59,409 nt of DNA, taken from NCBI GenBank assembly GCA_009780275.1, contig WRAI01000012.1:1-59409 (forward strand), in the 5' to 3' direction. Made by a program: the position numbers and the translations under genes. Below, one piece after another: positions 1 through 59,409 of the stretch (position 1 is its first letter; each line of letters opens with the position of its first letter). The DNA is from Oscillospiraceae bacterium. GTDB lineage: Bacteria; Bacillota; Clostridia; Oscillospirales; UBA929. The notes under the pieces were generated by a model. That model did no database searches. It was not told the DNA's origin and saw only the letters and a list, made by a program, of their open reading frames with translations.

Positions 1-4
1 AACA

Positions 5-55
5 AAAAATCGGCGTTAGATATGTTGGCAAAAGCCATTCACATATCCAACGCCG
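5..55 (-). terminator. Strong hairpin with T-run on the minus strand
   Basis: Arms 11-25 and 41-55 pair over 15 positions with one mismatch, and an inner TGGC/GCCA stem closes the loop. Read on the minus strand the hairpin is followed by six T (complement of the A-run at 5-10), the form of an intrinsic terminator. No minus-strand gene ends here, so its target is unclear. A plus-strand reading frame runs through it to a stop at 79-81, but the peptide does not resemble the SpoIIIAB C-terminus and the perfect fold argues against coding. The remaining bases up to the spoIIIAC ribosome site show nothing else recognisable. Confidence 0.5.
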
Positions 56-191
56 AAATTGCCATCAGCTGGAACTTTTAAGACGTACTGTTCTTTATGC
101 CAATCTGTACGCTTCGGTTTACGGGTTCTTTTTTTTGTTTGACAGCATAAAGTATTTCATGGACAACCCCATACAAAGGAGGAATTTTTTC

Positions 192-386
192 ATGCAAGTT
201 GATTTGATCTTTCGCATCGCCGCCATCGGCATACTCGTGTCGGTGCTGCACTTGTTGCTCAAACATTCGGGACGCGAAGAACAGGCGATGGTGACGACTA
301 TTGCAGGGCTTGTTGTTGTGTTGATGATGGTGCTGAATGAAATCAATACATTGTTTGAGTCGGTGCGAACGATGTTTGGTTTTTGA
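192..386 (+). CDS. spoIIIAC: Stage III sporulation protein AC
   Basis: Encodes 64 residues, the usual SpoIIIAC length, with two hydrophobic helices (about residues 5-22 and 32-50). SpoIIIAC is a small membrane subunit of the SpoIIIA-SpoIIQ channel that joins mother cell and forespore. The ATG at 192 is chosen because AAAGGAGG at 176-183 lies directly upstream. A longer frame from 135 would give an atypical polar extension. It opens the spoIIIAC-AH run here. spoIIIAA and spoIIIAB, normally immediately upstream, are not visible in the first 190 bases. Confidence 0.9.
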   Translation: MQVDLIFRIAAIGILVSVLHLLLKHSGREEQAMVTTIAGLVVVLMMVLNEINTLFESVRTMFGF

Positions 387-459
387 ACCAATATGGGAAA
401 GCAAGGTAACTTAGCGTATACTTGAGCCGTGTAGTTGATGTACACAGAGGAGAAAATTC

Positions 460-846
460 ATGGAAGAGCTGATGAGAATTGCGACGCTTGCTGTTCTGGG
501 ATTGGCCATGACGCTGTTGTTGAAGCGCGATGTACCGCCGTTGGCACTAATTGTAACGATTGCGCTAATTATTGCAATATTGATGATGGCAATTAACACG
601 TTGGGGCAGGTCAATGCATTCATCATGCGCGCCGCTGAAGTGGCGGAACTGAATGGTGATATTCTTGTGCCGTTAATGAAAACGGTGGCAATTGCTGTTA
701 TTGTGCGTGTATTTGCTTCACTTTGCCGTGATGCGTGTGAGACGGCAATTGCAGCCGCCGTAGAAATCGCGGGTGCGGCGATTGCGCTGGTGTTACTGTT
801 GCCATTGTTTAACGCGGTGCTGGAACTGACGGTGCATTTACTATGA
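460..846 (+). CDS. spoIIIAD: Stage III sporulation protein AD
   Basis: A 128-residue polytopic membrane protein with about four helices, matching the family in length and in the charged segment ending in VFASLCRDACETAIA. It is a mother-cell membrane subunit of the SpoIIIA secretion-like complex made after engulfment. GAGGAG lies before the ATG, and the stop overlaps the spoIIIAE start by 4 bases, suggesting translational coupling. The neighbours AC and AE in canonical order make the assignment secure. Confidence 0.93.
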   Translation: MEELMRIATLAVLGLAMTLLLKRDVPPLALIVTIALIIAILMMAINTLGQVNAFIMRAAEVAELNGDILVPLMKTVAIAVIVRVFASLCRDACETAIAAAVEIAGAAIALVLLLPLFNAVLELTVHLL

Positions 847-1949
847 AAATATTGTTGATGATATTGTTGGCATTGCTTGTTATGGCGCTGAGCGGCTATG
901 CTTATGAAGACACCGTGCCGCAAGATATCGTTGATGCAGTGGGCGTTGAAGATATTGTTCACGCATTGCCTGGCGAAGCGGCTGACCTAATGCACGGTAT
1001 GACGCCGTATAATGCAAGAAATTGGCAGGCTACATTTAATAACCTTATCGGGCAAGCAGGACGCGAGGCCGGTGGCGCGTTACGGACGGCGTTGTTGGGA
1101 TTGCTTGTGATAGTTGCGATTTTGCTCATTTGCGGCATGGTGGATGGGCTGCGTGAGGGTGAGGATGTCAATGGGCATGACTTTGTGCAGACCGGAGGTG
1201 CGTTGGCGATTGGCGTGACGGCATTGATGCAGGTCAATGGGCTGTTGCAGCTAGGCAGCCGAATGATTGAGCAGTTGACGACATTTTCTAACGTATTGAT
1301 TCCCACGATGACAACAGTCGCTATCGTGAGCGGGCAACCGGGGGCGGCACTTGCCAAGCAGTCCGCGGCAGTGCTTTTTGGCGGAATATTGATGAATGTG
1401 ATTCAGGGTGTGTTGATTCCGCTGTTATATGGTTATATCGCGCTGTCTGTCGCGCATGCGGCGGTTGGGCATGATACGCTTGGCAAGATAGCACAATTGT
1501 TGAAATGGATAGCCTCGCGACTACTTATCATCTTGATGACGCTGTATACGCTGTTCCTGAGTTTGTCAGGAGTATTGGCGGGCGCAACTGATAATTTAGC
1601 GCTGCGTGGCACGAAAGCGGCAATTAATGTCGTGCCGGTAGTAGGCGGAATTATCTCAGGCGCGGCCGATAGTGTGATGGCAGGCGCGACGCTGGTACGG
1701 GCGTCAATTGGCGTGTTTGGTTTGCTGGCGATGGTTGCGTTGGTGTTGACGCCGTTTATTCAGATGTCGATGTCATATCTTGTATTCAAAGTTGGCGCGG
1801 CGGTTGCGCCTGTGATGAGCAGATCAAAGCTCAATACATTGGTTGCTGATATTGGCGCGGCATTTGGGCTGTTATTGGGTATGGTGGGCGCAGCGTTCTT
1901 TATCAACTTCATTTCGGTATTGGCGTTAATGATGGGGGTGCGATTGTAG
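843..1949 (+). CDS. spoIIIAE: Stage III sporulation protein AE
   Basis: Encodes 368 residues: an N-terminal signal-like segment, an extracellular stretch (about 20-80), then repeated long hydrophobic helices to the C-terminus, including the conserved GATDNLALRGTKAAINVVPVV region. SpoIIIAE is the largest polytopic subunit of the SpoIIIA complex in the mother-cell membrane surrounding the forespore. The start overlaps spoIIIAD by 4 bases and the gene ends directly against spoIIIAF with no spacer. Length and motifs are ordinary for the family. Confidence 0.93.
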   Translation: MKILLMILLALLVMALSGYAYEDTVPQDIVDAVGVEDIVHALPGEAADLMHGMTPYNARNWQATFNNLIGQAGREAGGALRTALLGLLVIVAILLICGMVDGLREGEDVNGHDFVQTGGALAIGVTALMQVNGLLQLGSRMIEQLTTFSNVLIPTMTTVAIVSGQPGAALAKQSAAVLFGGILMNVIQGVLIPLLYGYIALSVAHAAVGHDTLGKIAQLLKWIASRLLIILMTLYTLFLSLSGVLAGATDNLALRGTKAAINVVPVVGGIISGAADSVMAGATLVRASIGVFGLLAMVALVLTPFIQMSMSYLVFKVGAAVAPVMSRSKLNTLVADIGAAFGLLLGMVGAAFFINFISVLALMMGVRL

Positions 1950-2417
1950 ATGGTGCATGATTTCATCAGAAACTGGGTCATGAGCTTGACGGGTACGGGA
2001 ATTGTTGTTGCTGTAGCGTTGGCGTTAACGCCGGAGGGGACGATTAAGAAGATTGTGCGGTTGGGAGCAAGTATAATTTTATTGCTTATGGTGCTACGGC
2101 CGATTTTTCATATTGTCAATATGGATTGGGTGTTTGACACCCATATGGCCGTGTTGACGACTGAGCAAGGACAGGAAATTGCGTTAGAGGCACAAAAAGA
2201 GCGCATAGCTGACCGGCTGTCCGCATATATATCTGCCATGGGAACGGGGTTGGACGTTGACGTCAATGTGGTCGTTGAGCAGGGGATGCTGACTATTGAT
2301 AGTGTAGAAATCAATTATCCGCGAAATATGCCCATTACGGACATTGAAAGCATTACTCGTAGAATTGTCGAAGGCTATGGACTGCCTGCGTACAGGCAAA
2401 ATTGGAGGAAGAGATGA
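1950..2417 (+). CDS. spoIIIAF: Stage III sporulation protein AF
   Basis: Encodes 155 residues with two N-terminal membrane helices (about 8-25 and 33-50) and a soluble C-terminal domain ending in a conserved-type DIESITRRIVEGYGL segment. SpoIIIAF is a SpoIIIA channel component whose soluble domain has a ring-building fold. The ATG directly follows the spoIIIAE stop. The stop overlaps the spoIIIAG start by 4 bases, so translation of the two is probably coupled. Confidence 0.9.
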   Translation: MVHDFIRNWVMSLTGTGIVVAVALALTPEGTIKKIVRLGASIILLLMVLRPIFHIVNMDWVFDTHMAVLTTEQGQEIALEAQKERIADRLSAYISAMGTGLDVDVNVVVEQGMLTIDSVEINYPRNMPITDIESITRRIVEGYGLPAYRQNWRKR

Positions 2418-2965
2418 AGTACGATGCAGAAAAATTGAAAAGCGTATTAAGCAAGTATAAATATCTGTTGATTGTAGTGGCCATGGGGGTGGCTTTGCTG
2501 ATATGGCCATCAAGTCGACAGTCGACTGTAGGACAGACATCGTCTGCACAGGCAGAATATGCGCAAATGTTCAGCACCGCTGAGATGGAAACGCGATTAA
2601 GTGAGGCTTTGGCTCGTGTAGAGGGTGTGGGGCGTGTGGAAGTTGTATTGACATTGCGGAGCGGCACGGAAACGGTCTTTCAGACTGAGAATTCAAAGCG
2701 TGTTTCGCAGCAGCGCGAGAACGGAGAGACGATTGACTACAACAATGATACGACAGAATCAACCCTTGTGTTGGCGCGGGGTGGGGGAGTGCAAGAACCG
2801 GCTGTCGTTATGAAACGTTCGCCAGAATTTATGGGCGCGCTTATCATCGCTGACGGCGGCAATGAGCAGGTCGTGGCGTTACAAATCATCAACGCTGTCA
2901 CAGCGCTGACGGGAATCCCGTCGGATAGAATCGCTGTTGTGGGTATGCAAACACCTGCTGAGTAA
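2414..2965 (+). CDS. spoIIIAG: Stage III sporulation protein AG
   Basis: Encodes 183 residues: one N-terminal membrane helix (about 17-33), a linker, then a domain with VEGVGRVEVVLTLRSG and a conserved VVMKRSPEFMGALIIADGG stretch. SpoIIIAG forms the large ring of the SpoIIIA channel in the intermembrane space. The ATG at 2414 is preferred because GGAGGAAGAG ends just before it; an in-frame upstream ATG at 2402 lies ahead of that site. It overlaps spoIIIAF by 4 bases. Confidence 0.92.
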   Translation: MKYDAEKLKSVLSKYKYLLIVVAMGVALLIWPSSRQSTVGQTSSAQAEYAQMFSTAEMETRLSEALARVEGVGRVEVVLTLRSGTETVFQTENSKRVSQQRENGETIDYNNDTTESTLVLARGGGVQEPAVVMKRSPEFMGALIIADGGNEQVVALQIINAVTALTGIPSDRIAVVGMQTPAE

Positions 2966-2987
2966 TAAAAATTTGGAGGAAGAAAAA

Positions 2988-3521
2988 ATGAAAATCTGGC
3001 AGAGAAACGCAGTTGTAGCAGTGGTCGTGTTGTTTGTAGCCATCTCGGTGTACTTAAGTTGGTCGTACAACCAAGAGCTTGACATCAATGCTGATGTGCC
3101 CGTCCACGCGCCGCTGGGAGGCGATGAAAGCACGCCGGCAGGAATAGGTGAAACACTGTCGACCGAGCGTCAAGCATATTTTGCCGAGGCTAGGCTGACG
3201 CGACAACGAGCACGTGACAGCGCATTAGCGATGCTTAACGAAGTAAACGCGACACCGGCATCAACGCAGGAAGTGCGTGACAAGGCAAGTGAAGATATTC
3301 GTGTCATTGCTGAATATGCTATGTTAGAAGCCACCATTGAGGGATTAATTCGTGCCCAAGGTTTTGCAGATAGTGTAGCTTACATCAGCGAGTCGCGATT
3401 GACAATCGTTGTCGCTGCACCCGAGGGTGGATTGACGGCAGTTGACGTGGCGAGAATTAAGAATATCGCATTGAATGAGACGTCGTATACTATTGAGCAA
3501 ATAAGCATTATGGAGGCATAG
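2988..3521 (+). CDS. spoIIIAH: Stage III sporulation protein AH
   Basis: Encodes 177 residues with one N-terminal membrane helix (about 7-24), a variable linker, and a C-terminal domain with a YAMLEATIEGLIRAQGFAD-type motif followed by an EscJ/YscJ-like ring fold. SpoIIIAH meets forespore SpoIIQ between the two membranes. The ATG at 2988 is chosen for GGAGGAAG at 2975-2982; a frame open from 2937 overlaps spoIIIAG and lacks a site. It is the last gene of the spoIIIA run. A small GGGC/GCCC hairpin follows but has no T-run. Confidence 0.92.
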   Translation: MKIWQRNAVVAVVVLFVAISVYLSWSYNQELDINADVPVHAPLGGDESTPAGIGETLSTERQAYFAEARLTRQRARDSALAMLNEVNATPASTQEVRDKASEDIRVIAEYAMLEATIEGLIRAQGFADSVAYISESRLTIVVAAPEGGLTAVDVARIKNIALNETSYTIEQISIMEA

Positions 3522-3542
3522 GGCAATCGCCCGGTAGTGCTA

Positions 3543-3572
3543 TTTACAAAAACAATAAACATATGCTATAAT
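3543..3572 (+). promoter_or_regulatory. SigA promoter for the asp23-nusB-xseA-xseB operon
   Basis: TTTACA at 3543-3548 and TATAAT at 3567-3572 are separated by 18 bases. An extended TG lies one base before the -10. It sits in the only real gap between spoIIIAH and the Asp23-like gene, so the housekeeping genes downstream have their own promoter and need not rely on the sporulation operon. Confidence 0.75.
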
Positions 3573-3606
3573 ACAAACACTACCAAAGAATGTTGAGGTG
3601 AGTACT

Positions 3607-3963
3607 ATGAGTGAATATAGCAAAGATTTGGGCGTTGTCCATATCTCCCATGATGTGATAGCCTCGATTGCGGCGATTGCGGCATCGGAAGTCGAGGGTG
3701 TGCATAGTTTATCCACGGGCGCCCGGGCTGACTTGCGCGGTAAGCGAAATATTGCCAAAGGCGTGAAAATTACAATTGAAAATGGCAATGTGACCTGCTA
3801 TCTATTTATCCTTGTCAAGCGTGATTGTCCGATTTTGGATGTATCAAAGGCTGTACAGGAAAATGTCAAATCGCATATCGAGTCGATGACGGGGCTGCAC
3901 GTAGCGGCAGTCAATGTGAATGTTGCCGGCGTGGCGTTTGGCAAAACGGAACGCAAGGCATGA
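3607..3963 (+). CDS. Asp23/Gls24 family envelope stress response protein
   Basis: Encodes 118 residues of the Asp23 (YqhY/Gls24) family: an N-terminal segment with ISHDVIASIAAIAASEVEGV, then a compact alpha/beta domain ending ...VNVNVAGVAFGK. In Bacillus the YqhY-type member sits before nusB and affects lipid metabolism and envelope homeostasis; its biochemistry is not settled. The ATG at 3607 has GAGGTG at 3595-3600. A GTG at 3598 in the same frame lies inside that site and is less likely. Its stop overlaps nusB by 4 bases. Confidence 0.88.
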   Translation: MSEYSKDLGVVHISHDVIASIAAIAASEVEGVHSLSTGARADLRGKRNIAKGVKITIENGNVTCYLFILVKRDCPILDVSKAVQENVKSHIESMTGLHVAAVNVNVAGVAFGKTERKA

Positions 3964-4412
3964 CCCGTAAGCAAGCTCGCGAGGCGGCGTTTCACGCGTT
4001 GTTTGCCTTGACATTTTCGCCGGAGGCAAATCAAAAAGAAATTATTGACTTGCTCTCGCCCATCGCGCAAGCCGCATGGCGCGATGAATGCGACATTTAC
4101 AACAATCCAGCGCACGAAGAAGCTGAATACATCGAAGCCGCGGTGCTTGGCGTGACTGCCAGTGCTGCGGCTCTTGATGCGTCTATTGAGCAACACGCCA
4201 AAGGCTGGGCAATGGGACGTATTAGCCGCGTGGCACGGACGTTGATGCGTATGGCAATTTTTGAGCCTACTGCGATTGACGGTGTGACGCAGGCCACGGC
4301 AATCAACGAAGCTGTTAAGTTGTGCAAGCGCTACGACAGTGAAGAGGCGGCAGCGTTCATTAATGGTGTGTTGGGTTCGATTGCGCGCAGTGATGAGGGT
4401 GAAAAAGCATGA
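3960..4412 (+). CDS. nusB: Transcription antitermination factor NusB
   Basis: Encodes 150 residues, all-helical. It begins with the typical RKQAREAAFHALFAL motif and ends with the conserved region AINEAVKLCKRYDSEEAAAFINGVLG. NusB binds boxA RNA with NusE (S10) and promotes antitermination in rRNA operons. The ATG overlaps the stop of the Asp23-like gene. The reading frame is open further upstream, but that extension has no matching family sequence. The order asp23-nusB-xseA-xseB is common in Firmicutes. Confidence 0.93.
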   Translation: MTRKQAREAAFHALFALTFSPEANQKEIIDLLSPIAQAAWRDECDIYNNPAHEEAEYIEAAVLGVTASAAALDASIEQHAKGWAMGRISRVARTLMRMAIFEPTAIDGVTQATAINEAVKLCKRYDSEEAAAFINGVLGSIARSDEGEKA

Positions 4413-5608
4413 TGCCTATCACGGTCACGGAGTTAAATGAATACGTCAAGTCATTGCTTGAACGTGATGACGTTTTGCAAAATGTGTTGGTGCGCGGCGA
4501 GCTGTCGAACTACAAAATTTACGGCTCGGGGCATCATTATTTTTCTCTGAAAGATGCCGACTCAGCTATCCGTTGTGTCATGTTTAAGGGACAAGCCTCT
4601 AAACTGAAATTTGCACCCAAAGACGGTATGCGGGCATTGTTGACAGGGCGTGTGTCGGTGTATCCGCGCGATGGCGCATACCAGTTGTACGTCAATGAGG
4701 TGATTCCCGACGGCGTTGGCGATTTGGCGCTGGCGTTTGAACAGTTGAAAGAAAAATTGCACAGCGAGGGGTTGTTTGATACGCGGCATAAAAAATCATT
4801 GCCGCGTATGCCGCGCAAGGTGGCACTCGTGACATCACCGACAGGGGCTGTCGTGCACGATATGATGCAGATTTTAAAGCGGCGGTATCCGCTTTGTAAG
4901 GTGTTGATTTGCCCTGTGCGTGTGCAAGGTGTGGAGGCACCGGGCGAAATTGTTACCATGATTGAAACACTCAATCGCTTGCGGGCAGTCGATTTAATGA
5001 TTGTCGGGCGTGGCGGGGGCAGTTTGGAAGATTTATGGGCGTTCAATGATGAGCGCGTGGCGCGAGCGATTTTTGCGTCAGACATCCCTGTGGTGTCGGC
5101 GGTAGGGCATGAGCCGGACATGACGATTGCCGACTTTGTCGCTGATGTGCGGGCAAGCACGCCGTCACACGCGGCGGAGATTGTTACGCCGGATAGGTTG
5201 GAGTTGCGCGACGGTTTGCAAGCGCAGTTGTCGCGCATGGGTTTGGCGTTGCGGCGGCGGTTGGGGCGTGAACGGGAGCGGATGATATTTTTGGCCGAGC
5301 GGCGCGTGTTGCGCGAATCGGCGCATTATGTGCAGGACAGGCGGTTGCAGTTGGACAGGCTGTCAAGTCATATACAATCACAGCTTGAACGGCGCATTGC
5401 CGAAGCCAAAAGCCAAACGACGGCTTATGCGGGCAGGCTCGATGCGTTGAGCCCGTTGCGGGTGCTGGACCGCGGGTATGCCATTGCGCAAGACGGTGAG
5501 GGCAGGGCGGTGCGGTCGGTAAAGAAAGTAAACGTGGGCGATACGCTGTCGCTACGGTTGCGCGACGGCGAATTGGCGGCGAATATTACAGAGGTGAAGA
5601 AGCAATGA
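4409..5608 (+). CDS. xseA: Exodeoxyribonuclease VII large subunit
   Basis: Encodes 399 residues: an N-terminal OB fold (about 1-100, with LVRGELSNYK and HHYFSLKD), the catalytic core (about 125-310, with VTSPTGAVVHD, GRGGGSLEDLWAFNDE and SAVGHEPDMTIAD) and a coiled-coil tail with the RVLDRGYAI motif. With XseB it forms exonuclease VII, which degrades single-stranded DNA from both ends. Two tandem ATGs at 4409 and 4412 are possible; the first overlaps nusB by 4 bases and has GAGGGTG upstream. Confidence 0.95.
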   Translation: MMPITVTELNEYVKSLLERDDVLQNVLVRGELSNYKIYGSGHHYFSLKDADSAIRCVMFKGQASKLKFAPKDGMRALLTGRVSVYPRDGAYQLYVNEVIPDGVGDLALAFEQLKEKLHSEGLFDTRHKKSLPRMPRKVALVTSPTGAVVHDMMQILKRRYPLCKVLICPVRVQGVEAPGEIVTMIETLNRLRAVDLMIVGRGGGSLEDLWAFNDERVARAIFASDIPVVSAVGHEPDMTIADFVADVRASTPSHAAEIVTPDRLELRDGLQAQLSRMGLALRRRLGRERERMIFLAERRVLRESAHYVQDRRLQLDRLSSHIQSQLERRIAEAKSQTTAYAGRLDALSPLRVLDRGYAIAQDGEGRAVRSVKKVNVGDTLSLRLRDGELAANITEVKKQ

Positions 5609-5829
5609 GCAAGAAAAAGACGTCTTACGAAGAAAATGTCAAACGCTTAGAGGAAATCACTGTTTCTCTGGAAAAGGGTGATTTGCCGCTGGATGAGTCG
5701 TTGAAATTGTTTGAGGAGGGCACTAAACTGGTGCGTGAATCGACGAAAATGCTTGATGAGGCGGAGCAGAAAGTCTTTATGCTGGTGCAGAATGAGGACG
5801 GCGAATACGAGGCTGCGGAGAATGAGTAG
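5605..5829 (+). CDS. xseB: Exodeoxyribonuclease VII small subunit
   Basis: Encodes 74 residues with the family signature YEENVKRLEEITVSLEKGDL followed by LDESLKLFEEGTKL. XseB is a helical hairpin that binds several copies per XseA to build exonuclease VII. The ATG overlaps the xseA stop by 4 bases. It is the last gene of the operon before a 55-base gap. Confidence 0.94.
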   Translation: MSKKKTSYEENVKRLEEITVSLEKGDLPLDESLKLFEEGTKLVRESTKMLDEAEQKVFMLVQNEDGEYEAAENE

Positions 5830-5884
5830 GGTAGAGGTGGTGTAGTTAGTTTATATGTTGAACATGTGCTAGAGAGGTAATTCC

Positions 5885-6274
5885 ATGAGTGCTAAAAAAG
5901 GGGCTGTGCTAATGTTGTGTGTCACGATAATAATTATGCTGGTAGTTTGTGGTCTTTTTGCTCCGACAATTGATGGGCGTTGGGAAAAAAGCGGCCAACC
6001 TTTTTCAACGTTTGTGCTTCTTTTTGGAACAAACGGCACAGTCTATCATTGGCAACACCGTTTTGTTGGGGATGGCGATAGGCCTTGGGACACTGTGGAT
6101 GTTGAATATCCGTCACTAAATTGGCGCATTGAGGATGGAAAGATTGTCCTTTATAATGATATAATGGAAGAACGTATACCTTTTTGCATTTCATCGAGCG
6201 GATTACTCACCTTTTTGGAACCTAGCTACTTCTTTGGTGACATGACCGGATATGAGTTTATTCGCTCTAGCTAG
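5885..6274 (+). CDS. Hypothetical single-pass membrane or secreted protein
   Basis: Encodes 129 residues: a positively charged start, one hydrophobic helix (about 7-25), then a small extracytoplasmic domain that opens with TIDGRWEKSGQ and contains a FGTNGTVYHW stretch. The layout resembles short lipocalin-like proteins of Firmicutes (N-terminal anchor, then a beta-rich domain measuring a GxW... motif), but I do not recognise a specific family. GAGAGG precedes the ATG. It is followed after 20 bases by the AlkZ-related gene and may share its transcript. Confidence 0.65.
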   Translation: MSAKKGAVLMLCVTIIIMLVVCGLFAPTIDGRWEKSGQPFSTFVLLFGTNGTVYHWQHRFVGDGDRPWDTVDVEYPSLNWRIEDGKIVLYNDIMEERIPFCISSSGLLTFLEPSYFFGDMTGYEFIRSS

Positions 6275-6294
6275 ATAAATCGGAGGTGTCCTCC

Positions 6295-6987
6295 ATGATA
6301 AATAACTACGATGATTTTATCGCGCAACTCTTGAATGCCGGCTTTTCGATGGGCGCCGGCAATGATGAGGGTGTGTTTGCATTGCTTTCGCATAACTGGG
6401 ACAATACGCCGGAGGATTGTCTGCTGCAATGGCATACCGGCGACGCTGACACTGATCCGTGGGTGTGGCGTATGCGTGTGCTGGACGAGCGGGATGATGT
6501 GGCGTATAGCAAGTTTTTCTTCAAAAAGTCGGGTTATATTACGCGGGAATGGTATCCATACTTTTTGGCAGCGCGGCGTGGTGGCAGGACTTTTGATGAG
6601 GCTTATGCTGACGGCACGATGAGTCAATATGCCAAGCGGATTTATCATGCCGTTGCCGAAAATGGCGCGTTGCCGTTGGATGAAATCAAGCGACAAGGCG
6701 GTTTTTCGCGAGATGAGAAGCCAAAGTTTGATGGGGCGTTGGTTGAGTTACAGATGAGATTGTACTTGACTATGTGTGGGCAGGCGCAAAAGATTTCGCA
6801 GAATGGCGGGGAATATGGTTGGTCGTCGACGGTATTCTGCACAACGGAAAACTTCTGGGGTGAGGATGTTTTTAGGCAAGCGGCAGAAATTGACGTTGAT
6901 GAGGCGGTTGAGAAAATTGCCGCGCAGGTTTTGTTGTTGAATCCTACGGCGGAAGAGAAGAAGATTATAAAATTTATCAAGGGGTAA
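6295..6987 (+). CDS. AlkZ-related (YcaQ-like) protein
   Basis: Encodes 230 residues. The segments WHTGDADTDPWVWRMRVL and FFKKSGYITREWYPYFLAARR, and the end TAEEKKIIKFIKG, match what I recall of a conserved Clostridial family annotated as AlkZ-related. AlkZ/YcaQ are winged-helix DNA glycosylases that unhook interstrand crosslinks. The AlkZ catalytic QxQ motif is not evident here, so glycosylase activity is not claimed. The ATG at 6295 follows GGAGGT; that site forms a GGAGG-TGT-CCTCC palindrome that could fold over it. It lies 7 bases before lysC. Confidence 0.6.
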   Translation: MINNYDDFIAQLLNAGFSMGAGNDEGVFALLSHNWDNTPEDCLLQWHTGDADTDPWVWRMRVLDERDDVAYSKFFFKKSGYITREWYPYFLAARRGGRTFDEAYADGTMSQYAKRIYHAVAENGALPLDEIKRQGGFSRDEKPKFDGALVELQMRLYLTMCGQAQKISQNGGEYGWSSTVFCTTENFWGEDVFRQAAEIDVDEAVEKIAAQVLLLNPTAEEKKIIKFIKG

Positions 6988-6994
6988 AGTTATT

Positions 6995-8311
6995 ATGTCA
7001 ACTATTGTAGCTAAGTTCGGTGGCAGCTCGCTGGCCGATGCCAATCAGTTCAAGAAAGTCGCCGACATTGTCAAAAGCGACCCAAATCGCCGGTATGTTA
7101 TACCATCCGCGCCGGGCAAGCGGTCGAGTGAGGATGAAAAAGTCACCGATATGCTCTATGCCTGCTATGCCAAAGCGCGTAAAGGTGAGAGTTTTGATGC
7201 TGACTTCGCAGCCATTTGTGCGCGATATCAGGGAATTATCGACGATTTGGGTTTGACGCTCGATTTGTCCGACGAGTTTAGTTACATACAAACGGCGTTT
7301 AAGCGTAAGGCAGGCAAGGCCTATGCGGCAAGCCGTGGGGAGTATTTGTGTGGCATTGTGTTGGCGGCGTATTTGGACTTTGATTTTGTCGATGCTGCTC
7401 GCGTCATTTGTTTTGATGACAACGGCGAGTTTAACGTCAAAGAAACCAAGGCGACCTTGCAAAACATCTTGGCAAACTATGAATATGCAGTCATCCCCGG
7501 CTTTTACGGCAGTACGCCGGAGGATAACATCGTCACTTTTTCGCGCGGAGGTTCGGACATTACCGGCGCGCTTGTGGCGCAAGGTGTGGAGGCGGATTTA
7601 TACGAGAACTGGACAGATGTGCCGGGATTTCTCGCCGCTGATCCGCGTATTGTGGATAGCCCCGACCGTATTGACGTAATTACTTACCGAGAACTGCGCG
7701 AGCTGTCGTACATGGGCGCAACGGTATTGCATGAGGACACGATTTTCCCTGTGTATGTCAGCGGTATTGCCATTCATATTCGCAACACAAACGATGTCAG
7801 TGCCAAAGGCACGCTGATTGTTGCCGACGCGCCGCCAAGTGAAGATTCGCGGCCGGTAACGGGCATTGCGGGGCGCAAGGGATTTTCAGCAATTCTCATC
7901 GAAAAGTCTAGAATGAGGAGTCGGCCGTCGTTTTTGCACAATGTTTTGGAAGTATTGGAAGAGCATGGCGTTATCATCGAGCATATGCCGTCCGGTATTG
8001 ATATGGTGTCTATTGTCGTCAGTACAAAGTGCTTGGCAGGCAAGGAAAATGCCATCATCGCGGCACTAAAAGCCGCTGTCAATGCCGATAGCGTAGAAAT
8101 CGAGCATGGCTTGGCGCTGATTGCCGTCGTCGGACGCGGCATGGTGCAGTCACGCGGCTGCGCTGCGCGGATTTTCGCTTCGATTGCTCACTCATGGGTC
8201 AATGTGCGCATGATTGACCAAGGTGCGAGTGAGCTGAATGTTGTTGCAGGTGTGATGGAAGGAGATTTTGAGAAGGCTGTGAATGCGATTTATGATTCGT
8301 TTTTTAATTGA
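6995..8311 (+). CDS. lysC: Aspartate kinase
   Basis: Encodes 438 residues. The N-terminal kinase domain begins IVAKFGGSSLAD and has SRGGSDITGALVAQ and the WTDVPGFLAADPRIV segment; the C-terminal half (about 300-438) carries two ACT regulatory domains. The enzyme phosphorylates aspartate, the first step to lysine (and diaminopimelate), threonine and methionine. AAGGGGT lies before the ATG. There is no lysine riboswitch: only 7 bases separate it from the upstream gene. Similar single aspartokinases are common in Clostridia; feedback specificity cannot be read from sequence. Confidence 0.93.
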   Translation: MSTIVAKFGGSSLADANQFKKVADIVKSDPNRRYVIPSAPGKRSSEDEKVTDMLYACYAKARKGESFDADFAAICARYQGIIDDLGLTLDLSDEFSYIQTAFKRKAGKAYAASRGEYLCGIVLAAYLDFDFVDAARVICFDDNGEFNVKETKATLQNILANYEYAVIPGFYGSTPEDNIVTFSRGGSDITGALVAQGVEADLYENWTDVPGFLAADPRIVDSPDRIDVITYRELRELSYMGATVLHEDTIFPVYVSGIAIHIRNTNDVSAKGTLIVADAPPSEDSRPVTGIAGRKGFSAILIEKSRMRSRPSFLHNVLEVLEEHGVIIEHMPSGIDMVSIVVSTKCLAGKENAIIAALKAAVNADSVEIEHGLALIAVVGRGMVQSRGCAARIFASIAHSWVNVRMIDQGASELNVVAGVMEGDFEKAVNAIYDSFFN

Positions 8312-8351
8312 TGGGTTGTGAAAATTTATATTATCGACAGGAGAAATAATC

Positions 8352-8825
8352 ATGAAGAAATTTCTAGTTCTATCTTTGGCATTGACTCTACTTATCGCAA
8401 TAACAGCATCAATGGTCGGTTGCGGCAACAATAGCGATTATCCAAACAACGACAGCCCAAATACGGGCGAGTTTGCAGGCACATTTGTGTCAAATTTGAG
8501 TGGACAACGAATTTATTTTCATGCTGACGGAACTTGGGAAACCGATGCGCCCCCTTTAGGACGACAAACTGGCACATATACATTTGCAAACAATAGAATA
8601 GAAACATTTTTTGACGAGGTTACGTCAATCGCTTTGATTAGGAGTGCTGTGGGCTTTTGGGCAGAACCGGGAAGTGAAGAGTGGTACGCACTTGTAGAGG
8701 AAGATATGCAAGAATTAGAAGAAATGATGGCGAGCCCGATAGCCGTGTATGCCTATGACTCCGAGTTGGGCACGTTACGTTTTTATGGAGAGCCCGACGA
8801 CCCACAAGTGCTCACACGCGAGTGA
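8352..8825 (+). CDS. Lipoprotein of unknown function
   Basis: Encodes 157 residues with a type II signal peptide: lysines at the start, hydrophobic core and a lipobox ending in GC at about residue 24 (MVGCG). The mature part has a polar Asn-rich linker followed by a small domain with GEFAGTFVSNLSGQRIYFHADG and GTYTFANNRIETFF, a pattern seen in short beta-sheet lipocalin-like lipoproteins of Firmicutes. CAGGAGA precedes the ATG. It ends just before a bidirectional terminator shared with the converging alpha-galactosidase gene. Confidence 0.75.
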   Translation: MKKFLVLSLALTLLIAITASMVGCGNNSDYPNNDSPNTGEFAGTFVSNLSGQRIYFHADGTWETDAPPLGRQTGTYTFANNRIETFFDEVTSIALIRSAVGFWAEPGSEEWYALVEEDMQELEEMMASPIAVYAYDSELGTLRFYGEPDDPQVLTRE

Positions 8826-8849
8826 TACGCAGTATAAGCATACTGTACA

Positions 8850-8877
8850 AAAGAGGCGGTCAATTGACCGCCTCTTT
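8850..8877. terminator. Bidirectional intrinsic terminator
   Basis: A perfect 28-base palindrome (AAAGAGGCGGTCAA and its complement) lies between the converging lipoprotein and alpha-galactosidase genes. Each strand has a short T-run on the descending arm, so it can end transcription from both sides. Confidence 0.8.
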
Positions 8878-8880
8878 GAC

Positions 8881-11067
8881 TCACTCCGCCTTAAAATGCC
8901 ATAATCGTGCCTTAAAGTCTCCAAACAAGAACGGTAGCGTAAACCCTGTGTTCATCAACTCGTCACCGCCCCATGTGCCGCCATTGGTTTCCCTGTACGT
9001 CAAATTCGGGTCAAGACCGCGCAGGGTAAGGCGTGAAAAACACGGCTGCGGGTCGCTCAGCACCAACGCATAAACCACAACAGCCTCACGCTTATCGGGC
9101 GATACGAGCATCCAGGCAAAGTCGTTGCCGTCAAATGGATTGCGCAAGCGATACAACGTGCCGTCGGCGATAAGATGGCGCGTTTGTTTGTATAATGCTG
9201 TCTGTTGCTTAACTTGCTCGCGTTCTTCGTCAGTTAATGCGCCGATGTTGAGTTCATAGCCAAATTGGCACAGCAGTGCAACCAATCCGCGGGTATCAAA
9301 GTCGGTTTGGCGGTGTACTTGGTGGTTGGGGCTAACCGAAACATGCGCACTCATCGACGATACGGGGTAGCACAGGCTCGTGCCGTACTGGATGCGCAGA
9401 CGTTCAATCGCGTCGCTGCAATCGCTGGCCCACACTTGCGGCATATAGTACAGCATGCCCGGGTCAAAACGCCCGCCGCCGCCGCTGCAACTCTCAAAGA
9501 GCACTTCAGGATGGCGCGAAGTAATGCGCTCCAGCACGTCGTATAAGCCCAGCACATAGCGATGCCACAATTCTTGTTGGCGGTGTGCGGGCAATGCCGC
9601 TGAACACACTTCAGTTAAGTGACGGTTGGCGTCCCACTTGACGTACGAAATGGGCGCGGAATCTAAGATTTTGCAAACGGAATCGACGACATAATCGCGT
9701 ACTTCTTCGCGCGACAAATCAAGCACGCATTGCATACGGCTCAACGAATGCGGTCGTGTCGGTACTTGAATCGCCCAATCGGGGTGCGCGCGATACAGAT
9801 CGCTGTCGGGCGAAATCATTTCAGGCTCGAACCATAGCCCAAATTGTAGTCCGGCGTTTTTGGCGTTTTCGGCAACGGTTTTCAGTCCGCCGGGCAGTTT
9901 TTCTTGGTTAACCACCCAGTCGCCAAGTGAGCGCAAATCGTCGTTGCGCTTGCCAAACCAGCCGTCGTCGAGTACAAACAACTCAATACCAAGCCCGGTA
10001 CAACTGTCGCACAAGGCTTTGAGGCTCGTTTCATCGAACGAGAAGTAGGTTGCCTCCCAATTGTTGATGACAATGGGTCGCTCCTTTTTCAGCCATGGAC
10101 TATGTCCCAAACGATTGCGGTACAAGTCATGGAATGTTGCGCTCATGCCATTTAAGCCGCTGTCGCTGTAAACCATGACGGCTTCGGGCGTTTGGAACGA
10201 CGCATTAGGCTGCATTTCCCAGGAAAAGTCGAAGGGATTAATGCCCATTTGCACGCGCGTGACATCGTATGTGTCGACTTCCGCCAACGCCAAAAAGCTG
10301 CCGCTGTAAACGAGGTTGCAGGCGTAGACATCGCCTTGGTCTTCGTTGGTGTGCGGGCGTTTGAGGGCGATAAACGGGTTGTGTGCGTGTGACGACATAC
10401 CGCGGCGGCTTTCGACCGATTGCGTACCGTAGCGCAAGGGTGTGACGGCAATTTGGCGCTCCTTAACGTGCGCGCCGTAGAGGTGCACTAACTCAAAATC
10501 CTTGTCGGGCAGGTCGAGCGACAGGCTCATCGCCCGCAATAGCGTGATGGGTTCGCCGCCCTCGTTGTAGAGGGCAGCCGAGCGAATGATGGCACTTTTT
10601 TCAGCATAAACGGTATATGATAACACGACTTTCAAGCCAATTTGTGTGTCTTTGAGTGTTAAAAGCAAAGTCTCGGCATTGTCGCTGTCTTCAGCGTGGA
10701 GGCAGGGGAGCCCGTCAAGTGCCGGCTTGCCCTTCACAAGTTCGTAGCCTTGATAAACTAAATCGCAAATTCTTGCGCCGTCGGGTGTTTTGACTTGGAT
10801 GGCAGGGCTGCGAAAATCAGAGTTGCCAAAAGCCGGGTATTCGTGTGATAATGTATCAAGGCTGATTGCGCGCCCATCGATGCCGTGCGGTGTGGGGCAG
10901 AATCCGCGCTCGGTGGTGCGAATTAAATCATCGCAGTTGACGTTGTTGACGCGCTTGCCCCAATAAGCGTGGGCAGGCCAGCGGTCGTGCATGATGGCGA
11001 ATGCGTAGCTGGTGTTGCCGGCTTGCAGATGAAACTGCTTGCCGTCTTTGGAAACCTTAATTGGCAT
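8881..11067 (-). CDS. Alpha-galactosidase, GH36
   Basis: Encodes 728 residues, the normal size for GH36. An N-terminal beta-sandwich is followed by a (beta/alpha)8 barrel with LDDGWFGKRNDD, FGLWFEPEMI, the nucleophile motif YVKWDANR (Asp near residue 477), SCSGGGGRFDPG and the acid/base motif SDCSDA (Asp near 548). It removes terminal alpha-galactose from raffinose-family sugars or galactomannan side chains. No signal peptide is seen, so it is probably cytoplasmic. The start at 11067 is fixed by GGAGGA on the minus strand (11075-11080); an open frame to 11175 runs past the promoter. It is monocistronic. Confidence 0.93.
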   Translation of the reverse strand: MPIKVSKDGKQFHLQAGNTSYAFAIMHDRWPAHAYWGKRVNNVNCDDLIRTTERGFCPTPHGIDGRAISLDTLSHEYPAFGNSDFRSPAIQVKTPDGARICDLVYQGYELVKGKPALDGLPCLHAEDSDNAETLLLTLKDTQIGLKVVLSYTVYAEKSAIIRSAALYNEGGEPITLLRAMSLSLDLPDKDFELVHLYGAHVKERQIAVTPLRYGTQSVESRRGMSSHAHNPFIALKRPHTNEDQGDVYACNLVYSGSFLALAEVDTYDVTRVQMGINPFDFSWEMQPNASFQTPEAVMVYSDSGLNGMSATFHDLYRNRLGHSPWLKKERPIVINNWEATYFSFDETSLKALCDSCTGLGIELFVLDDGWFGKRNDDLRSLGDWVVNQEKLPGGLKTVAENAKNAGLQFGLWFEPEMISPDSDLYRAHPDWAIQVPTRPHSLSRMQCVLDLSREEVRDYVVDSVCKILDSAPISYVKWDANRHLTEVCSAALPAHRQQELWHRYVLGLYDVLERITSRHPEVLFESCSGGGGRFDPGMLYYMPQVWASDCSDAIERLRIQYGTSLCYPVSSMSAHVSVSPNHQVHRQTDFDTRGLVALLCQFGYELNIGALTDEEREQVKQQTALYKQTRHLIADGTLYRLRNPFDGNDFAWMLVSPDKREAVVVYALVLSDPQPCFSRLTLRGLDPNLTYRETNGGTWGGDELMNTGFTLPFLFGDFKARLWHFKAE

Positions 11068-11146
11068 AGGGTTGTCCTCCTGTTGTGTGTCACCTTTGTG
11101 TAATGTTGGTTCGTTATGCGGGACGCGCAGGGGCGCACTTCTTACA

Positions 11147-11175
11147 ATAATAATCCAAAACTTCTTGTATGTCAA
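11147..11175 (-). promoter_or_regulatory. SigA promoter for alpha-galactosidase
   Basis: On the minus strand TTGACA (11170-11175) and TATTAT (11147-11152) are 17 bases apart and lie about 80 bases before the ATG at 11067. The divergent sigma-factor gene begins 60 bases on the other side. Confidence 0.7.
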
Positions 11176-11235
11176 TGCAAAGTTTTGAAACTTTTTGCCT
11201 GCGCCGTGCCGCTATAGATAATAGGGGGTGAGTAT

Positions 11236-11778
11236 ATGGTCGACAAAGCTATCACTTCGAGATTTAATGAAATTTATGACACTACATACAATGCCGTTCT
11301 GTCATTTGTGGCGTATCGGTGCAAAAATGTTGCAGATATCGGCGATGTTGTGCAGGAAACATATGTAGAACTCTATAATATGTTGCAAAAGCGTGGTGTT
11401 GATTATGTGCAGAATGAACAGGCGATTGCGCTAAAAATTGCTAAACAAAAATTGTCGCGGTACTATTCGCTGGTTGAAAAATTGCAACGGCTTGTGCCGT
11501 TGTTTGCCGTGAATGATGAGGGGGACGAAGTGCCGTTGACGGACTTGGAGGCTGACGCCTTTTTGGCGGAGGATTATAACGTCAATCAAGCGGTGTTGTC
11601 CGAGGCGCAGGAGATGATTGCAAAGAAACCGGATGACGTGAGAAAAGTGCTGTATTTATACTACGATAAGGGTCTATCGATCGATGAAGTCGCAAAAAAG
11701 TTATCATTGACGCAATCCAACGTGAAGAATAAACTCTATCGTACGCTGAAAGAATTGCGGAAACTATTACAGGAATGA
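11236..11778 (+). CDS. RNA polymerase sigma factor, ECF-like (sigma-70 family)
   Basis: Encodes 180 residues with a sigma region 2 (about 8-75; ADIGDVVQETYVELYNML) and region 4 (about 125-178; LSIDEVAKKLSLTQSNVKNKLYRTLKELRKLL), and no region 1 or 3, the plan of ECF sigma factors. It would direct RNA polymerase to a dedicated set of promoters. GGGGGTGAG precedes the ATG. Its stop touches the start region of a single-pass membrane protein that is probably its anti-sigma partner or sensor. Confidence 0.85.
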   Translation: MVDKAITSRFNEIYDTTYNAVLSFVAYRCKNVADIGDVVQETYVELYNMLQKRGVDYVQNEQAIALKIAKQKLSRYYSLVEKLQRLVPLFAVNDEGDEVPLTDLEADAFLAEDYNVNQAVLSEAQEMIAKKPDDVRKVLYLYYDKGLSIDEVAKKLSLTQSNVKNKLYRTLKELRKLLQE

Positions 11779-11786
11779 GGTGCAAT

Positions 11787-13499
11787 ATGAAAGGTCAAGA
11801 GTTTGTAAAAACGGTCGTATGTGCGGCGGCACGTGCTGAAGTGCCTGATAAAGAGAAAATTCGCGAAGCTGTTGTGACACAAAAGGCTGACATTGTTGTG
11901 CCAATGGTTAGGCCACGGCATATGGTGATTCGGCGTGTTGTTTTTGCGTCGTTGGCATTTGTGCTGATTGGCGTGGTTGGCCTATCGACGATGTTTTTGA
12001 GTGGGCGGGATGATGGCGTGGGCGGGCCGCCGGAAGTTGTTGCGCCGCCGCCGGACAATGCCCCACCTGTACAACAGCTGACGGAAGATGAGCTGTTGAT
12101 TCAAGATTTTTTGCGGCAGTTTGTGAGTATACATGACTTTTCGCCGTATCCCGAGCTGACTTGGTTGGAATGGGTGGAGCATCTCTTTGGCGGTACGGAT
12201 TTGTTTGAAATGTATCCGCAGTTGAACTGGCAAATTCACCCGTCGAATATATACAGTATTGGCGGTGCTCATTATCGAGAAGACCAAACGCTGCCGTTCT
12301 ATTTTCGAAGGCCTGAAATAGCCCCTTACTTCATAATGTTTCCATACCCGCTGCTGCCATTCTTGGGGCCATTTGATATGTTCGCCGAGAGTTTTTATTT
12401 AATTGACCTTGAAGGAAACGGGATACCGGCGGTGGTTGTGCATTTCGACGAGCCAGCCTTTGATAGGGAATCATCAACGAGGTTATTGTTTCGGTATGTC
12501 AACGGTGTGTTTACTCGTGAGGAATTGCCCTACGGCAGCGCGTTTTACATTGACCCGCAGGGTAGAGTTGTGATGAGTAAAACAATGGCTGTACGAGGAG
12601 AAAGGGATGGTTCGCGCGCATGGATTTCGGAGAATCCCGTGCTGATGCAGGACTTTTATTACGTCGCATTTGATGGCGGGGAGATGGTGCTTACACCGAC
12701 GGCGCGGCCAACGGAGAGGCGTTGGACGGCTGACGAAGGCGTTGAATACCTTAACCTTACGCCCATGCCGCACCTTGTTGAGTTACAGGAGCAGATTACG
12801 GCGAATATTCGGGCATACTTTACCAATCGGCCGCCGTCAAATGTAGTGGTGACGTTGCCAGAGTGGGCAGAAGAGCAAGATGGCGAGGATGAAGTGCCGC
12901 CTACACAAATTACGCCGTCTACGCCGGATGTGACACCAACGGCACCTGCGCCTGATGTAGCACCTGTGCCATGGTGGAATACGTTCACTTTCCCTGCTCG
13001 TCCGTCTGTTCCCAGTAATCTTGGTGTATTGGTGCATGATTTTTTGGCGGAGGAATGGATTTCAAGCTTTCAGAATGGTTATGGCACTGCTGTGCGCCGC
13101 AATGGCGCGCAAACACTCTTGGTGACTTATGCGGACTTAGGAGAAGCTGAAAATCGTAGTTTTGACGCTGGGCTTGGACGTAGATTGTTTGAAGGCGCAA
13201 ATGTAACGGGCGACCAGTATTATGTGCATCTGGACCTTGAGTTTATAGGCGAATCGGCTAATGCATGGATTGGTTTTTGGCATAGGTATGGTGGCGGAGG
13301 GCAGGGAAGTCCGGTTTGGTGGAGTTCAGCGAATAATACCGGACAAAACAGATTTTCAGGAATAATCAATTTAGATTTTTTCACAGACTGGATTGGTTTG
13401 AGTGACGCAAACTATTTTGTAAACTATGCGGGTGTGAGTTTCAATTCAAGCGGTGCTATGCTTATCAATCACTTCGCGTTATATCGCGTCGCTGAGTAA
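11787..13499 (+). CDS. Membrane-anchored partner of the ECF-like sigma factor
   Basis: Encodes 570 residues: about 48 cytoplasmic residues, one membrane helix (about 49-70), a short Pro-rich stretch, an extracellular domain with LTWLEWVEHLF and LIDLEGNGIPAVVVHF (calcium-loop-like repeat flavour), a Pro/Thr linker (about 370-400) and a final domain (about 410-570) rich in aromatics, Gly and Asn, which may be a beta-sandwich. The ATG at 11787 follows GAGGTG; an ATG at 11775 overlaps the sigma stop. The layout fits an anti-sigma or sensor, but no zinc-type anti-sigma motif is visible in the cytoplasmic part. Function is inferred from context only. Confidence 0.65.
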   Translation: MKGQEFVKTVVCAAARAEVPDKEKIREAVVTQKADIVVPMVRPRHMVIRRVVFASLAFVLIGVVGLSTMFLSGRDDGVGGPPEVVAPPPDNAPPVQQLTEDELLIQDFLRQFVSIHDFSPYPELTWLEWVEHLFGGTDLFEMYPQLNWQIHPSNIYSIGGAHYREDQTLPFYFRRPEIAPYFIMFPYPLLPFLGPFDMFAESFYLIDLEGNGIPAVVVHFDEPAFDRESSTRLLFRYVNGVFTREELPYGSAFYIDPQGRVVMSKTMAVRGERDGSRAWISENPVLMQDFYYVAFDGGEMVLTPTARPTERRWTADEGVEYLNLTPMPHLVELQEQITANIRAYFTNRPPSNVVVTLPEWAEEQDGEDEVPPTQITPSTPDVTPTAPAPDVAPVPWWNTFTFPARPSVPSNLGVLVHDFLAEEWISSFQNGYGTAVRRNGAQTLLVTYADLGEAENRSFDAGLGRRLFEGANVTGDQYYVHLDLEFIGESANAWIGFWHRYGGGGQGSPVWWSSANNTGQNRFSGIINLDFFTDWIGLSDANYFVNYAGVSFNSSGAMLINHFALYRVAE

Positions 13500-13508
13500 T
13501 CCATAAAC

Positions 13509-13537
13509 TTGACACATCTGCGCCGAACGGTTATACT
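13509..13537 (+). promoter_or_regulatory. SigA promoter for the activase-dehydratase genes
   Basis: TTGACA (13509-13514) and TATACT (13532-13537) with a 17-base spacer, about 33 bases before the activase start codon at 13570. It is a close match to consensus. Confidence 0.8.
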
Positions 13538-13569
13538 CTTATATGTGAAAGTAAGTATAGGGAGTAACC

Positions 13570-16506
13570 ATGCAAGAACAGTATATACTCGGCATTGATG
13601 TAGGCTCAACAACGCTCAAAACTGTCGTGCTTGATCCAAGCGGACAGATTGTTGAAAAGAGTTATCAACGCCATTTATCAAAAGTGCGTGAAACAACGTA
13701 CGAACATATTAAATCATTGCAACGCCTGCTCAAAGGCCAGTCCTTGAAAGTCGCCATCACCGGGTCGGCGGGCATGGGGTTGGCCGAGTCGGGCGGGCTT
13801 TGCTTTGTGCAAGAGGTCTTTGCCACTGCAGATGCCGTGGCACGCGAACACCCCGATGCCGATGTTGTCATTGAACTCGGTGGCGAGGATGCTAAAATCA
13901 TTTTCCTGCAAGGCACATTGGAAGAACGCATGAATGGCACTTGTGCAGGCGGCACGGGCTCGTTTATCGACCAAATGGCGGCGTTAATGAATGTTACACT
14001 GCCTGAACTCGACGCATTGAGCTTGCAGTACGAGAAAATTTACCCCATTGCCTCACGTTGCGGTGTTTTTGCAAAGAGCGACATCCAGCCGCTGCTCAAC
14101 CAGGGCGCGCGCAAGGAAGATCTTGCGGCGAGTATTTTTCAGGCTGTTGTTGACCAGACAATCGGCGGATTGGCGCAAGGGCGCGACATTGCGGGCAATG
14201 TGCTGTTCTTAGGCGGGCCATTGTCGTTTTTCAAGGGATTGCAAGAGCGATTTGTGGAAACATTGAAATTGAGCCAGGAGCAAGCGAATTTTACTGAGCT
14301 TGCGCCATATTTTATGGCATTGGGCGCGGCGTATTACGCGAAAAATGCAAGTGGCGTGATTGGTTACGAGGATCTGGTTGAAACTTTGGCGTGTGAGCCG
14401 GAAGGACAAAGCGATTTTTCCGTTGGACAAGCCTTGTTTAAGAGCGATGAAGAATATCAAGTTTTTAAGCAACGACATGCGGCGATGACAGTTGAGCAGA
14501 AGAATATTTTGACATATAGCGGCAACGCATACTTAGGCATTGATGCCGGTTCGACGACGACAAAGTTAGTGCTGATTGCTGAGGATGACAGCATTCTCTA
14601 CCGTCATTACGCCTCTAATGGCGGCAATCCATTGCCTGTTATCCGTGAGCAGTTGATGAAAATATATAAGCTGTGCGGCGAGCGGATTAACATTGCGGCA
14701 AGTGCTGTCACCGGTTATGGCGAGGAGTTGATGCAGGCGGCGTTTGGTATAGATTTTGGGTTGGTTGAAACGGTAGCGCATTATACGGCGGCAAAGCATT
14801 TCAGTCCCGATGTTAATTTTATCATCGATATTGGCGGACAGGATATTAAATGCTTTCATATCAAGGATGGTGCAGTTGATTCGGTTGTACTGAATGAGGC
14901 ATGTTCGTCAGGTTGCGGTTCGTTTATAGAAACATTTGCCACATCATTAGGCTATTCAATGGATGATTTTTCGGCATTGGCTTTGACGGCGGAACGTCCT
15001 GTTGACCTCGGTTCGCGTTGTACTGTATTTATGAATTCTTCACTAAAACAGGCACAGAAAGATGGTGCTTCGGTGGCGGATATCGCAGCGGGATTGGCGA
15101 TGAGTGTGATTAAGAACGCGCTGTATAAAGTCATCCGTGTGCGTTCGGGAGATGAATTGGGCGAACATATTGTTGTGCAAGGCGGAACGTTCTTAAATGA
15201 CGCTATTCTACGTTGCTTTGAACGGGAATTGGGACGCGAGGTTGTGCGGCTGTCGATTTCAGAATTGATGGGCGCGTATGGTGCGGCACTTTACGCAAAA
15301 GCCAACACAACTGTTGCGCCACGGCTGATTGATGCTGGACAGTTAGCGGCATTTACGCACAAGTCTACCGGTGTGACTTGCAAACAATGCACCAATAAAT
15401 GTGCTGTAACAGTCAGCACGTTCGGCGGCGACAAGAAATTTATTGTCGGAAACAAGTGTGATGCCGGGGCGGGTGGGGTGAGAGTATCGCCCTTGCCCAA
15501 TCTTGTGGCGCAAAAATACGAGGCACTGATGGATGTACCACTGGTCGGCCAAAGCAAATTAAGAGTCGGTATCCCTATGGTGTTGAATATGTATGAAAAT
15601 CTGCCGTTTTGGGCAGCATTTTTCACGGAATTAGGCTGTGATATTGTGTTGAGTGAACAGTCGAGCCGTGATTTGTATATGAAAGGGCAGCACACCATTC
15701 CATCCGATACGGCGTGCTATCCCGCCAAAATCGTGCATGGGCATATCGAGTCATTGGTGTCGCAATCGGTTGACGCGATTTTTTACCCTTGTATGAGTTA
15801 TAATGTTGATGAAGGCATTTCTGACAACTGCTACAACTGCCCTGTGGTGGCGTATTACCCTGAGGTGATTGCCGGAAATGTGGCGAGCGTGGCAGAAACG
15901 AAATTTATATACTCGCATATCGGCTGGCAAAGCAAATCGCGCTTTATCAAGCAGATGGAGCAGGCATTGAAGGCGATTTTGCCGTTGGTTAAGCGTAAGG
16001 ACATCGCGGTGGCGGCGGACAAGGCTTACGCGGCACATACGGCGTACCGAAAGCAGGTTGCCGATATGGGACAAGCTGCGCTTGATTATGCTAAAGAAAA
16101 CAACAATCCGGTGATTTTATTGGGCTGTCGCCCGTATCACATTGATCCGGAGATCAATCACGGCATTGATACACTGCTCAGTTCACTCGGCTTTGTTATT
16201 GTGACCGAAGATGCCATTGGCCACCTGCTTCCCAAACCGGAGTTGAACATTCTCAACCAGTGGACATATCATGCGCGGCTGTATAATGCGGCAAAATTTG
16301 TTGCACAGCATGATAATATGGAAATGGTATTGCTTGTATCGTTCGGATGCGGGCTAGATGCCATTACGGGCGATGAAATCAGCGATATTTTGCGAAACCA
16401 AGGCAAGTTGTATACACAAATTAAAATTGATGAAATCAACAATCTGGGCGCTGCAAAAATCCGCTTGCGCAGCCTTGCATCTGTGATGAAAGAAAGGGAG
16501 GCGTAA
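13570..16506 (+). CDS. Tandem 2-hydroxyacyl-CoA dehydratase activase with DUF2229 domain
   Basis: Encodes 978 residues with two BadF/BadG/HgdC-type ATPase domains in tandem. The first begins ILGIDVGSTTLKTVVLD and has GGEDAKI, GTCAGGTGSFIDQMA; the second (from about 318) begins YLGIDAGSTTTKLVLI and has IDIGGQDIKC, ACSSGCGSFIE. Then comes a Cys cluster (CKQCTNKC, near 607) and a DUF2229 region (about 650-880). Activases of this type bind a 4Fe-4S cluster and use ATP to push an electron into a dehydratase. The usual fused protein is about 1400 residues; here its C-terminal part is a separate gene 2 bases downstream. Substrate unknown. Confidence 0.88.
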   Translation: MQEQYILGIDVGSTTLKTVVLDPSGQIVEKSYQRHLSKVRETTYEHIKSLQRLLKGQSLKVAITGSAGMGLAESGGLCFVQEVFATADAVAREHPDADVVIELGGEDAKIIFLQGTLEERMNGTCAGGTGSFIDQMAALMNVTLPELDALSLQYEKIYPIASRCGVFAKSDIQPLLNQGARKEDLAASIFQAVVDQTIGGLAQGRDIAGNVLFLGGPLSFFKGLQERFVETLKLSQEQANFTELAPYFMALGAAYYAKNASGVIGYEDLVETLACEPEGQSDFSVGQALFKSDEEYQVFKQRHAAMTVEQKNILTYSGNAYLGIDAGSTTTKLVLIAEDDSILYRHYASNGGNPLPVIREQLMKIYKLCGERINIAASAVTGYGEELMQAAFGIDFGLVETVAHYTAAKHFSPDVNFIIDIGGQDIKCFHIKDGAVDSVVLNEACSSGCGSFIETFATSLGYSMDDFSALALTAERPVDLGSRCTVFMNSSLKQAQKDGASVADIAAGLAMSVIKNALYKVIRVRSGDELGEHIVVQGGTFLNDAILRCFERELGREVVRLSISELMGAYGAALYAKANTTVAPRLIDAGQLAAFTHKSTGVTCKQCTNKCAVTVSTFGGDKKFIVGNKCDAGAGGVRVSPLPNLVAQKYEALMDVPLVGQSKLRVGIPMVLNMYENLPFWAAFFTELGCDIVLSEQSSRDLYMKGQHTIPSDTACYPAKIVHGHIESLVSQSVDAIFYPCMSYNVDEGISDNCYNCPVVAYYPEVIAGNVASVAETKFIYSHIGWQSKSRFIKQMEQALKAILPLVKRKDIAVAADKAYAAHTAYRKQVADMGQAALDYAKENNNPVILLGCRPYHIDPEINHGIDTLLSSLGFVIVTEDAIGHLLPKPELNILNQWTYHARLYNAAKFVAQHDNMEMVLLVSFGCGLDAITGDEISDILRNQGKLYTQIKIDEINNLGAAKIRLRSLASVMKEREA

Positions 16507-16507
16507 T

Positions 16508-17812
16508 ATGTCGCATGTTAAACCCCTTGTCGAATTTACGCCGCAGATGAGGGCGACGCATACCATTCTAGTTCCAAGCATGATGCCCATTCACTTTGAT
16601 CTCATCGCAGGCATACTTGCGCAAAGTGGGTATAAAACAGAAGTGCTTAAAACAAGCTGCCCTGAGATTATTGAGCAGGGCTTGCGCAGTGTACATAATG
16701 ACACTTGCTATCCGGCGTTGCTGGTCATTGGGCAGTTTATCGACGCGCTGCAAAGCGGGCAGTATGATTTAGACAATGTAGCGTTGATGATTACGCAGAC
16801 GGGGGGCGGGTGTCGTGCGTCTAACTACATCGCATTGTTGCGCAAGGCGTTGCACAACAATGGGCTGGGACATATTCCGGTCATTTCGCTGAATTTTTCC
16901 GGGCTGGATAAACAGAGCGGCTTTTCGCTCAATCGTGAAATGTTGCTCAAAATGTTCTACGGGCTACTTTATGGTGATTTGCTGATGTGGGTGCAAAACC
17001 AATGCTTGCCATATGAGCTGAGTAAGGGTAGTTCGCAAGCCGTTGTCGAGCAATGGATTGACAGGTTGCTTGCTATGGATAAAAAACAGTTCTTCCGATT
17101 GAAAGAAAACTGTCGTGCCATGTTAAGCGATTTCGCCGCCATCTCGCGCGATACGAGTGTGCTAAAGCCAAAAGTCGGCATTGTGGGCGAAATTTACGTC
17201 AAATACGCGCCATTGGGCAATAATGAGCTTGAAAAATTCCTTGTGGAGCAGGGTGCAGAAGTTGTCAACAGCGGCTTGCTCGACTTTTGTCTGTACGGTG
17301 TTTATAATGTGATACATGATCGTAAACTTTACGGCGACAGTCTATTGCGAAACATGGGTGCGCGTTTGGTGATGCGCTATGCCATTGGAAAGCAGCGCAA
17401 GATGATTGCAGCGATCAAACAGCACAAAGTGTTTCGCCCGTTAGCCGATTTCAGCAAGGTGATTAAAATGAGTCGCGGTTATCTTGACCATGCTGTCAAG
17501 ATGGGTGAAGGGTGGCTGTTGACCGCTGAGATGGTGGAATTGTTGCATAGTGGTGTGCCGAATATCGTTGCCGCGCAACCGTTTGGTTGCTTGCCAAACC
17601 ACATTGTAGCGAAAGGCATGGTGCGTAAGATTAAAGAAAAACACCCGCACGCTAATATTGCGGCGATTGATTATGACCCCGGCGCAAGCCGAGTGAATCA
17701 GGAGAATCGGCTGAAATTGCTGCTGGCAAATGCTAAGAGAGTGCCAAAAGGGCGGGGAGAGAAGCGTATAGAAAAGAAGCATAAAGAGAGAGAACTGGTG
17801 ACAAATGGTTGA
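16508..17812 (+). CDS. 2-hydroxyacyl-CoA dehydratase D-component-like protein
   Basis: Encodes 434 residues related to HgdB-type dehydratase subunits and matching the C-terminal third of the fused 1400-residue activase-related proteins. Visible landmarks are an early ILVPSMMPIHFDLIAGIL segment, TQTGGGCRASNYIALLRKAL, a conserved VGIVGEIYVKYAP region and QPFGCLPNHIVAKGM. AAGGGAGG sits just before the ATG, and the frame differs from the upstream gene, so the split is a genuine gene boundary, not a simple stop mutation. The two products probably form one complex. Substrate is unknown. Confidence 0.82.
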   Translation: MSHVKPLVEFTPQMRATHTILVPSMMPIHFDLIAGILAQSGYKTEVLKTSCPEIIEQGLRSVHNDTCYPALLVIGQFIDALQSGQYDLDNVALMITQTGGGCRASNYIALLRKALHNNGLGHIPVISLNFSGLDKQSGFSLNREMLLKMFYGLLYGDLLMWVQNQCLPYELSKGSSQAVVEQWIDRLLAMDKKQFFRLKENCRAMLSDFAAISRDTSVLKPKVGIVGEIYVKYAPLGNNELEKFLVEQGAEVVNSGLLDFCLYGVYNVIHDRKLYGDSLLRNMGARLVMRYAIGKQRKMIAAIKQHKVFRPLADFSKVIKMSRGYLDHAVKMGEGWLLTAEMVELLHSGVPNIVAAQPFGCLPNHIVAKGMVRKIKEKHPHANIAAIDYDPGASRVNQENRLKLLLANAKRVPKGRGEKRIEKKHKERELVTNG

Positions 17813-18365
17813 AAATTACATAGACGCGCTGGAATGCCACGAAATATTAACAACGTCACGCCTTATTTTGCGAAAATTCAAGGAAGAGGATGCCGAAGCC
17901 GTTTTGGAATATGGCAGTGACGCTGAAACGGTGAAATATCTCGTCTGGGATGGCGTTCAAACGTTGGAAGAGGCAAAACAGTCTATTTTGGACTATTATT
18001 TGTCGCGACCCGGCATTTATGCCATTACGTTGAAAGAAGGCGCAAAATGTATTGGTTGTATTGATTTGCGCATCAACGAGGAACATGAGAAGTCGGGGTT
18101 TGGGTATGTGCTGAATCGGCAATATTGGGGCAATGGCTATATGACAGAGGCATTGCAAGCGGTATTGGCGTTGTGTTTTGATAGGCTGGAATTAAACCGC
18201 GTAGAAGATGGTCATTATATAGAGAATGGTAGCTCAGGAAGAGTCATGGCAAAGTGTGGCATGACGCGTGAGGGCATGGCAAAGCAACAAGTTAAAATTA
18301 AGGGTGTTTTTCGTGATGTAGTGCATTATGGCATTACGCGAGATGAATGGATGTTGAGTACATAA
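17805..18365 (+). CDS. GNAT family N-acetyltransferase
   Basis: Encodes 186 residues with the RimJ/RimL-type GNAT layout: TSRLILRKFKEEDAEAVLEY at the start, a central IGCIDLRI strand, GFGYVLNRQYWGNGYMTEAL (acetyl-CoA binding region) and a C-terminal GRVMAKCGMTREG motif. It should acetylate an amine on a protein terminus or small molecule; the target is unknown. It overlaps the dehydratase-like gene by 8 bases, so it is co-transcribed. A GGGCAG/CTGCCC hairpin follows its stop but lacks a T-run. Confidence 0.85.
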   Translation: MVENYIDALECHEILTTSRLILRKFKEEDAEAVLEYGSDAETVKYLVWDGVQTLEEAKQSILDYYLSRPGIYAITLKEGAKCIGCIDLRINEEHEKSGFGYVLNRQYWGNGYMTEALQAVLALCFDRLELNRVEDGHYIENGSSGRVMAKCGMTREGMAKQQVKIKGVFRDVVHYGITRDEWMLST

Positions 18366-18479
18366 GGGCAGCTGTTGACTGCCCATCTGTACAAGAATGA
18401 TACAGTATAAGGTTTGTAAATAGGCGCGTAATGCGTGATTTCTACAATAAAATCCACAAATCCAGCCATACTAGGACGT

Positions 18480-19988
18480 ATGAGAATATTACGCGTCCTG
18501 AAAGAAACATTTTTGGCGTCACTGCCGCTGCTTGTTGTCATTGGTGTGGTGACGTTGTTTGTTGCACCGCTGCCTAATCCGCAAGATTATTTGCGGTTGC
18601 TTGTTGGCTACATTGGCGTGGTAGTTGGGCAATCGTTGTTTCTCGTCGGGCTGCATGAGAGCATTTTGCCGATTGGTGAAAATGTGGGGCGTTCGCTTGT
18701 CAAGGTAAAGCGTTTTGCCGTTGTTATCTTTTTCGGGCTATTATTTGGGCTGCTGGCAACAGTCGCCGAGCCTGCCTTGGCAGTGCTTGCGCGGCAGACG
18801 CATTTGCTTATCAATGCCGTTAACGAAAAAGCATTGATTTGGCTGGTGGGTGTGGGTGTGGGTGTATTTGTGTCCATAGCGTTGTGGCGCATTGTGCGCA
18901 GTGTTAGCATTAAATTTATCTTTGCGGCGTTATATGCGTTGCTTTTTGCTATGATGCTCGTTGTGCCGCAAGAATTTGTCGCGCTGGCGTTTGACGGCAG
19001 TGGCGCAACGACGGGAGATATTTCCGTGCCGTTTATCTTGACGCTCGGGCTGGGCGTTTCTGCGACCATGAGCAAACGAAGGAGCAGCGATGATGTATTT
19101 GGCATCATCGGTATTGCTTCTATTGGGCCGATTTTGGCGATTTTCGTCTACGGTATGGTGCTGAAGGCTTTGCACGGCGGCATTCCGCCTGTTGACATAT
19201 ATAGCCCCGGTGATGCGGCGGGTGGGCTTTGGCAAATGGTAATTTCAAATATCGGCAATGTGGCATTGGCAATTATTCCGATGTTGCTGGTGTTTCTGTT
19301 GTTTCAATTTTGGTTACTCAAATTGCCAAAGACGAAAGTCAAAGGCATTTTGTGCGGTATGATTCCCGTGTTCATAGGGTTGCTCATTTTCTTGGTGGGC
19401 ATTGACTTTGGCTTTGCTTTCGCAGGGCAGTATATTGGGGAAGTGTTCTTAGCGCCAACGCGACCGGAATGGTTTCAGTGGTTGCTGTTGCCCGTGGCGT
19501 TTGTATTGGGCGCATCTATTACACTTGCTGAGCCGGCGGTAACCGTGTTGGGAGAGCAGTTAGAGAACATTACAGGCAGACAAATCAAGCGCATGACAAT
19601 ACGGCTGACCCTGGCGGGCGGCATTGGCGTGGCGGCGGTGCTGGCAGTGGTGAAAATTCTTGAGCAGGTCAATATTTTGGCGTTCTTATTGCCGTTGTAT
19701 GCCGTTGCGTTGCTGATGATGGCAATCACGCCGAGGCTGTTTATCGGTTTGGCGTTCGACTCGGGTGGTGTGACCGGTGGAGCGTTGAGTTCGGCGTTGC
19801 TGACGCCTATGACGCTGGGGATTGCGCAGGCTATCGCCGCGACGTCGGGCGAACACGCGCCATCGGTGCTGACCAATGGATTTGGCGTGATTGCCTTTAT
19901 TTCAGTGACGCCGTTAATTGCGGTGCAGGGGTTGGGGATTTGGTATAGTGTTAGGCACAAGTCAAATTTGGGTGAATTAGGCAAATAG
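18480..19988 (+). CDS. DUF1538 family integral membrane protein
   Basis: Encodes 502 residues with about 12 or more membrane helices arranged as an internal duplication: ATVAEPALAVLA and ALAFDGSGATTGD in the first half are echoed by ITLAEPAVTVLGEQ and GLAFDSGGVTGG in the second. DUF1538 proteins look like permeases, but the substrate is unknown. A GTG at 18435 would add 15 polar residues; the ATG at 18480 starts directly at the family-like MRILRVLKETFLASLP and has a weak AGGA. Its stop overlaps the converging HD-like gene by 12 bases, and no terminator is evident between them. Confidence 0.8.
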   Translation: MRILRVLKETFLASLPLLVVIGVVTLFVAPLPNPQDYLRLLVGYIGVVVGQSLFLVGLHESILPIGENVGRSLVKVKRFAVVIFFGLLFGLLATVAEPALAVLARQTHLLINAVNEKALIWLVGVGVGVFVSIALWRIVRSVSIKFIFAALYALLFAMMLVVPQEFVALAFDGSGATTGDISVPFILTLGLGVSATMSKRRSSDDVFGIIGIASIGPILAIFVYGMVLKALHGGIPPVDIYSPGDAAGGLWQMVISNIGNVALAIIPMLLVFLLFQFWLLKLPKTKVKGILCGMIPVFIGLLIFLVGIDFGFAFAGQYIGEVFLAPTRPEWFQWLLLPVAFVLGASITLAEPAVTVLGEQLENITGRQIKRMTIRLTLAGGIGVAAVLAVVKILEQVNILAFLLPLYAVALLMMAITPRLFIGLAFDSGGVTGGALSSALLTPMTLGIAQAIAATSGEHAPSVLTNGFGVIAFISVTPLIAVQGLGIWYSVRHKSNLGELGK

Positions 19989-20540
19989 CTCATCTTTGCT
20001 GTTAAGCAGAAAGTGACAAGTGCAACCTAAATAATGAGAGGCTCTCGTCAGTATATCATAAGATTTTGCATAACTATACAGAAACAGGTTTTGGGAAAAT
20101 GCTTTTGATACAAGGCAATCAATTATTATTGCCTTGTTAAGTATACGAATGTCCACACTTTGGATTTCCAAATGATTTCTATGCACGTCACCAATGGTTT
20201 CAAATGGCAATATTCGCTCTTTTGAAATATCAACTTTGTCTGCAATCAATAAAGCTGCACCTACTGCGCTTTCTATTAGTATGCCATTTGAATGATCTTC
20301 AATCGCTTGGATAATGATACTCTTTTCCTTCGGCAATAATTGAACAGGGTACTCCATTAAAACTGCAGCTAGTGCGGCACTTTTTTGTGCATGATTCCAT
20401 CTGCCGACATCTACGACAAACATTGCGTGGTATCTGCCGTGACACGCCTGGTATATACCGGGAGGCAACAGCATTTCATTTATAACATCCAACATTTTAT
20501 TTATATCGCGGCAGTTGCGATAATGTTGATATGTATTCAT
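19977..20540 (-). CDS. HD-domain-like protein lacking the HD dyad
   Basis: Encodes 187 residues. ACHGRYHAMFVVDV near residue 33, IIIQAIEDHSNG and SAVGAALLIADKVDISKER match an HD-phosphohydrolase family of Firmicutes as I recall it, but the segment that should carry the metal-binding HD pair is missing between FVVDV and RWNHAQKSA. That suggests an in-frame loss of about 30 residues. Family metal-dependent hydrolysis is therefore doubtful. GGAGG lies before the ATG and a good promoter lies upstream, so it may still be expressed. Confidence 0.6.
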   Translation of the reverse strand: MNTYQHYRNCRDINKMLDVINEMLLPPGIYQACHGRYHAMFVVDVGRWNHAQKSAALAAVLMEYPVQLLPKEKSIIIQAIEDHSNGILIESAVGAALLIADKVDISKERILPFETIGDVHRNHLEIQSVDIRILNKAIIIDCLVSKAFSQNLFLYSYAKSYDILTRASHYLGCTCHFLLNSKDELFA

Positions 20541-20587
20541 AGGCGAATGCCTCCAAAAATATAAATACTACTCAACTATACCCTGTA

Positions 20588-20616
20588 ACTATACCATAGT
20601 TATGTACTTTTAACAA
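20588..20616 (-). promoter_or_regulatory. SigA promoter for the HD-like gene
   Basis: On the minus strand TTGTTA (20611-20616) and TATAGT (20588-20593) are 17 bases apart, about 50 bases before the start at 20540. Confidence 0.6.
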
Positions 20617-20718
20617 CCCTTTGCGTTCGTCATAATATCGCTCATGGACAAAATTTTGCTTGCCAACGGAAGGTGAAAGTGATAGAATATAAGATATTCA
20701 CATAGCAAGGAGCAATAT

Positions 20719-21324
20719 ATGCCATTTCGCAAATCGCGCACGTTGGATGATAACAGCGACGTTTATATTATTGCCGGATTGGGTAACCCCGGGAAAAAAT
20801 ACGATGGCACGCGCCACAATATCGGGTTCGATGTTGTGGATGTCTTGGCGCTGAAATTTGGTGAAAAGATTAGAAAATTAAAATTCCAATCACTTTACAC
20901 GTTGGTCAAGCATGGACAAAATCGCATTTTATTACTTAAACCGCAAACTTATATGAATGAAAGCGGTCGTGCCATTCGTCAGGCGGCAGATTTTTACAAA
21001 GTGCCGTCGGAGCGCATTTTGGTGGTGGTTGACGACATTCATTTGTCGACAGGCCGATTGCGCATGCGTGAGGGAGGCAGTGACGGCGGACATAATGGGC
21101 TGAAAAGCATTTTATATCAGTTGCAGTCCGACCGTTTTCCGCGCTTGCGGGTTGGCGTGGGCGCGCCCGGAGAGAATGACAGGCTGACTGATTTTGTGTT
21201 GGACGGCTTTTCGAAAGAAGAGAGTCGGTTGATAGAGCATGCTGTACAAAACGCAGTAGAAGTCTGTGAGATGTTTGTGTCAAGCGGGTTTGCGGCGGCG
21301 GCGAATGCAATAAAGAATTTATGA
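20719..21324 (+). CDS. pth: Peptidyl-tRNA hydrolase
   Basis: Encodes 201 residues. AGLGNPGKKYDGTRHNIGFD carries the conserved Asn and catalytic His; PQTYMNESG and VVDDIHLSTGRLRMREGGSDGGHNGLKS carry the other active-site residues. The enzyme frees tRNA from peptidyl-tRNAs that drop off the ribosome. It has an N-terminal extension of about 15 residues before the usual start, but AAGGAG precedes only this ATG. Its stop overlaps fabG by 4 bases; the order pth-(fabG)-mfd resembles the pth-mfd pairing common in Firmicutes. Confidence 0.94.
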   Translation: MPFRKSRTLDDNSDVYIIAGLGNPGKKYDGTRHNIGFDVVDVLALKFGEKIRKLKFQSLYTLVKHGQNRILLLKPQTYMNESGRAIRQAADFYKVPSERILVVVDDIHLSTGRLRMREGGSDGGHNGLKSILYQLQSDRFPRLRVGVGAPGENDRLTDFVLDGFSKEESRLIEHAVQNAVEVCEMFVSSGFAAAANAIKNL

Positions 21325-22016
21325 AGAAAGTATTGATAACAGGTGCATCGCGCGGCATTGGATTGGCGATAGCCGAGGCATTTGCCGCCGAGGAATATAT
21401 TGTCTACGCCAACTACAGAAGCACGACGGAGAACTTGCAACGATTGCAGGACAAAGGCATTGTGCCTGTCTATGCTGATGTGACAAAGCCGGATGATGTT
21501 GCCGCAATGTTTGCCAAAATTGGCAGTGTCGATATTCTGGTCAACAATGCCGGTGTTTCGGAGAGCAAGCCGTTTACCGATATTACCTTGGATGACTGGG
21601 GAGCCATGATGTCGGGCAATTTGACGTCAGTGTTTTCATGCACAAAAGCGGCAGTTTCATATATGATTTCGCAAAAAAAAGGTTGCATTATTAATGTTTC
21701 GTCCGTATGGGGTGAGGTTGGCGGGTCGTGTGAAGTGCATTATTCGGCGGCGAAGGCCGGTGTGCTTGGTATGACTCGCGCGCTGGCGAAAGAGCTGGGT
21801 GTTTCGGGGATTCGTGTCAATGCCATTGCGCCGGGTGTGATTGATACTGATATGCTCGCCGATTTGACGGTGCAGGATTTGGACGAATTGAAACAAGCCA
21901 CGCCGTTGCAAGCCATTGGGGTAGTTAAACATATTGCGCAGGCGGCGTTATATTTGGCGAAAAACGACTTTGTGACCGGTGAAATTTTGCATGTTGATGG
22001 GGGCTTTAGACTTTGA
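21321..22016 (+). CDS. fabG: SDR family oxidoreductase (3-oxoacyl-ACP reductase-like)
   Basis: Encodes 231 residues of a classical short-chain dehydrogenase: TGASRGIGLAIAEAF (NADPH binding), NNAGVSESKPF, catalytic Ser in NVSSVWGEVG, the YSAAKAG Tyr-Lys pair and APGVIDTDML. It most resembles FabG, which reduces 3-oxoacyl-ACP in fatty acid synthesis, but its position between pth and mfd means it may be a specialised or redundant copy rather than the main fab enzyme. It overlaps both neighbours by 4 bases. Confidence 0.85.
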   Translation: MKKVLITGASRGIGLAIAEAFAAEEYIVYANYRSTTENLQRLQDKGIVPVYADVTKPDDVAAMFAKIGSVDILVNNAGVSESKPFTDITLDDWGAMMSGNLTSVFSCTKAAVSYMISQKKGCIINVSSVWGEVGGSCEVHYSAAKAGVLGMTRALAKELGVSGIRVNAIAPGVIDTDMLADLTVQDLDELKQATPLQAIGVVKHIAQAALYLAKNDFVTGEILHVDGGFRL

Positions 22017-25000
22017 TACAGGCATTACTCGATAGATTTCCCGCCTACCGCGAGGTTTGGGCGGCACTTGACGCGCGCGAAAATCCTATTGCAGCCTCGG
22101 GGCTGAGCGGCGTACATAAGGCGCATTTGTTGGCGCAAATTTCGGTTGAGCGACCATTACTACTCATCGCGCCGGATGAACAGGAATTGGTACGTTTATG
22201 CAATGATATAGCTGCTATTTTGGGCACTAAGCCGACCGTTTTACCGCCGCGAACAACAGCGTATCATAATGTGGATGTTATTAGTCATGAGTGGGAGCAT
22301 GAACGGCTGAAAGTCTTGCATGGATTACGTTGTGGCAATGTAAAAGTATTGGCAGCCACGCCTGATGCTTTGATGATGGTTACGTTGTCGCCCGAACGGC
22401 TGCAAGGGTTGATGTTGCAAACGGGGGGCACATACCGACAAGAGGATTTATTGACGACGTTGATAGTAGAGGGCTATCGGCGTTGTGAGCAGGTTGAGGG
22501 CATCGGACAATTTGCAGTGCGGGGCGGGATTGTTGATTTTTTCAGTCCGTCTAGTGCAGCCCCTGTGCGTATAGAATTTTTTGGCAATGAGATTGACAGC
22601 ATGGCGACTATTGACACGACAACGCAACGTCGTTTGGACAATATCGATGAAGCAGATATGTTGCCCGTTCGCGAGTTGTTGCCACATGAAGATTTCGTGC
22701 GACAGCTGGAAATATTGGCAGCAAAGCAAAAAAATGACGCCGTGCGAGAAACGATGCTGCAAGATGCGCAACGATATACGGAAAATGGAATTTTTCCTGC
22801 GCTAGATAGATATATTCAATTGCTTTGCCCCGAAAACGCGACGGCATTTGACTATTTGCCGGACAATGCGCTCGTTGTGATTGCTGAAAAAGAGCGTTGT
22901 CGTGGGCGGCGTGAAGCCACCATGTGGCGGCAGCAGCAGGACGTAGAAACATTGCTGGAAGCTGGATTGATTGACGCGGCACAAACTGTGCCGTACATTG
23001 ATGAGGTTGAGTGGGCAGGAAGCTTGCGGCGGCGAGACTTGTTGTATTTGGATGCCTTGCCATCCGATGGTTACGAAGTTAAGCCGCGTGCGAATATCCC
23101 TCTGCAAGCTAAGCAGCTGCCGTCTTATGGCGGCAGTTTAGAAACGGCATTGGGTGATATTCGATACTATCAAGAGAGCCTTATGCGGACGTTGGTGTTA
23201 TGCCCCACGCCGCTGCGTTGTAAGCAGTTGGAAGAGGTGTTGCGCGATAAAGGCATTGCCGCGCAGGTAGAAACAGCAGTCAAGACACTACCTGCGGTCG
23301 GTCAAGTATTACTGACGGTTGGTGGGCTCAGCGGCGGGATGGAATATCCTGCGGGACAGCTTGCCGTCATCACTGAAGAGCAGTTGGTGCAGTTATCGTC
23401 ACGTAAACGTGGCTCAAGCCGCAAGGATTCGCGCCAACGCGTGGCGAGTTACGCTGACCTCACGCCGGGTGATTTGGTTGTACATGACTTGCATGGTATC
23501 GGGCGGTTTGTTGGCATTGAGCCAATTGAAGTCGATGGCGTGCGTCGTGATTATATTAAAATTCAGTATGCTGGAACAGACAGCTTGTATGTGCCGGTAA
23601 CGCAATTGAATATGGTGAGTAAATACATCGGCGCCGGCGCCGGGGGGGGGGATGATGAAAAAGCTTCTAAAATCAAACTCAGTAAGTTAGGGGGGGAGGC
23701 ATGGCAGCGTGCGAAAAATCGCGCTAAGGAGAGCACAAAAGAACTTGCCGCTGACCTAATCAAGCTATATGCTGAACGTATGCGCAAAAAAGGGTTTGCT
23801 TTTGAAGCCGATAGTGAGTGGCAAAAAGAGTTTGAGGAAGCTTTCCCATATGATGAAACGCAAGACCAAATTACTGCCATTGCCGACTGCAAAAATGATA
23901 TGCAGAGCAGTCTGCCTATGGACAGACTGTTGTGCGGTGACGTAGGATTTGGCAAGACCGAAGTGGCATTGCGTATGGTGATGAAGTGTGTGTTGAGTGG
24001 CAGGCAGGCCGCCATTTTAGTGCCGACAACGGTTTTGGCGCAACAGCATTACAATACGGCACGGCAACGATTTGGGCGATATCCGTTACGTGTCGAGATG
24101 GTGTCACGTTTCCGCACGGCGGCGCAGAATCGAGAAACATTGAAAAAGTTACGAAATGGTGAGCTTGACTTGGTCATCGGCACACATCGGCTGCTGCAAA
24201 AGGATGTGATTTTTCAAAAATTGGGGCTGCTGGTCATTGACGAGGAGCAGCGGTTTGGGGTGTCGCACAAAGAGAAACTCAAAGAAATGGCCAAGCAGGT
24301 TGATGTATTGACCTTGACGGCAACGCCTATTCCGCGGACGCTGAATATGGCGTTGTCGGGCGTGCGTGATATGTCAACGCTGGAAGAGCCGCCGCGCAAC
24401 CGGTATCCGGTGCAAACCTTTGTGTTGGAATATGATGAATTGATTATTGACGATGCCATTCGCCGTGAAATCGGGCGGGGGGGGCAGGTGTATTATCTGC
24501 ACAATCGTGTCGATACAATTGAGGCGTTGGCGGGGCGATTGCAGCGGCGGCATCCCGACGCCAAAATTGCTGTGGCGCACGGAAAAATGGCGGAGGGAGA
24601 TTTGTCTGAGATGATGCGTTTGATGACAGAAGGGGAGATTGATTTGCTGGTCTGTACCACCATTATTGAGACGGGGCTGGACATTCCCAACGTCAATACG
24701 CTGATTATCGAGGATGCCGATAAGATGGGCTTGGCGCAACTGCATCAAATTCGTGGACGCGTAGGGCGGAGCAATCGCCATGCCAGTGCTTATCTGACCT
24801 ATCGGCGTGGCAAAATTTTGACCGAAGTGGCAACTAAGCGTCTGACGGCGGTGCGTGAATACGTGGAATTTGGCGCGGGGTTCAAGATTGCTATGCGTGA
24901 CTTGGAAATTCGCGGTGCGGGCAATATCTTGGGTGCCGAGCAGCACGGGCATATGTTGAGCGTTGGATATGATATGTACTTGAAATTGCTGGAGGAGGCT

Positions 25001-25471
25001 GTTTTAGAAGAAAAGGGTGAACAAAAGCCGTTGATTGCTGAATGTATAGTTGACTTGCAAGTCAATGCCGGCATCGACGAAAAATACGTGAAATCCGCTG
25101 GCGTGCGCATGGATTTATATCGTCGCATTGCGTTGGTACGTGATCGAGAACAGGCGCGTGATTTGCTTGATGAGCTCATTGACCGCTTTGGCGAACCGCC
25201 GCGCATGACAATCAATCTTGTGGATATTGCGCTGCTCCGCAACGAAGCGGCCGCGGCGGGGTTTTGTGAGGTCACGCAAAAAGAGGGGCGCATATTGCTA
25301 TATATCCAAGCGCCGGATTTAGAACGTGTGGCTAAAGTCTGCGGTATGGAAAAATACCGCAGAAAAGTGCTGTTTTCGGTGGGCGATAAGCCGTATTTTG
25401 CATTTAAGTACGACGAAAAACTGTCTGTGATTGAGCAATTGCGGGCTTTGATTGGGGATTATGTGACCTAG
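22013..25471 (+). CDS. mfd: Transcription-repair coupling factor
   Basis: Encodes 1152 residues. The UvrB-homology region is at the N-terminus, the RNA-polymerase-interacting domain near 490-570 (DLTPGDLVVHDLHGIGRFVGIE), then a RecG-like motor with GDVGFGKTEVALR (Walker A near 643), DEEQRFGV and TATPIPRTL, and a C-terminal TRCF domain. Mfd removes stalled RNA polymerase and recruits UvrA. The start is TTG, overlapping the fabG stop. A run of ten G at 23642-23651 lies within the coding sequence near residue 545, with further G7 and G8 runs downstream. Confidence 0.95.
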   Translation: MIQALLDRFPAYREVWAALDARENPIAASGLSGVHKAHLLAQISVERPLLLIAPDEQELVRLCNDIAAILGTKPTVLPPRTTAYHNVDVISHEWEHERLKVLHGLRCGNVKVLAATPDALMMVTLSPERLQGLMLQTGGTYRQEDLLTTLIVEGYRRCEQVEGIGQFAVRGGIVDFFSPSSAAPVRIEFFGNEIDSMATIDTTTQRRLDNIDEADMLPVRELLPHEDFVRQLEILAAKQKNDAVRETMLQDAQRYTENGIFPALDRYIQLLCPENATAFDYLPDNALVVIAEKERCRGRREATMWRQQQDVETLLEAGLIDAAQTVPYIDEVEWAGSLRRRDLLYLDALPSDGYEVKPRANIPLQAKQLPSYGGSLETALGDIRYYQESLMRTLVLCPTPLRCKQLEEVLRDKGIAAQVETAVKTLPAVGQVLLTVGGLSGGMEYPAGQLAVITEEQLVQLSSRKRGSSRKDSRQRVASYADLTPGDLVVHDLHGIGRFVGIEPIEVDGVRRDYIKIQYAGTDSLYVPVTQLNMVSKYIGAGAGGGDDEKASKIKLSKLGGEAWQRAKNRAKESTKELAADLIKLYAERMRKKGFAFEADSEWQKEFEEAFPYDETQDQITAIADCKNDMQSSLPMDRLLCGDVGFGKTEVALRMVMKCVLSGRQAAILVPTTVLAQQHYNTARQRFGRYPLRVEMVSRFRTAAQNRETLKKLRNGELDLVIGTHRLLQKDVIFQKLGLLVIDEEQRFGVSHKEKLKEMAKQVDVLTLTATPIPRTLNMALSGVRDMSTLEEPPRNRYPVQTFVLEYDELIIDDAIRREIGRGGQVYYLHNRVDTIEALAGRLQRRHPDAKIAVAHGKMAEGDLSEMMRLMTEGEIDLLVCTTIIETGLDIPNVNTLIIEDADKMGLAQLHQIRGRVGRSNRHASAYLTYRRGKILTEVATKRLTAVREYVEFGAGFKIAMRDLEIRGAGNILGAEQHGHMLSVGYDMYLKLLEEAVLEEKGEQKPLIAECIVDLQVNAGIDEKYVKSAGVRMDLYRRIALVRDREQARDLLDELIDRFGEPPRMTINLVDIALLRNEAAAAGFCEVTQKEGRILLYIQAPDLERVAKVCGMEKYRRKVLFSVGDKPYFAFKYDEKLSVIEQLRALIGDYVT

Positions 25472-25519
25472 GAGGAATGGTTCGCCTTTGAACGGCGGGA
25501 AGAAGTAATTAGTAAAGTT

Positions 25520-25687
25520 GAAATCCGATGTTTTAATGAGTGCCGGCGCATTGGACAGCCGCCGTTTGCGAATATATTCCTTGACAGAATGCCCGGTCAA
25601 AGCATAGAAGTCACGATATAACTTGGCATGAGAAGTAAATTCTGCAGAAGAAAGCCGTTTCCTTGTGATTGAACCGCTCCCTGTCAA
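25520..25687 (-). pseudogene. AraC-family regulator fragment
   Basis: About 55 residues on the minus strand resemble the start of an AraC-type HTH domain: KLYRDFYALTGHSVKEYIRK followed by RRLSNAPALIKTSDF. The match stops there; the frame then runs into sequence antisense to the end of mfd, and the second helix-turn-helix is absent. No ribosome site or intact start is present. It is best read as the remnant of a deleted regulator. Confidence 0.6.
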
Positions 25688-25706
25688 GTAGACAATTAAA
25701 ATAAAA

Positions 25707-25744
25707 AAAAACGGATGGAATGTTTATGGCACCCCATCCGTTTT
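25707..25744 (-). terminator. Intrinsic terminator of the XRE regulator gene
   Basis: Stem ACGGATGG/CCATCCGT (25711-25718 and 25734-25741) with a 15-base loop. On the minus strand it is followed by a run of nine T and further T-rich sequence, 22 bases after the XRE gene stop. In plus orientation it would also follow mfd, with a four-base T-run. Confidence 0.85.
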
Positions 25745-25765
25745 GCAATACTGTTTTGTCTGTTG

Positions 25766-26521
25766 TTATGTGTCTAATCGTGATAATAATCCATTTAATT
25801 CACCAATCAACATTTCCAACATAACTTTTTTGTTATTGCAATAAGCTAATCCTTGTTTGTCAAATATTATCAACAGAGCGGATACAAAGGAATAGACAAA
25901 TTCTTCCGCTTTTTCAGAAGGCATACGGACTTTCAATGTCTCTGCCTGTACGAACTCCTGAGATCCGTAGATTTTCGGAAGTCTTACAACAATATCCATT
26001 GCTTTATCGAAATCATCCAATTGCCTGCAATAAACCCAGCACAAAATGTTTAGAGCGTGATAGCGAATCTGATCATCAACACAATCCTCTAAAATGCGCC
26101 GGCAGATATTGATTGCTTCATTGGCTGCTTCAAGAGATATTTTTACACCATTATCCATACACCCGATTGCGGAAGCCAAAAAGGCTTGGAGTTTGTAACT
26201 TGACGGATACTGGCTCACAGCTTCCCTGTAAACAGAAACCGCTTCAGCAAAGTTACCGGCACATTGTTCTTTGTTTGCTTTTTCAATATACTCATTGATC
26301 TTGTTTTCTTTTTGCTTTTGATTCATACCTACCAACTCGTCGAGAGAAACATTGAAAAAATCTGCAATTGCAGGAAGAATTTCAATATCGGGGTAGCATA
26401 TTTCGCTTTCCCAACGTGATATTGCCTGCGCCGTTACACCTAAATGCTCGGCTAAACGGTCTTGTGTAACATCTGCTTTTTTTCTTAATGCTTTTATTTT
26501 CGCGCCTATTTTAATCGTCAT
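25766..26521 (-). CDS. XRE family transcriptional regulator with TPR-like region
   Basis: Encodes 251 residues. An N-terminal Cro/C1 HTH (about 4-60; IKALRKKADVTQDRLAEHLG, TAQAISRWESE) is followed by a helical TPR-like part (about 75-230) with AGNFAEAVSVYREAVSQYPS. Such proteins are regulators whose TPR domain often senses a peptide or protein partner. AGGAG lies before the ATG. It is lower in GC than its neighbours and lies in an accessory patch between an AraC fragment and an IS3 remnant. Its target genes are not evident. Confidence 0.85.
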   Translation of the reverse strand: MTIKIGAKIKALRKKADVTQDRLAEHLGVTAQAISRWESEICYPDIEILPAIADFFNVSLDELVGMNQKQKENKINEYIEKANKEQCAGNFAEAVSVYREAVSQYPSSYKLQAFLASAIGCMDNGVKISLEAANEAINICRRILEDCVDDQIRYHALNILCWVYCRQLDDFDKAMDIVVRLPKIYGSQEFVQAETLKVRMPSEKAEEFVYSFVSALLIIFDKQGLAYCNNKKVMLEMLIGELNGLLSRLDT

Positions 26522-26562
26522 GATAAATCGCTCCTTGTTAAGTATTTCAGGCCTGTGACTTA

Positions 26563-26590
26563 ATTATATCTTTTTTTCATTAAAAAACAA
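26563..26590 (-). promoter_or_regulatory. Promoter for the XRE regulator gene
   Basis: On the minus strand TTGTTT (26585-26590) and TATAAT (26563-26568) with a 16-base spacer, in an AT-rich stretch. Just upstream, two related elements, CGGTTGATAA and AGATTGATAA (between 26591 and 26630), form an imperfect direct repeat that could be an operator. Confidence 0.55.
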
Positions 26591-26694
26591 TTATCAATCT
26601 GTTGTTTTTTTATCAACCGATTGTTTATACGCAAAATAGCGTAAAGAATTAAACCCTCTTTTTTATGAGAGAGCATAATTGTCATATCTAAAAT

Positions 26695-26930
26695 TTACGC
26701 TGCTGTTAGCAATAAAGCGCGGTACTCCAACGGAGCATATCCCCCCAACCTCGCTTGAAACCTCCAGTTGTTGTAAAAGTGGATATACTGTTCAATAGCG
26801 GCTCTTAAACTATCATAATCATGAAATTTCCGCAGATAATAATGCTCTTGTCTTTTAGGTCAAGAATTGCGCTAAGGTACATTTTATCTCTGTTGCCGTA
26901 TTTGAACTCCGTTGGAGTTGTCTTGTCAAG
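26695..26930 (-). pseudogene. IS3-family transposase remnant
   Basis: On the minus strand the last part reads RKFHDYDSLRAAIEQYIHFY then NNWRFQARLGGYAPLEYRAL and a stop, the typical C-terminus of IS3/IS150-group OrfB. Before it, in another frame, is KTTPTEFKYGNRDKMYLSAI plus LDLKDKS from the DDE core. The middle of the protein is deleted and the two pieces join out of frame near 26848, so it is inactive. No orfA and no terminal repeats were found. Confidence 0.8.
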
Positions 26931-26954
26931 GGCTGTTTTTTAGGCATGGAAATA

Positions 26955-26998
26955 CCCCATAGGGTAAAGGCGTGTAAAGCCTTGCCCTATGGGGTTTT
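26955..26998 (+). terminator. Long GC-rich hairpin with short T-run
   Basis: Arms CCCCATAGGG (26955-26964) and CCCTATGGGG (26985-26994) pair perfectly, with an inner AAGGC/GCCTT stem, then TTTT on the plus strand. No plus-strand gene ends nearby, so it may be a remnant from the mobile element or a terminator from a lost gene. The 70 bases from here to 27065 show nothing else. Confidence 0.5.
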
Positions 26999-27065
26999 GC
27001 GTAAATAATATCAATTTTTTACGGCGTAGTTCGGCAGTTAGCCGTTAGCGGCGGAAATGCTTATA

Positions 27066-27830
27066 CTATTCAGAAAACTTCATTGTTTCGATAACTAAGT
27101 TAGACGGATATCGTGTACGCACTGCAATTTCGTTTTCGTCAAATTCACAGTCGGGAGGCAGTGGCGAAACAGGGAATAGTTCCTCCATACGCTTGATGTA
27201 TAATTTATTCTTTGCTAATAAATTTACATAGTCGCTTATTTTCATGCGGTAAGTTGTAAAAACGAAATCATCTTCCACGCGCCACTTCCATTGCATAGGG
27301 CCAACATAGCTGTAGTTTGGGTTGGCGTTGTCCTCGGGCCACAACTCAGTTGCGCCAACACACGCCATAACAGGGTGTGTTGCACTAAAAACAAATCGTC
27401 CGTTTGGTTTCAATACACGGCTGACTTCCTCGCATACTTTGCCAAAATCCTTTGCATATCCGATTGCATTCATACAAATAACTAAGTCAAATGATGTTGA
27501 TTCGGCAAATGACAAGTCAACCATATCAGAACAGGTGGTAGTAATATTAACCCCTGCTTTTTTGGCAACTTGTTCCCCTATTTTTAATTGCTCTATTGAT
27601 ATATCGGAACACTTGACCGTTGCGCCTTTCTTTGCTAACACTATTCCGCAATTGCAAGTTCCCGAACCAATTTCAAGAACAGATAAGCCGCTTACATCTC
27701 CAATTATATTCAAATCTTTATCGGTGGGATAATCGTAACTTTCAAAATCAATATCATCTAATGATAAATAATCCTCTTGATAAAACCTTGATGCGTGCAA
27801 ATTCCATGATTCCCTGTTCATATCGTTCAT
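27066..27830 (-). CDS. Class I SAM-dependent methyltransferase
   Basis: Encodes 254 residues with a Rossmann methyltransferase core: VLEIGSGTCNCGIVLAKKG (motif I), KCSDISIEQLKIGEQV, FDLVICMNAIGYAKDF and EEVSRVLKPNGRFVFSATHP. The acceptor cannot be named; small-molecule or lipid methylation is usual for this layout. The ATG at 27830 is 8 bases from GGGGG; one at 27836 is too close to it. It lies downstream of nagB but behind a strong terminator, in the AT-richer accessory patch. Confidence 0.82.
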   Translation of the reverse strand: MNDMNRESWNLHASRFYQEDYLSLDDIDFESYDYPTDKDLNIIGDVSGLSVLEIGSGTCNCGIVLAKKGATVKCSDISIEQLKIGEQVAKKAGVNITTTCSDMVDLSFAESTSFDLVICMNAIGYAKDFGKVCEEVSRVLKPNGRFVFSATHPVMACVGATELWPEDNANPNYSYVGPMQWKWRVEDDFVFTTYRMKISDYVNLLAKNKLYIKRMEELFPVSPLPPDCEFDENEIAVRTRYPSNLVIETMKFSE

Positions 27831-27855
27831 TATCATATCCCCCTGTCCAAAATAT

Positions 27856-27924
27856 AAAAACTACGCGCCAATGGGTGCGTGTGTGCGTAGTGTAGATAAT
27901 GTATCTACCCACGGCATGAGATAC
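27856..27924 (-). terminator. Tandem hairpins terminating nagB
   Basis: On the minus strand a GTATCT/AGATAC stem (27901-27906 with 27919-27924) is followed by a CTACGC/GCGTAG stem (27861-27866 with 27885-27890) and TTTTTATATTTT. The second is a classic intrinsic terminator lying between nagB and the methyltransferase gene. Confidence 0.75.
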
Positions 27925-27976
27925 GTTTTGACGTGCCTAATATAAATTCTTTGTGCTCGGGATATTGGAATAATTG

Positions 27977-28696
27977 CTATGCGCCCAATGCCTCTTTATC
28001 CACCACAATGGTGCAATCAGGATGCAACGCCAGTAGCGACGATGGATTATCCGCCGTCAGCTTGCCTGCGCACAACTCTTTCATAATCGGTGCTTTGGAT
28101 TTGCCGCACGCCAGCAACAGAATCTTTTTCGCGGCCATAATCGAACCCATGCCCATAGTAATGGCCTGTGTCGGTACTTTACTTGCGTCGCCGTTGAAGA
28201 AACGGGCGTTGACGTCGATGGTGGCTTGCGCCAAATTGGTCAAGTGCGTTCCTGCGGGCAGTATGGCGGCGGGCTCGTTAAAGCCGATGTGACCGTTGAC
28301 GCCGATGCCGAGCAGCTGCATATCAATGCCGCCGGCTGCCGTGATTTTGGCATCATAGGCCGCGCATTCGGCAGGCACGTCTTTAGTCATGCCGTCGGGC
28401 AGGAAAAAATCCTTAATGTTGACGTGGTCGAACAAGTTTTCGCGCATGAAGTAGTCGTAGCTTTGGTCATTGGACTTGGGTAGCTGATAATACTCATCAA
28501 GATTGAAACTGGTGACTTGCGAGAAGTCGAGCATACCGCCTTTGTGCATGGCGACAAGGCGTGCATACAGCCCAACGGGTGTGCCGCCTGTGGCAAGGCC
28601 GAGGATGCTGTTGGGCTTGTCCCAAATCTGTTGTGCGAGAATGGCGGCACCAACCGCGCTGGCTTCGTCGTAGCTGTTGACAATGATGGTTTTCAT
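27977..28696 (-). CDS. nagB: Glucosamine-6-phosphate deaminase
   Basis: Encodes 239 residues. ILGLATGGTPVGLYARLV binds the phosphate, FNLDEYYQL carries the catalytic Asp, and GIGVNGHIGFNEPA carries the ring-opening His and Glu. The enzyme converts glucosamine-6-phosphate to fructose-6-phosphate and ammonia, feeding amino sugars into glycolysis. GGAGGAC precedes the ATG. It has its own consensus promoter and terminator, and no nagA or nagE neighbours here. Confidence 0.95.
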   Translation of the reverse strand: MKTIIVNSYDEASAVGAAILAQQIWDKPNSILGLATGGTPVGLYARLVAMHKGGMLDFSQVTSFNLDEYYQLPKSNDQSYDYFMRENLFDHVNIKDFFLPDGMTKDVPAECAAYDAKITAAGGIDMQLLGIGVNGHIGFNEPAAILPAGTHLTNLAQATIDVNARFFNGDASKVPTQAITMGMGSIMAAKKILLLACGKSKAPIMKELCAGKLTADNPSSLLALHPDCTIVVDKEALGA

Positions 28697-28733
28697 AGTT
28701 TATGTCCTCCGTGCAATTTGTGATAACAAAGGT

Positions 28734-28762
28734 ATTATAGCACGGCGCGGGGGTGGGGTCAA
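28734..28762 (-). promoter_or_regulatory. SigA promoter for nagB
   Basis: On the minus strand TTGACC (28757-28762) and TATAAT (28734-28739) are 17 bases apart, about 38 bases before the nagB ATG. A GC-rich spacer (CCACCCCCGCGCC) is unusual for these promoters. Confidence 0.75.
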
Positions 28763-28770
28763 GAACGAGA

Positions 28771-29385
28771 TTAGTTGCCGTATTGACTGACGACATAGGG
28801 TAAAATCGCCCATGTTACTTGGTCTGCGGTGATTGTGCGGGTATGGATTTCAGGAACCCAGCCAGCAGTGCGAGTATTGCAGTTATTACGGTTTGCGCAG
28901 GTTTTGCAGTTCGGTTTGACTTTGTTTGTATCCGATATGCAATTCTCACTGCCACAGCCATTATCATTGCCGCAACCGCCGCAGTTTACTTCTCGCTCAC
29001 CTTCGCCGCCATACAACTGCTTAATCATCTGCCACGAATATTCCAATCGTTCATCACTAACCGACGACTGCCCTTTGTAGTGTATGCACAAGTCGCAGCG
29101 ATGCCCGCATTTTCCAACATGAAAATGCGTTGTCGGGAAAGGCTTGCGGTTGGGCTTTTTCCTCACTAAAATTAATGCCTTCACGGTTTCCAATGTATCT
29201 AAATCGGCAACGGAAATGCACTGATTGTTAATATGAAAGTCATAGCGATCGTCATAGATGCGAATGGTGCAAATCGTTTCGCCGTTGTCGCAGAACGCCA
29301 ATTCGTCCACACCGTTGCCGACTTCATCGAGGGCATATTTACCGCGCATAAAGCGCATTGCTTCGGCACTGACTTCTTGTAACAT
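28771..29385 (-). CDS. Cys-rich DUF3795-like protein
   Basis: Encodes 204 residues. The N-terminal part (about 1-95) is a small alpha/beta domain with no clear family. The C-terminal part has KCGHRCDLCIHYKG and CGGCGNDNGCGSENC, then CKTCANRNNCNTR, about ten cysteines in the pattern of DUF3795 proteins, thought to bind zinc or an iron-sulfur cluster. The start at 29385 is fixed by GGAGGG on the minus strand. It follows the Fpg-like gene by 11 bases and is the last gene of the MerR-led operon. Function unknown. Confidence 0.7.
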   Translation of the reverse strand: MLQEVSAEAMRFMRGKYALDEVGNGVDELAFCDNGETICTIRIYDDRYDFHINNQCISVADLDTLETVKALILVRKKPNRKPFPTTHFHVGKCGHRCDLCIHYKGQSSVSDERLEYSWQMIKQLYGGEGEREVNCGGCGNDNGCGSENCISDTNKVKPNCKTCANRNNCNTRTAGWVPEIHTRTITADQVTWAILPYVVSQYGN

Positions 29386-29396
29386 GGATTGCCCTC

Positions 29397-30215
29397 CTAT
29401 AACGTCTGACAGACAGGGCATACAAATGTCGACGTACTGCCCGTTTTGATGGAAATAATCTCTGTGCCGCAAATTGGGCAAGGTTGTCCTTCTTTGTAGC
29501 CGACGAGAAAATCATCAACAGTAAAGCTGCCGCTTTGTCCAAAGATGTCTTTTTCATAGGAAAATGAACCTTTTTCGCAGGACAGGTTTAGGACACCCAG
29601 TATGCTTTGATAGAGCCGCTTGACGTCGTCGTCGCTCATGTCGGATATTTTTTTCTGCGGGTGTAACCGCGCGCCGAATAAAATGTCATGCATATACATA
29701 TTGCCGATGCCGCCGACATTCTTTTGATTCATGAGAAAAGATTTGACTTGTGTTTTTTTGCCGGCAAGCAGCGACGTGAAATATTCCAGTGTGAATTTTT
29801 TGTCAAAGGGGTCGATGGCAATGTCTTTTGTATTGGACTCAACAGCAAGCTCATTGTTCGAGGCAAGCAAAAATTTCCCGAACCACCAAAAGCGGGCGGT
29901 GTATCCGCTGCCGTCGGTAAAGAGGACTTTAATCTGATATTTCTCCGGCAAATGACTCTCGTCTTCAAAGTATAGGACGTCTGCGCCCATGCCGAGCGAT
30001 AGCAAAATATATTCGCCGTTGTTCAGTCTGGTGAGTATCCATTTGCCTTTGTTGTAAACTGTTTCGACTTTTGCACCTTTGGTTCTGTGTTGAAATTCAT
30101 CGGGCGGGATATTGACGCACTTTTCTTGCAGGAGCGAAATTTCTTTGATGGCTTTTCCTTGCAGCGTGTCATTCATTTGTTGTGCGTATTTCGCAATTTC
30201 GGGTAATTCAGCCAT
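29397..30215 (-). CDS. Fpg/Nei-family DNA glycosylase-like protein without Pro2
   Basis: Encodes 272 residues of full Fpg/Nei layout: N-terminal ELPEIAKYAQQM, beta-sandwich, the helix-2turn-helix with NQKNVGGIGNMYMHDILFGA, and a C-terminal zinc finger (CPIC...CPVC). Fpg and Nei cut oxidised bases using the N-terminal Pro as nucleophile and Glu3. Here the start reads MAELPE, so Pro2 is Ala while the Glu is kept. GGAGGAGG fixes the ATG at 30215. Base-removal by the usual mechanism should be impaired; it may act as a lesion sensor or use another amine. Confidence 0.85.
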   Translation of the reverse strand: MAELPEIAKYAQQMNDTLQGKAIKEISLLQEKCVNIPPDEFQHRTKGAKVETVYNKGKWILTRLNNGEYILLSLGMGADVLYFEDESHLPEKYQIKVLFTDGSGYTARFWWFGKFLLASNNELAVESNTKDIAIDPFDKKFTLEYFTSLLAGKKTQVKSFLMNQKNVGGIGNMYMHDILFGARLHPQKKISDMSDDDVKRLYQSILGVLNLSCEKGSFSYEKDIFGQSGSFTVDDFLVGYKEGQPCPICGTEIISIKTGSTSTFVCPVCQTL

Positions 30216-30327
30216 GATGATCCTCCTCCATTGTTTCCATGGCGGTTTCCGGGAAAACAAATTGTTTCATGACTTCTACCGGAATGTCTTTGTCAAACAT
30301 AGTCTGCTTGATTTTTAAGATGTTCAT
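30208..30327 (-). CDS. Small ORF, 39 residues, between merR and the Fpg-like gene
   Basis: The frame starts 3 bases after the MerR gene stop, behind AAAGAGG, and ends 8 bases inside the Fpg-like gene, which is the geometry of a translated operon member. The peptide opens MNILKIKQTMFDKDIPVEVM and ends in a Met/Glu-rich tail, with no membrane segment. I do not recognise it; it could be a leader that couples translation to the Fpg-like gene, or a degraded fragment of a larger protein. Confidence 0.45.
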   Translation of the reverse strand: MNILKIKQTMFDKDIPVEVMKQFVFPETAMETMEEDHHG

Positions 30328-30330
30328 GAT

Positions 30331-31251
30331 TTAAACCTCTTTCATTTTGATAGGAATAAATACATCCTGCTGATATTTACCCGTTTTGTGAGCAATATCC
30401 CAAGGCAGGATTTCTTCAATCATTTCGATGCGTGCGATATCAATTTCGTAGTTTTCACTTTTACTGACCCAGCCTTTCAAGAGTATAAACGTATCGTCCA
30501 TATCCTCGAAAAAAGAGCTGGCGACGGCATATAGCCCACCTGCAAAGCTTTCATCAATATAGGGTGTTTGATTGTCATAGCCTTGCGGAATAGTCCGTAT
30601 CATAGTCCACTCGCCTAGCTCGCAGCGGTAGAAACAATCTCGCATTCCCGGCGTTGGTGTCAGACCGTACGCGGCAAATAGGTTTTGCATTTTGTCGCCG
30701 TCCAAAGTTATCAGCTCGCCTGTTTTCAATCGAGAGATAAGTATGCGTACGGCCGGCAAGCGAATGATGCGGACATCATGCAGGCGCAATGCCTTTCGAT
30801 TTATATTCGATAACTTTTCAACAGAAATGGTATCAGATTTTTCCTCCGCCGCAATAAGCCGTTTTTCCAGTTCTTCATACAGAAGCGGTACCGCTGAGAT
30901 TCTCTTGATGCCCTTTGTCACCATTTGATTGAGAAAGTCATTTACCACTTGTCTCAACTCCGACAAGGCAGCAATTTCCCCATCCAAAGAGTCCAGTTTG
31001 TCGACAAATGCTTGCGTCAAAACAGCCGTGCTTTCGCTTTGGAAAATTGTGGCGATGTCCTTGATGGGAATTTGCAATTTACGCAATACGACGATTTGCT
31101 TCAACCGCTCCAGTGCGGCGGCGTCATAATGTCGTTGGACTTTGTACTCAGGATAATGACTCCATATCAGCCCCTTTTCCTCATAATACCGTAATGTTCG
31201 ACTGGATAGACCGAAAATTTCGACGACTTCATTGATTCGTATCAAGTCCAA
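30331..31251 (-). CDS. MerR family regulator with GyrI-like effector domain
   Basis: Encodes 306 residues. The N-terminal MerR HTH (about 1-75) has INEVVEIFGLSSRTLRYYEE and RHYDAAALERLKQIVVLRKL, then a helix, then an effector-binding domain (about 150-306) of the GyrI/BmrR-like type that usually binds small lipophilic molecules. The start is TTG at 31251, behind GGAGGTG; an ATG at 31278 lies upstream of that site. Its promoter has the long spacer on which MerR proteins act, so it probably controls itself, the small ORF, the Fpg-like gene and the Cys-rich gene. Confidence 0.85.
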   Translation of the reverse strand: MDLIRINEVVEIFGLSSRTLRYYEEKGLIWSHYPEYKVQRHYDAAALERLKQIVVLRKLQIPIKDIATIFQSESTAVLTQAFVDKLDSLDGEIAALSELRQVVNDFLNQMVTKGIKRISAVPLLYEELEKRLIAAEEKSDTISVEKLSNINRKALRLHDVRIIRLPAVRILISRLKTGELITLDGDKMQNLFAAYGLTPTPGMRDCFYRCELGEWTMIRTIPQGYDNQTPYIDESFAGGLYAVASSFFEDMDDTFILLKGWVSKSENYEIDIARIEMIEEILPWDIAHKTGKYQQDVFIPIKMKEV

Positions 31252-31269
31252 AGCATCACCTCCGCACCT

Positions 31270-31300
31270 ATTATACAAGTTGACCCAGCGTCAATGTCAA
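31270..31300 (-). promoter_or_regulatory. MerR-type promoter-operator with 19-base spacer
   Basis: On the minus strand TTGACA (31295-31300) and TATAAT (31270-31275) are 19 bases apart, and a dyad TTGAC-N5-GTCAA fills the spacer. MerR regulators bind such dyads and twist over-long spacers into use. It lies 18 bases before the MerR TTG start. Confidence 0.8.
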
Positions 31301-31331
31301 TAGGAAAATTAAGGGTGAAAGAAGATTTAAA

Positions 31332-32750
31332 TTAATATTGCGTCGCCCAATAAATCCGCGTTGCTGATGGCTTGCTGCAGACGATGCATTTGCCGTCGGC
31401 GTCAATCGGCTCAAATGGAATACAACGGCTCTTAACGCCCGCTACTTTTGTCACTTCATCCTCGCAAGTGCGTTCGCCACACCAGTGGGCAAGAAAAAAT
31501 CCGGATTTGTCGATTTCTTGTAAATTGTTAACGGTGTATGTGCGTGCCGTCAAATTGGCCAGGGCTTTGTTGTACAGGCTTTGCTGTATTTCCTCGAGCA
31601 TGAGCGGAATTTGCGTCGCGATATCGGCAAGTTTGATCGTCGCCTTTTCGCCGTTGTCGCGCCGTGCCAGCACGCAGTTTCCAACAGCTAAATCGCGTGG
31701 GCCGAGTTCTATGCGTAGAGGAATGCCCTTCATTTCATACTCAGCAAACTTCCAGCCCGGCGAGCGGTCGTCCGTGTCGATTTTGGCGCGAACGCCGGCA
31801 GTTTGTAGCGTTTTCAATAAATCTTGGCAGGCGTCAAGTACACCCTCTTTTTGCATGGCAATGGGAATAATGACTGCCTGTGTTGGCGCGACACGCGGCG
31901 GCAGAACAAGCCCGTTATTGTCGCCGTGTGTCATAATCATACCGCCGATGCTGCGCGTTGTTAAGCCCCACGAGGTTTGGTGCGGATGTTTCAGCGTGTT
32001 GTCGCGGTCGCTGAACGTGATGTCAAACGCCTTGCAGAACCCATCGCCGAAATAGTGTGTTGTGCCTGACTGCAAAGCTTGCCCGTCGTGCATCATGCAC
32101 TCGATGGTATAGGTGTTAACTGCACCGGCAAATTTCTCTTTCTCGGTTTTAATGCCCTTGACAACAGGCATCGCCAGTAAATTCTCGTACATATCTGCAT
32201 AGACATCAAGCATTTGCAATGTTTCCTGCATGGCCTCGTCGCGCGTGGCATGAATGGTATGTCCTTCTTGCCAAACAAGTTCTCGTCCACGCAACAGCGG
32301 TCGTGTGGTTTTTTCCCAGCGCACAACGGTGCACCATTGATTATATAGTTTTGGCAAATCGCGCCAAGACTGTACCATATGCGCCCAGTGCTCACAAAAC
32401 AGCACCTCCGATGTCGGACGGTAACACATACGCTCAGTGAGTTCCTCGCTGCCACCATGCGTTACCCATGCCACTTCGGGTGCGAAACCAACGACATGGT
32501 CTTTTTCTTTTTGTAACAGCGATTCGGGAATCAAGGGCGGAAAGAGGACGTTCTCATGCCCTGTCACCTTAAAGGCGCCGTCCAGTTTGGCGACAATATT
32601 TTCCCAAATGGCATAGCAATACGGGCGCATGATAATAAATCCTTTGGCGGAGGTATAGTCGATTAGCTCGGCTTTTTTGACCACATCTGTGTACCATTGG
32701 GCGAAATCGACATTCATATCAGTAATTTGCTCGACATTGTGAGTACTCAT
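31332..32750 (-). CDS. proS: Prolyl-tRNA synthetase, short (eukaryote/archaea-like) type
   Basis: Encodes 472 residues of the class II synthetase without the bacterial editing insertion: MRPYCYAIWENI, RPTSEVLFCEHWAHMVQSW (motif 2 region), RWEKTTRPLLRGRELVWQEG, then an anticodon-binding domain with DDRSPGWKFAEYEMKGIPLR and a C-terminal Cys-containing zinc-like region (CGERTCEDE, CIVCSKPS). It charges tRNA-Pro. AGGAG precedes the ATG. It has its own promoter and no operon partners. No T-box leader is seen. Confidence 0.94.
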   Translation of the reverse strand: MSTHNVEQITDMNVDFAQWYTDVVKKAELIDYTSAKGFIIMRPYCYAIWENIVAKLDGAFKVTGHENVLFPPLIPESLLQKEKDHVVGFAPEVAWVTHGGSEELTERMCYRPTSEVLFCEHWAHMVQSWRDLPKLYNQWCTVVRWEKTTRPLLRGRELVWQEGHTIHATRDEAMQETLQMLDVYADMYENLLAMPVVKGIKTEKEKFAGAVNTYTIECMMHDGQALQSGTTHYFGDGFCKAFDITFSDRDNTLKHPHQTSWGLTTRSIGGMIMTHGDNNGLVLPPRVAPTQAVIIPIAMQKEGVLDACQDLLKTLQTAGVRAKIDTDDRSPGWKFAEYEMKGIPLRIELGPRDLAVGNCVLARRDNGEKATIKLADIATQIPLMLEEIQQSLYNKALANLTARTYTVNNLQEIDKSGFFLAHWCGERTCEDEVTKVAGVKSRCIPFEPIDADGKCIVCSKPSATRIYWATQY

Positions 32751-32780
32751 GGTGTAATGCTCCTAAGTCATTTTTTCATT

Positions 32781-32809
32781 ACTATACCACACCCAAACAA
32801 ACTTTGCAA
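32781..32809 (-). promoter_or_regulatory. SigA promoter for proS
   Basis: On the minus strand TTGCAA (32804-32809) and TATAGT (32781-32786) are 17 bases apart, 30 bases before the proS start. Confidence 0.65.
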
Positions 32810-32815
32810 TCCACA

Positions 32816-32843
32816 TAAAAAACCTCCCGGCAATGACAGGAGG
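32816..32843 (-). terminator. Intrinsic terminator of the VanZ-like gene
   Basis: On the minus strand CCTCC/GGGAGG forms a short stem (32823-32827 with 32839-32843) followed by six T. It lies about 180 bases after the VanZ-like stop and also downstream of a small ORF between them. Confidence 0.6.
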
Positions 32844-32861
32844 CTTTATCTTACCGCTGTT

Positions 32862-32996
32862 TTACGTAGGCAAATCAAAAGGAGATGTTGTTTGGTGTTC
32901 TGATTCAATGTACGGTGTTTGTTCGTTTTCTGTATCATCAGCAACAGATGTCGTTACTGCTAAGATAACAAAACACAAAATAATGAGTCCGGGCAT
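32862..32996 (-). CDS. Small ORF with signal-like hydrophobic N-terminus
   Basis: Encodes 44 residues from an ATG: MPGLIILCFVILAVTTSVA, then a polar Asp/Glu/Thr tail ending SPFDLPT. The frame extends upstream to a TGA next to the VanZ-like stop, giving KKTLKIIVMPGL, which looks like a signal peptide whose ATG is one base out of frame (ATGAAAGAAGACG where ATGAAGAAGACG would fit). It may be a frameshifted small exported protein. A terminator follows its stop. No known family. Confidence 0.35.
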   Translation of the reverse strand: MPGLIILCFVILAVTTSVADDTENEQTPYIESEHQTTSPFDLPT

Positions 32997-33023
32997 GACA
33001 ATTATCTTGAGCGTCTTCTTTCA

Positions 33024-33419
33024 TCAACGCTTTTTCCCGAAGAACATGGTATATATCAGCACGGCAAGCAACGCGTAGAAAATGTCTGTAACACCGCTCG
33101 TGCCACTTAGAATACCAACATACTGGCAATACTCGAAAACGATAATGACAGTCATTACGATGAACGCCGATGTTGTTGCTTTTTTGATTTTCAAATTCAG
33201 TGCGGCGACAAAGGCAAATGTCCAAAGCATATTAGATAGTCGGTAAATGATGAAAACCCGCAAGAAACGCGGCAGGAAAGCAAGACTAAATGCCGGCGTA
33301 CGCCATGGCAGATACTGCCCGAAAGGCGGACGTGTTCGCAGCAATGCGTAGATTAAAATGCCAAGAATGATTGGCAGAATAACCTGCAGTAATAAGGTTT
33401 TTGATTTTCTTCTTGACAT
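33024..33419 (-). CDS. VanZ-like four-helix membrane protein
   Basis: Encodes 131 residues with four predicted membrane helices (about 10-25, 55-70, 82-98 and 110-126) and the VanZ-type features YRLSNMLWTFAFVAAL and VFEYCQYVGILSGTSGVTDI. VanZ-like proteins are small membrane proteins, some linked to glycopeptide tolerance; the role of this one is unknown. The ribosome site is weak (GGTGG). It is transcribed divergently from the rnf operon. Confidence 0.65.
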   Translation of the reverse strand: MSRRKSKTLLLQVILPIILGILIYALLRTRPPFGQYLPWRTPAFSLAFLPRFLRVFIIYRLSNMLWTFAFVAALNLKIKKATTSAFIVMTVIIVFEYCQYVGILSGTSGVTDIFYALLAVLIYTMFFGKKR

Positions 33420-33458
33420 AATGAATATCCACCGATTCTCTTAGTGTTATTGCGCATT

Positions 33459-33487
33459 ATTATACCATGTTCTTTCAAGTTTTGCAA
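33459..33487 (-). promoter_or_regulatory. SigA promoter for the VanZ-like gene
   Basis: On the minus strand TTGCAA (33482-33487) and TATAAT (33459-33464) with a 17-base spacer. It lies back to back with the rnf promoter, whose -35 starts 9 bases away. Confidence 0.75.
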
Positions 33488-33495
33488 ACGATACG

Positions 33496-33524
33496 TTGAC
33501 AGATTATTGCAAATCATGTAGAAT
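33496..33524 (+). promoter_or_regulatory. SigA promoter for the rnf operon
   Basis: TTGACA (33496-33501) and TAGAAT (33519-33524) are separated by 17 bases, 31 bases before rnfC. No riboswitch or operator dyad is visible in the short leader. Confidence 0.8.
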
Positions 33525-33554
33525 GGAAAAGAATTAATTAACGGAGGTCATCCC

Positions 33555-34898
33555 ATGCCCTCAACATTCCACGGCGGTGTGCATCCAGAAGACCGCAAGA
33601 AAGCCACTAAACATAAACCGGTCGAAACGCTCATGCCACCGCACCGGCTCATTTATCCGCTTGCTATGCATAAGGGTACGCCCTGTGAATCCATTGTTCA
33701 AATTGGCGAACAGGTACATATCGGGCAGAAAATCGCCGACAGTCATGCTATGGATGCTACACCCATCCATGCTGGTGTATCGGGCCAGGTCATTGCTATT
33801 GAGCCGTATTCTACGCCCAATGGCATTCGCGAGATGTCTATCGTCATTGAGAATGACGGACAAGAAATTATGTGTGAAAAGGTTCGGCCGTACGGTAGCG
33901 TTGAGTCGTTGTCGCGAGAGGATCTGTATGCTATTATCCGCGATTCCGGTATTGTCGGTGCCGGTGGCGGCGCATTTCCTACACATACAAAAATCAACGA
34001 CGCTATTGATGTGGTGGAAATGCTTATCGTTAACGGTTGTGAAAGCGAACCGTATTTGACCGGCGATCACCGTCGCATGCTTGAAGCGCCTGAGGAAATT
34101 GTTGGCGGCGTGCGTGTGTTGGCAAAGCTGTTGAATGTAGACAAGGCTATCATTGCTGTCGAGGCAAATAAGCATGATGCTGCTGATGTCGTTAAACGTA
34201 CGTTGCCGCGTAATGGGCCAATTCAAATTAAAATTGTGCCTCATCGCTTTCCGCAAGGCTCAGAACGACAACTGATCAAAGCTGTCACCGGGCGTGAAAT
34301 GCCGCCTGGCAAGCTGCCTATGAGTGTCGGCGCGGTAGTTTTTAATGTAGAAACTGTCGCGGCCATTCACCGTGCAGTTACAATGGGCTTGCCTTTTTTT
34401 CAACGTGTGGTAACTGTTGCGGGCAATGCCGTGGCAAATGCAAAAAATCTGCGTGTGCGCATCGGTACGCCGTTTGGTGAGCTGTTTGCGGCAACCGGGG
34501 GATTTCGCGAAACGCCGCATAAAATTATCATGGGCGGCCCCATGATGGGGGTGGCGCAACACAATTTGCGCGCGCCTGTGACTAAATCAACAGCGGGGTT
34601 GTTGGCATTTACAGACAGTTTGGCATTGCCGAAGTCAAGTGGATGTATTCGTTGCGGGCGTTGTGTCCGCAAGTGTCCAATGAGGCTCATGCCGCTGTAT
34701 TTTTATGCTTTTGAGCAGCGCAATCGCTTGAGTGAACTTGAACGCATGCGCATAGAAGATTGTATTGAGTGTGGCAGCTGTGCTTATATTTGTCCGTCAC
34801 GGTTGCATCTCGTACAGTCGATTTGTACGGCGAAAGAGAAAATCAACGCCATGCGTGCCAAAGTGTCCAAGTCACCGCTTGGCGAAAGGGAGTTATAA
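33555..34898 (+). CDS. rnfC: Electron transport complex subunit RnfC
   Basis: Encodes 447 residues. The N-terminal part has a lipoyl-like fold, then the NADH/FMN-binding domain (GVVGAGGGAFPTH-type GIVGAGGGAFPTHTKI, NGCESEPYLTGDH), and two 4Fe-4S motifs near the C-terminus (CIRCGRCVRKCP and CIECGSCAYICP). RnfC takes or gives electrons at NAD on the cytoplasmic face of the Rnf complex, which couples ferredoxin-NAD electron flow to ion pumping. GGAGG precedes the ATG. First gene of the six-gene operon. Confidence 0.96.
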   Translation: MPSTFHGGVHPEDRKKATKHKPVETLMPPHRLIYPLAMHKGTPCESIVQIGEQVHIGQKIADSHAMDATPIHAGVSGQVIAIEPYSTPNGIREMSIVIENDGQEIMCEKVRPYGSVESLSREDLYAIIRDSGIVGAGGGAFPTHTKINDAIDVVEMLIVNGCESEPYLTGDHRRMLEAPEEIVGGVRVLAKLLNVDKAIIAVEANKHDAADVVKRTLPRNGPIQIKIVPHRFPQGSERQLIKAVTGREMPPGKLPMSVGAVVFNVETVAAIHRAVTMGLPFFQRVVTVAGNAVANAKNLRVRIGTPFGELFAATGGFRETPHKIIMGGPMMGVAQHNLRAPVTKSTAGLLAFTDSLALPKSSGCIRCGRCVRKCPMRLMPLYFYAFEQRNRLSELERMRIEDCIECGSCAYICPSRLHLVQSICTAKEKINAMRAKVSKSPLGEREL

Positions 34899-34902
34899 AA
34901 GT

Positions 34903-35928
34903 ATGCAAGAAATGCCGTTTTCCGTATCCGCCTCGCCGCATTTGCGTGCTGAGGACAGTACACGCTCCATTATGCTCGACGTCATCATTGCGCTGATGCC
35001 GGCACTGATTTATGCTGTCGTCTATGCGTGGAGTTGGCGCGCGGCCATTGTTGTCGGCATCAGTGTGATGAGTTGCGTGCTATTTGAATGGATGTACCGC
35101 AAATTGACACGCCAAGAAAATTCTACCGGCGATCTATCGGCTATTGTGTCAGGCATGTTGCTTGCCTACATGTTGCCGGTCGGCGTGCCGTATTGGATAC
35201 CCGTTGTCGGTGCATTTTTCGCCATTATCGTTGTCAAACAACTCTACGGCGGATTGGGCAAAAACTTTATGAACCCTGCTCTTGCTGCGTATGTATTCTT
35301 GCTCCTGTCATTCCCTCGCTTTTTAACGCTGTTCCATGAATCAGACATAGTTGTGCCGTTGTGGCGCGGTGATATGAACGCCGGGCTTGCTGAAACACCG
35401 CTGGCGCTGCTGCAACGGTATGGACAGGAAGGGGTTGTATTGCCAACCGAATATGTTACCACATCGCGTTTGCTGTTTGGTCAACATGCCGGGGCCATCG
35501 GAGAAGTGTCAGTCATTTTGCTATTGGTCGGACTACTGTACTTGCTGATTCGCCGTGTAGTATCGTTGCGCATTCCGTTGGCGTTTATCGGAACGGTAGC
35601 ATTGGTGACATTTATCTTCCCGCAAGCCGATGCTGACCGCGTACAGTTCATGCTGAGCCATTTGCTGACAGGCAGCCTCATATTGGGTGCGATTTTTATG
35701 GCAACAGACTATTCGACATCGCCGGTCACAGGCGGTGGACAATGGGTTTATGGAATCGGATGCGGATTGTTGACGGTGTTGATTCGCTATTCTGGTGCCA
35801 TGCCTGAGGGCGTGCCATTTGCTATTTTAATCATGAACGCCTGCGTATGGATTTTCGACAAGTATATGATGCCGCGCCGTTTCGGCGTGAAATGGCTGGC
35901 AAGACTCAAAAGGACGTGGTCAGTATGA
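34903..35928 (+). CDS. rnfD: Electron transport complex subunit RnfD
   Basis: Encodes 341 residues of polytopic membrane protein, starting with the conserved SASPHLRAEDSTRSIMLDVI. A core GLGKNFMNPALAAYVFLL is intact. RnfD carries FMN on a threonine in a (S/T)GATPL motif; here the site reads GLAETPLALL (Thr165 kept, the usual Ser-Gly-Ala replaced by Leu-Ala-Glu). The ATG at 34903 follows GGGAG; an open frame from 34765 overlaps rnfC. The stop overlaps the rnfG start by 4 bases. Confidence 0.93.
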   Translation: MQEMPFSVSASPHLRAEDSTRSIMLDVIIALMPALIYAVVYAWSWRAAIVVGISVMSCVLFEWMYRKLTRQENSTGDLSAIVSGMLLAYMLPVGVPYWIPVVGAFFAIIVVKQLYGGLGKNFMNPALAAYVFLLLSFPRFLTLFHESDIVVPLWRGDMNAGLAETPLALLQRYGQEGVVLPTEYVTTSRLLFGQHAGAIGEVSVILLLVGLLYLLIRRVVSLRIPLAFIGTVALVTFIFPQADADRVQFMLSHLLTGSLILGAIFMATDYSTSPVTGGGQWVYGIGCGLLTVLIRYSGAMPEGVPFAILIMNACVWIFDKYMMPRRFGVKWLARLKRTWSV

Positions 35929-36584
35929 TGATGAAGCTGAAATCTTCCAAAGAAAATTGCAGTGTAATCGGTCAAATTATCGCTGTACTCGCCATCGCGC
36001 TGGCCGCGGCGGTAATCATTGCGGGTACGAATGTTGTCACCCGCGACCGTATTGCGGCCAATTCCGCGGCGGCGGAGCGGGCTGAGATGTTCGAAATCTT
36101 TCCGCAAGCAGAAGACTTCTCGGTGGTAGCAGATGGCATACATGTTGCCACAATGCGAAACCCATCACTGGATGCGCCGGGGATGTTGGCGTACGACTTA
36201 TTGGGCTATATTGTCAATGTCACTGCTGAAGGACCGGCCGGCGATATTGAATTACTGGTCGGCGTAGATGGCTACGGCTACATTGAGCGGGCCATTGTAC
36301 TGTCGTCAAGCGAAGTGCTGATGGGTGCCATGATCACTGATGACCTATTCTTGATGCAGTTTACAAGCCAACGCGACATTGCAAGTGTACAGGCCATCGT
36401 CGGTGCCGAGGAATCCTCTCAAGCTGTTATTGATGGGGTTGCTGAAGCGTTGGCACGGTTAAACGAATTTTTCGATTCCAGAGAAGAACAAATCAATATC
36501 GACGAGCCCGGTAACGAAGTAGAGAACGATTGGCCCTATGAAGATGAGCGTGAATACCATGAAGAAATAGGGGAGGAGAGCTAA
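35925..36584 (+). CDS. rnfG: Electron transport complex subunit RnfG, altered FMN site
   Basis: Encodes 219 residues: one N-terminal membrane helix (about 15-34), an FMN-binding domain, and an unusual acidic tail (about 183-219, rich in Asp and Glu). Typical RnfG holds FMN through a phosphoester on Thr of S/T-G-A-T. Here the aligned stretch is IVGAEESSQAV (residues 158-168), with Glu at the Thr position, so covalent flavin attachment appears impossible. Three tandem ATGs (35925, 35928, 35931) are possible. Position between rnfD and rnfE confirms identity. Confidence 0.88.
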   Translation: MMMKLKSSKENCSVIGQIIAVLAIALAAAVIIAGTNVVTRDRIAANSAAAERAEMFEIFPQAEDFSVVADGIHVATMRNPSLDAPGMLAYDLLGYIVNVTAEGPAGDIELLVGVDGYGYIERAIVLSSSEVLMGAMITDDLFLMQFTSQRDIASVQAIVGAEESSQAVIDGVAEALARLNEFFDSREEQINIDEPGNEVENDWPYEDEREYHEEIGEES

Positions 36585-36586
36585 CT

Positions 36587-37213
36587 ATGGGACAAACAAC
36601 CAGGCAATTTAAAGAAGGCATTGTCACCCGAAACCCCATCTTCGTGCTGTTGCTCGGCATGTGTCCGGCATTGGCGGTAACGACAACGGTACGCAACGGC
36701 ATTGGCATGGGCATTGCTGTTGCGCTCGCCTTGCTTGGCTCGAACATCACCATCAGTCTGTTGCGTAACTTGATTCCCAAGCAAGTCCGTATTGTTTGTT
36801 ATGCTATGATTATTGTCACGTTTGTATCAGTTGTCGACATGCTGTTCCGCGCTTACTTTCCACAACTGGCAATAACATTGGGCATCTATATACCGTTGAT
36901 TGCCGTTAATTGCGTCATCCTTGGACGTGCCGAAATGTACGCCTCAAAAAACAGCGTGATGCGCTCGGCCATCGATGGCTTGGCAGTTGGTGTCGGATTT
37001 ATTTTCGCCTTGATGGCAGTCGGCTCGATCCGTGAAATTATGGCACATGGCACATGGCTAGACAGACAAATTCTACCCTCACGAATCCCAACCGTTGCTT
37101 TGATGGGGATGCCTGCTGGTGCATTTTTGGCCATGGGCTTTGCTGTCGCAGCCGGGCAATATTTCGTGCGGCGTCGCCGTAAACGCCGCCTGTATTTTGA
37201 GGAGGTCGTATGA
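36587..37213 (+). CDS. rnfE: Electron transport complex subunit RnfE
   Basis: Encodes 208 residues with six membrane helices, and the family features EGIVTRNPIFVLLLGMCPALAVT and YIPLIAVNCVILGRAE. RnfE and RnfA form an antiparallel pair in the membrane with a central iron-sulfur site between conserved Cys residues. GGGGAGGAG precedes the ATG. The stop overlaps rnfA by 4 bases. Confidence 0.94.
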   Translation: MGQTTRQFKEGIVTRNPIFVLLLGMCPALAVTTTVRNGIGMGIAVALALLGSNITISLLRNLIPKQVRIVCYAMIIVTFVSVVDMLFRAYFPQLAITLGIYIPLIAVNCVILGRAEMYASKNSVMRSAIDGLAVGVGFIFALMAVGSIREIMAHGTWLDRQILPSRIPTVALMGMPAGAFLAMGFAVAAGQYFVRRRRKRRLYFEEVV

Positions 37214-37791
37214 GCTTTTCACAACTTTTTATTTTAGCATTGGGTGCCATCTTAGTTGAGAACTTTGTGTTGACGAAGTTTTTGGGAGTTTGTCCGTTTC
37301 TGGGCGTCAGTAAACGCATGGATACCGCTATCGGCATGGGATTTATCGTGACGTTTGTCATGACAGCATCAGCTGTGGTGATTTTCTTTGTCAATGCCGT
37401 ATTGCTTCGTGCCAACTTAGAAGCGTTGCGTATTGCCGTTTTCGTGCTTGTCGTAGCAGCGGTGGTGCAGTTGGTGGATTTGATTTTGCAAAAAATGGCA
37501 TCGGCATTACATGCATCACTCAGCATTTATCTGCCGTTGGCTACGGCAAACTGTGCTATACTGGGTGTAGTGCTGTTAAGCACGGCACAGGACTTGAACT
37601 TTATCGCCACGGTCGTCTATGCTTTTGCGGCTGGGTTGGGCTTTTTGCTCGCCATCACGCTGTTTGCCGGTGTGCGCGAACGATTGGATTTTTCTGATTA
37701 TCCAAAAGCGTTTGAAGGCGTGCCCATTGCGTTGATTACAGCCGGGTTGTTGTCAATGGCGTTTATGGGCTTTGCTGGAATGAGGTTTTAG
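37210..37791 (+). CDS. rnfA: Electron transport complex subunit RnfA
   Basis: Encodes 193 residues with six membrane helices, and VENFVLTKFLGVCPFLGVS and YLPLATANCAILG, mirroring RnfE. The paired Cys residues of RnfA and RnfE hold the membrane iron-sulfur centre. GAGGAGG precedes the ATG inside the end of rnfE. It is one base short of meeting rnfB. Confidence 0.95.
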   Translation: MSFSQLFILALGAILVENFVLTKFLGVCPFLGVSKRMDTAIGMGFIVTFVMTASAVVIFFVNAVLLRANLEALRIAVFVLVVAAVVQLVDLILQKMASALHASLSIYLPLATANCAILGVVLLSTAQDLNFIATVVYAFAAGLGFLLAITLFAGVRERLDFSDYPKAFEGVPIALITAGLLSMAFMGFAGMRF

Positions 37792-37792
37792 T

Positions 37793-38602
37793 ATGAGTAT
37801 GATGATTTATTCGGTGATATTGCTTGGTGGTCTGGCATTGGCTTTTTCAATGATACTGGCATTTGCTGCGAAAAAATTGCGTGCTGATCGCGACAAACGT
37901 GTTCGCCCGTTAATTGACACGTTGCCTGGCATTGACTGTGGAAGTTGCGGCTATGCCGGTTGTGCGGCATTTGCCGAGGCGTTGACAGTTAATCAAGTCA
38001 AGCCAGAAGATTGTGTTAACAGTGATGAAGAAACGCAGCACAAGGCGGCGGTGATATTAGGTGTGGCACCAAGCCAAGGGCAGCATGAAGTTGTTATGGT
38101 GTGTTGCTCAGGCGGCAACCGTGCTGTAAAAAAATTTGACTATGTTGGCATTGAGGATTGCCGTGCTGCGTTGCTGGTGGGTGGCAGCGGCCCCAATGAG
38201 TGTCTGTATGGTTGCCTCGGCATGGGGTCATGCGTGCGCACCTGCCGCTATAATGCGTTGAGTTTGCGAGACGGCGTGGCAACGGTGGACAGCGATCGTT
38301 GCGTAGGTTGTAAGGTTTGTTCTAAGGCGTGCCCACGTGACCTTGTGGTGTCTGTGCCAATGAGTGCCGATGTGGTGGTGGCATGTAGCTCACTCGACAA
38401 AGGCGAGCGCCTGCGCCAAATCTGCGAAATCGGCTGTGCCGGCTGTTCAGCCTGTCAGTATGCTTGCAAATACAATGCTATCAAGGTGTCTCAAAACCTG
38501 GCGGTTATCGATTACGAAAAATGTGTCGGTTGTGGAGACTGTGCCGAAAAATGTCCGCGCAAATTGATTGTGGATACTAAAATTGGCGTTAGGATGATGT
38601 AG
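37793..38602 (+). CDS. rnfB: Electron transport complex subunit RnfB
   Basis: Encodes 269 residues: an N-terminal membrane helix, a Fe-S domain with CGSCGYAGCAAFAEAL and a downstream Cys, then two ferredoxin-like domains with CVGCKVCSKACP, CAGCSACQYACK and CVGCGDCAEKCP. RnfB is the entry point for electrons from ferredoxin. The gene starts 1 base after the rnfA stop. It ends the operon; a GGGCGAAC palindrome follows with no T-run, so the transcript end is unclear. Confidence 0.95.
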   Translation: MSMMIYSVILLGGLALAFSMILAFAAKKLRADRDKRVRPLIDTLPGIDCGSCGYAGCAAFAEALTVNQVKPEDCVNSDEETQHKAAVILGVAPSQGQHEVVMVCCSGGNRAVKKFDYVGIEDCRAALLVGGSGPNECLYGCLGMGSCVRTCRYNALSLRDGVATVDSDRCVGCKVCSKACPRDLVVSVPMSADVVVACSSLDKGERLRQICEIGCAGCSACQYACKYNAIKVSQNLAVIDYEKCVGCGDCAEKCPRKLIVDTKIGVRMM

Positions 38603-38621
38603 GGGCGAACTGCGTTCGCCC
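38603..38621. repeat. Short GGGCGAAC palindromic element
   Basis: GGGCGAAC and GTTCGCCC flank TGC, directly after the rnfB stop, preceded by TAG. The motif resembles a dispersed short palindrome often found between genes in Clostridial genomes. It could act as a transcript 3-prime stabiliser. No second full copy was found in this window. The 90 bases from here to 38712 hold nothing else recognisable. Confidence 0.4.
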
Positions 38622-38712
38622 GCGAATTTATCTGTGCGCACTGTTGATTTATCAAAGCTTTATTATGCGTTTCTGTAGTCCCGTTGTATATCTTATCAAC
38701 TCAAATATGCCC

Positions 38713-39339
38713 TTACATAACCCTTAGCAAATCAAAAAATTCGGGTTGCCAAGGGTGCCGCTCAGGGTGCCACTGTACGGCAAAAATTGGCAACATTTCG
38801 TGCTCAATGGCCTCAATCGTGCCGTCGTAGCAGATGCTGACACCCCGTAAGCCCGGTGCAAGCATATCAACGGCTTGGTGGTGATAGCTATTAACTCGGC
38901 TCAAATCGCCCCATAGTCTATGTGCAGTGCTGCTCCGTGTGTGCGTGACGGTGTGCATGATGCCATTGCTGTGTGTTAAGCCGAGCTGTGATGGCATATC
39001 TTGCACTAACGTGCCGCTTGAAGGGAACGGCCCCCCCAACGCCACGTTGATGATTTGGATACCACGACAAATGCCGAAAATGGGCTTTTGGGCCGCCGAA
39101 AAGGCGTGAATCAGTGCAATATCCAGCGCGTCACGTCGCGCGTCAATCGTGACCGTGTCGTTGATGACCGATTGTCCGTAGAGCATGGGATCGGGATCAT
39201 AGCCGCCTAAAATTAGTAGGCCGTCGAATGATTCTACGCTAGTGGGCACATTGAATGCCAGTGCAAAATCAATTCCTTCGAGCTGTCGCATATAATGCTC
39301 GTTGGGTAAAATGCCTGTGCTGCAGGTGGTGAGAAACAT
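38713..39339 (-). CDS. Class I glutamine amidotransferase, gamma-glutamyl-GABA hydrolase-like
   Basis: Encodes 208 residues with an alpha/beta hydrolase-like GATase fold: GLLILGGYDPDPMLYG, nucleophile motif FGICRGIQIINVALGG (Cys), LTHSNGIMHTVTHTRSS and AVQWHPERH (His, Glu). It matches the peptidase C26/PuuD group that hydrolyses gamma-glutamyl compounds. The ATG at 39339 is preferred (AGGGGG upstream); the frame is open to 39360. It is divergent from the transporter-like gene, and that gene's promoter overlaps its leader. Confidence 0.85.
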   Translation of the reverse strand: MFLTTCSTGILPNEHYMRQLEGIDFALAFNVPTSVESFDGLLILGGYDPDPMLYGQSVINDTVTIDARRDALDIALIHAFSAAQKPIFGICRGIQIINVALGGPFPSSGTLVQDMPSQLGLTHSNGIMHTVTHTRSSTAHRLWGDLSRVNSYHHQAVDMLAPGLRGVSICYDGTIEAIEHEMLPIFAVQWHPERHPWQPEFFDLLRVM

Positions 39340-39353
39340 AACGCGGCCCCCTA

Positions 39354-39382
39354 TTGACAAAGTGAGACTCGGGTGGTATACT
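39354..39382 (+). promoter_or_regulatory. SigA promoter for the ECF-transporter-like gene
   Basis: TTGACA (39354-39359) and TATACT (39377-39382) with a 17-base spacer. A 71-base leader to the ATG contains a small TGAT/ATCA stem but no recognised riboswitch. Confidence 0.8.
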
Positions 39383-39453
39383 ACCCTCTAACATCGTATG
39401 CAGGTGTAGGGAATGATGGCAATCATTTCACGGAAGAAGGAGGAAGAAGTTTT

Positions 39454-40053
39454 ATGCAAAATATTTCTGTAACAAACCCGTTGAGTCGCAAAGTGGGTGT
39501 TGCTTTGTTTGTCACAATCATTGTTGCCTTGCAGGCATTTACAACGTTTGTGCGGCCGTTTTTCTTGCCTATCACGCTGGCATTGCCGCTGATTATCATC
39601 GGGGCAGCCGTTTATGGCATGCGCAATGCGGCGGTTTTGGGTGCGGCATTTGGTTCAGTAGTGTTGATGAGTGGCATGACCGGCACAGCACCTGTATCGG
39701 CGATGACATGGAGTTTGAGCCCGGTTATCACAATTTTAGCAACGATAGGCCGTGGCGCGATTGTTGGGTTGGCTGCTGGTGCGGTATATGCTGCGTTATC
39801 GAAGAAAAGTGTTCTTGCGGGCATTCTTGCGGCGGCAATTGTTGCACCCGTTGTTAACACAGGGTTGTTCATTGCTGTGATGGTGTTATTATTCCAAAAT
39901 GTGTTGACACACTTTGACGTTGGTACAACCTTTGTAGCAGTTTTTGGCGCATGGGTCGGCGTGAACTTCTTGATTGAACTAGCTGTTAATCTGGCGCTTG
40001 CACCATGGATCGTCAATATCGCCATGATGGTGAAAAAGTCAAATCAATCGTAA
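39454..40053 (+). CDS. ECF-transporter S-component-like membrane protein
   Basis: Encodes 199 residues with about six helices: GVALFVTIIVALQAFTTFVR, a middle part GMRNAAVLGAAFGSVVLM, and ALAPWIVNIAMMVKK at the end. Size, helix pattern and the charged N-terminus resemble S components of energy-coupling factor vitamin transporters, though no substrate-specific motif is clear. GAAGGAGG precedes the ATG. It is alone in its unit and shares a bidirectional terminator with hflX. Confidence 0.65.
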   Translation: MQNISVTNPLSRKVGVALFVTIIVALQAFTTFVRPFFLPITLALPLIIIGAAVYGMRNAAVLGAAFGSVVLMSGMTGTAPVSAMTWSLSPVITILATIGRGAIVGLAAGAVYAALSKKSVLAGILAAAIVAPVVNTGLFIAVMVLLFQNVLTHFDVGTTFVAVFGAWVGVNFLIELAVNLALAPWIVNIAMMVKKSNQS

Positions 40054-40114
40054 CATTCTGTCGAACGTTGCCATAAGATGGCATGGGATGCTTTCGTAAG
40101 AACTCAAAAGACAA

Positions 40115-40142
40115 AACCCGAGCGATATGTTTCGCTCGGGTT
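40115..40142. terminator. Bidirectional intrinsic terminator
   Basis: AACCCGAGCGA and TCGCTCGGGTT pair over 11 bases around a six-base loop, between the converging transporter-like and hflX genes. T-rich tails lie on both sides. Confidence 0.85.
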
Positions 40143-40146
40143 CACT

Positions 40147-41475
40147 TTATTTTATATAATTATTCAGTTGTTTTCGCAACCGCTCGCCACATACCGCTTT
40201 AACGATGATGCAGTCATCCTCATACGTAATGCTGAGCACCTGCCCGTCCTTGTACAGTACATCAAGAAAATCGGCGCGGTCATAAGGTAGGCAAAATTGC
40301 GTCTCGCGTCTATCGGCGTTGAGTTGTTTGCTGACATGAGTCAGCAAATCGTCCAAGCCCTTGCCCGTCAAGACAGAAATTGCCATGCCGTCATTCGGAG
40401 GCGGGATGGCATTGGCCAAGTCAATCTTGTTGTATACGCGGAAAGTTGATGTTTCCGCTGCGCCCAACTGCTCAAGCAATTTTTCTACCACCTCGGCTTG
40501 CTTATGCCAATCGGCATGCGACACATCAATAACGTGCAGCAATAAATCGGCATAGGTCAATTCTTCCAACGTTGCTTTGAATGCTTCGATAAGGTGGTGC
40601 GGCAATTTGTGAATAAAGCCGACTGTGTCAGTCAGCAGAGCCGTTGCGCCGTCCGACAGAGGCAGTTTGCGAGTGATCGGATCGAGCGTTTCAAACAAGC
40701 GGTCGCGGGCAACGACTTTGGCATTCGTCAAAGCATTGAGCAAACTCGATTTGCCCGCATTGGTATAGCCAATTAGTGCAATGGTCGGCATCTCGTTTTT
40801 CTGCCGCTGTATACGCTGGCGGCTCCGTATTTCACGCACGCGTCGCAACGCTGCTTCCAGTTGATGGATGTGCCGGCGAATATGCCGCCTGTCAGTTTCC
40901 AATTGCGTTTCGCCCGGCCCGCGCGTACCAATGCCAATGCCGCCGCTTTGCGCCGCGCCTGTTTGGCTCATTGATGTGCCTTTACCCGACAGTCGCGGCA
41001 GGGTATAACGATATTGCGCCAATTCGACTTGCAAGCGCCCCTCGTGCGTCTGTGCTCGTGCCGCAAAGATGTCCAAAATCAGCACACTGCGGTCAATGAC
41101 ACGGCATTCCAGCTCTTTTTCCAAATTGCGTGTCTGGCTGGGCGACAGTTCATTGTCGAAGACAACCAAGTCAATATCATGCGCTTGGCATAACTCTTTA
41201 AGTTCGGCTAGCTTGCCTTTGCCAATCAACGTGCGGGGATTTGGAGACTGTCGATGCTGCAATGATTGCGCGATACAAATGCCGCCGGCCGTTTCCAGCA
41301 GTGATTCAAGCTCGGCGAGGGTATCCTCGTCGGCCTGTTGGTCATCCTGAAAAACGGGTGATGATAATCCGACTAAGACGGCGCGCTCTGAGCCTGTGGC
41401 ATCGACTGACTCTGAGTCATTTGCGGCATTGTCTAACGCTGTGTTGTTGGTGTGCTCAGTTGTTTTATGATGCAT
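40147..41475 (-). CDS. hflX: GTPase HflX
   Basis: Encodes 442 residues. The N-terminal HflX domain has LKELCQAHDIDLVVFDNELS and SQTRNLEKELECRVIDRS. A Gly-rich GIGTRGPGETQLETDRRHI linker precedes the G domain, with IALIGYTNAGKSSLLNAL (G1), DTVGFIHKLP (G3) and NKID (G4). HflX splits stalled ribosomes under stress. AGGAG lies before the ATG. It overlaps the upstream flavin reductase gene by 43 bases, so the pair is co-transcribed. Confidence 0.93.
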   Translation of the reverse strand: MHHKTTEHTNNTALDNAANDSESVDATGSERAVLVGLSSPVFQDDQQADEDTLAELESLLETAGGICIAQSLQHRQSPNPRTLIGKGKLAELKELCQAHDIDLVVFDNELSPSQTRNLEKELECRVIDRSVLILDIFAARAQTHEGRLQVELAQYRYTLPRLSGKGTSMSQTGAAQSGGIGIGTRGPGETQLETDRRHIRRHIHQLEAALRRVREIRSRQRIQRQKNEMPTIALIGYTNAGKSSLLNALTNAKVVARDRLFETLDPITRKLPLSDGATALLTDTVGFIHKLPHHLIEAFKATLEELTYADLLLHVIDVSHADWHKQAEVVEKLLEQLGAAETSTFRVYNKIDLANAIPPPNDGMAISVLTGKGLDDLLTHVSKQLNADRRETQFCLPYDRADFLDVLYKDGQVLSITYEDDCIIVKAVCGERLRKQLNNYIK

Positions 41476-41957
41476 TCTTGTATTTCTCCTATATATATTG
41501 TATGGTAGTCTTTGATGGGATAGTTTTTGTCAATCGTACTGTCAATAAACCCTTCGGGGTCTAGTTTTGACTTGTAAATTTTGCGGCAAGTCAGTACCAA
41601 TTCTGCTTCTTGAAAATAGGCATTTTCGCCGTCAATAACCGTCGTCAAGTTTGTCTGTGCGATTTTGTCGCCATCTCGTCCGCTCATTTTACCGCAGAGT
41701 GTAAGCGCCTCGCGGTATGTTTCGGGCAGAAAGCTCAACGTAAATGTATCGCTTGCATCGAGAAATTCATGTGTATAGCGTTGCGGGCGCACGTAGATGG
41801 TGGCAACATTCTTGTGCCACAGCACACCCAGCCCGCCCCAGCTGGCGGTCATGGTGTTAAGTGTGCCGTCACGCACTGCTGTAATGAGCATCCACTGGTT
41901 GCCGATGGCGGCAAAAGGGTTGAGTGGCAGATTTTCGATAGGTGTTTGAATGAACAT
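41433..41957 (-). CDS. Flavin reductase family protein
   Basis: Encodes 174 residues with a split-barrel FMN-binding fold: FAAIGNQWMLITAVRDGTLN, TASWGGLGVLWHKNVATIYV and VRPQRYTHEFLDASDTF. Relatives reduce or simply bind FMN; the partner is unknown. The ATG at 41957 follows AGGAGG; the frame is open upstream to 42215, but that part runs antisense to rpmE. It is followed directly by hflX with a 43-base overlap. Confidence 0.85.
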   Translation of the reverse strand: MFIQTPIENLPLNPFAAIGNQWMLITAVRDGTLNTMTASWGGLGVLWHKNVATIYVRPQRYTHEFLDASDTFTLSFLPETYREALTLCGKMSGRDGDKIAQTNLTTVIDGENAYFQEAELVLTCRKIYKSKLDPEGFIDSTIDKNYPIKDYHTIYIGEIQECIIKQLSTPTTQR

Positions 41958-41984
41958 AATGGGATACCTCCTAATAATTTTGTA

Positions 41985-42017
41985 AAAAAACAAACAACCT
42001 GCAAAATTGCAGGTTGT
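41985..42017 (-). terminator. Intrinsic terminator of rpmE
   Basis: On the minus strand ACAACCTGCAA pairs with TTGCAGGTTGT (42007-42017 with 41994-42004), then TTTGTTTTTTT. It lies 14 bases after the rpmE stop. Confidence 0.85.
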
Positions 42018-42030
42018 CCGACTTCCATTG

Positions 42031-42240
42031 TTATTGTTGCGCCGTAATGCCAAACTTTTTGTTGAAACGGTCAACGCGGCCGCCGCTGTCAACAAGTTTT
42101 TGTTTGCCGGTATAGAACGGATGACAATTCGAGCAGATTTCCACACGGAGATTCTCTTTGGTGGAAGCTGTGTCGATGGTTGTTCCGCAAGCGCAACGAA
42201 TGGTCGTCGGAGCATACTTGGGATGGATAGCAGTTTTCAT
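42031..42240 (-). CDS. rpmE: Ribosomal protein L31
   Basis: Encodes 69 residues of the zinc-type (C+) L31, with Cys pairs RCACG and [16 protein letters not shown], the family signature. It is a large-subunit protein. AGGTGAAAGACC precedes the ATG. It has its own promoter and terminator. Confidence 0.95.
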
Positions 42241-42276
42241 GGTCTTTCACCTCGTTAGAAATTGACAATATGAATA

Positions 42277-42305
42277 AGTATAACATAGGTTGCTGGGAAA
42301 TGCAA
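42277..42305 (-). promoter_or_regulatory. SigA promoter for rpmE
   Basis: On the minus strand TTGCAT (42300-42305) and TATACT (42277-42282) are 17 bases apart, 36 bases before the rpmE ATG. Confidence 0.65.
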
Positions 42306-42343
42306 GTGTTTTTTGCTTGATTTATATTTTACTTTTGATTATA

Positions 42344-42601
42344 ATGAAAATAACAGAACAAATTAGAGCAGGGAGCGGGAGCGCAGAAGACATCAATAAT
42401 GTCGGAGAAAGTATTAAGGGTATTTACCATTTTTCGAATATATCAGGGTATTATCAAGCTGATTTGCCAAATTTGCGTGAGTTTAAGAGCAGGGTGGTGG
42501 AAGTCAAAGAGAAGGAACCCGGAAAAATTAAAAAATATTCCTTGGAACTGCTAGAAAAACTGCTTGATGAAAAAATCAAATTAATATCAGTAGAAGAATA
42601 G
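42344..42601 (+). CDS. Hypothetical protein, 85 residues
   Basis: Starts MKITEQIRAGSGSAEDINN and ends KKYSLELLEKLLDEKIKLIS; the tail is Lys/Glu-rich and helical. No Shine-Dalgarno is visible before the ATG at 42344. The frame is also open upstream through a hydrophobic stretch from TTG 42290, which would make a membrane-anchored form. It converges with purD, the stops being 5 bases apart. I do not recognise it; it may be a real small gene or chance. Confidence 0.4.
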   Translation: MKITEQIRAGSGSAEDINNVGESIKGIYHFSNISGYYQADLPNLREFKSRVVEVKEKEPGKIKKYSLELLEKLLDEKIKLISVEE

Positions 42602-42606
42602 AATTT

Positions 42607-43857
42607 CTACAACCGTCCGATATCTGTCCGAAAAAAGGCACCTTCAAAGGCAATGGGGCGCAATGCCGTGTATGCTGCCGCCAATGCCTCGGGCATATTT
42701 TCGCCCAACGCCGTAATGCCCAGCACACGTCCGCCGTTTGTAACAACTTGTCCGTTTGTATTCGCCGTTCCTGCGTGAAAAACAATGGCATCTTGCACAT
42801 CGTCCAAGCCGGTAATTGGAAAGCCCTTGGGATAATCGCCCGGGTAGCCGCCTGAAGCCATAACGATACAGACAGACGCTTGCTTTCTCCATGCAATCGG
42901 GCAGTCAGCCAGTTTGCCGTCGATAATTGCAAGACAGATATCGACCAAATCGCTGTCGAGCAACGGTAAAATGGCCTGCGCCTCTGGGTCACCGAACCGT
43001 GCGTTGTATTCGATAACTTTTGGCCCGTCGGGCGTAAGCATCAGCCCAAAATAAATCACGCCTTTGAATGGTCGTCCCTCAGTCGCCATGCCTTGAATGG
43101 TGGGCAGGAATATATCACGCTCGCAAATCGCTGCAATGTCAGGCGTATAGTGCGGCGACGGGCAGATAGCGCCCATGCCGCCGGTGTTTGGGCCTTGGTC
43201 GCCGTCAAATGCTCGTTTGTGGTCTTGCGATGACGGCATTGCCTTAACCGTGGCGCCATCGGTGAACGCCAGTACAGTGACTTCGGGTCCCGTCATACAC
43301 TCCTCAATCACCACACGATTGCCAGATGCACCAAATCGTCCGCCGCTCATCATGGAAATAACAGCATCACGCGCTTCGTCTTCCGTTTGTGCGATAATGA
43401 CACCCTTGCCCAGCGCAAGCCCGTCAGCCTTGATAACGACAGGCATTGATTGTGTTTCTAAATATGCCAGCGCGGCGGTTTGATCGTCAAAAGTTTGATA
43501 TTTTGCCGTCGGGATGCCGTGTTTCTGCATAAACGCCTTAGAAAAAACCTTGCTGCCCTCTAAAATGGCGGCATTGGCGCGTGGCCCAAATGCAGGGATA
43601 CCGAGGGCTTCCAGCTTGTCGACCAGCCCCAATGCCAACGGGTCATCGGGCGCGACAAATACTAAGTCGGGTTTATTTGATTCCGCCCAGCTGCAAATGC
43701 CGTCCAAATCAGTAGCAGGGTAGGGTAGGCAGGTTGCAATCTGCGCAATGCCGGCATTGCCCGGCGCGACAAAAAGTTCAGGCATGTGGCGGCTTTGCGA
43801 TAATTTCCATGCAATAGCATGTTCGCGGCCGCCGCCGCCGATAAGTAAGAGTTTCAT
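42607..43857 (-). CDS. purD: Phosphoribosylamine-glycine ligase
   Basis: Encodes 416 residues with an ATP-grasp fold: KLLLIGGGGREHAIAWKL, LVFVAPDDPLALGLVDKLE, KADGLALGKGVIIAQT, EYNARFGDPEAQAILPLL. It joins phosphoribosylamine and glycine to form GAR, step 2 of purine synthesis. The ATG at 43857 has GAGGAA upstream. It is last in the purM-purN-purH-purD cluster, 32 bases after purH. Confidence 0.96.
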   Translation of the reverse strand: MKLLLIGGGGREHAIAWKLSQSRHMPELFVAPGNAGIAQIATCLPYPATDLDGICSWAESNKPDLVFVAPDDPLALGLVDKLEALGIPAFGPRANAAILEGSKVFSKAFMQKHGIPTAKYQTFDDQTAALAYLETQSMPVVIKADGLALGKGVIIAQTEDEARDAVISMMSGGRFGASGNRVVIEECMTGPEVTVLAFTDGATVKAMPSSQDHKRAFDGDQGPNTGGMGAICPSPHYTPDIAAICERDIFLPTIQGMATEGRPFKGVIYFGLMLTPDGPKVIEYNARFGDPEAQAILPLLDSDLVDICLAIIDGKLADCPIAWRKQASVCIVMASGGYPGDYPKGFPITGLDDVQDAIVFHAGTANTNGQVVTNGGRVLGITALGENMPEALAAAYTALRPIAFEGAFFRTDIGRL

Positions 43858-43889
43858 GTAGAGATTCCTCAAGTTCTAAAATTTGCAGG

Positions 43890-45422
43890 TTAATGCACAA
43901 AATGTCGCATGCCAGTAAACAACATTGCAATGCTGTGTTTATCACACGCGTCAATCGAATCTTGGTCGCGGATTGAGCCGCCCGGCTGTATAATCGCCGC
44001 AATGCCTGCCGCTGCCGCCGCCTCCACGCAGTCAGACATAGGGAAGAACGCGTCGCTCGCCATGACGGAACCTTTGGCGTTTGCGCCCGCGTAGCGGAGG
44101 GCAATATCCAACGCTGTTACGCGGTTGCATTGCCCCGGGCCAATGCCGACGGTGCGCTTGCCATTGACAAGTACAATAGCGTTTGAACGTACATGTTTGA
44201 CCACTTTCCACGCAAAGTCAAGCTGCGTTTGCTGCTTGGGCGTGACCAACGCCTTACTGACGCGCTTGGTGCTTTCGTAAAGTTGCACATTCGCACTCTG
44301 CACCAACAAGCCGCCGGCAATTTGCTTGATTGTTCGCGTATCAATGGGCGTGAATTCGCTGATTTTGGGCAGTTCCATAACGCGGATGTTTTTCTTTTGT
44401 GTTAAGCACGCTAAGGCATCCGGCGCATAGCTTGGTGCAATGACGATTTCGATGAACATTTGGTTAATCGCCTCGGCGACCGCCGGTGTACACTCACGAT
44501 TCAGCGCGATAATGCCGCCGAAAATTGAAACTTTATCAGCTTCATAGGCATTGTGCCAAGCTTCGTCAATGCATTCGCCAATGCCTACGCCGCAAGGTGT
44601 CGCGTGCTTAACGGCGACGCAACATGGCTCAGCAAACTCTTTCACCAACGCAATCGCACCGTTCAAGTCATTGATGTTGCAATACGATAATTCTTTGCCA
44701 TGTAACTGTCGCGCATTAACCAAATCGCCGTCGTGCGGCGACAGTTCACGGTAATACGCTGCTGTTTGGTGCGGATTTTCACCGTAACGCAAATCTTGCT
44801 GCTTCTCGTAGGTCAATGTCAAATGTTCGGGATATGCTACGCTCTGCTCGTTATCAAAATATTGCGCAATTTGCGCATCGTACTGTGCCGTGTACTCAAA
44901 GACTTTGCGCGCTAACGTCAGTCTGTACTCCTGCGACACTTCGCCTGCCTGCAAGCATTCAAGCAATGGCGTGTAATCATCGGGTGACACAACAACACAG
45001 ACGTCCTGCCAATTCTTTGCCGCTGCGCGCAACATGGTAGGCCCGCCGATGTCAATGTTTTCAATGGCCTCATCGCGCGTGACGTTGGGCTTGGCAATTG
45101 TTTCGCGGAACGGGTAGAGATTGCACACCACGATATCAATCGGCGCAATGGCAAGCTCTTTAATTTGTGTCATATGCTTGGCATTGCCGCGTACGGCAAG
45201 AATGCCGCCGTGAACTTTGGGATGCAAGGTTTTTAGTCGCCCGTCAAGGCATTCGGGGAAGTCGGTCACCGCCTCGATAGGCGTGACATCCAGCCCTGAT
45301 TCAGCAATCAATTTTGCTGTACTGCCGGTCGATACAAGGTCGTAGCCAAGTGACTGTAATCCTTGCGCCAATTCGACCGCACCGCTTTTGTCAAATACGC
45401 TGATTAAGGCTCTTTTGTTCAT
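43890..45422 (-). CDS. purH: Bifunctional AICAR formyltransferase/IMP cyclohydrolase
   Basis: Encodes 510 residues. The N-terminal cyclohydrolase (about 1-195) begins KRALISVFDKSGAVELAQGL and has STGSTAKLIAESG; the C-terminal formyltransferase has LRYGENPHQTAAYYR, AVKHATPCGVG, IVIAPSYAPDAL. It performs the last two steps to IMP. AAGGAG lies before the ATG at 45422. The upstream 60 bases hold two TATAAT-like boxes, so a local promoter is possible. Confidence 0.96.
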   Translation of the reverse strand: MNKRALISVFDKSGAVELAQGLQSLGYDLVSTGSTAKLIAESGLDVTPIEAVTDFPECLDGRLKTLHPKVHGGILAVRGNAKHMTQIKELAIAPIDIVVCNLYPFRETIAKPNVTRDEAIENIDIGGPTMLRAAAKNWQDVCVVVSPDDYTPLLECLQAGEVSQEYRLTLARKVFEYTAQYDAQIAQYFDNEQSVAYPEHLTLTYEKQQDLRYGENPHQTAAYYRELSPHDGDLVNARQLHGKELSYCNINDLNGAIALVKEFAEPCCVAVKHATPCGVGIGECIDEAWHNAYEADKVSIFGGIIALNRECTPAVAEAINQMFIEIVIAPSYAPDALACLTQKKNIRVMELPKISEFTPIDTRTIKQIAGGLLVQSANVQLYESTKRVSKALVTPKQQTQLDFAWKVVKHVRSNAIVLVNGKRTVGIGPGQCNRVTALDIALRYAGANAKGSVMASDAFFPMSDCVEAAAAAGIAAIIQPGGSIRDQDSIDACDKHSIAMLFTGMRHFVH

Positions 45423-45486
45423 AGTGAATCTCCTTGCAATTATACATCCTATTATATTATACTGTGTTCTGCAATGCAGCAAATGC

Positions 45487-45684
45487 TTATTTTGTGCTAT
45501 CCTCGTCAATTACGGGATTTCCATCCTTGTCGAGAAGTGGCGTCAAGCCACCTGCGCTCACGTACTTGTAAAACAAATATTGCGCCCCCGTTTTTTTATC
45601 ACGGAGAACGGTTGCCCATTCTCCCATCCCAAACATATCCGTATATAATTTTTCGAAACGTTTTTCTGGTTTAGCCTTTTTCAT
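45487..45684 (-). CDS. DUF6440-like small protein
   Basis: Encodes 65 residues: charged start, then EWATVLRDKKTGAQYLFYKY and AGGLTPLLDKDGNPV. The RDKxTGxQYLF...GGLTPLLDxDGxP pattern fits the small DUF6440 family of Firmicutes. AAGGA lies before the ATG. It is inserted within the purine cluster between purN and purH, in the same direction. Function unknown. Confidence 0.65.
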   Translation of the reverse strand: MKKAKPEKRFEKLYTDMFGMGEWATVLRDKKTGAQYLFYKYVSAGGLTPLLDKDGNPVIDEDSTK

Positions 45685-45751
45685 AATTGTATAATCCTTT
45701 TCATTTAGCTATTGTGTAATATCTAACTCGTTGCAATGCACAAAATATAAA

Positions 45752-46369
45752 TTAGCAACTATAAACCTTCCGCCCCTCAACACGCAACTTCCCCTCACAA
45801 TGCCGGCGCACCGCGTCGCACAACAATGGCCATTCACATTCCTCCATCACGCGCCGCTGCAGCGTTTGCGGCGTATCGTCAGGCAACACATCAATGGATT
45901 TTTGCGCAATTACAGGACCGCTATCCGTTTCCGGCCAAACGTAATGCGCCGTTGCGCCCGTGAGCTTGACGCCGTAAGCCAGCGCGGCTTCATGCACGCG
46001 CAAACCATAAAATCCATCACCACAAAAAGCGGGAATGAGTGACGGGTGGATGTTGATAATACGGTTGTGGTACGTTTTGCAGAAGATCGGCGACAACACC
46101 GTTAAAAAACCGGCAAGAACCACTAAATCAATGTCGTGTGTTGTCAAAACGTCCATAACGGCGCGAGTAAATTTTTCGCGGTCGGGATACTCTTTCTTTG
46201 ATACGACAGCCGTTGTAATGCCCGCAGTTTGCGCTCGCTCAAGTGCAAAAACATCGAGTCGGGATGACAGCACCAGTGCAATTTCGGCATTCGAGAACAT
46301 TTCCCTTGCATCAATTAAGGCCTGCAAATTTGTTCCGCCGCCGCTGACCAGAACCGCAATTTTTATCAT
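45752..46369 (-). CDS. purN: Phosphoribosylglycinamide formyltransferase
   Basis: Encodes 205 residues with IAVLVSGGGTNLQALIDARE (phosphate binding), INIHPSLIPAF (catalytic Asn and His) and VWPETDSGPVIAQK (catalytic Asp). It transfers a formyl group from 10-formyl-THF to GAR. The ATG overlaps the purM stop by 4 bases. Confidence 0.95.
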   Translation of the reverse strand: MIKIAVLVSGGGTNLQALIDAREMFSNAEIALVLSSRLDVFALERAQTAGITTAVVSKKEYPDREKFTRAVMDVLTTHDIDLVVLAGFLTVLSPIFCKTYHNRIINIHPSLIPAFCGDGFYGLRVHEAALAYGVKLTGATAHYVWPETDSGPVIAQKSIDVLPDDTPQTLQRRVMEECEWPLLCDAVRRHCEGKLRVEGRKVYSC

Positions 46370-47385
46370 AAGTGCACGCCCTCGTTTTTGATGACTTCAC
46401 CTACGATATATGCGTTTTCGCCAACGGCATCCAATGCTGTAATTGCCGCCTGAGCCTCTTCTTTAGAAATAACACAGATTAAGCCTAGCCCCATGTTAAA
46501 TGTGCCGTATAAATCTTCTTTGCTCAAGTTGCCGCGCTCGGCCAGTAAATCAAAGATCGCGGGGCGGGGGAAAGCTTGTAAGTCAATCTTTACTCCCAAG
46601 CCGCTCGGCAACATACGCGGAATATTTTCATAAAACCCGCCGCCGGTGATATGGCTGATACCTTTAATCGTAATCCCTTGCAGCAACGCTTGAATCGCCG
46701 AAACATAAATACGCGTGGGCGTAAGCAACTCTTCGCCCAATGTTTTGCCGAGCGACGGTATAAAATCCGATAATCCTTCACGTGAGCAATCAAAAATCTC
46801 ACGAATCAGTGTAAATCCGTTGGAATGAACGCCCGTTGACGGCAGTCCAAGCAGTACGTCACCCTCTTGTGCGGCATCGTTGTCCACCATTTTAGGCTTG
46901 TCTACCATGCCGACGCAAAAGCCGACCAAATCGTAATCACCCGCAGCGTAAACGGCAGGCATTTCGGCTGTTTCGCCGCCGACGAGGGCGCAGCCGGCTT
47001 GACGGCAACCTTCGGCAACACCGCTGACGAGCTCAGCTACTTTCTCGGGAATGGTTTTGTGAATGCCGATGTAGTCAAGGAAAAATAGTGGCTGTGCACC
47101 TGAGCAAGCCACATCGTTGGCACACATGGCAACACAGTCAATGCCGATGGTGTCATGCTTATCCAGTTCAACGGCAAGTTTGACTTTCGTGCCGACACTG
47201 TCCGTACCCGACACGAACACAGGTGTGTCCAACCCGCCAAAATCAGGCTGAAACAGTCCGCCGAATCCACCCAAACTGCCCAGTACGCCTGGGATGTAGG
47301 TTGATTCAACCGACTGCTTCATCAATTCAACAGCCTTGTAACCGGCCTCGACATCAACGCCGGCTTGAGCATAACGCTGGCTCAT
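46366..47385 (-). CDS. purM: Phosphoribosylformylglycinamidine cyclo-ligase
   Basis: Encodes 339 residues: SQRYAQAGVDVEAGYKAVEL, FVSGTDSVGTKVKLAVEL, MCANDVACSGAQPLFFLDYI, LVGGETAEMPAVY, GLPSTGVHSNGFTLIR and HITGGGFYENIPRML. It closes the imidazole ring to give AIR. AAGGAG precedes the ATG at 47385. It leads the pur cluster and lies 81 bases after the VanW gene, with no terminator found between, so it may be read from the VanW promoter or one not recognised. Confidence 0.96.
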   Translation of the reverse strand: MSQRYAQAGVDVEAGYKAVELMKQSVESTYIPGVLGSLGGFGGLFQPDFGGLDTPVFVSGTDSVGTKVKLAVELDKHDTIGIDCVAMCANDVACSGAQPLFFLDYIGIHKTIPEKVAELVSGVAEGCRQAGCALVGGETAEMPAVYAAGDYDLVGFCVGMVDKPKMVDNDAAQEGDVLLGLPSTGVHSNGFTLIREIFDCSREGLSDFIPSLGKTLGEELLTPTRIYVSAIQALLQGITIKGISHITGGGFYENIPRMLPSGLGVKIDLQAFPRPAIFDLLAERGNLSKEDLYGTFNMGLGLICVISKEEAQAAITALDAVGENAYIVGEVIKNEGVHL

Positions 47386-47466
47386 ATAAATTCTCCTTTT
47401 GTGCAATGGTTTGAGGCGGAATGTTGGTTTCTTACTAGGTTTGTCGGTTTCAGTTATGCTTGATAC

Positions 47467-49905
47467 TTAACCGCCGTATCCATCGTCGGGTGGTATGGGA
47501 TCAGGTGAAGGTGGCGGCGGCGATGGAGGAGGTGGTGCTGGTGAAGGCGGCGGTGGTGGTGGCGCAGGCGGGTCAGTGGGCGGTGGCGTCGGTGAAGGCG
47601 GTGGTGGCGCGGGCGGGTCAGCGGGTGGTGGTGCCGCCTGATGGTTTGGAACCATATCCGCCGAACCGACTTCTATCGTGCGCGGGCGCATACGATAGAC
47701 ATCACGGCCTAAAAATTCTGTGCGCACCAGCACGCCGTCGCGATAGATACGGCGGTGCGCTTCACTGGTAAACCCGGTTGAGCCGCCATCGGTTACGCGC
47801 TGATTGCCGGCACCGAGTGCAGGATTATGCACATGTACGGTTTGAATAGGTGTTGAGCCAAGCTGTGTTGACACAATGCTTACAGTATAATTGTTGGTGC
47901 GTGTGCCCATAATGCGCACGCGCACACGGTTGCTGTTTGGGTGTTCCACCACTAATCGAATGGGATATGGCGAAGTGTTGCGGAAGCGGAAATCGAGTGA
48001 ACCCCAAAAAATGGCCGCATCTTGACTCAATGGTGAATATGCTACACGGAAGCCATGCTGATGTCGTTCAACGATCTCCATATTGCCGCGCAATGCCGCC
48101 ATATAAAGAGTAGAAGATACTTGACAAATGCCGCCACCAAGCATTTGCTCAGTCCGGCCGGCAATGAAGCCGATTCCGCTTTGGAAGCCGCGCGCTGCCG
48201 TACGCTGTCCGACTCTACGGTTGAATGAGAAGACATCGCCGGGGTTGAGAATCATGCCGTTAATGAGTTGTGACGATAAGCGTACGTTGGTTTGGCGGCC
48301 TGCTGAGAAGTCTAAAATATCTGTATGGATATCGGCAAGCACATCGTTGAAAAAACCTGTTTGTTGTTGTGTACGCAAAGCCGCCGCCGTCAATGTTGGT
48401 TTGACGACAGTCAGCGGCACGACAACGGGGTTATCTGATATCGTTTCGAGCAGTTCGTTGGCTTTGTCGATGTCTAACCTCAGCCCGGACTGTTCTTCGG
48501 TAATGTCTTGGCCATTGGCTTGCAATGCTGCGTTGCGCATAGGAATGTATACTTCTTCGGCAATCTCGTCCAGTGAGATAGTTTGCCGCTCGGTCACTGC
48601 GGCGGCAAAGGAAACAGGCTCCGGCACAGTGCCTGTGACGATAGAAAGAAAAGCCTCAACAAATGAGTCGGCAATGGCTTGGTTGTCAAACTCGACACCG
48701 TCTGCGCCACGCCAAATATAGATACTTTCGTTGTTGATTTCCACCGAGTCGTGTTGCAGCTCAACAGCACGTGGTTCGATAAAATCATCAACAATTTCCG
48801 TAATGCGCTCAATATCAAGGTTGAGTTCGGCGGCTGAGTTGATTTCTATGGGGTTGTTGCGCAGGCGCACAATGGTGCGCATACGTGTGAAAACATTGCC
48901 CTCGCGCCCGTAGTTAAACGCGCGCTCCACAGCATCATCAGTCAGATGACGCAGGTCGATATCATCGGTAGTAATGGTCAACGTAACATCATCAATATTA
49001 ACGCTTACGTTAGTGATTCGCTGCTCATTGTCGTCAAGGGCCCAGTCGCTGATATGGCTGGCATCAAAAGTTTCTTGCGCTTCTTCTCTGGTCATACCGC
49101 CGAAAGCAACACCATTAATGTAGATGCCGTCGTAGATAACGTCTGATGACAGCGTGATAGCAGTAAAAATTGCAACAAAAACCAACAACGCTGCTACTAC
49201 CGATGATGCGGCAATGATAGCAATTTTAATGCCTTTTCTCTTGTCTTTGCACACTGCCTTGTTCAGCGGAACTGGCGGGGCTTCCGAGGCAGTTTGTTCG
49301 ATAGAAGCTACCGTTATGGTCGATGGCTTTTTTTGCTGTTTAGCCGTGATATGTATGGTTTTTTTTGTGGGTGCTTTTTGTGCCTTTGGCGGTTTGACAG
49401 GTGCTTTTTTTTCTGTTGCCGCCGGCGGAGTTTTAATTGCTGTTGGCTCTTTTTCTAATGTTGCCGTCGCTGCTGCTGTCTTTACGGCATCTTTGCTTGC
49501 CGCTGATTGACTCATTGTCGTTGTCGCGACTTGATTCTTGCCTGGCGTCAACGTGTCAGCTATTTCTTTAGGTGATTCTTCGGGCGTTGCCGCCGGCTTC
49601 TTATGTGGTGCTGTTGGCTTGGGTACAGTTTTTGACGCGGCTTTTGGCGCCGCTTTGGTTGGCAATTTTGTCGCAGTGCCTGATTTGGCTTGCGGCTTTT
49701 TTGTGGGGGGAGATGGCTTTTTCGGTGTTGGCAGTTTTGTCACAGGTTTGACGGTTGCCTTTTCGGATGCAACAGAAGCAACCGTATCCTTTTCAGCTAC
49801 GGCTTCAATCGGCGGCATTGGCTTGGCTGTGGATGGTTTTGTTGCTTTTTTCTTTGGGCTATTTTGTGAAGCATTGCCCGGCTTGCGGACAGGTCCTTTG
49901 CTCAT
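47467..49905 (-). CDS. VanW family membrane-anchored protein with Pro-rich tail
   Basis: Encodes 812 residues: a Lys/Ala/Pro/Thr-rich N-terminal part of about 228 residues, one membrane helix (about 232-252), a peptidoglycan-binding-like region (about 260-500), the VanW domain (about 575-690; QSGIGFIAGRTEQMLGGGIC, QVSSTLYMAALRGN, GFRVAYSPLSQDAA), a G5-like stretch and an extensin-like tail of Pro, Asp, Ala and Ser (about 765-812). VanW domains are linked to cell wall functions, with unknown biochemistry. The tail would reach into the wall. GAGGTG lies before the ATG. Confidence 0.85.
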   Translation of the reverse strand: MSKGPVRKPGNASQNSPKKKATKPSTAKPMPPIEAVAEKDTVASVASEKATVKPVTKLPTPKKPSPPTKKPQAKSGTATKLPTKAAPKAASKTVPKPTAPHKKPAATPEESPKEIADTLTPGKNQVATTTMSQSAASKDAVKTAAATATLEKEPTAIKTPPAATEKKAPVKPPKAQKAPTKKTIHITAKQQKKPSTITVASIEQTASEAPPVPLNKAVCKDKRKGIKIAIIAASSVVAALLVFVAIFTAITLSSDVIYDGIYINGVAFGGMTREEAQETFDASHISDWALDDNEQRITNVSVNIDDVTLTITTDDIDLRHLTDDAVERAFNYGREGNVFTRMRTIVRLRNNPIEINSAAELNLDIERITEIVDDFIEPRAVELQHDSVEINNESIYIWRGADGVEFDNQAIADSFVEAFLSIVTGTVPEPVSFAAAVTERQTISLDEIAEEVYIPMRNAALQANGQDITEEQSGLRLDIDKANELLETISDNPVVVPLTVVKPTLTAAALRTQQQTGFFNDVLADIHTDILDFSAGRQTNVRLSSQLINGMILNPGDVFSFNRRVGQRTAARGFQSGIGFIAGRTEQMLGGGICQVSSTLYMAALRGNMEIVERHQHGFRVAYSPLSQDAAIFWGSLDFRFRNTSPYPIRLVVEHPNSNRVRVRIMGTRTNNYTVSIVSTQLGSTPIQTVHVHNPALGAGNQRVTDGGSTGFTSEAHRRIYRDGVLVRTEFLGRDVYRMRPRTIEVGSADMVPNHQAAPPPADPPAPPPPSPTPPPTDPPAPPPPPPSPAPPPPSPPPPSPDPIPPDDGYGG

Positions 49906-49952
49906 TGTACACCTCGCATTGGGATTTCTCTTGACTAAAATTCTTCAAGCAC

Positions 49953-49981
49953 ATTATATACGATGCTGCAACAAAATACAA
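49953..49981 (-). promoter_or_regulatory. SigA promoter for the VanW gene
   Basis: On the minus strand TTGTAT (49976-49981) and TATAAT (49953-49958) with a 17-base spacer, about 48 bases before the ATG. The stretch from here to 50164 is AT-rich and shows no other feature. Confidence 0.7.
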
Positions 49982-50164
49982 TAACAAAACGGTTACAAAT
50001 TCAAGAAAATTTTGCATAACGGAAAGAATTATGTCACCCTACACACAAAATTTGCTCTGAAATTATCGAAAAAGACGACAAAAATCCTGATAAATGCCCG
50101 GCAAAGACAAAACAAATGTCACACAAGCACCCGACGAAATTTATAAAAAATCTAAAAATTATGA

Positions 50165-50193
50165 TTGACAAGTGCATGAGAGTGTGATATATT
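50165..50193 (+). promoter_or_regulatory. SigA promoter for the SigH-like gene
   Basis: TTGACA (50165-50170) and TATATT (50188-50193) with a 17-base spacer, 43 bases before the ATG at 50237. Confidence 0.8.
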
Positions 50194-50236
50194 GATTGAG
50201 AGTAAGCGGAGATAGTTGGCATAAGAGGAGTTGCGC

Positions 50237-50821
50237 ATGAGGGCAAAAGCATTGCGGTTGTTGGATGATACGACCTTGTGCGGCCAAGCGCAAGCAGGAG
50301 ACCGACAAGCCGAAGAATTGCTGATTTTGCGATATACACGGCACGTGCGACGTTGTGCCCATCCGTTATTTTTAATGGGCGGAGACAATGAAGACCTCAA
50401 CCAAGAAGGGTTGTTGGGACTTTTGTCAGCCATTCGTGATTACCGGGCTGACGGCACGGCGGCATTTGCTACCTACGCTGAAACCTGCATTCGTAATCGT
50501 TTGGCATCGGCTATTTCCAAAGCCAATCGGCTGAAACATACACCATTGAACTCTTCCTTGTCGATGGACGTGCCGCAGTTGGCAGCTGTGCTACATGACT
50601 TTAATGTGATTGATCCAGAGAAGTGGGTGATTGAGCGCGAAGAGGGACGTGAGTTCGCGCAGTTGCTGGCTGGAATGCTGTCAAGCATTGAATCGAGAGT
50701 GTTGCAATTGTATTGCGATGGGTATTCCTACCGTGAGATTGCTGCGCAGATGAATGTGAAAAGCAAGACGGTGGATAACGCCATCCAGCGCATCAAGAAA
50801 AAATTAAGAAGTGTTTTGTAA
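50237..50821 (+). CDS. sigH: SigH-like RNA polymerase sigma factor
   Basis: Encodes 194 residues. Region 2 has NEDLNQEGLLGLLSAIRDYR and FATYAETCIRNRLASAISKA; LKHTPLNSSLSMD and the C-terminal VKSKTVDNAIQRIKKKL match the stationary-phase and sporulation factor SigH (Spo0H). SigH starts the sporulation cascade in Bacillus and Clostridia. The ATG at 50237 follows AGAGGAG; a TTG at 50231 is inside the spacer. It has a consensus promoter and a weak terminator. A second SigH-like paralogue elsewhere cannot be excluded. Confidence 0.75.
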   Translation: MRAKALRLLDDTTLCGQAQAGDRQAEELLILRYTRHVRRCAHPLFLMGGDNEDLNQEGLLGLLSAIRDYRADGTAAFATYAETCIRNRLASAISKANRLKHTPLNSSLSMDVPQLAAVLHDFNVIDPEKWVIEREEGREFAQLLAGMLSSIESRVLQLYCDGYSYREIAAQMNVKSKTVDNAIQRIKKKLRSVL

Positions 50822-50860
50822 GAGACAATGCCTACACCGTTCCGCAAAGATAGTAACCCC

Positions 50861-50880
50861 GCCTCGCCAGAGGCATTATT
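50861..50880 (+). terminator. Weak terminator after the SigH-like gene
   Basis: GCCTC/GAGGC with a GCCA loop (50861-50874), then ATTATT. The tail is not a pure T-run, so read-through into the tRNA-like leader is likely. Confidence 0.4.
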
Positions 50881-50886
50881 ATATGT

Positions 50887-50952
50887 GCCCATGTAGCTTA
50901 AATCACCAGAGCGCGCAACAACGAGGTGTCGGTGCAAATCCGTCCACGGGCA
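50887..50952 (+). ncRNA. Truncated tRNA-like fold upstream of a zinc-ribbon gene
   Basis: The sequence folds into most of a cloverleaf. The acceptor arm is GCCCATG (50887-50893) with CACGGGC (50945-50951), one A-C mismatch. TA at 50894-50895 matches U8-A9. The D-arm is GCTT/GAGC (50896-50899 with 50909-50912) with a 9-base loop. The T-arm is GTCGG/CCGTC (50928-50932 with 50940-50944, one mismatch) around a loop TGCAAAT; the normal loop is TTCAAAT. A73 follows. Only 15 bases lie between D- and T-arms instead of about 22, so a normal anticodon arm is absent. No Sec or suppressor type explains it. It may be a tRNA relic or a tRNA-mimic leader of the next gene, which starts 31 bases later. Confidence 0.4.
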
Positions 50953-50982
50953 AAGAAAATCACCAAAAGTGAGGGAAAACCA

Positions 50983-51264
50983 ATGTACGAAGACAAAACC
51001 CTGAAGTGCAAGGATTGCGATGAAGATTTTATCTTTACCGCAGGAGAGCAAGAGTTCTACGCAGAGCGTGGCTTCCAGAATGAGCCGCAACGTTGTAAGA
51101 ACTGCCGCGACGCTCGTAAAAACGCGCCGCGCGTTCGTGAATTCTTCTCGGCAACTTGCGCCGCTTGCGGCGGTGAGGCAAAAGTGCCTTTCGAGCCCAA
51201 GACCGATCGTCCCGTTTATTGCAGCGACTGCTTCTCGCGTACACGCGAAGAAGGCAGCTACTAA
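50983..51264 (+). CDS. Zinc-ribbon domain protein
   Basis: Encodes 93 residues with two zinc-binding units: a first probable zinc ribbon (CKDCDEDFIF...RCKNCRDARK) and a second CAACGGEAKVPF...YCSDCF. Such small proteins are common and highly expressed in Clostridia but of unknown role; an RNA- or nucleic-acid-binding function is plausible. The ATG at 50983 is behind GAGGG; an open frame from 50926 would run through the tRNA-like element. It ends at a strong terminator. Confidence 0.85.
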   Translation: MYEDKTLKCKDCDEDFIFTAGEQEFYAERGFQNEPQRCKNCRDARKNAPRVREFFSATCAACGGEAKVPFEPKTDRPVYCSDCFSRTREEGSY

Positions 51265-51277
51265 GATTTAACGCGAC

Positions 51278-51316
51278 AATACTCCCCCGAATGCTTTGCG
51301 TTTGGGGGAGTATTTT
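51278..51316 (+). terminator. Intrinsic terminator of the zinc-ribbon gene
   Basis: AATACTCCCCC (51278-51288) pairs with GGGGGAGTATT (51304-51314), followed by TT, 13 bases after the stop. The gap from here to 51401 shows nothing recognisable. Confidence 0.85.
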
Positions 51317-51401
51317 GTTGGTGTTGTGGAGAAGAGTCACCATCCTTACACAGAGGGGCATGCGACAAAAGGCGGGTGAGCATAGACATTGGCTCCCTAC
51401 G

Positions 51402-51914
51402 TTAAGCGGGGGCGTTTTTGCGATTGGCGGCACCGATGATGTAGAGGACGCCCAGGGGGATGCCCCAGATGTAGGAGTCGGCAAAATGGTACGAAAGCAA
51501 TAGATAGCCTAGTAGGTCAAAGCCCGCAGTCAAGATTAGTATGGCGATGCCGCAGCCAAGTATCAAAGGTGCTTTCGATTTATCGTTTGCCATGACGATG
51601 CCGGCGATGCCCATACCGAGGATGGCAGTCATGGCGATGAGGATAACGATATCGGCGGCAGTATAGTTGTGTGTGATGTAATGGCCGACACGATGATATG
51701 ACTCAAAATGGCTTAACGCATCGATTATGCCAATAGCGCTGAAAATGGTTGCCAAAATACCGACGACGCGAATCATTGTCTGTCCGGCGGGTTTCTTGGG
51801 CTTTTGGTATACGGGGTATGTCGGTATGTTTGGATAGGATTGCGGCGGTTTGTTTTGGCATGAACAGGGGGCGTTGTTGATGCGTTGTTGGCCGCATTGT
51901 CCGCAGAATGGCAT
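51402..51914 (-). CDS. Zinc-ribbon membrane protein
   Basis: Encodes 170 residues: an N-terminal zinc ribbon (MPFCGQCGQQR...CSC), a Pro/Tyr/Gln-rich linker with NIPTYPVYQKPKKP, and four hydrophobic helices (about 53-70, 90-107, 113-128 and 136-155). This plan is common in Firmicutes membrane proteins of unknown role. GGGAGGACC precedes the ATG at 51914; an open frame to 51971 lies beyond it. Confidence 0.75.
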   Translation of the reverse strand: MPFCGQCGQQRINNAPCSCQNKPPQSYPNIPTYPVYQKPKKPAGQTMIRVVGILATIFSAIGIIDALSHFESYHRVGHYITHNYTAADIVILIAMTAILGMGIAGIVMANDKSKAPLILGCGIAILILTAGFDLLGYLLLSYHFADSYIWGIPLGVLYIIGAANRKNAPA

Positions 51915-52058
51915 GTGAGGTCCTCCCTTTTGTGTTTTTAGTAAGTAGGGTCGGCACGGCGGAATCACCAAATTCTATAATGAAAGGGCGTGCAGCAGCA
52001 AATCGTCCTTATGTTGCAATAATAACAAATTCGCAAATACTTGTCAATTGTGGGGCAT

Positions 52059-52087
52059 TTGAATTTTTTGTCGAGATGGTGTATACT
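52059..52087 (+). promoter_or_regulatory. SigA promoter for the E2-like/ribF unit
   Basis: TTGAAT (52059-52064) and TATACT (52082-52087) with a 17-base spacer. The following leader has a tandem GAATGCA repeat. Confidence 0.65.
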
Positions 52088-52139
52088 ATGATAGTGCAAG
52101 ATTGAGAATGCAGAATGCAGAGTTAAAGGAAGTGCTTTC

Positions 52140-53108
52140 ATGTCCCTTGAAACGATAGAGAGATCCACTGAAGAAATATCTGAGCAATCGCCGGTTGAGC
52201 CACCGAAAGATTATCGTTCCAAGCCGGTGAAACGCAAGCGCGGGTGGCGGCCATCGGGGAGAAGTGACGGGCGGCGCATTCGCACGCATCCGCCGTTAAA
52301 CAATTTGATTCCGTACATTATGAAGCGCCGCGCTGAGTCAAGCAACTATTACATGGCCGAAGTTGACTGTTTGGCGGCTGAGAAGTATATTCGACAAAAG
52401 CGCGTTGAGGGGCTGAAAGGCTTTGGTATGCTGCACTTTTTTATTGCGGCGTATGTGCGTGTTGTCAGCCAACGGCCGGGGATTAACCGTTTTATTTCGG
52501 GGCAGCGGTTGTACGCTCGGCATGGCATTGAGGTGGCGTTGACGGTTAAGAAAGACTATACCATTGAATCGCCCGAGACAGTCATCAAGGTAGTGTTTAC
52601 GCCGCATGATACGGCTGAGGACGTGTTTCATAAAATTCAACATGAGCTGAAAGTTGGATTGGAAGAGGGTGATTCGACGCGTACCGATGCGGCGGCGCGT
52701 AGCTTTGCACTGATTCCGGGGATGTTTTTGCGTTTTACCATTAAAATGTTGGAAGCGTTGGATTACTATGGATTGTTACCACGATCATTGACGTATACCA
52801 GCCCGTTCCATGGCAGCATGTTTGTGGCTGATTTGGGCAGTATTGTTTTGCCGCCCCTACATCACCACTTATATCATTTTGGCAATGTGCCGCTGTTTTT
52901 AGTCATTGGCGGTAAGAAAAAAGTGCAAGAAATCGATAAAAACGGTGAGGTTAAAGAGAAGAAAGTGCTGCCGTTTGCGCTGACGTTGGATGAGCGCATT
53001 ACTGACGGGTTTTATTTTGCGGGAGTGCAGCGCGTGGTGTTTGACATTTTTAAGAATCCGGAGCAGTTGGATTTGCCGCCTGAGACGGTGGTGGAGGATA
53101 TATTGTAA
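52140..53108 (+). CDS. 2-oxoacid dehydrogenase E2-like acyltransferase fold protein
   Basis: Encodes 322 residues: a basic, disordered N-terminal part (about 1-50), then a chloramphenicol acetyltransferase/E2 catalytic-like domain with IMKRRAESSNYYMAEVDC, LKGFGMLHFFIAAYVRVVSQ and SPFHGSMFVADLGSIVLP. There is no lipoyl or E1-binding domain. The expected active-site HxxxDG is ERITDG (Glu285 for His, Asp289 kept), so normal acyl transfer is doubtful. AAAGGAAG precedes the ATG. The gene overlaps the ribF ATG by one base. Similar lipoyl-less proteins exist in Clostridia with no known role. Confidence 0.75.
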   Translation: MSLETIERSTEEISEQSPVEPPKDYRSKPVKRKRGWRPSGRSDGRRIRTHPPLNNLIPYIMKRRAESSNYYMAEVDCLAAEKYIRQKRVEGLKGFGMLHFFIAAYVRVVSQRPGINRFISGQRLYARHGIEVALTVKKDYTIESPETVIKVVFTPHDTAEDVFHKIQHELKVGLEEGDSTRTDAAARSFALIPGMFLRFTIKMLEALDYYGLLPRSLTYTSPFHGSMFVADLGSIVLPPLHHHLYHFGNVPLFLVIGGKKKVQEIDKNGEVKEKKVLPFALTLDERITDGFYFAGVQRVVFDIFKNPEQLDLPPETVVEDIL

Positions 53109-54052
53109 TGCAACGGGTGATAGCGTTGGGTTTTTTTGACGGCGTGCATATCGGGCACGCGGCGTTACTGCGGAAAACGACACAATGTGCCGCCGCGTTG
53201 GGGGTAGTTGCAGCGGCGCTGACGTTTGATGTGCCGCCGAGCCGTGTGATTGGTGGCACGCTATTGCCGCTATTGACCACGCCGGAACAGCGGGCGGCAC
53301 TGATGCATGAAAATTTTGGCATTGAGGATTGTATTGTTTTGCCGTTTGATGAGGCATTGATGAATATGCCGCATGAAGTGTTTGTGGCACAAGTGTTGCA
53401 AGAGAAATACAGTGCAGTCGGCGTAGTGGCGGGCCGTGATTACCGTTATGGGCGCAGTGGGAAAGGCAATGTGGAAACGTTGGCGCAGCAATGCGCCGAA
53501 TTGGGTATGACGTGCGATATAGTTGAGCAAGTGCGCGTTGACGGCGAAATTATTAGCGCGACGGCCATTCGCGCGCTGTTGGCAAAGGGTGATGTAGCAC
53601 GTGCTAACGAGTTTTTTGGGCGGCCATATACGTTGTGTTTGCCCGTGCAGCGCGGGCGTGGGTTGGGGCGACAGTTGGGATTTCCGACGGCCAATATGAT
53701 TTTGCCCGAAGATTGGCAGCAACCGGCGTTGGGTGTCTATCGTTCGCAAGTGGAGTTGGACGGTAAAGTGTTTGCCTCGGTGACGAATATTGGGCGGCGG
53801 CCGACGGTGGAGAGCGACAGCCCCCCGTCAACGCTTGCGGCCACCCAATTTCAAAAGGGGGCGGGGGATATTGTGGTTGAGACACATTTGATTGGATTTA
53901 ATGGCGATTTATATGAGCAGACGCTGTGTGTGGCGTTGCTGTCGTTTATGCGACCGGAACGGAAGTTTGAGAGCTTGGACGCGTTGAAAACGCAGATGGC
54001 GATGGATAGAAGTTACGTTGAGGGGCGGGCGAATGCGCGGGGGTGCAGATAG
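53108..54052 (+). CDS. ribF: Bifunctional riboflavin kinase/FAD synthetase with an insertion
   Basis: Encodes 314 residues. The N-terminal adenylyltransferase has ALGFFDGVHIGHAALLRK (HxGH) and VVAGRDYRYGRSGKG, the C-terminal kinase has RGRGLGRQLGFPTANM and NIGRRPTV. It makes FMN and FAD from riboflavin. Between RPTV and VVETHLIGFNGDLYE lie about 23 residues where relatives have about 6; the extra DNA (53820-53862) has GCCCCC...GGGGGC ends and reads as a palindromic element carried in frame. The ATG overlaps the previous stop by one base. Confidence 0.9.
   Translation: MQRVIALGFFDGVHIGHAALLRKTTQCAAALGVVAAALTFDVPPSRVIGGTLLPLLTTPEQRAALMHENFGIEDCIVLPFDEALMNMPHEVFVAQVLQEKYSAVGVVAGRDYRYGRSGKGNVETLAQQCAELGMTCDIVEQVRVDGEIISATAIRALLAKGDVARANEFFGRPYTLCLPVQRGRGLGRQLGFPTANMILPEDWQQPALGVYRSQVELDGKVFASVTNIGRRPTVESDSPPSTLAATQFQKGAGDIVVETHLIGFNGDLYEQTLCVALLSFMRPERKFESLDALKTQMAMDRSYVEGRANARGCR
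53820..53862. repeat. Putative palindromic insertion inside ribF
   Basis: Flanked by GCCCCC (53820-53825) and GGGGGC (53857-53862) with an inner CGC-TT-GCG stem, 43 bases long. The layout recalls short palindromic repeats dispersed in Clostridial genomes. It adds about 15-17 residues in frame without a stop. No second copy was found in this window. Confidence 0.45.
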
Positions 54053-54054
54053 TT

Positions 54055-54261
54055 ATGATAGACGATAAAACCTTAAAAGCAAGGCAATTTGTTAGGGAAG
54101 TAAAAGAGCTTGCGGCAAAGCGTGGTTTGCCGTTTTTTGTAGTAACAGATGGCGCAAGTGGCATTGATAATATCGATTGTGACGCTGTTGAACAGGCGAG
54201 AAAATCGCATGTTGAGTGGGAGCTAGGGCAGGGGATAGATCCATGTCATGATTGGGCGTAG
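54055..54261 (+). CDS. Small conserved hypothetical protein
   Basis: Encodes 68 residues: DKTLKARQFVREVKELAAKR, LPFFVVTDGASGIDNID and a tail HVEWELGQGIDPCHDWA. I recall similar small proteins with a VTDGAS core in Firmicutes but no known function. GGGGGTG lies upstream of the ATG at 54055. It follows ribF by 2 bases, so it is the last member of the E2-like/ribF transcript. The 78 bases after it hold nothing recognisable. Confidence 0.6.
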   Translation: MIDDKTLKARQFVREVKELAAKRGLPFFVVTDGASGIDNIDCDAVEQARKSHVEWELGQGIDPCHDWA

Positions 54262-54339
54262 GCGTTGTGTATGGCGCAAGAAATCACTTGGCTCTTGGAG
54301 TCCTTACAGGTGCAGTCGCAACAGCGGATGATTCTCTCT

Positions 54340-55161
54340 CTATCCTAATAACTTCTCGGCGCTTTTGTGATGGCTGCGCAGGTAGCGTTTGATGAGTGAG
54401 AGTGAGGCCGGGTCGCCCCTGCGGATGTTTGCCATGCCCTGGTGGCTTTGGAGGGTGACTTGGATGCCGTTTTGTCGTAAGGCTGCTTCCGATTCGCGGT
54501 CGGCAAAGCCGAAGGGATAAGCAAAGGCGACGGGTTGGCGACCGGTCAGTACTTCTATGGCATCACCGATGCGGCGGCAATCTTCGGCGATAGGGGCTTG
54601 ATAGGCTTCGGGCGATTCGTTGCGCTTGCGTGTCGCACCGCGTCGTCCTTTGTTGTGGTGTAAGCCCCAACTATGGCTTTGTATATCCCATATGCCGCGC
54701 TGCTGCATGGCGCATATCTCGTCCCACAGCACATATGAATAGTTAGGATCAACGGCGTTTTCACGAGTCGATTGCTCGCAAAATTCACCGTTGATAAAGA
54801 TTGCGGCACGCATGCCGTATTGTGCCAATAACGGTTCGGCGTAATAGACATTGTTGTAATGTCCGTCATCAAAAGTCAGCATAACCGGTTTGTAGGGCAG
54901 TTTGCGCCCTCTGTGTACGTAGTTGATTAAATCTTGTGTCACAATGGTGGTGTAGCCGTTGTCGCGTAGAAACTGCAAATCCTTTTCCAACGCGTCAGGC
55001 GAAATGCCGTATTCACCGTGACGGCGCGGGCTTTTGATGATGTCGTGATACATCAGCACGGGGATATCGATGCTCTCACGGCTATCTTTTCGGCTAAATG
55101 AAAAGCCCGTTAAAAGTGCAAAAAGAGATACGATGGAAAGGTAAAACACTACTTTTTTCAT
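54340..55161 (-). CDS. Polysaccharide deacetylase
   Basis: Encodes 273 residues with an N-terminal signal or anchor (about 1-21), then a NodB-type CE4 domain: PVLMYHDIIKSP, MLTFDDGHYNNVYYAEPLL (catalytic Asp and metal Asp), DIQSHSWGLHH (metal His) and VAFAYPFGFAD. It would remove acetyl groups from wall or other extracellular glycan. GAGGTGA precedes the ATG. CATACTA in the leader resembles the -10 of forespore sigma factors, but no matching -35 is seen, so control by sporulation factors is only a possibility. Confidence 0.88.
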   Translation of the reverse strand: MKKVVFYLSIVSLFALLTGFSFSRKDSRESIDIPVLMYHDIIKSPRRHGEYGISPDALEKDLQFLRDNGYTTIVTQDLINYVHRGRKLPYKPVMLTFDDGHYNNVYYAEPLLAQYGMRAAIFINGEFCEQSTRENAVDPNYSYVLWDEICAMQQRGIWDIQSHSWGLHHNKGRRGATRKRNESPEAYQAPIAEDCRRIGDAIEVLTGRQPVAFAYPFGFADRESEAALRQNGIQVTLQSHQGMANIRRGDPASLSLIKRYLRSHHKSAEKLLG

Positions 55162-55210
55162 GCTCAGTCACCTCATGTTAATCTCACCTTAGTATGTCGT
55201 GAAAAAAGGG

Positions 55211-55239
55211 TTGCAAACGAGGTGATTTTTTGGTAAAAT
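55211..55239 (+). promoter_or_regulatory. SigA promoter for degV
   Basis: TTGCAA (55211-55216) and TAAAAT (55234-55239) with a 17-base spacer, 32 bases before the degV ATG. Confidence 0.65.
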
Positions 55240-55271
55240 GTCGTAAATTACAAAAATAGGAGGATTTCACC

Positions 55272-56120
55272 ATGAGTAAAATTATTCTGACCGCGGACAG
55301 CGGCTGCGATCTCGGGCCTGAGTTGATTGCCAAGTACGACATACGCATTATTCCTATCCATGTGACGTTGGAGGGCAAAGAGTATCTCGACGGTGTGGGC
55401 ATGACCTCGGAAGAAATGTTGCAAATTTGTGAGGCCAAAGGCATTGTGCCTAAGACATCGGCACTCAATCCGACAGAATTGGAAGAATTTTTCAAGCCGC
55501 TGATTGCCGATGGTAGCCAAGTTGTCCATATCAGTATATCGTCGGCGGTATCGACATCTTATCAAAGCGCGGTGCTGGCGGCGAGCGATTTGGAAGGCGT
55601 ACATATCGTGGACAGCAAGACGCTGTCTGCGGGCATGGCGCTGCTGATGTGCAAGGCTTATGAAATGCGTGAGGCCGGGTTAGCAGCGGCGGATATTGCT
55701 GAGAAATTAACGGCGTTGACGCAGAAGACACGCGCCAGTTTTGTGCTTGAAACGCCGGAATGGCTGCATAAAGGCGGCCGCATTTCGACGGCAAAATTTG
55801 TGGTGGCAAGCGCATTGGGCATTAAGCCCTGCATAGAAGTTGACACTTTGACCGGTACGATGGGGCCGGGTAAAAAATATCGCGGCAAGTTTGACAAGGC
55901 GTTGCTGCAATATGTTGATGATAAACTGGCGAACGCCGAATACGATAACGATCGTATTTTTATTACCCATGCGGGTGTTGAGGACAGCCTGATTGAGCAA
56001 GTCAAGATGAAGATTTGCGAAGTGGCTGATTTTAAAGAGATTATTGTGACGCGTGCTGGCATGACGATAACGACACACTGCGGACGTAATACACTAGGTG
56101 TGCTGTTTGTGGCTAAGTGA
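55272..56120 (+). CDS. DegV family fatty-acid-binding protein
   Basis: Encodes 282 residues: ILTADSGCDLGPELIAKYDI, TSALNPTELEEFF, ISSAVSTSYQSAVLAA, SAGMALLMCKAYEMREAG and VTRAGMTITTHCGRNTLGV. DegV (FakB-like) proteins bind fatty acids for phosphorylation by FakA, or act with unknown partners. AGGAGG precedes the ATG. Its stop overlaps the lipid kinase GTG start, which fits a lipid-related pair. Confidence 0.92.
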   Translation: MSKIILTADSGCDLGPELIAKYDIRIIPIHVTLEGKEYLDGVGMTSEEMLQICEAKGIVPKTSALNPTELEEFFKPLIADGSQVVHISISSAVSTSYQSAVLAASDLEGVHIVDSKTLSAGMALLMCKAYEMREAGLAAADIAEKLTALTQKTRASFVLETPEWLHKGGRISTAKFVVASALGIKPCIEVDTLTGTMGPGKKYRGKFDKALLQYVDDKLANAEYDNDRIFITHAGVEDSLIEQVKMKICEVADFKEIIVTRAGMTITTHCGRNTLGVLFVAK

Positions 56121-57025
56121 GGAAGCACCTCTTTGTTCTCAATCCGGCGGCAGGTAAGCGCGATAATGTGCGAGAATTGCGGCAGCGGATAGACGCGCTG
56201 GAAACAGAGGAACAAGCGATATTGATAGTGACAGAACATCCCTGTCATGCCATAGATATTGTACGTGAGCAAGCCGTCAACCATGACGGCTTGCTCGTTG
56301 CCTATGCCTGCGGCGGCGACGGTACGCTCAATGAGGTTATCAATGGTGCTGCGGGGCTGTCTAATGTGCATGTCACACATTATCCGTGTGGAACGGGAAA
56401 CGACTTTTTGAAGTGTTTCGATGGCAAGGTTTCCGATTTTTTAGATATTTCGGCATTAATGCGCGGTGAAACAATGGATATTGATTTATACAGCGTCAAT
56501 GGGCGGTATGGTATTAACATCGGCAGCGTGGGACTGGACAGCCGTGTGGGAGCTGAAGTGCATCGTTTTAAGCGTTGGCCGTTGGTCAACCACAAGATGG
56601 CGTATAATTTGTCGGTGCTATACAATGTGGCCAAGGGCGTCGGTGCAAACTATCACGTCAGCATTGACGGGCAGTTGTGTAATGATTCGTTTACGCTGCT
56701 CAATGCCTGCAATGGGCGGTATTATGGCGGCGGTTTTTACGCTATGCCCGATGCTGTACCGAATGACGGATTGCTTGACTTTCTTATTGTCAAGCGTGTA
56801 TCGCGTTTTGGGGTGGCAAAAGTTATTGGCAAATATGCCAAGGGTCGGTATCATGAGTTGGGCGACATTGTGACGTATATACGCGGCAAGAAGCTGGAAG
56901 TCGTTGCTGACAAACCTATGCCGATCAATCTTGACGGTGAAATTGTCCGTGCGCGTGTGGCGACATTTGCAGTGGCGGAAGAGAAAATCAAGTTTGTCAT
57001 GCCAGAAGGTGTGAAATTGAGGTAG
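56117..57025 (+). CDS. Diacylglycerol/lipid kinase family protein
   Basis: Encodes 302 residues of the DAGK catalytic family: LFVLNPAAGKRDNVRELRQR, ACGGDGTLNEVINGAAG (GGDGT nucleotide site), YPCGTGNDFLK and NGRYYGGGFYAMPDAVPNDG. Members phosphorylate diacylglycerol or related lipids, helping to recycle head-group turnover products. Start is GTG at 56117, overlapping degV by 4 bases. A GCGC-rich hairpin (57026-57046) follows with no T-run. Confidence 0.9.
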   Translation: MRKHLFVLNPAAGKRDNVRELRQRIDALETEEQAILIVTEHPCHAIDIVREQAVNHDGLLVAYACGGDGTLNEVINGAAGLSNVHVTHYPCGTGNDFLKCFDGKVSDFLDISALMRGETMDIDLYSVNGRYGINIGSVGLDSRVGAEVHRFKRWPLVNHKMAYNLSVLYNVAKGVGANYHVSIDGQLCNDSFTLLNACNGRYYGGGFYAMPDAVPNDGLLDFLIVKRVSRFGVAKVIGKYAKGRYHELGDIVTYIRGKKLEVVADKPMPINLDGEIVRARVATFAVAEEKIKFVMPEGVKLR

Positions 57026-57210
57026 AGCGCTTGTGCAACACGCGCTGGTGACTTCCCAGCCATTGTTATCATATGATCTACAATTTTTTTGGCACAGACA
57101 ATAGGTGTGAAAAATGCGTGAAAACAAGAGAAAATTCAAGCATGATGGAAATATTTTTGTGTGCTATGATTTCGTGAGCGAAAATGCATAGTTTTTGCTG
57201 AAATATGAAC

Positions 57211-57239
57211 TTGCTATTTGGGCGGAAAATCTTTACAAT
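57211..57239 (+). promoter_or_regulatory. SigA promoter for groESL
   Basis: TTGCTA (57211-57216) and TACAAT (57234-57239) with a 17-base spacer, directly before the CIRCE element. The gap 57047-57210 shows no other structure. Confidence 0.75.
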
Positions 57240-57249
57240 AGATAGTGGT

Positions 57250-57276
57250 TTAGCAGTCTGTTGCAGTGAGTGCTAA
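57250..57276 (+). promoter_or_regulatory. CIRCE operator (HrcA binding site)
   Basis: TTAGCAGTC-N9-GAGTGCTAA, matching the consensus TTAGCACTC-N9-GAGTGCTAA with one mismatch. The position just after the promoter is the normal site for HrcA repression of groESL. Confidence 0.95.
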
Positions 57277-57588
<312 letters not shown>

Positions 57589-57598
57589 GGAGGAATAA

Positions 57599-59233
<1,635 letters not shown>

Positions 59234-59262
59234 GCGCTACCGAGTAGGGCGCATCAAATTGG

Positions 59263-59294
59263 AACAGGAGCGGCAGAAGCCGCTCCTGTTTTTT
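59263..59294 (+). terminator. Intrinsic terminator of groESL
   Basis: AACAGGAGCGGC (59263-59274) and GCCGCTCCTGTT (59279-59290) pair perfectly around AGAA, with TTTT after. Confidence 0.9.
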
Positions 59295-59409
59295 ATGGAG
59301 TGGGTTGTACGCCCTCAGCTGTTGTGGGTGACAGATCTCCCCGGGAAGGAGCTGAGGAGGAAGCATAAACACATTTGTCAAGCATTGCGCAAGACCGTCG
59401 GGGAAAACG
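59295..59409 (+). other. Unexplained structured stretch at the window end
   Basis: After the groEL terminator CCTCAGCT (59313-59320) and AGCTGAGG (59350-59357) pair perfectly around 29 bases that include a GGG...CCC inner pairing. No open frame fits. It could be a leader or small RNA of a gene beyond the window. It does not match the riboswitch, SRP, RNase P or T-box signatures I can recall. Confidence 0.35.

Follow-up and report, generated by a model that had tools for sequence, protein, structure and literature searches.

A conserved tRNA-like RNA with a tiny anticodon arm ahead of a small zinc-binding protein gene in many gut Clostridia

The locus and its tRNA-like element

The sequence analyzed here, called the window, is a stretch of 59,409 nucleotides from an Oscillospiraceae bacterium (contig WRAI01000012.1 of assembly GCA_009780275.1). 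Between a SigH-like sigma factor gene and a gene for a zinc protein it has a tRNA-like element at 50887-50952. An earlier note, made from the letters of the sequence without database searches, had drawn these limits, and they are exactly those of an end-to-end match to the Rfam tRNA family. The features are as follows.

50237..50821, + strand: upstream SigH-like sigma factor gene, ATG start with AGGAG ahead (Pfam Sigma70_r2/r4_2; NCBIfam spore_sigH at 164 bits, below the equivalog cut-off; synteny)
50861..50874, + strand: hairpin GCCTC-GCCA-GAGGC with an AT-rich tail, between sigma gene and element (sequence)
50883..50886, + strand: putative RNase P leader recognition motif, positions -4 to -1, AUGU where the family consensus is AUAU (leader comparison)
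50887..50893, + strand: acceptor stem 5' strand GCCCAUG (RF00005 match, alignment)
50894..50895, + strand: U8 A9, conserved at 100% and 98% (alignment)
50896..50912, + strand: D-arm, stem GCUU/GAGC, loop AAAUCACCA, no GG (RF00005 match, alignment)
50913..50924, + strand: reduced anticodon arm, G26, then C27 G28 - CAACAA - C42 G43, then A44 (mini-stem covariation in relatives; alignment)
50925..50927, + strand: remaining variable loop G45 G46 U48 (alignment)
50928..50944, + strand: T-arm GUCGG - UGCAAAU - CCGUC with a 50:64 mismatch (RF00005 match, alignment)
50945..50952, + strand: acceptor stem 3' strand CACGGGC and A73, with AAA next and no CCA (RF00005 match, alignment, comparison with real tRNAs)
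50953..50982, + strand: linker, with Shine-Dalgarno GAGGG at 50971-50975 (sequence; spacing in relatives)
50983..51264, + strand: zinc protein gene, zf_Tbcl (PF13451) and zf_Tbcl_2 (PF23477), 93 aa, two treble-clef zinc domains (Pfam)
51278..51314, + strand: strong intrinsic terminator 3' of the zinc gene (sequence)

The zinc gene starts 30 nt past the element. A structure search with the zinc protein gives no convincing match. The hairpin at 50861-50874 is 12 nt ahead of the element, and could protect the 3' end of the sigma factor mRNA after a cut or act as a weak terminator.

By cmscan, RF00005 covers the element over all model positions and scores 32.6 bits, where the gathering cut-off is 29; the E-value is 5.8e-5 for 601 bases and 4.6e-5 genome-wide. 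In the 2.09-Mb genome this is the 39th tRNA match by score, coming after 38 full-length tRNAs, and it is the sole short one above the cut-off. ARAGORN calls no tRNA at 50887-50952, and a fast Rfam scan of the whole window at gathering cut-offs misses it. Read from the sequence, the acceptor, D and T pairings, U8 A9, the T-loop UGCAAAU, A73 and the 15 nt that separate the D-stem from the T-stem are all as previously described. The D-stem is paired at 4 of 4 positions, the acceptor at 6 of 7 with an A5.C68 mismatch, and the T-stem at 4 of 5 with a U50.U64 mismatch. What needs correcting is the description of the element as being without an anticodon arm: the arm is reduced, not absent, and in the window it is a mini-stem of 2 bp (C27-G43, G28-C42) with the loop CAACAA, followed by the four-base variable loop AGGU.

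The folding energy of the window element is at the shuffled level (z = -0.08), which is not usable as support, and the mean energy of the cloverleaf lies 6 kcal above the predicted optimum. Because folding energy does not set the element apart from shuffled sequence, the case for it rests on comparative evidence.

Distribution and linkage to the zinc gene

With the leader as query, blastn finds the same element ahead of zinc gene orthologues in further families of the order. We built a covariance model, R1, from 11 relatives with the window left out, and it scores the window element at 72.7 bits. Run on 394 genomes of the order, R1 gives about 100 matches over 38 bits, and a zf_Tbcl gene is directly downstream of the element in 100 of the 100 best-scoring matches retrieved. 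Counted from the listing, those 100 matches and one further locus belong to 16 of the 26 families of the order. Four families in other orders of the class (f47, f55, f60 and f93) also carry the element ahead of a zf_Tbcl gene; the model used at this level, R2, also matches ordinary tRNAs at up to about 53 bits, and class-level matches were accepted only at places with the zinc gene downstream and without an ordinary tRNA call. The weaker matches in a sample of the phylum outside the class are ordinary tRNAs of 75-77 nt.

In the relatives, a sigma factor gene is often directly upstream of the element, and the spacing from element to start codon is constrained, being mostly 22-45 nt with a median near 31. 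Some zinc genes of the same order have no element. The strict tie to one gene favors a gene-specific role over a generic cutting site. A conserved tRNA-like RNA with a tiny anticodon arm is a feature of many gut Clostridia, where it precedes a gene encoding a small zinc-binding protein.

Covariation, and what is kept and lost

Small alignments of 11-14 sequences varied too little to reveal covariation, and in them the window's D-loop was misaligned by MAFFT, a fault removed by using the model built without the window. With 100 sequences, double compensatory changes are found in 12 of the 16 pairs, filling 140 cells against 57 in shuffles, a count that 0 of 500 shuffles reach; sliding the partner strand abolishes the signal. 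The shuffles ignore relatedness, and hence a sample with about one sequence per family was also taken, in which 9 pairs covary with 31 double-change cells against 11.5 in shuffles, again with 0 of 500 reaching it. The mini anticodon stem of about 3 bp is paired at 95.9% and has 54 double-change cells against 10.8 (0/500). It is mostly UUG/CAA, with CAA/UUG, CAG/CUG, CUG/CAG and others in different lineages, and since the aligning model contained no such stem, this count is unbiased by fitting. The earlier note had proposed that a failure of the pairings to be conserved ahead of orthologous zinc genes would count against a functional RNA; the pairings are conserved there, which favors one.

Across the 100 sequences, the tRNA core is kept: U8-A14 (100%), A9 (98%), A21 (98%), G26.A44 (84%), U54-A58 (100%) and U60 (97%). 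What identifies a decoding tRNA is gone, as a stem of about 3 bp with a loop of variable length takes the place of the 7-nt anticodon loop on its 5-bp stem. The contact between the D-loop and T-loop at the elbow is mostly lost, the D-loop GG and T-loop UUC being present together in only 4 of 100 members. The CCA end is lost too, position 74 being A in 90% and position 75 being A in 73% of members; CCA is encoded in all 30 of the real tRNAs of the window genome that were examined. All of the tRNAs examined in three genomes encode CCA.

The lack of a usable anticodon and of CCA, the window mismatches at 5:68 and 50:64 and a probable tRNA-Thr ancestry are what one would cite for a functionless decaying tRNA pseudogene, or for a chance resemblance. 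Against this are the compensatory changes and the invariant core over 100 sequences, and the occurrence of the element at the same spot ahead of the same gene in every retrieved locus. Loss of structural constraint is ruled out by the covariation, and we regard a functionless remnant or an accident as extremely improbable. That the element is a conserved tRNA-derived leader is, from the comparative data, near certain.

Origin from a tRNA gene

A clue to which tRNA was the ancestor comes from family f47, where the gene order is sigH, tRNA-Gly(CCC), an element with a larger arm, and the zinc gene. Other Clostridia have sigH, tRNA-Gly(CCC) and tRNA-Thr(GGU) in that order, with tuf visibly next in two loci. 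The tRNA-Thr(GGU) of the sigH locus starts with GCCCAUGUAGCUCAG, as the element does. It is also the best-matching tRNA for 8 of 9 elements, with a tie in the ninth, in a ranking that is biased by the many tRNA-Thr loci recruited by the element's own model, so the argument for origin rests on gene order. Beyond its position in related lineages and the GCCCAUGUAGCU start, this tRNA has in common with the element the core tertiary positions and an RNase P-type leader. The element differs from it in having no anticodon loop and no CCA, A73 in place of U73, a shortened variable loop, and zf_Tbcl downstream instead of tuf. The best reading is that the element probably derives from the tRNA-Thr(GGU) gene of the sigH locus. 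The proposal of a tRNA relic is thus borne out as to origin, by this position and closest resemblance, and fails as to decay, since the covariation and the invariant tertiary positions indicate selection.

The 5' leader, RNase P and RNase Z

Conservation extends to the 4 nt ahead of the fold. Positions -4 to -1 of the elements are A (85%), U (83%), A (83%) and U (93%), with information of at most 0.35 bits at -5 and mostly under 0.2 bits beyond -8. Real tRNAs of the same organisms, taken from three genomes and others, have the same AUAU consensus in a weaker form (60/61/50/69%). The full AUAU is present in 57 of 100 elements versus 30 of 211 real tRNAs (p = 2e-14) and versus a background of 0.9% of nearby positions. 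As to whether loss of the elbow goes with a stronger leader, the mean leader match is 3.0 in the elbow-keeping members, of which there are only four, and 3.46 in the others. Bacterial RNase P reads N-1 to N-4, where the B. subtilis enzyme prefers A(-2) and U(-1); weakness of the tRNA body can be offset by a strong leader (PMC4919922). A weak body joined to a near-perfect leader is what would be expected of a tRNA-like site that is still selected for cutting by RNase P. RNase P RNA is present in the window genome, and the element has both the host-type 5' leader motif and the acceptor/T-stem body of a substrate. Cleavage by RNase P at the element is therefore likely, as judged from sequence features.

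Two other sources of the motif were considered and rejected. As to a promoter, there is no promoter-like site in the window and no -35 conservation. As to a mini-ORF AUG-CCC-NNN-UAG at the start of the element, AUAU followed by G is common to real tRNAs and no Shine-Dalgarno is ahead of it. At ten loci the sigma factor stop codon is 2-10 nt ahead of the element, which leaves no room for a promoter and makes the element there intercistronic.

A search for RNase Z with TIGR02651 does not find it in the window genome, a 97% complete assembly, with the control positive in 13 of 14, and of 117 genomes of the order only 7 have a strong match. An RNase Z substrate, or an excised RNA resembling mascRNA, is thus not supported. 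The earlier note had suggested a processing signal for RNase P or RNase Z; for RNase P this is supported by the enriched leader motif that real tRNAs also have, and for RNase Z it is not.

Some observations do run against the RNase P reading. Most members have lost the G18G19/U55C56 elbow contact used by bacterial RNase P, and an RCCA end is lacking. Linkage to a single gene family is not required by a mere processing site, and the AUAU leader could be partly inherited from the tRNA ancestor.

How the leader may act

The explanation we lean toward, with a little more than even confidence in it as a whole, is that a reused tRNA gene serves as a cis-acting leader of zf_Tbcl, is cut by RNase P before G1, and is kept as the 5' end of the mRNA. 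The gene would most likely be the tRNA-Thr(GGU) of the sigH locus. The leader transcript would take a tRNA-like cloverleaf fold in which the anticodon arm is vestigial, and RNase P would recognize the acceptor/T-stem body together with the near-optimal AUAU leader, its cut before G1 parting the sigma factor message from the zinc gene message. With a 3' side that has no CCA and a genome apparently without RNase Z, the element would not be excised, and would remain as a folded tRNA-like 5' end of the zinc gene mRNA about 30 nt ahead of the start codon. There the fold may set mRNA stability, ribosome recruitment or both, by protecting the 5' end or by directly helping translation.

The constrained distance between element and start codon is also what one would look for in a translation-control leader of the yjdF kind, in which the tRNA-like fold, perhaps with a ligand to stabilize it, would recruit the ribosome or make contact with it and increase synthesis of the zinc protein, with RNase P irrelevant or secondary. 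The yjdF aptamer is a tRNA-Lys-like fold, and tRNA-like leaders gave 2-6-fold more translation in vitro (PMC9142559). However, this leaves the AUAU motif outside the fold unexplained, the GG D-loop and elbow that yjdF needs are mostly lost in the element, pairing of the Shine-Dalgarno with the element is weak (12% mean), and there is no Rfam yjdF match. We consider such a leader unlikely, while giving it serious weight.

The strict tie to one gene family over about 20 bacterial families, and a position just ahead of the ribosome-binding site, would also suit an autogenous operator, a role that the earlier note had put forward too, in which initiation would be blocked by the zinc protein, or by some other protein that binds tRNA, sitting on the tRNA mimic in the zinc gene mRNA. 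Further zf_Tbcl genes lie behind structured RNAs, which also fits. RNA binding by zf_Tbcl is unsupported, though, there being no paper found on the family and no structural match; moreover, many zf_Tbcl genes do not have the element, and an operator does not explain the AUAU leader. It strikes us as rather improbable.

Other leaders of zf_Tbcl genes

The zinc genes of core Oscillospiraceae (five named loci and others) have no tRNA-like element within 125 nt upstream. They have another recurrent leader, the hairpin GGCGAUAUCAGC-NNNN-GCUGA-N-CGC and then AAUAUA, which has no Rfam match in the loci scanned. Some of these leaders contain a shortened acceptor-like hairpin (GCCC..GGGCA). In four loci of other Clostridia, the zf_Tbcl gene is directly behind the raiA (ModT) noncoding RNA, RF03072; a raiA search of 117 genomes of the window's order gives no match, though its control gave none either. 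Short zf_Tbcl paralogues of 54-73 aa, seen in six loci, have a common leader in which UCUUUAAUUUAUUUGGAGU appears complementary to a stretch at the AAGGAGG site, a pattern that makes a Shine-Dalgarno switch possible.

Relation to known systems

The nearest precedent is the yjdF riboswitch (RF01764), a class that binds azaaromatic ligands. Like the element, it folds as a tRNA-like cloverleaf that probably descends from a tRNA, and it lies in the leader of Gram-positive mRNAs shortly upstream of the ribosome-binding site. In yjdF an extended J1/2 rich in purines forms the ligand pocket, the D-loop GG and the elbow are conserved, and the Shine-Dalgarno is sequestered by the T-loop (PMC9142559), whereas the element has mostly lost the elbow, has no J1/2 pocket, precedes another gene family and has the conserved AUAU leader. 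A permissive cmscan of the region gives no match to RF01764 up to E = 10.

The eukaryotic mascRNA of MALAT1 is also a tRNA-like fold within a non-tRNA transcript recognized by RNase P. There, cuts by RNase P and RNase Z on the two sides give the upstream RNA its 3' end (PMC4919922), whereas here the cap would be on the downstream mRNA, and no RNase Z is found in the window genome. The pseudo-tRNA tRNA-Other of Bacillus cereus is likewise a non-decoding tRNA relative reused in a larger RNA, but it is single-locus, iron-responsive and without a tie to a zinc protein gene (PMC3399842).

No Rfam family besides tRNA matches the element, and we find no description of it or of the zf_Tbcl family in the open-access papers searched. 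Two large surveys of bacterial noncoding RNA mention no tRNA-like motif; a 2017 survey of 224 candidate RNAs is outside this comparison. No described family matches, and relative to yjdF what appears new is the parent tRNA, the gene, the reduced arm and the RNase P leader.

What the element means

In its broadest form, the proposal is of a bacterial mRNA class with a reused tRNA as its 5' end: a tRNA-Thr gene that gave up anticodon arm, elbow and CCA while its RNase P leader was retained and strengthened, and that in a wide range of Clostridia would now be a processed, tRNA-like 5' cap controlling one conserved zinc protein. We put this a little short of an even chance. It would be a case, visible in sequence, in which a tRNA gene has become a control element of an mRNA, with the apparent intermediates standing in living lineages, namely the tRNA-Thr by sigH, the larger-arm element by tRNA-Gly, and the element with an arm of 2-3 bp. 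It would indicate what survives when decoding is given up, which is the core and the RNase P leader, and what goes, which is the anticodon, the elbow and CCA. It would also allow one to test whether RNase P processes mRNA at a fixed and conserved site, and may open a first way into the regulation of zf_Tbcl, a family of highly conserved zinc proteins.
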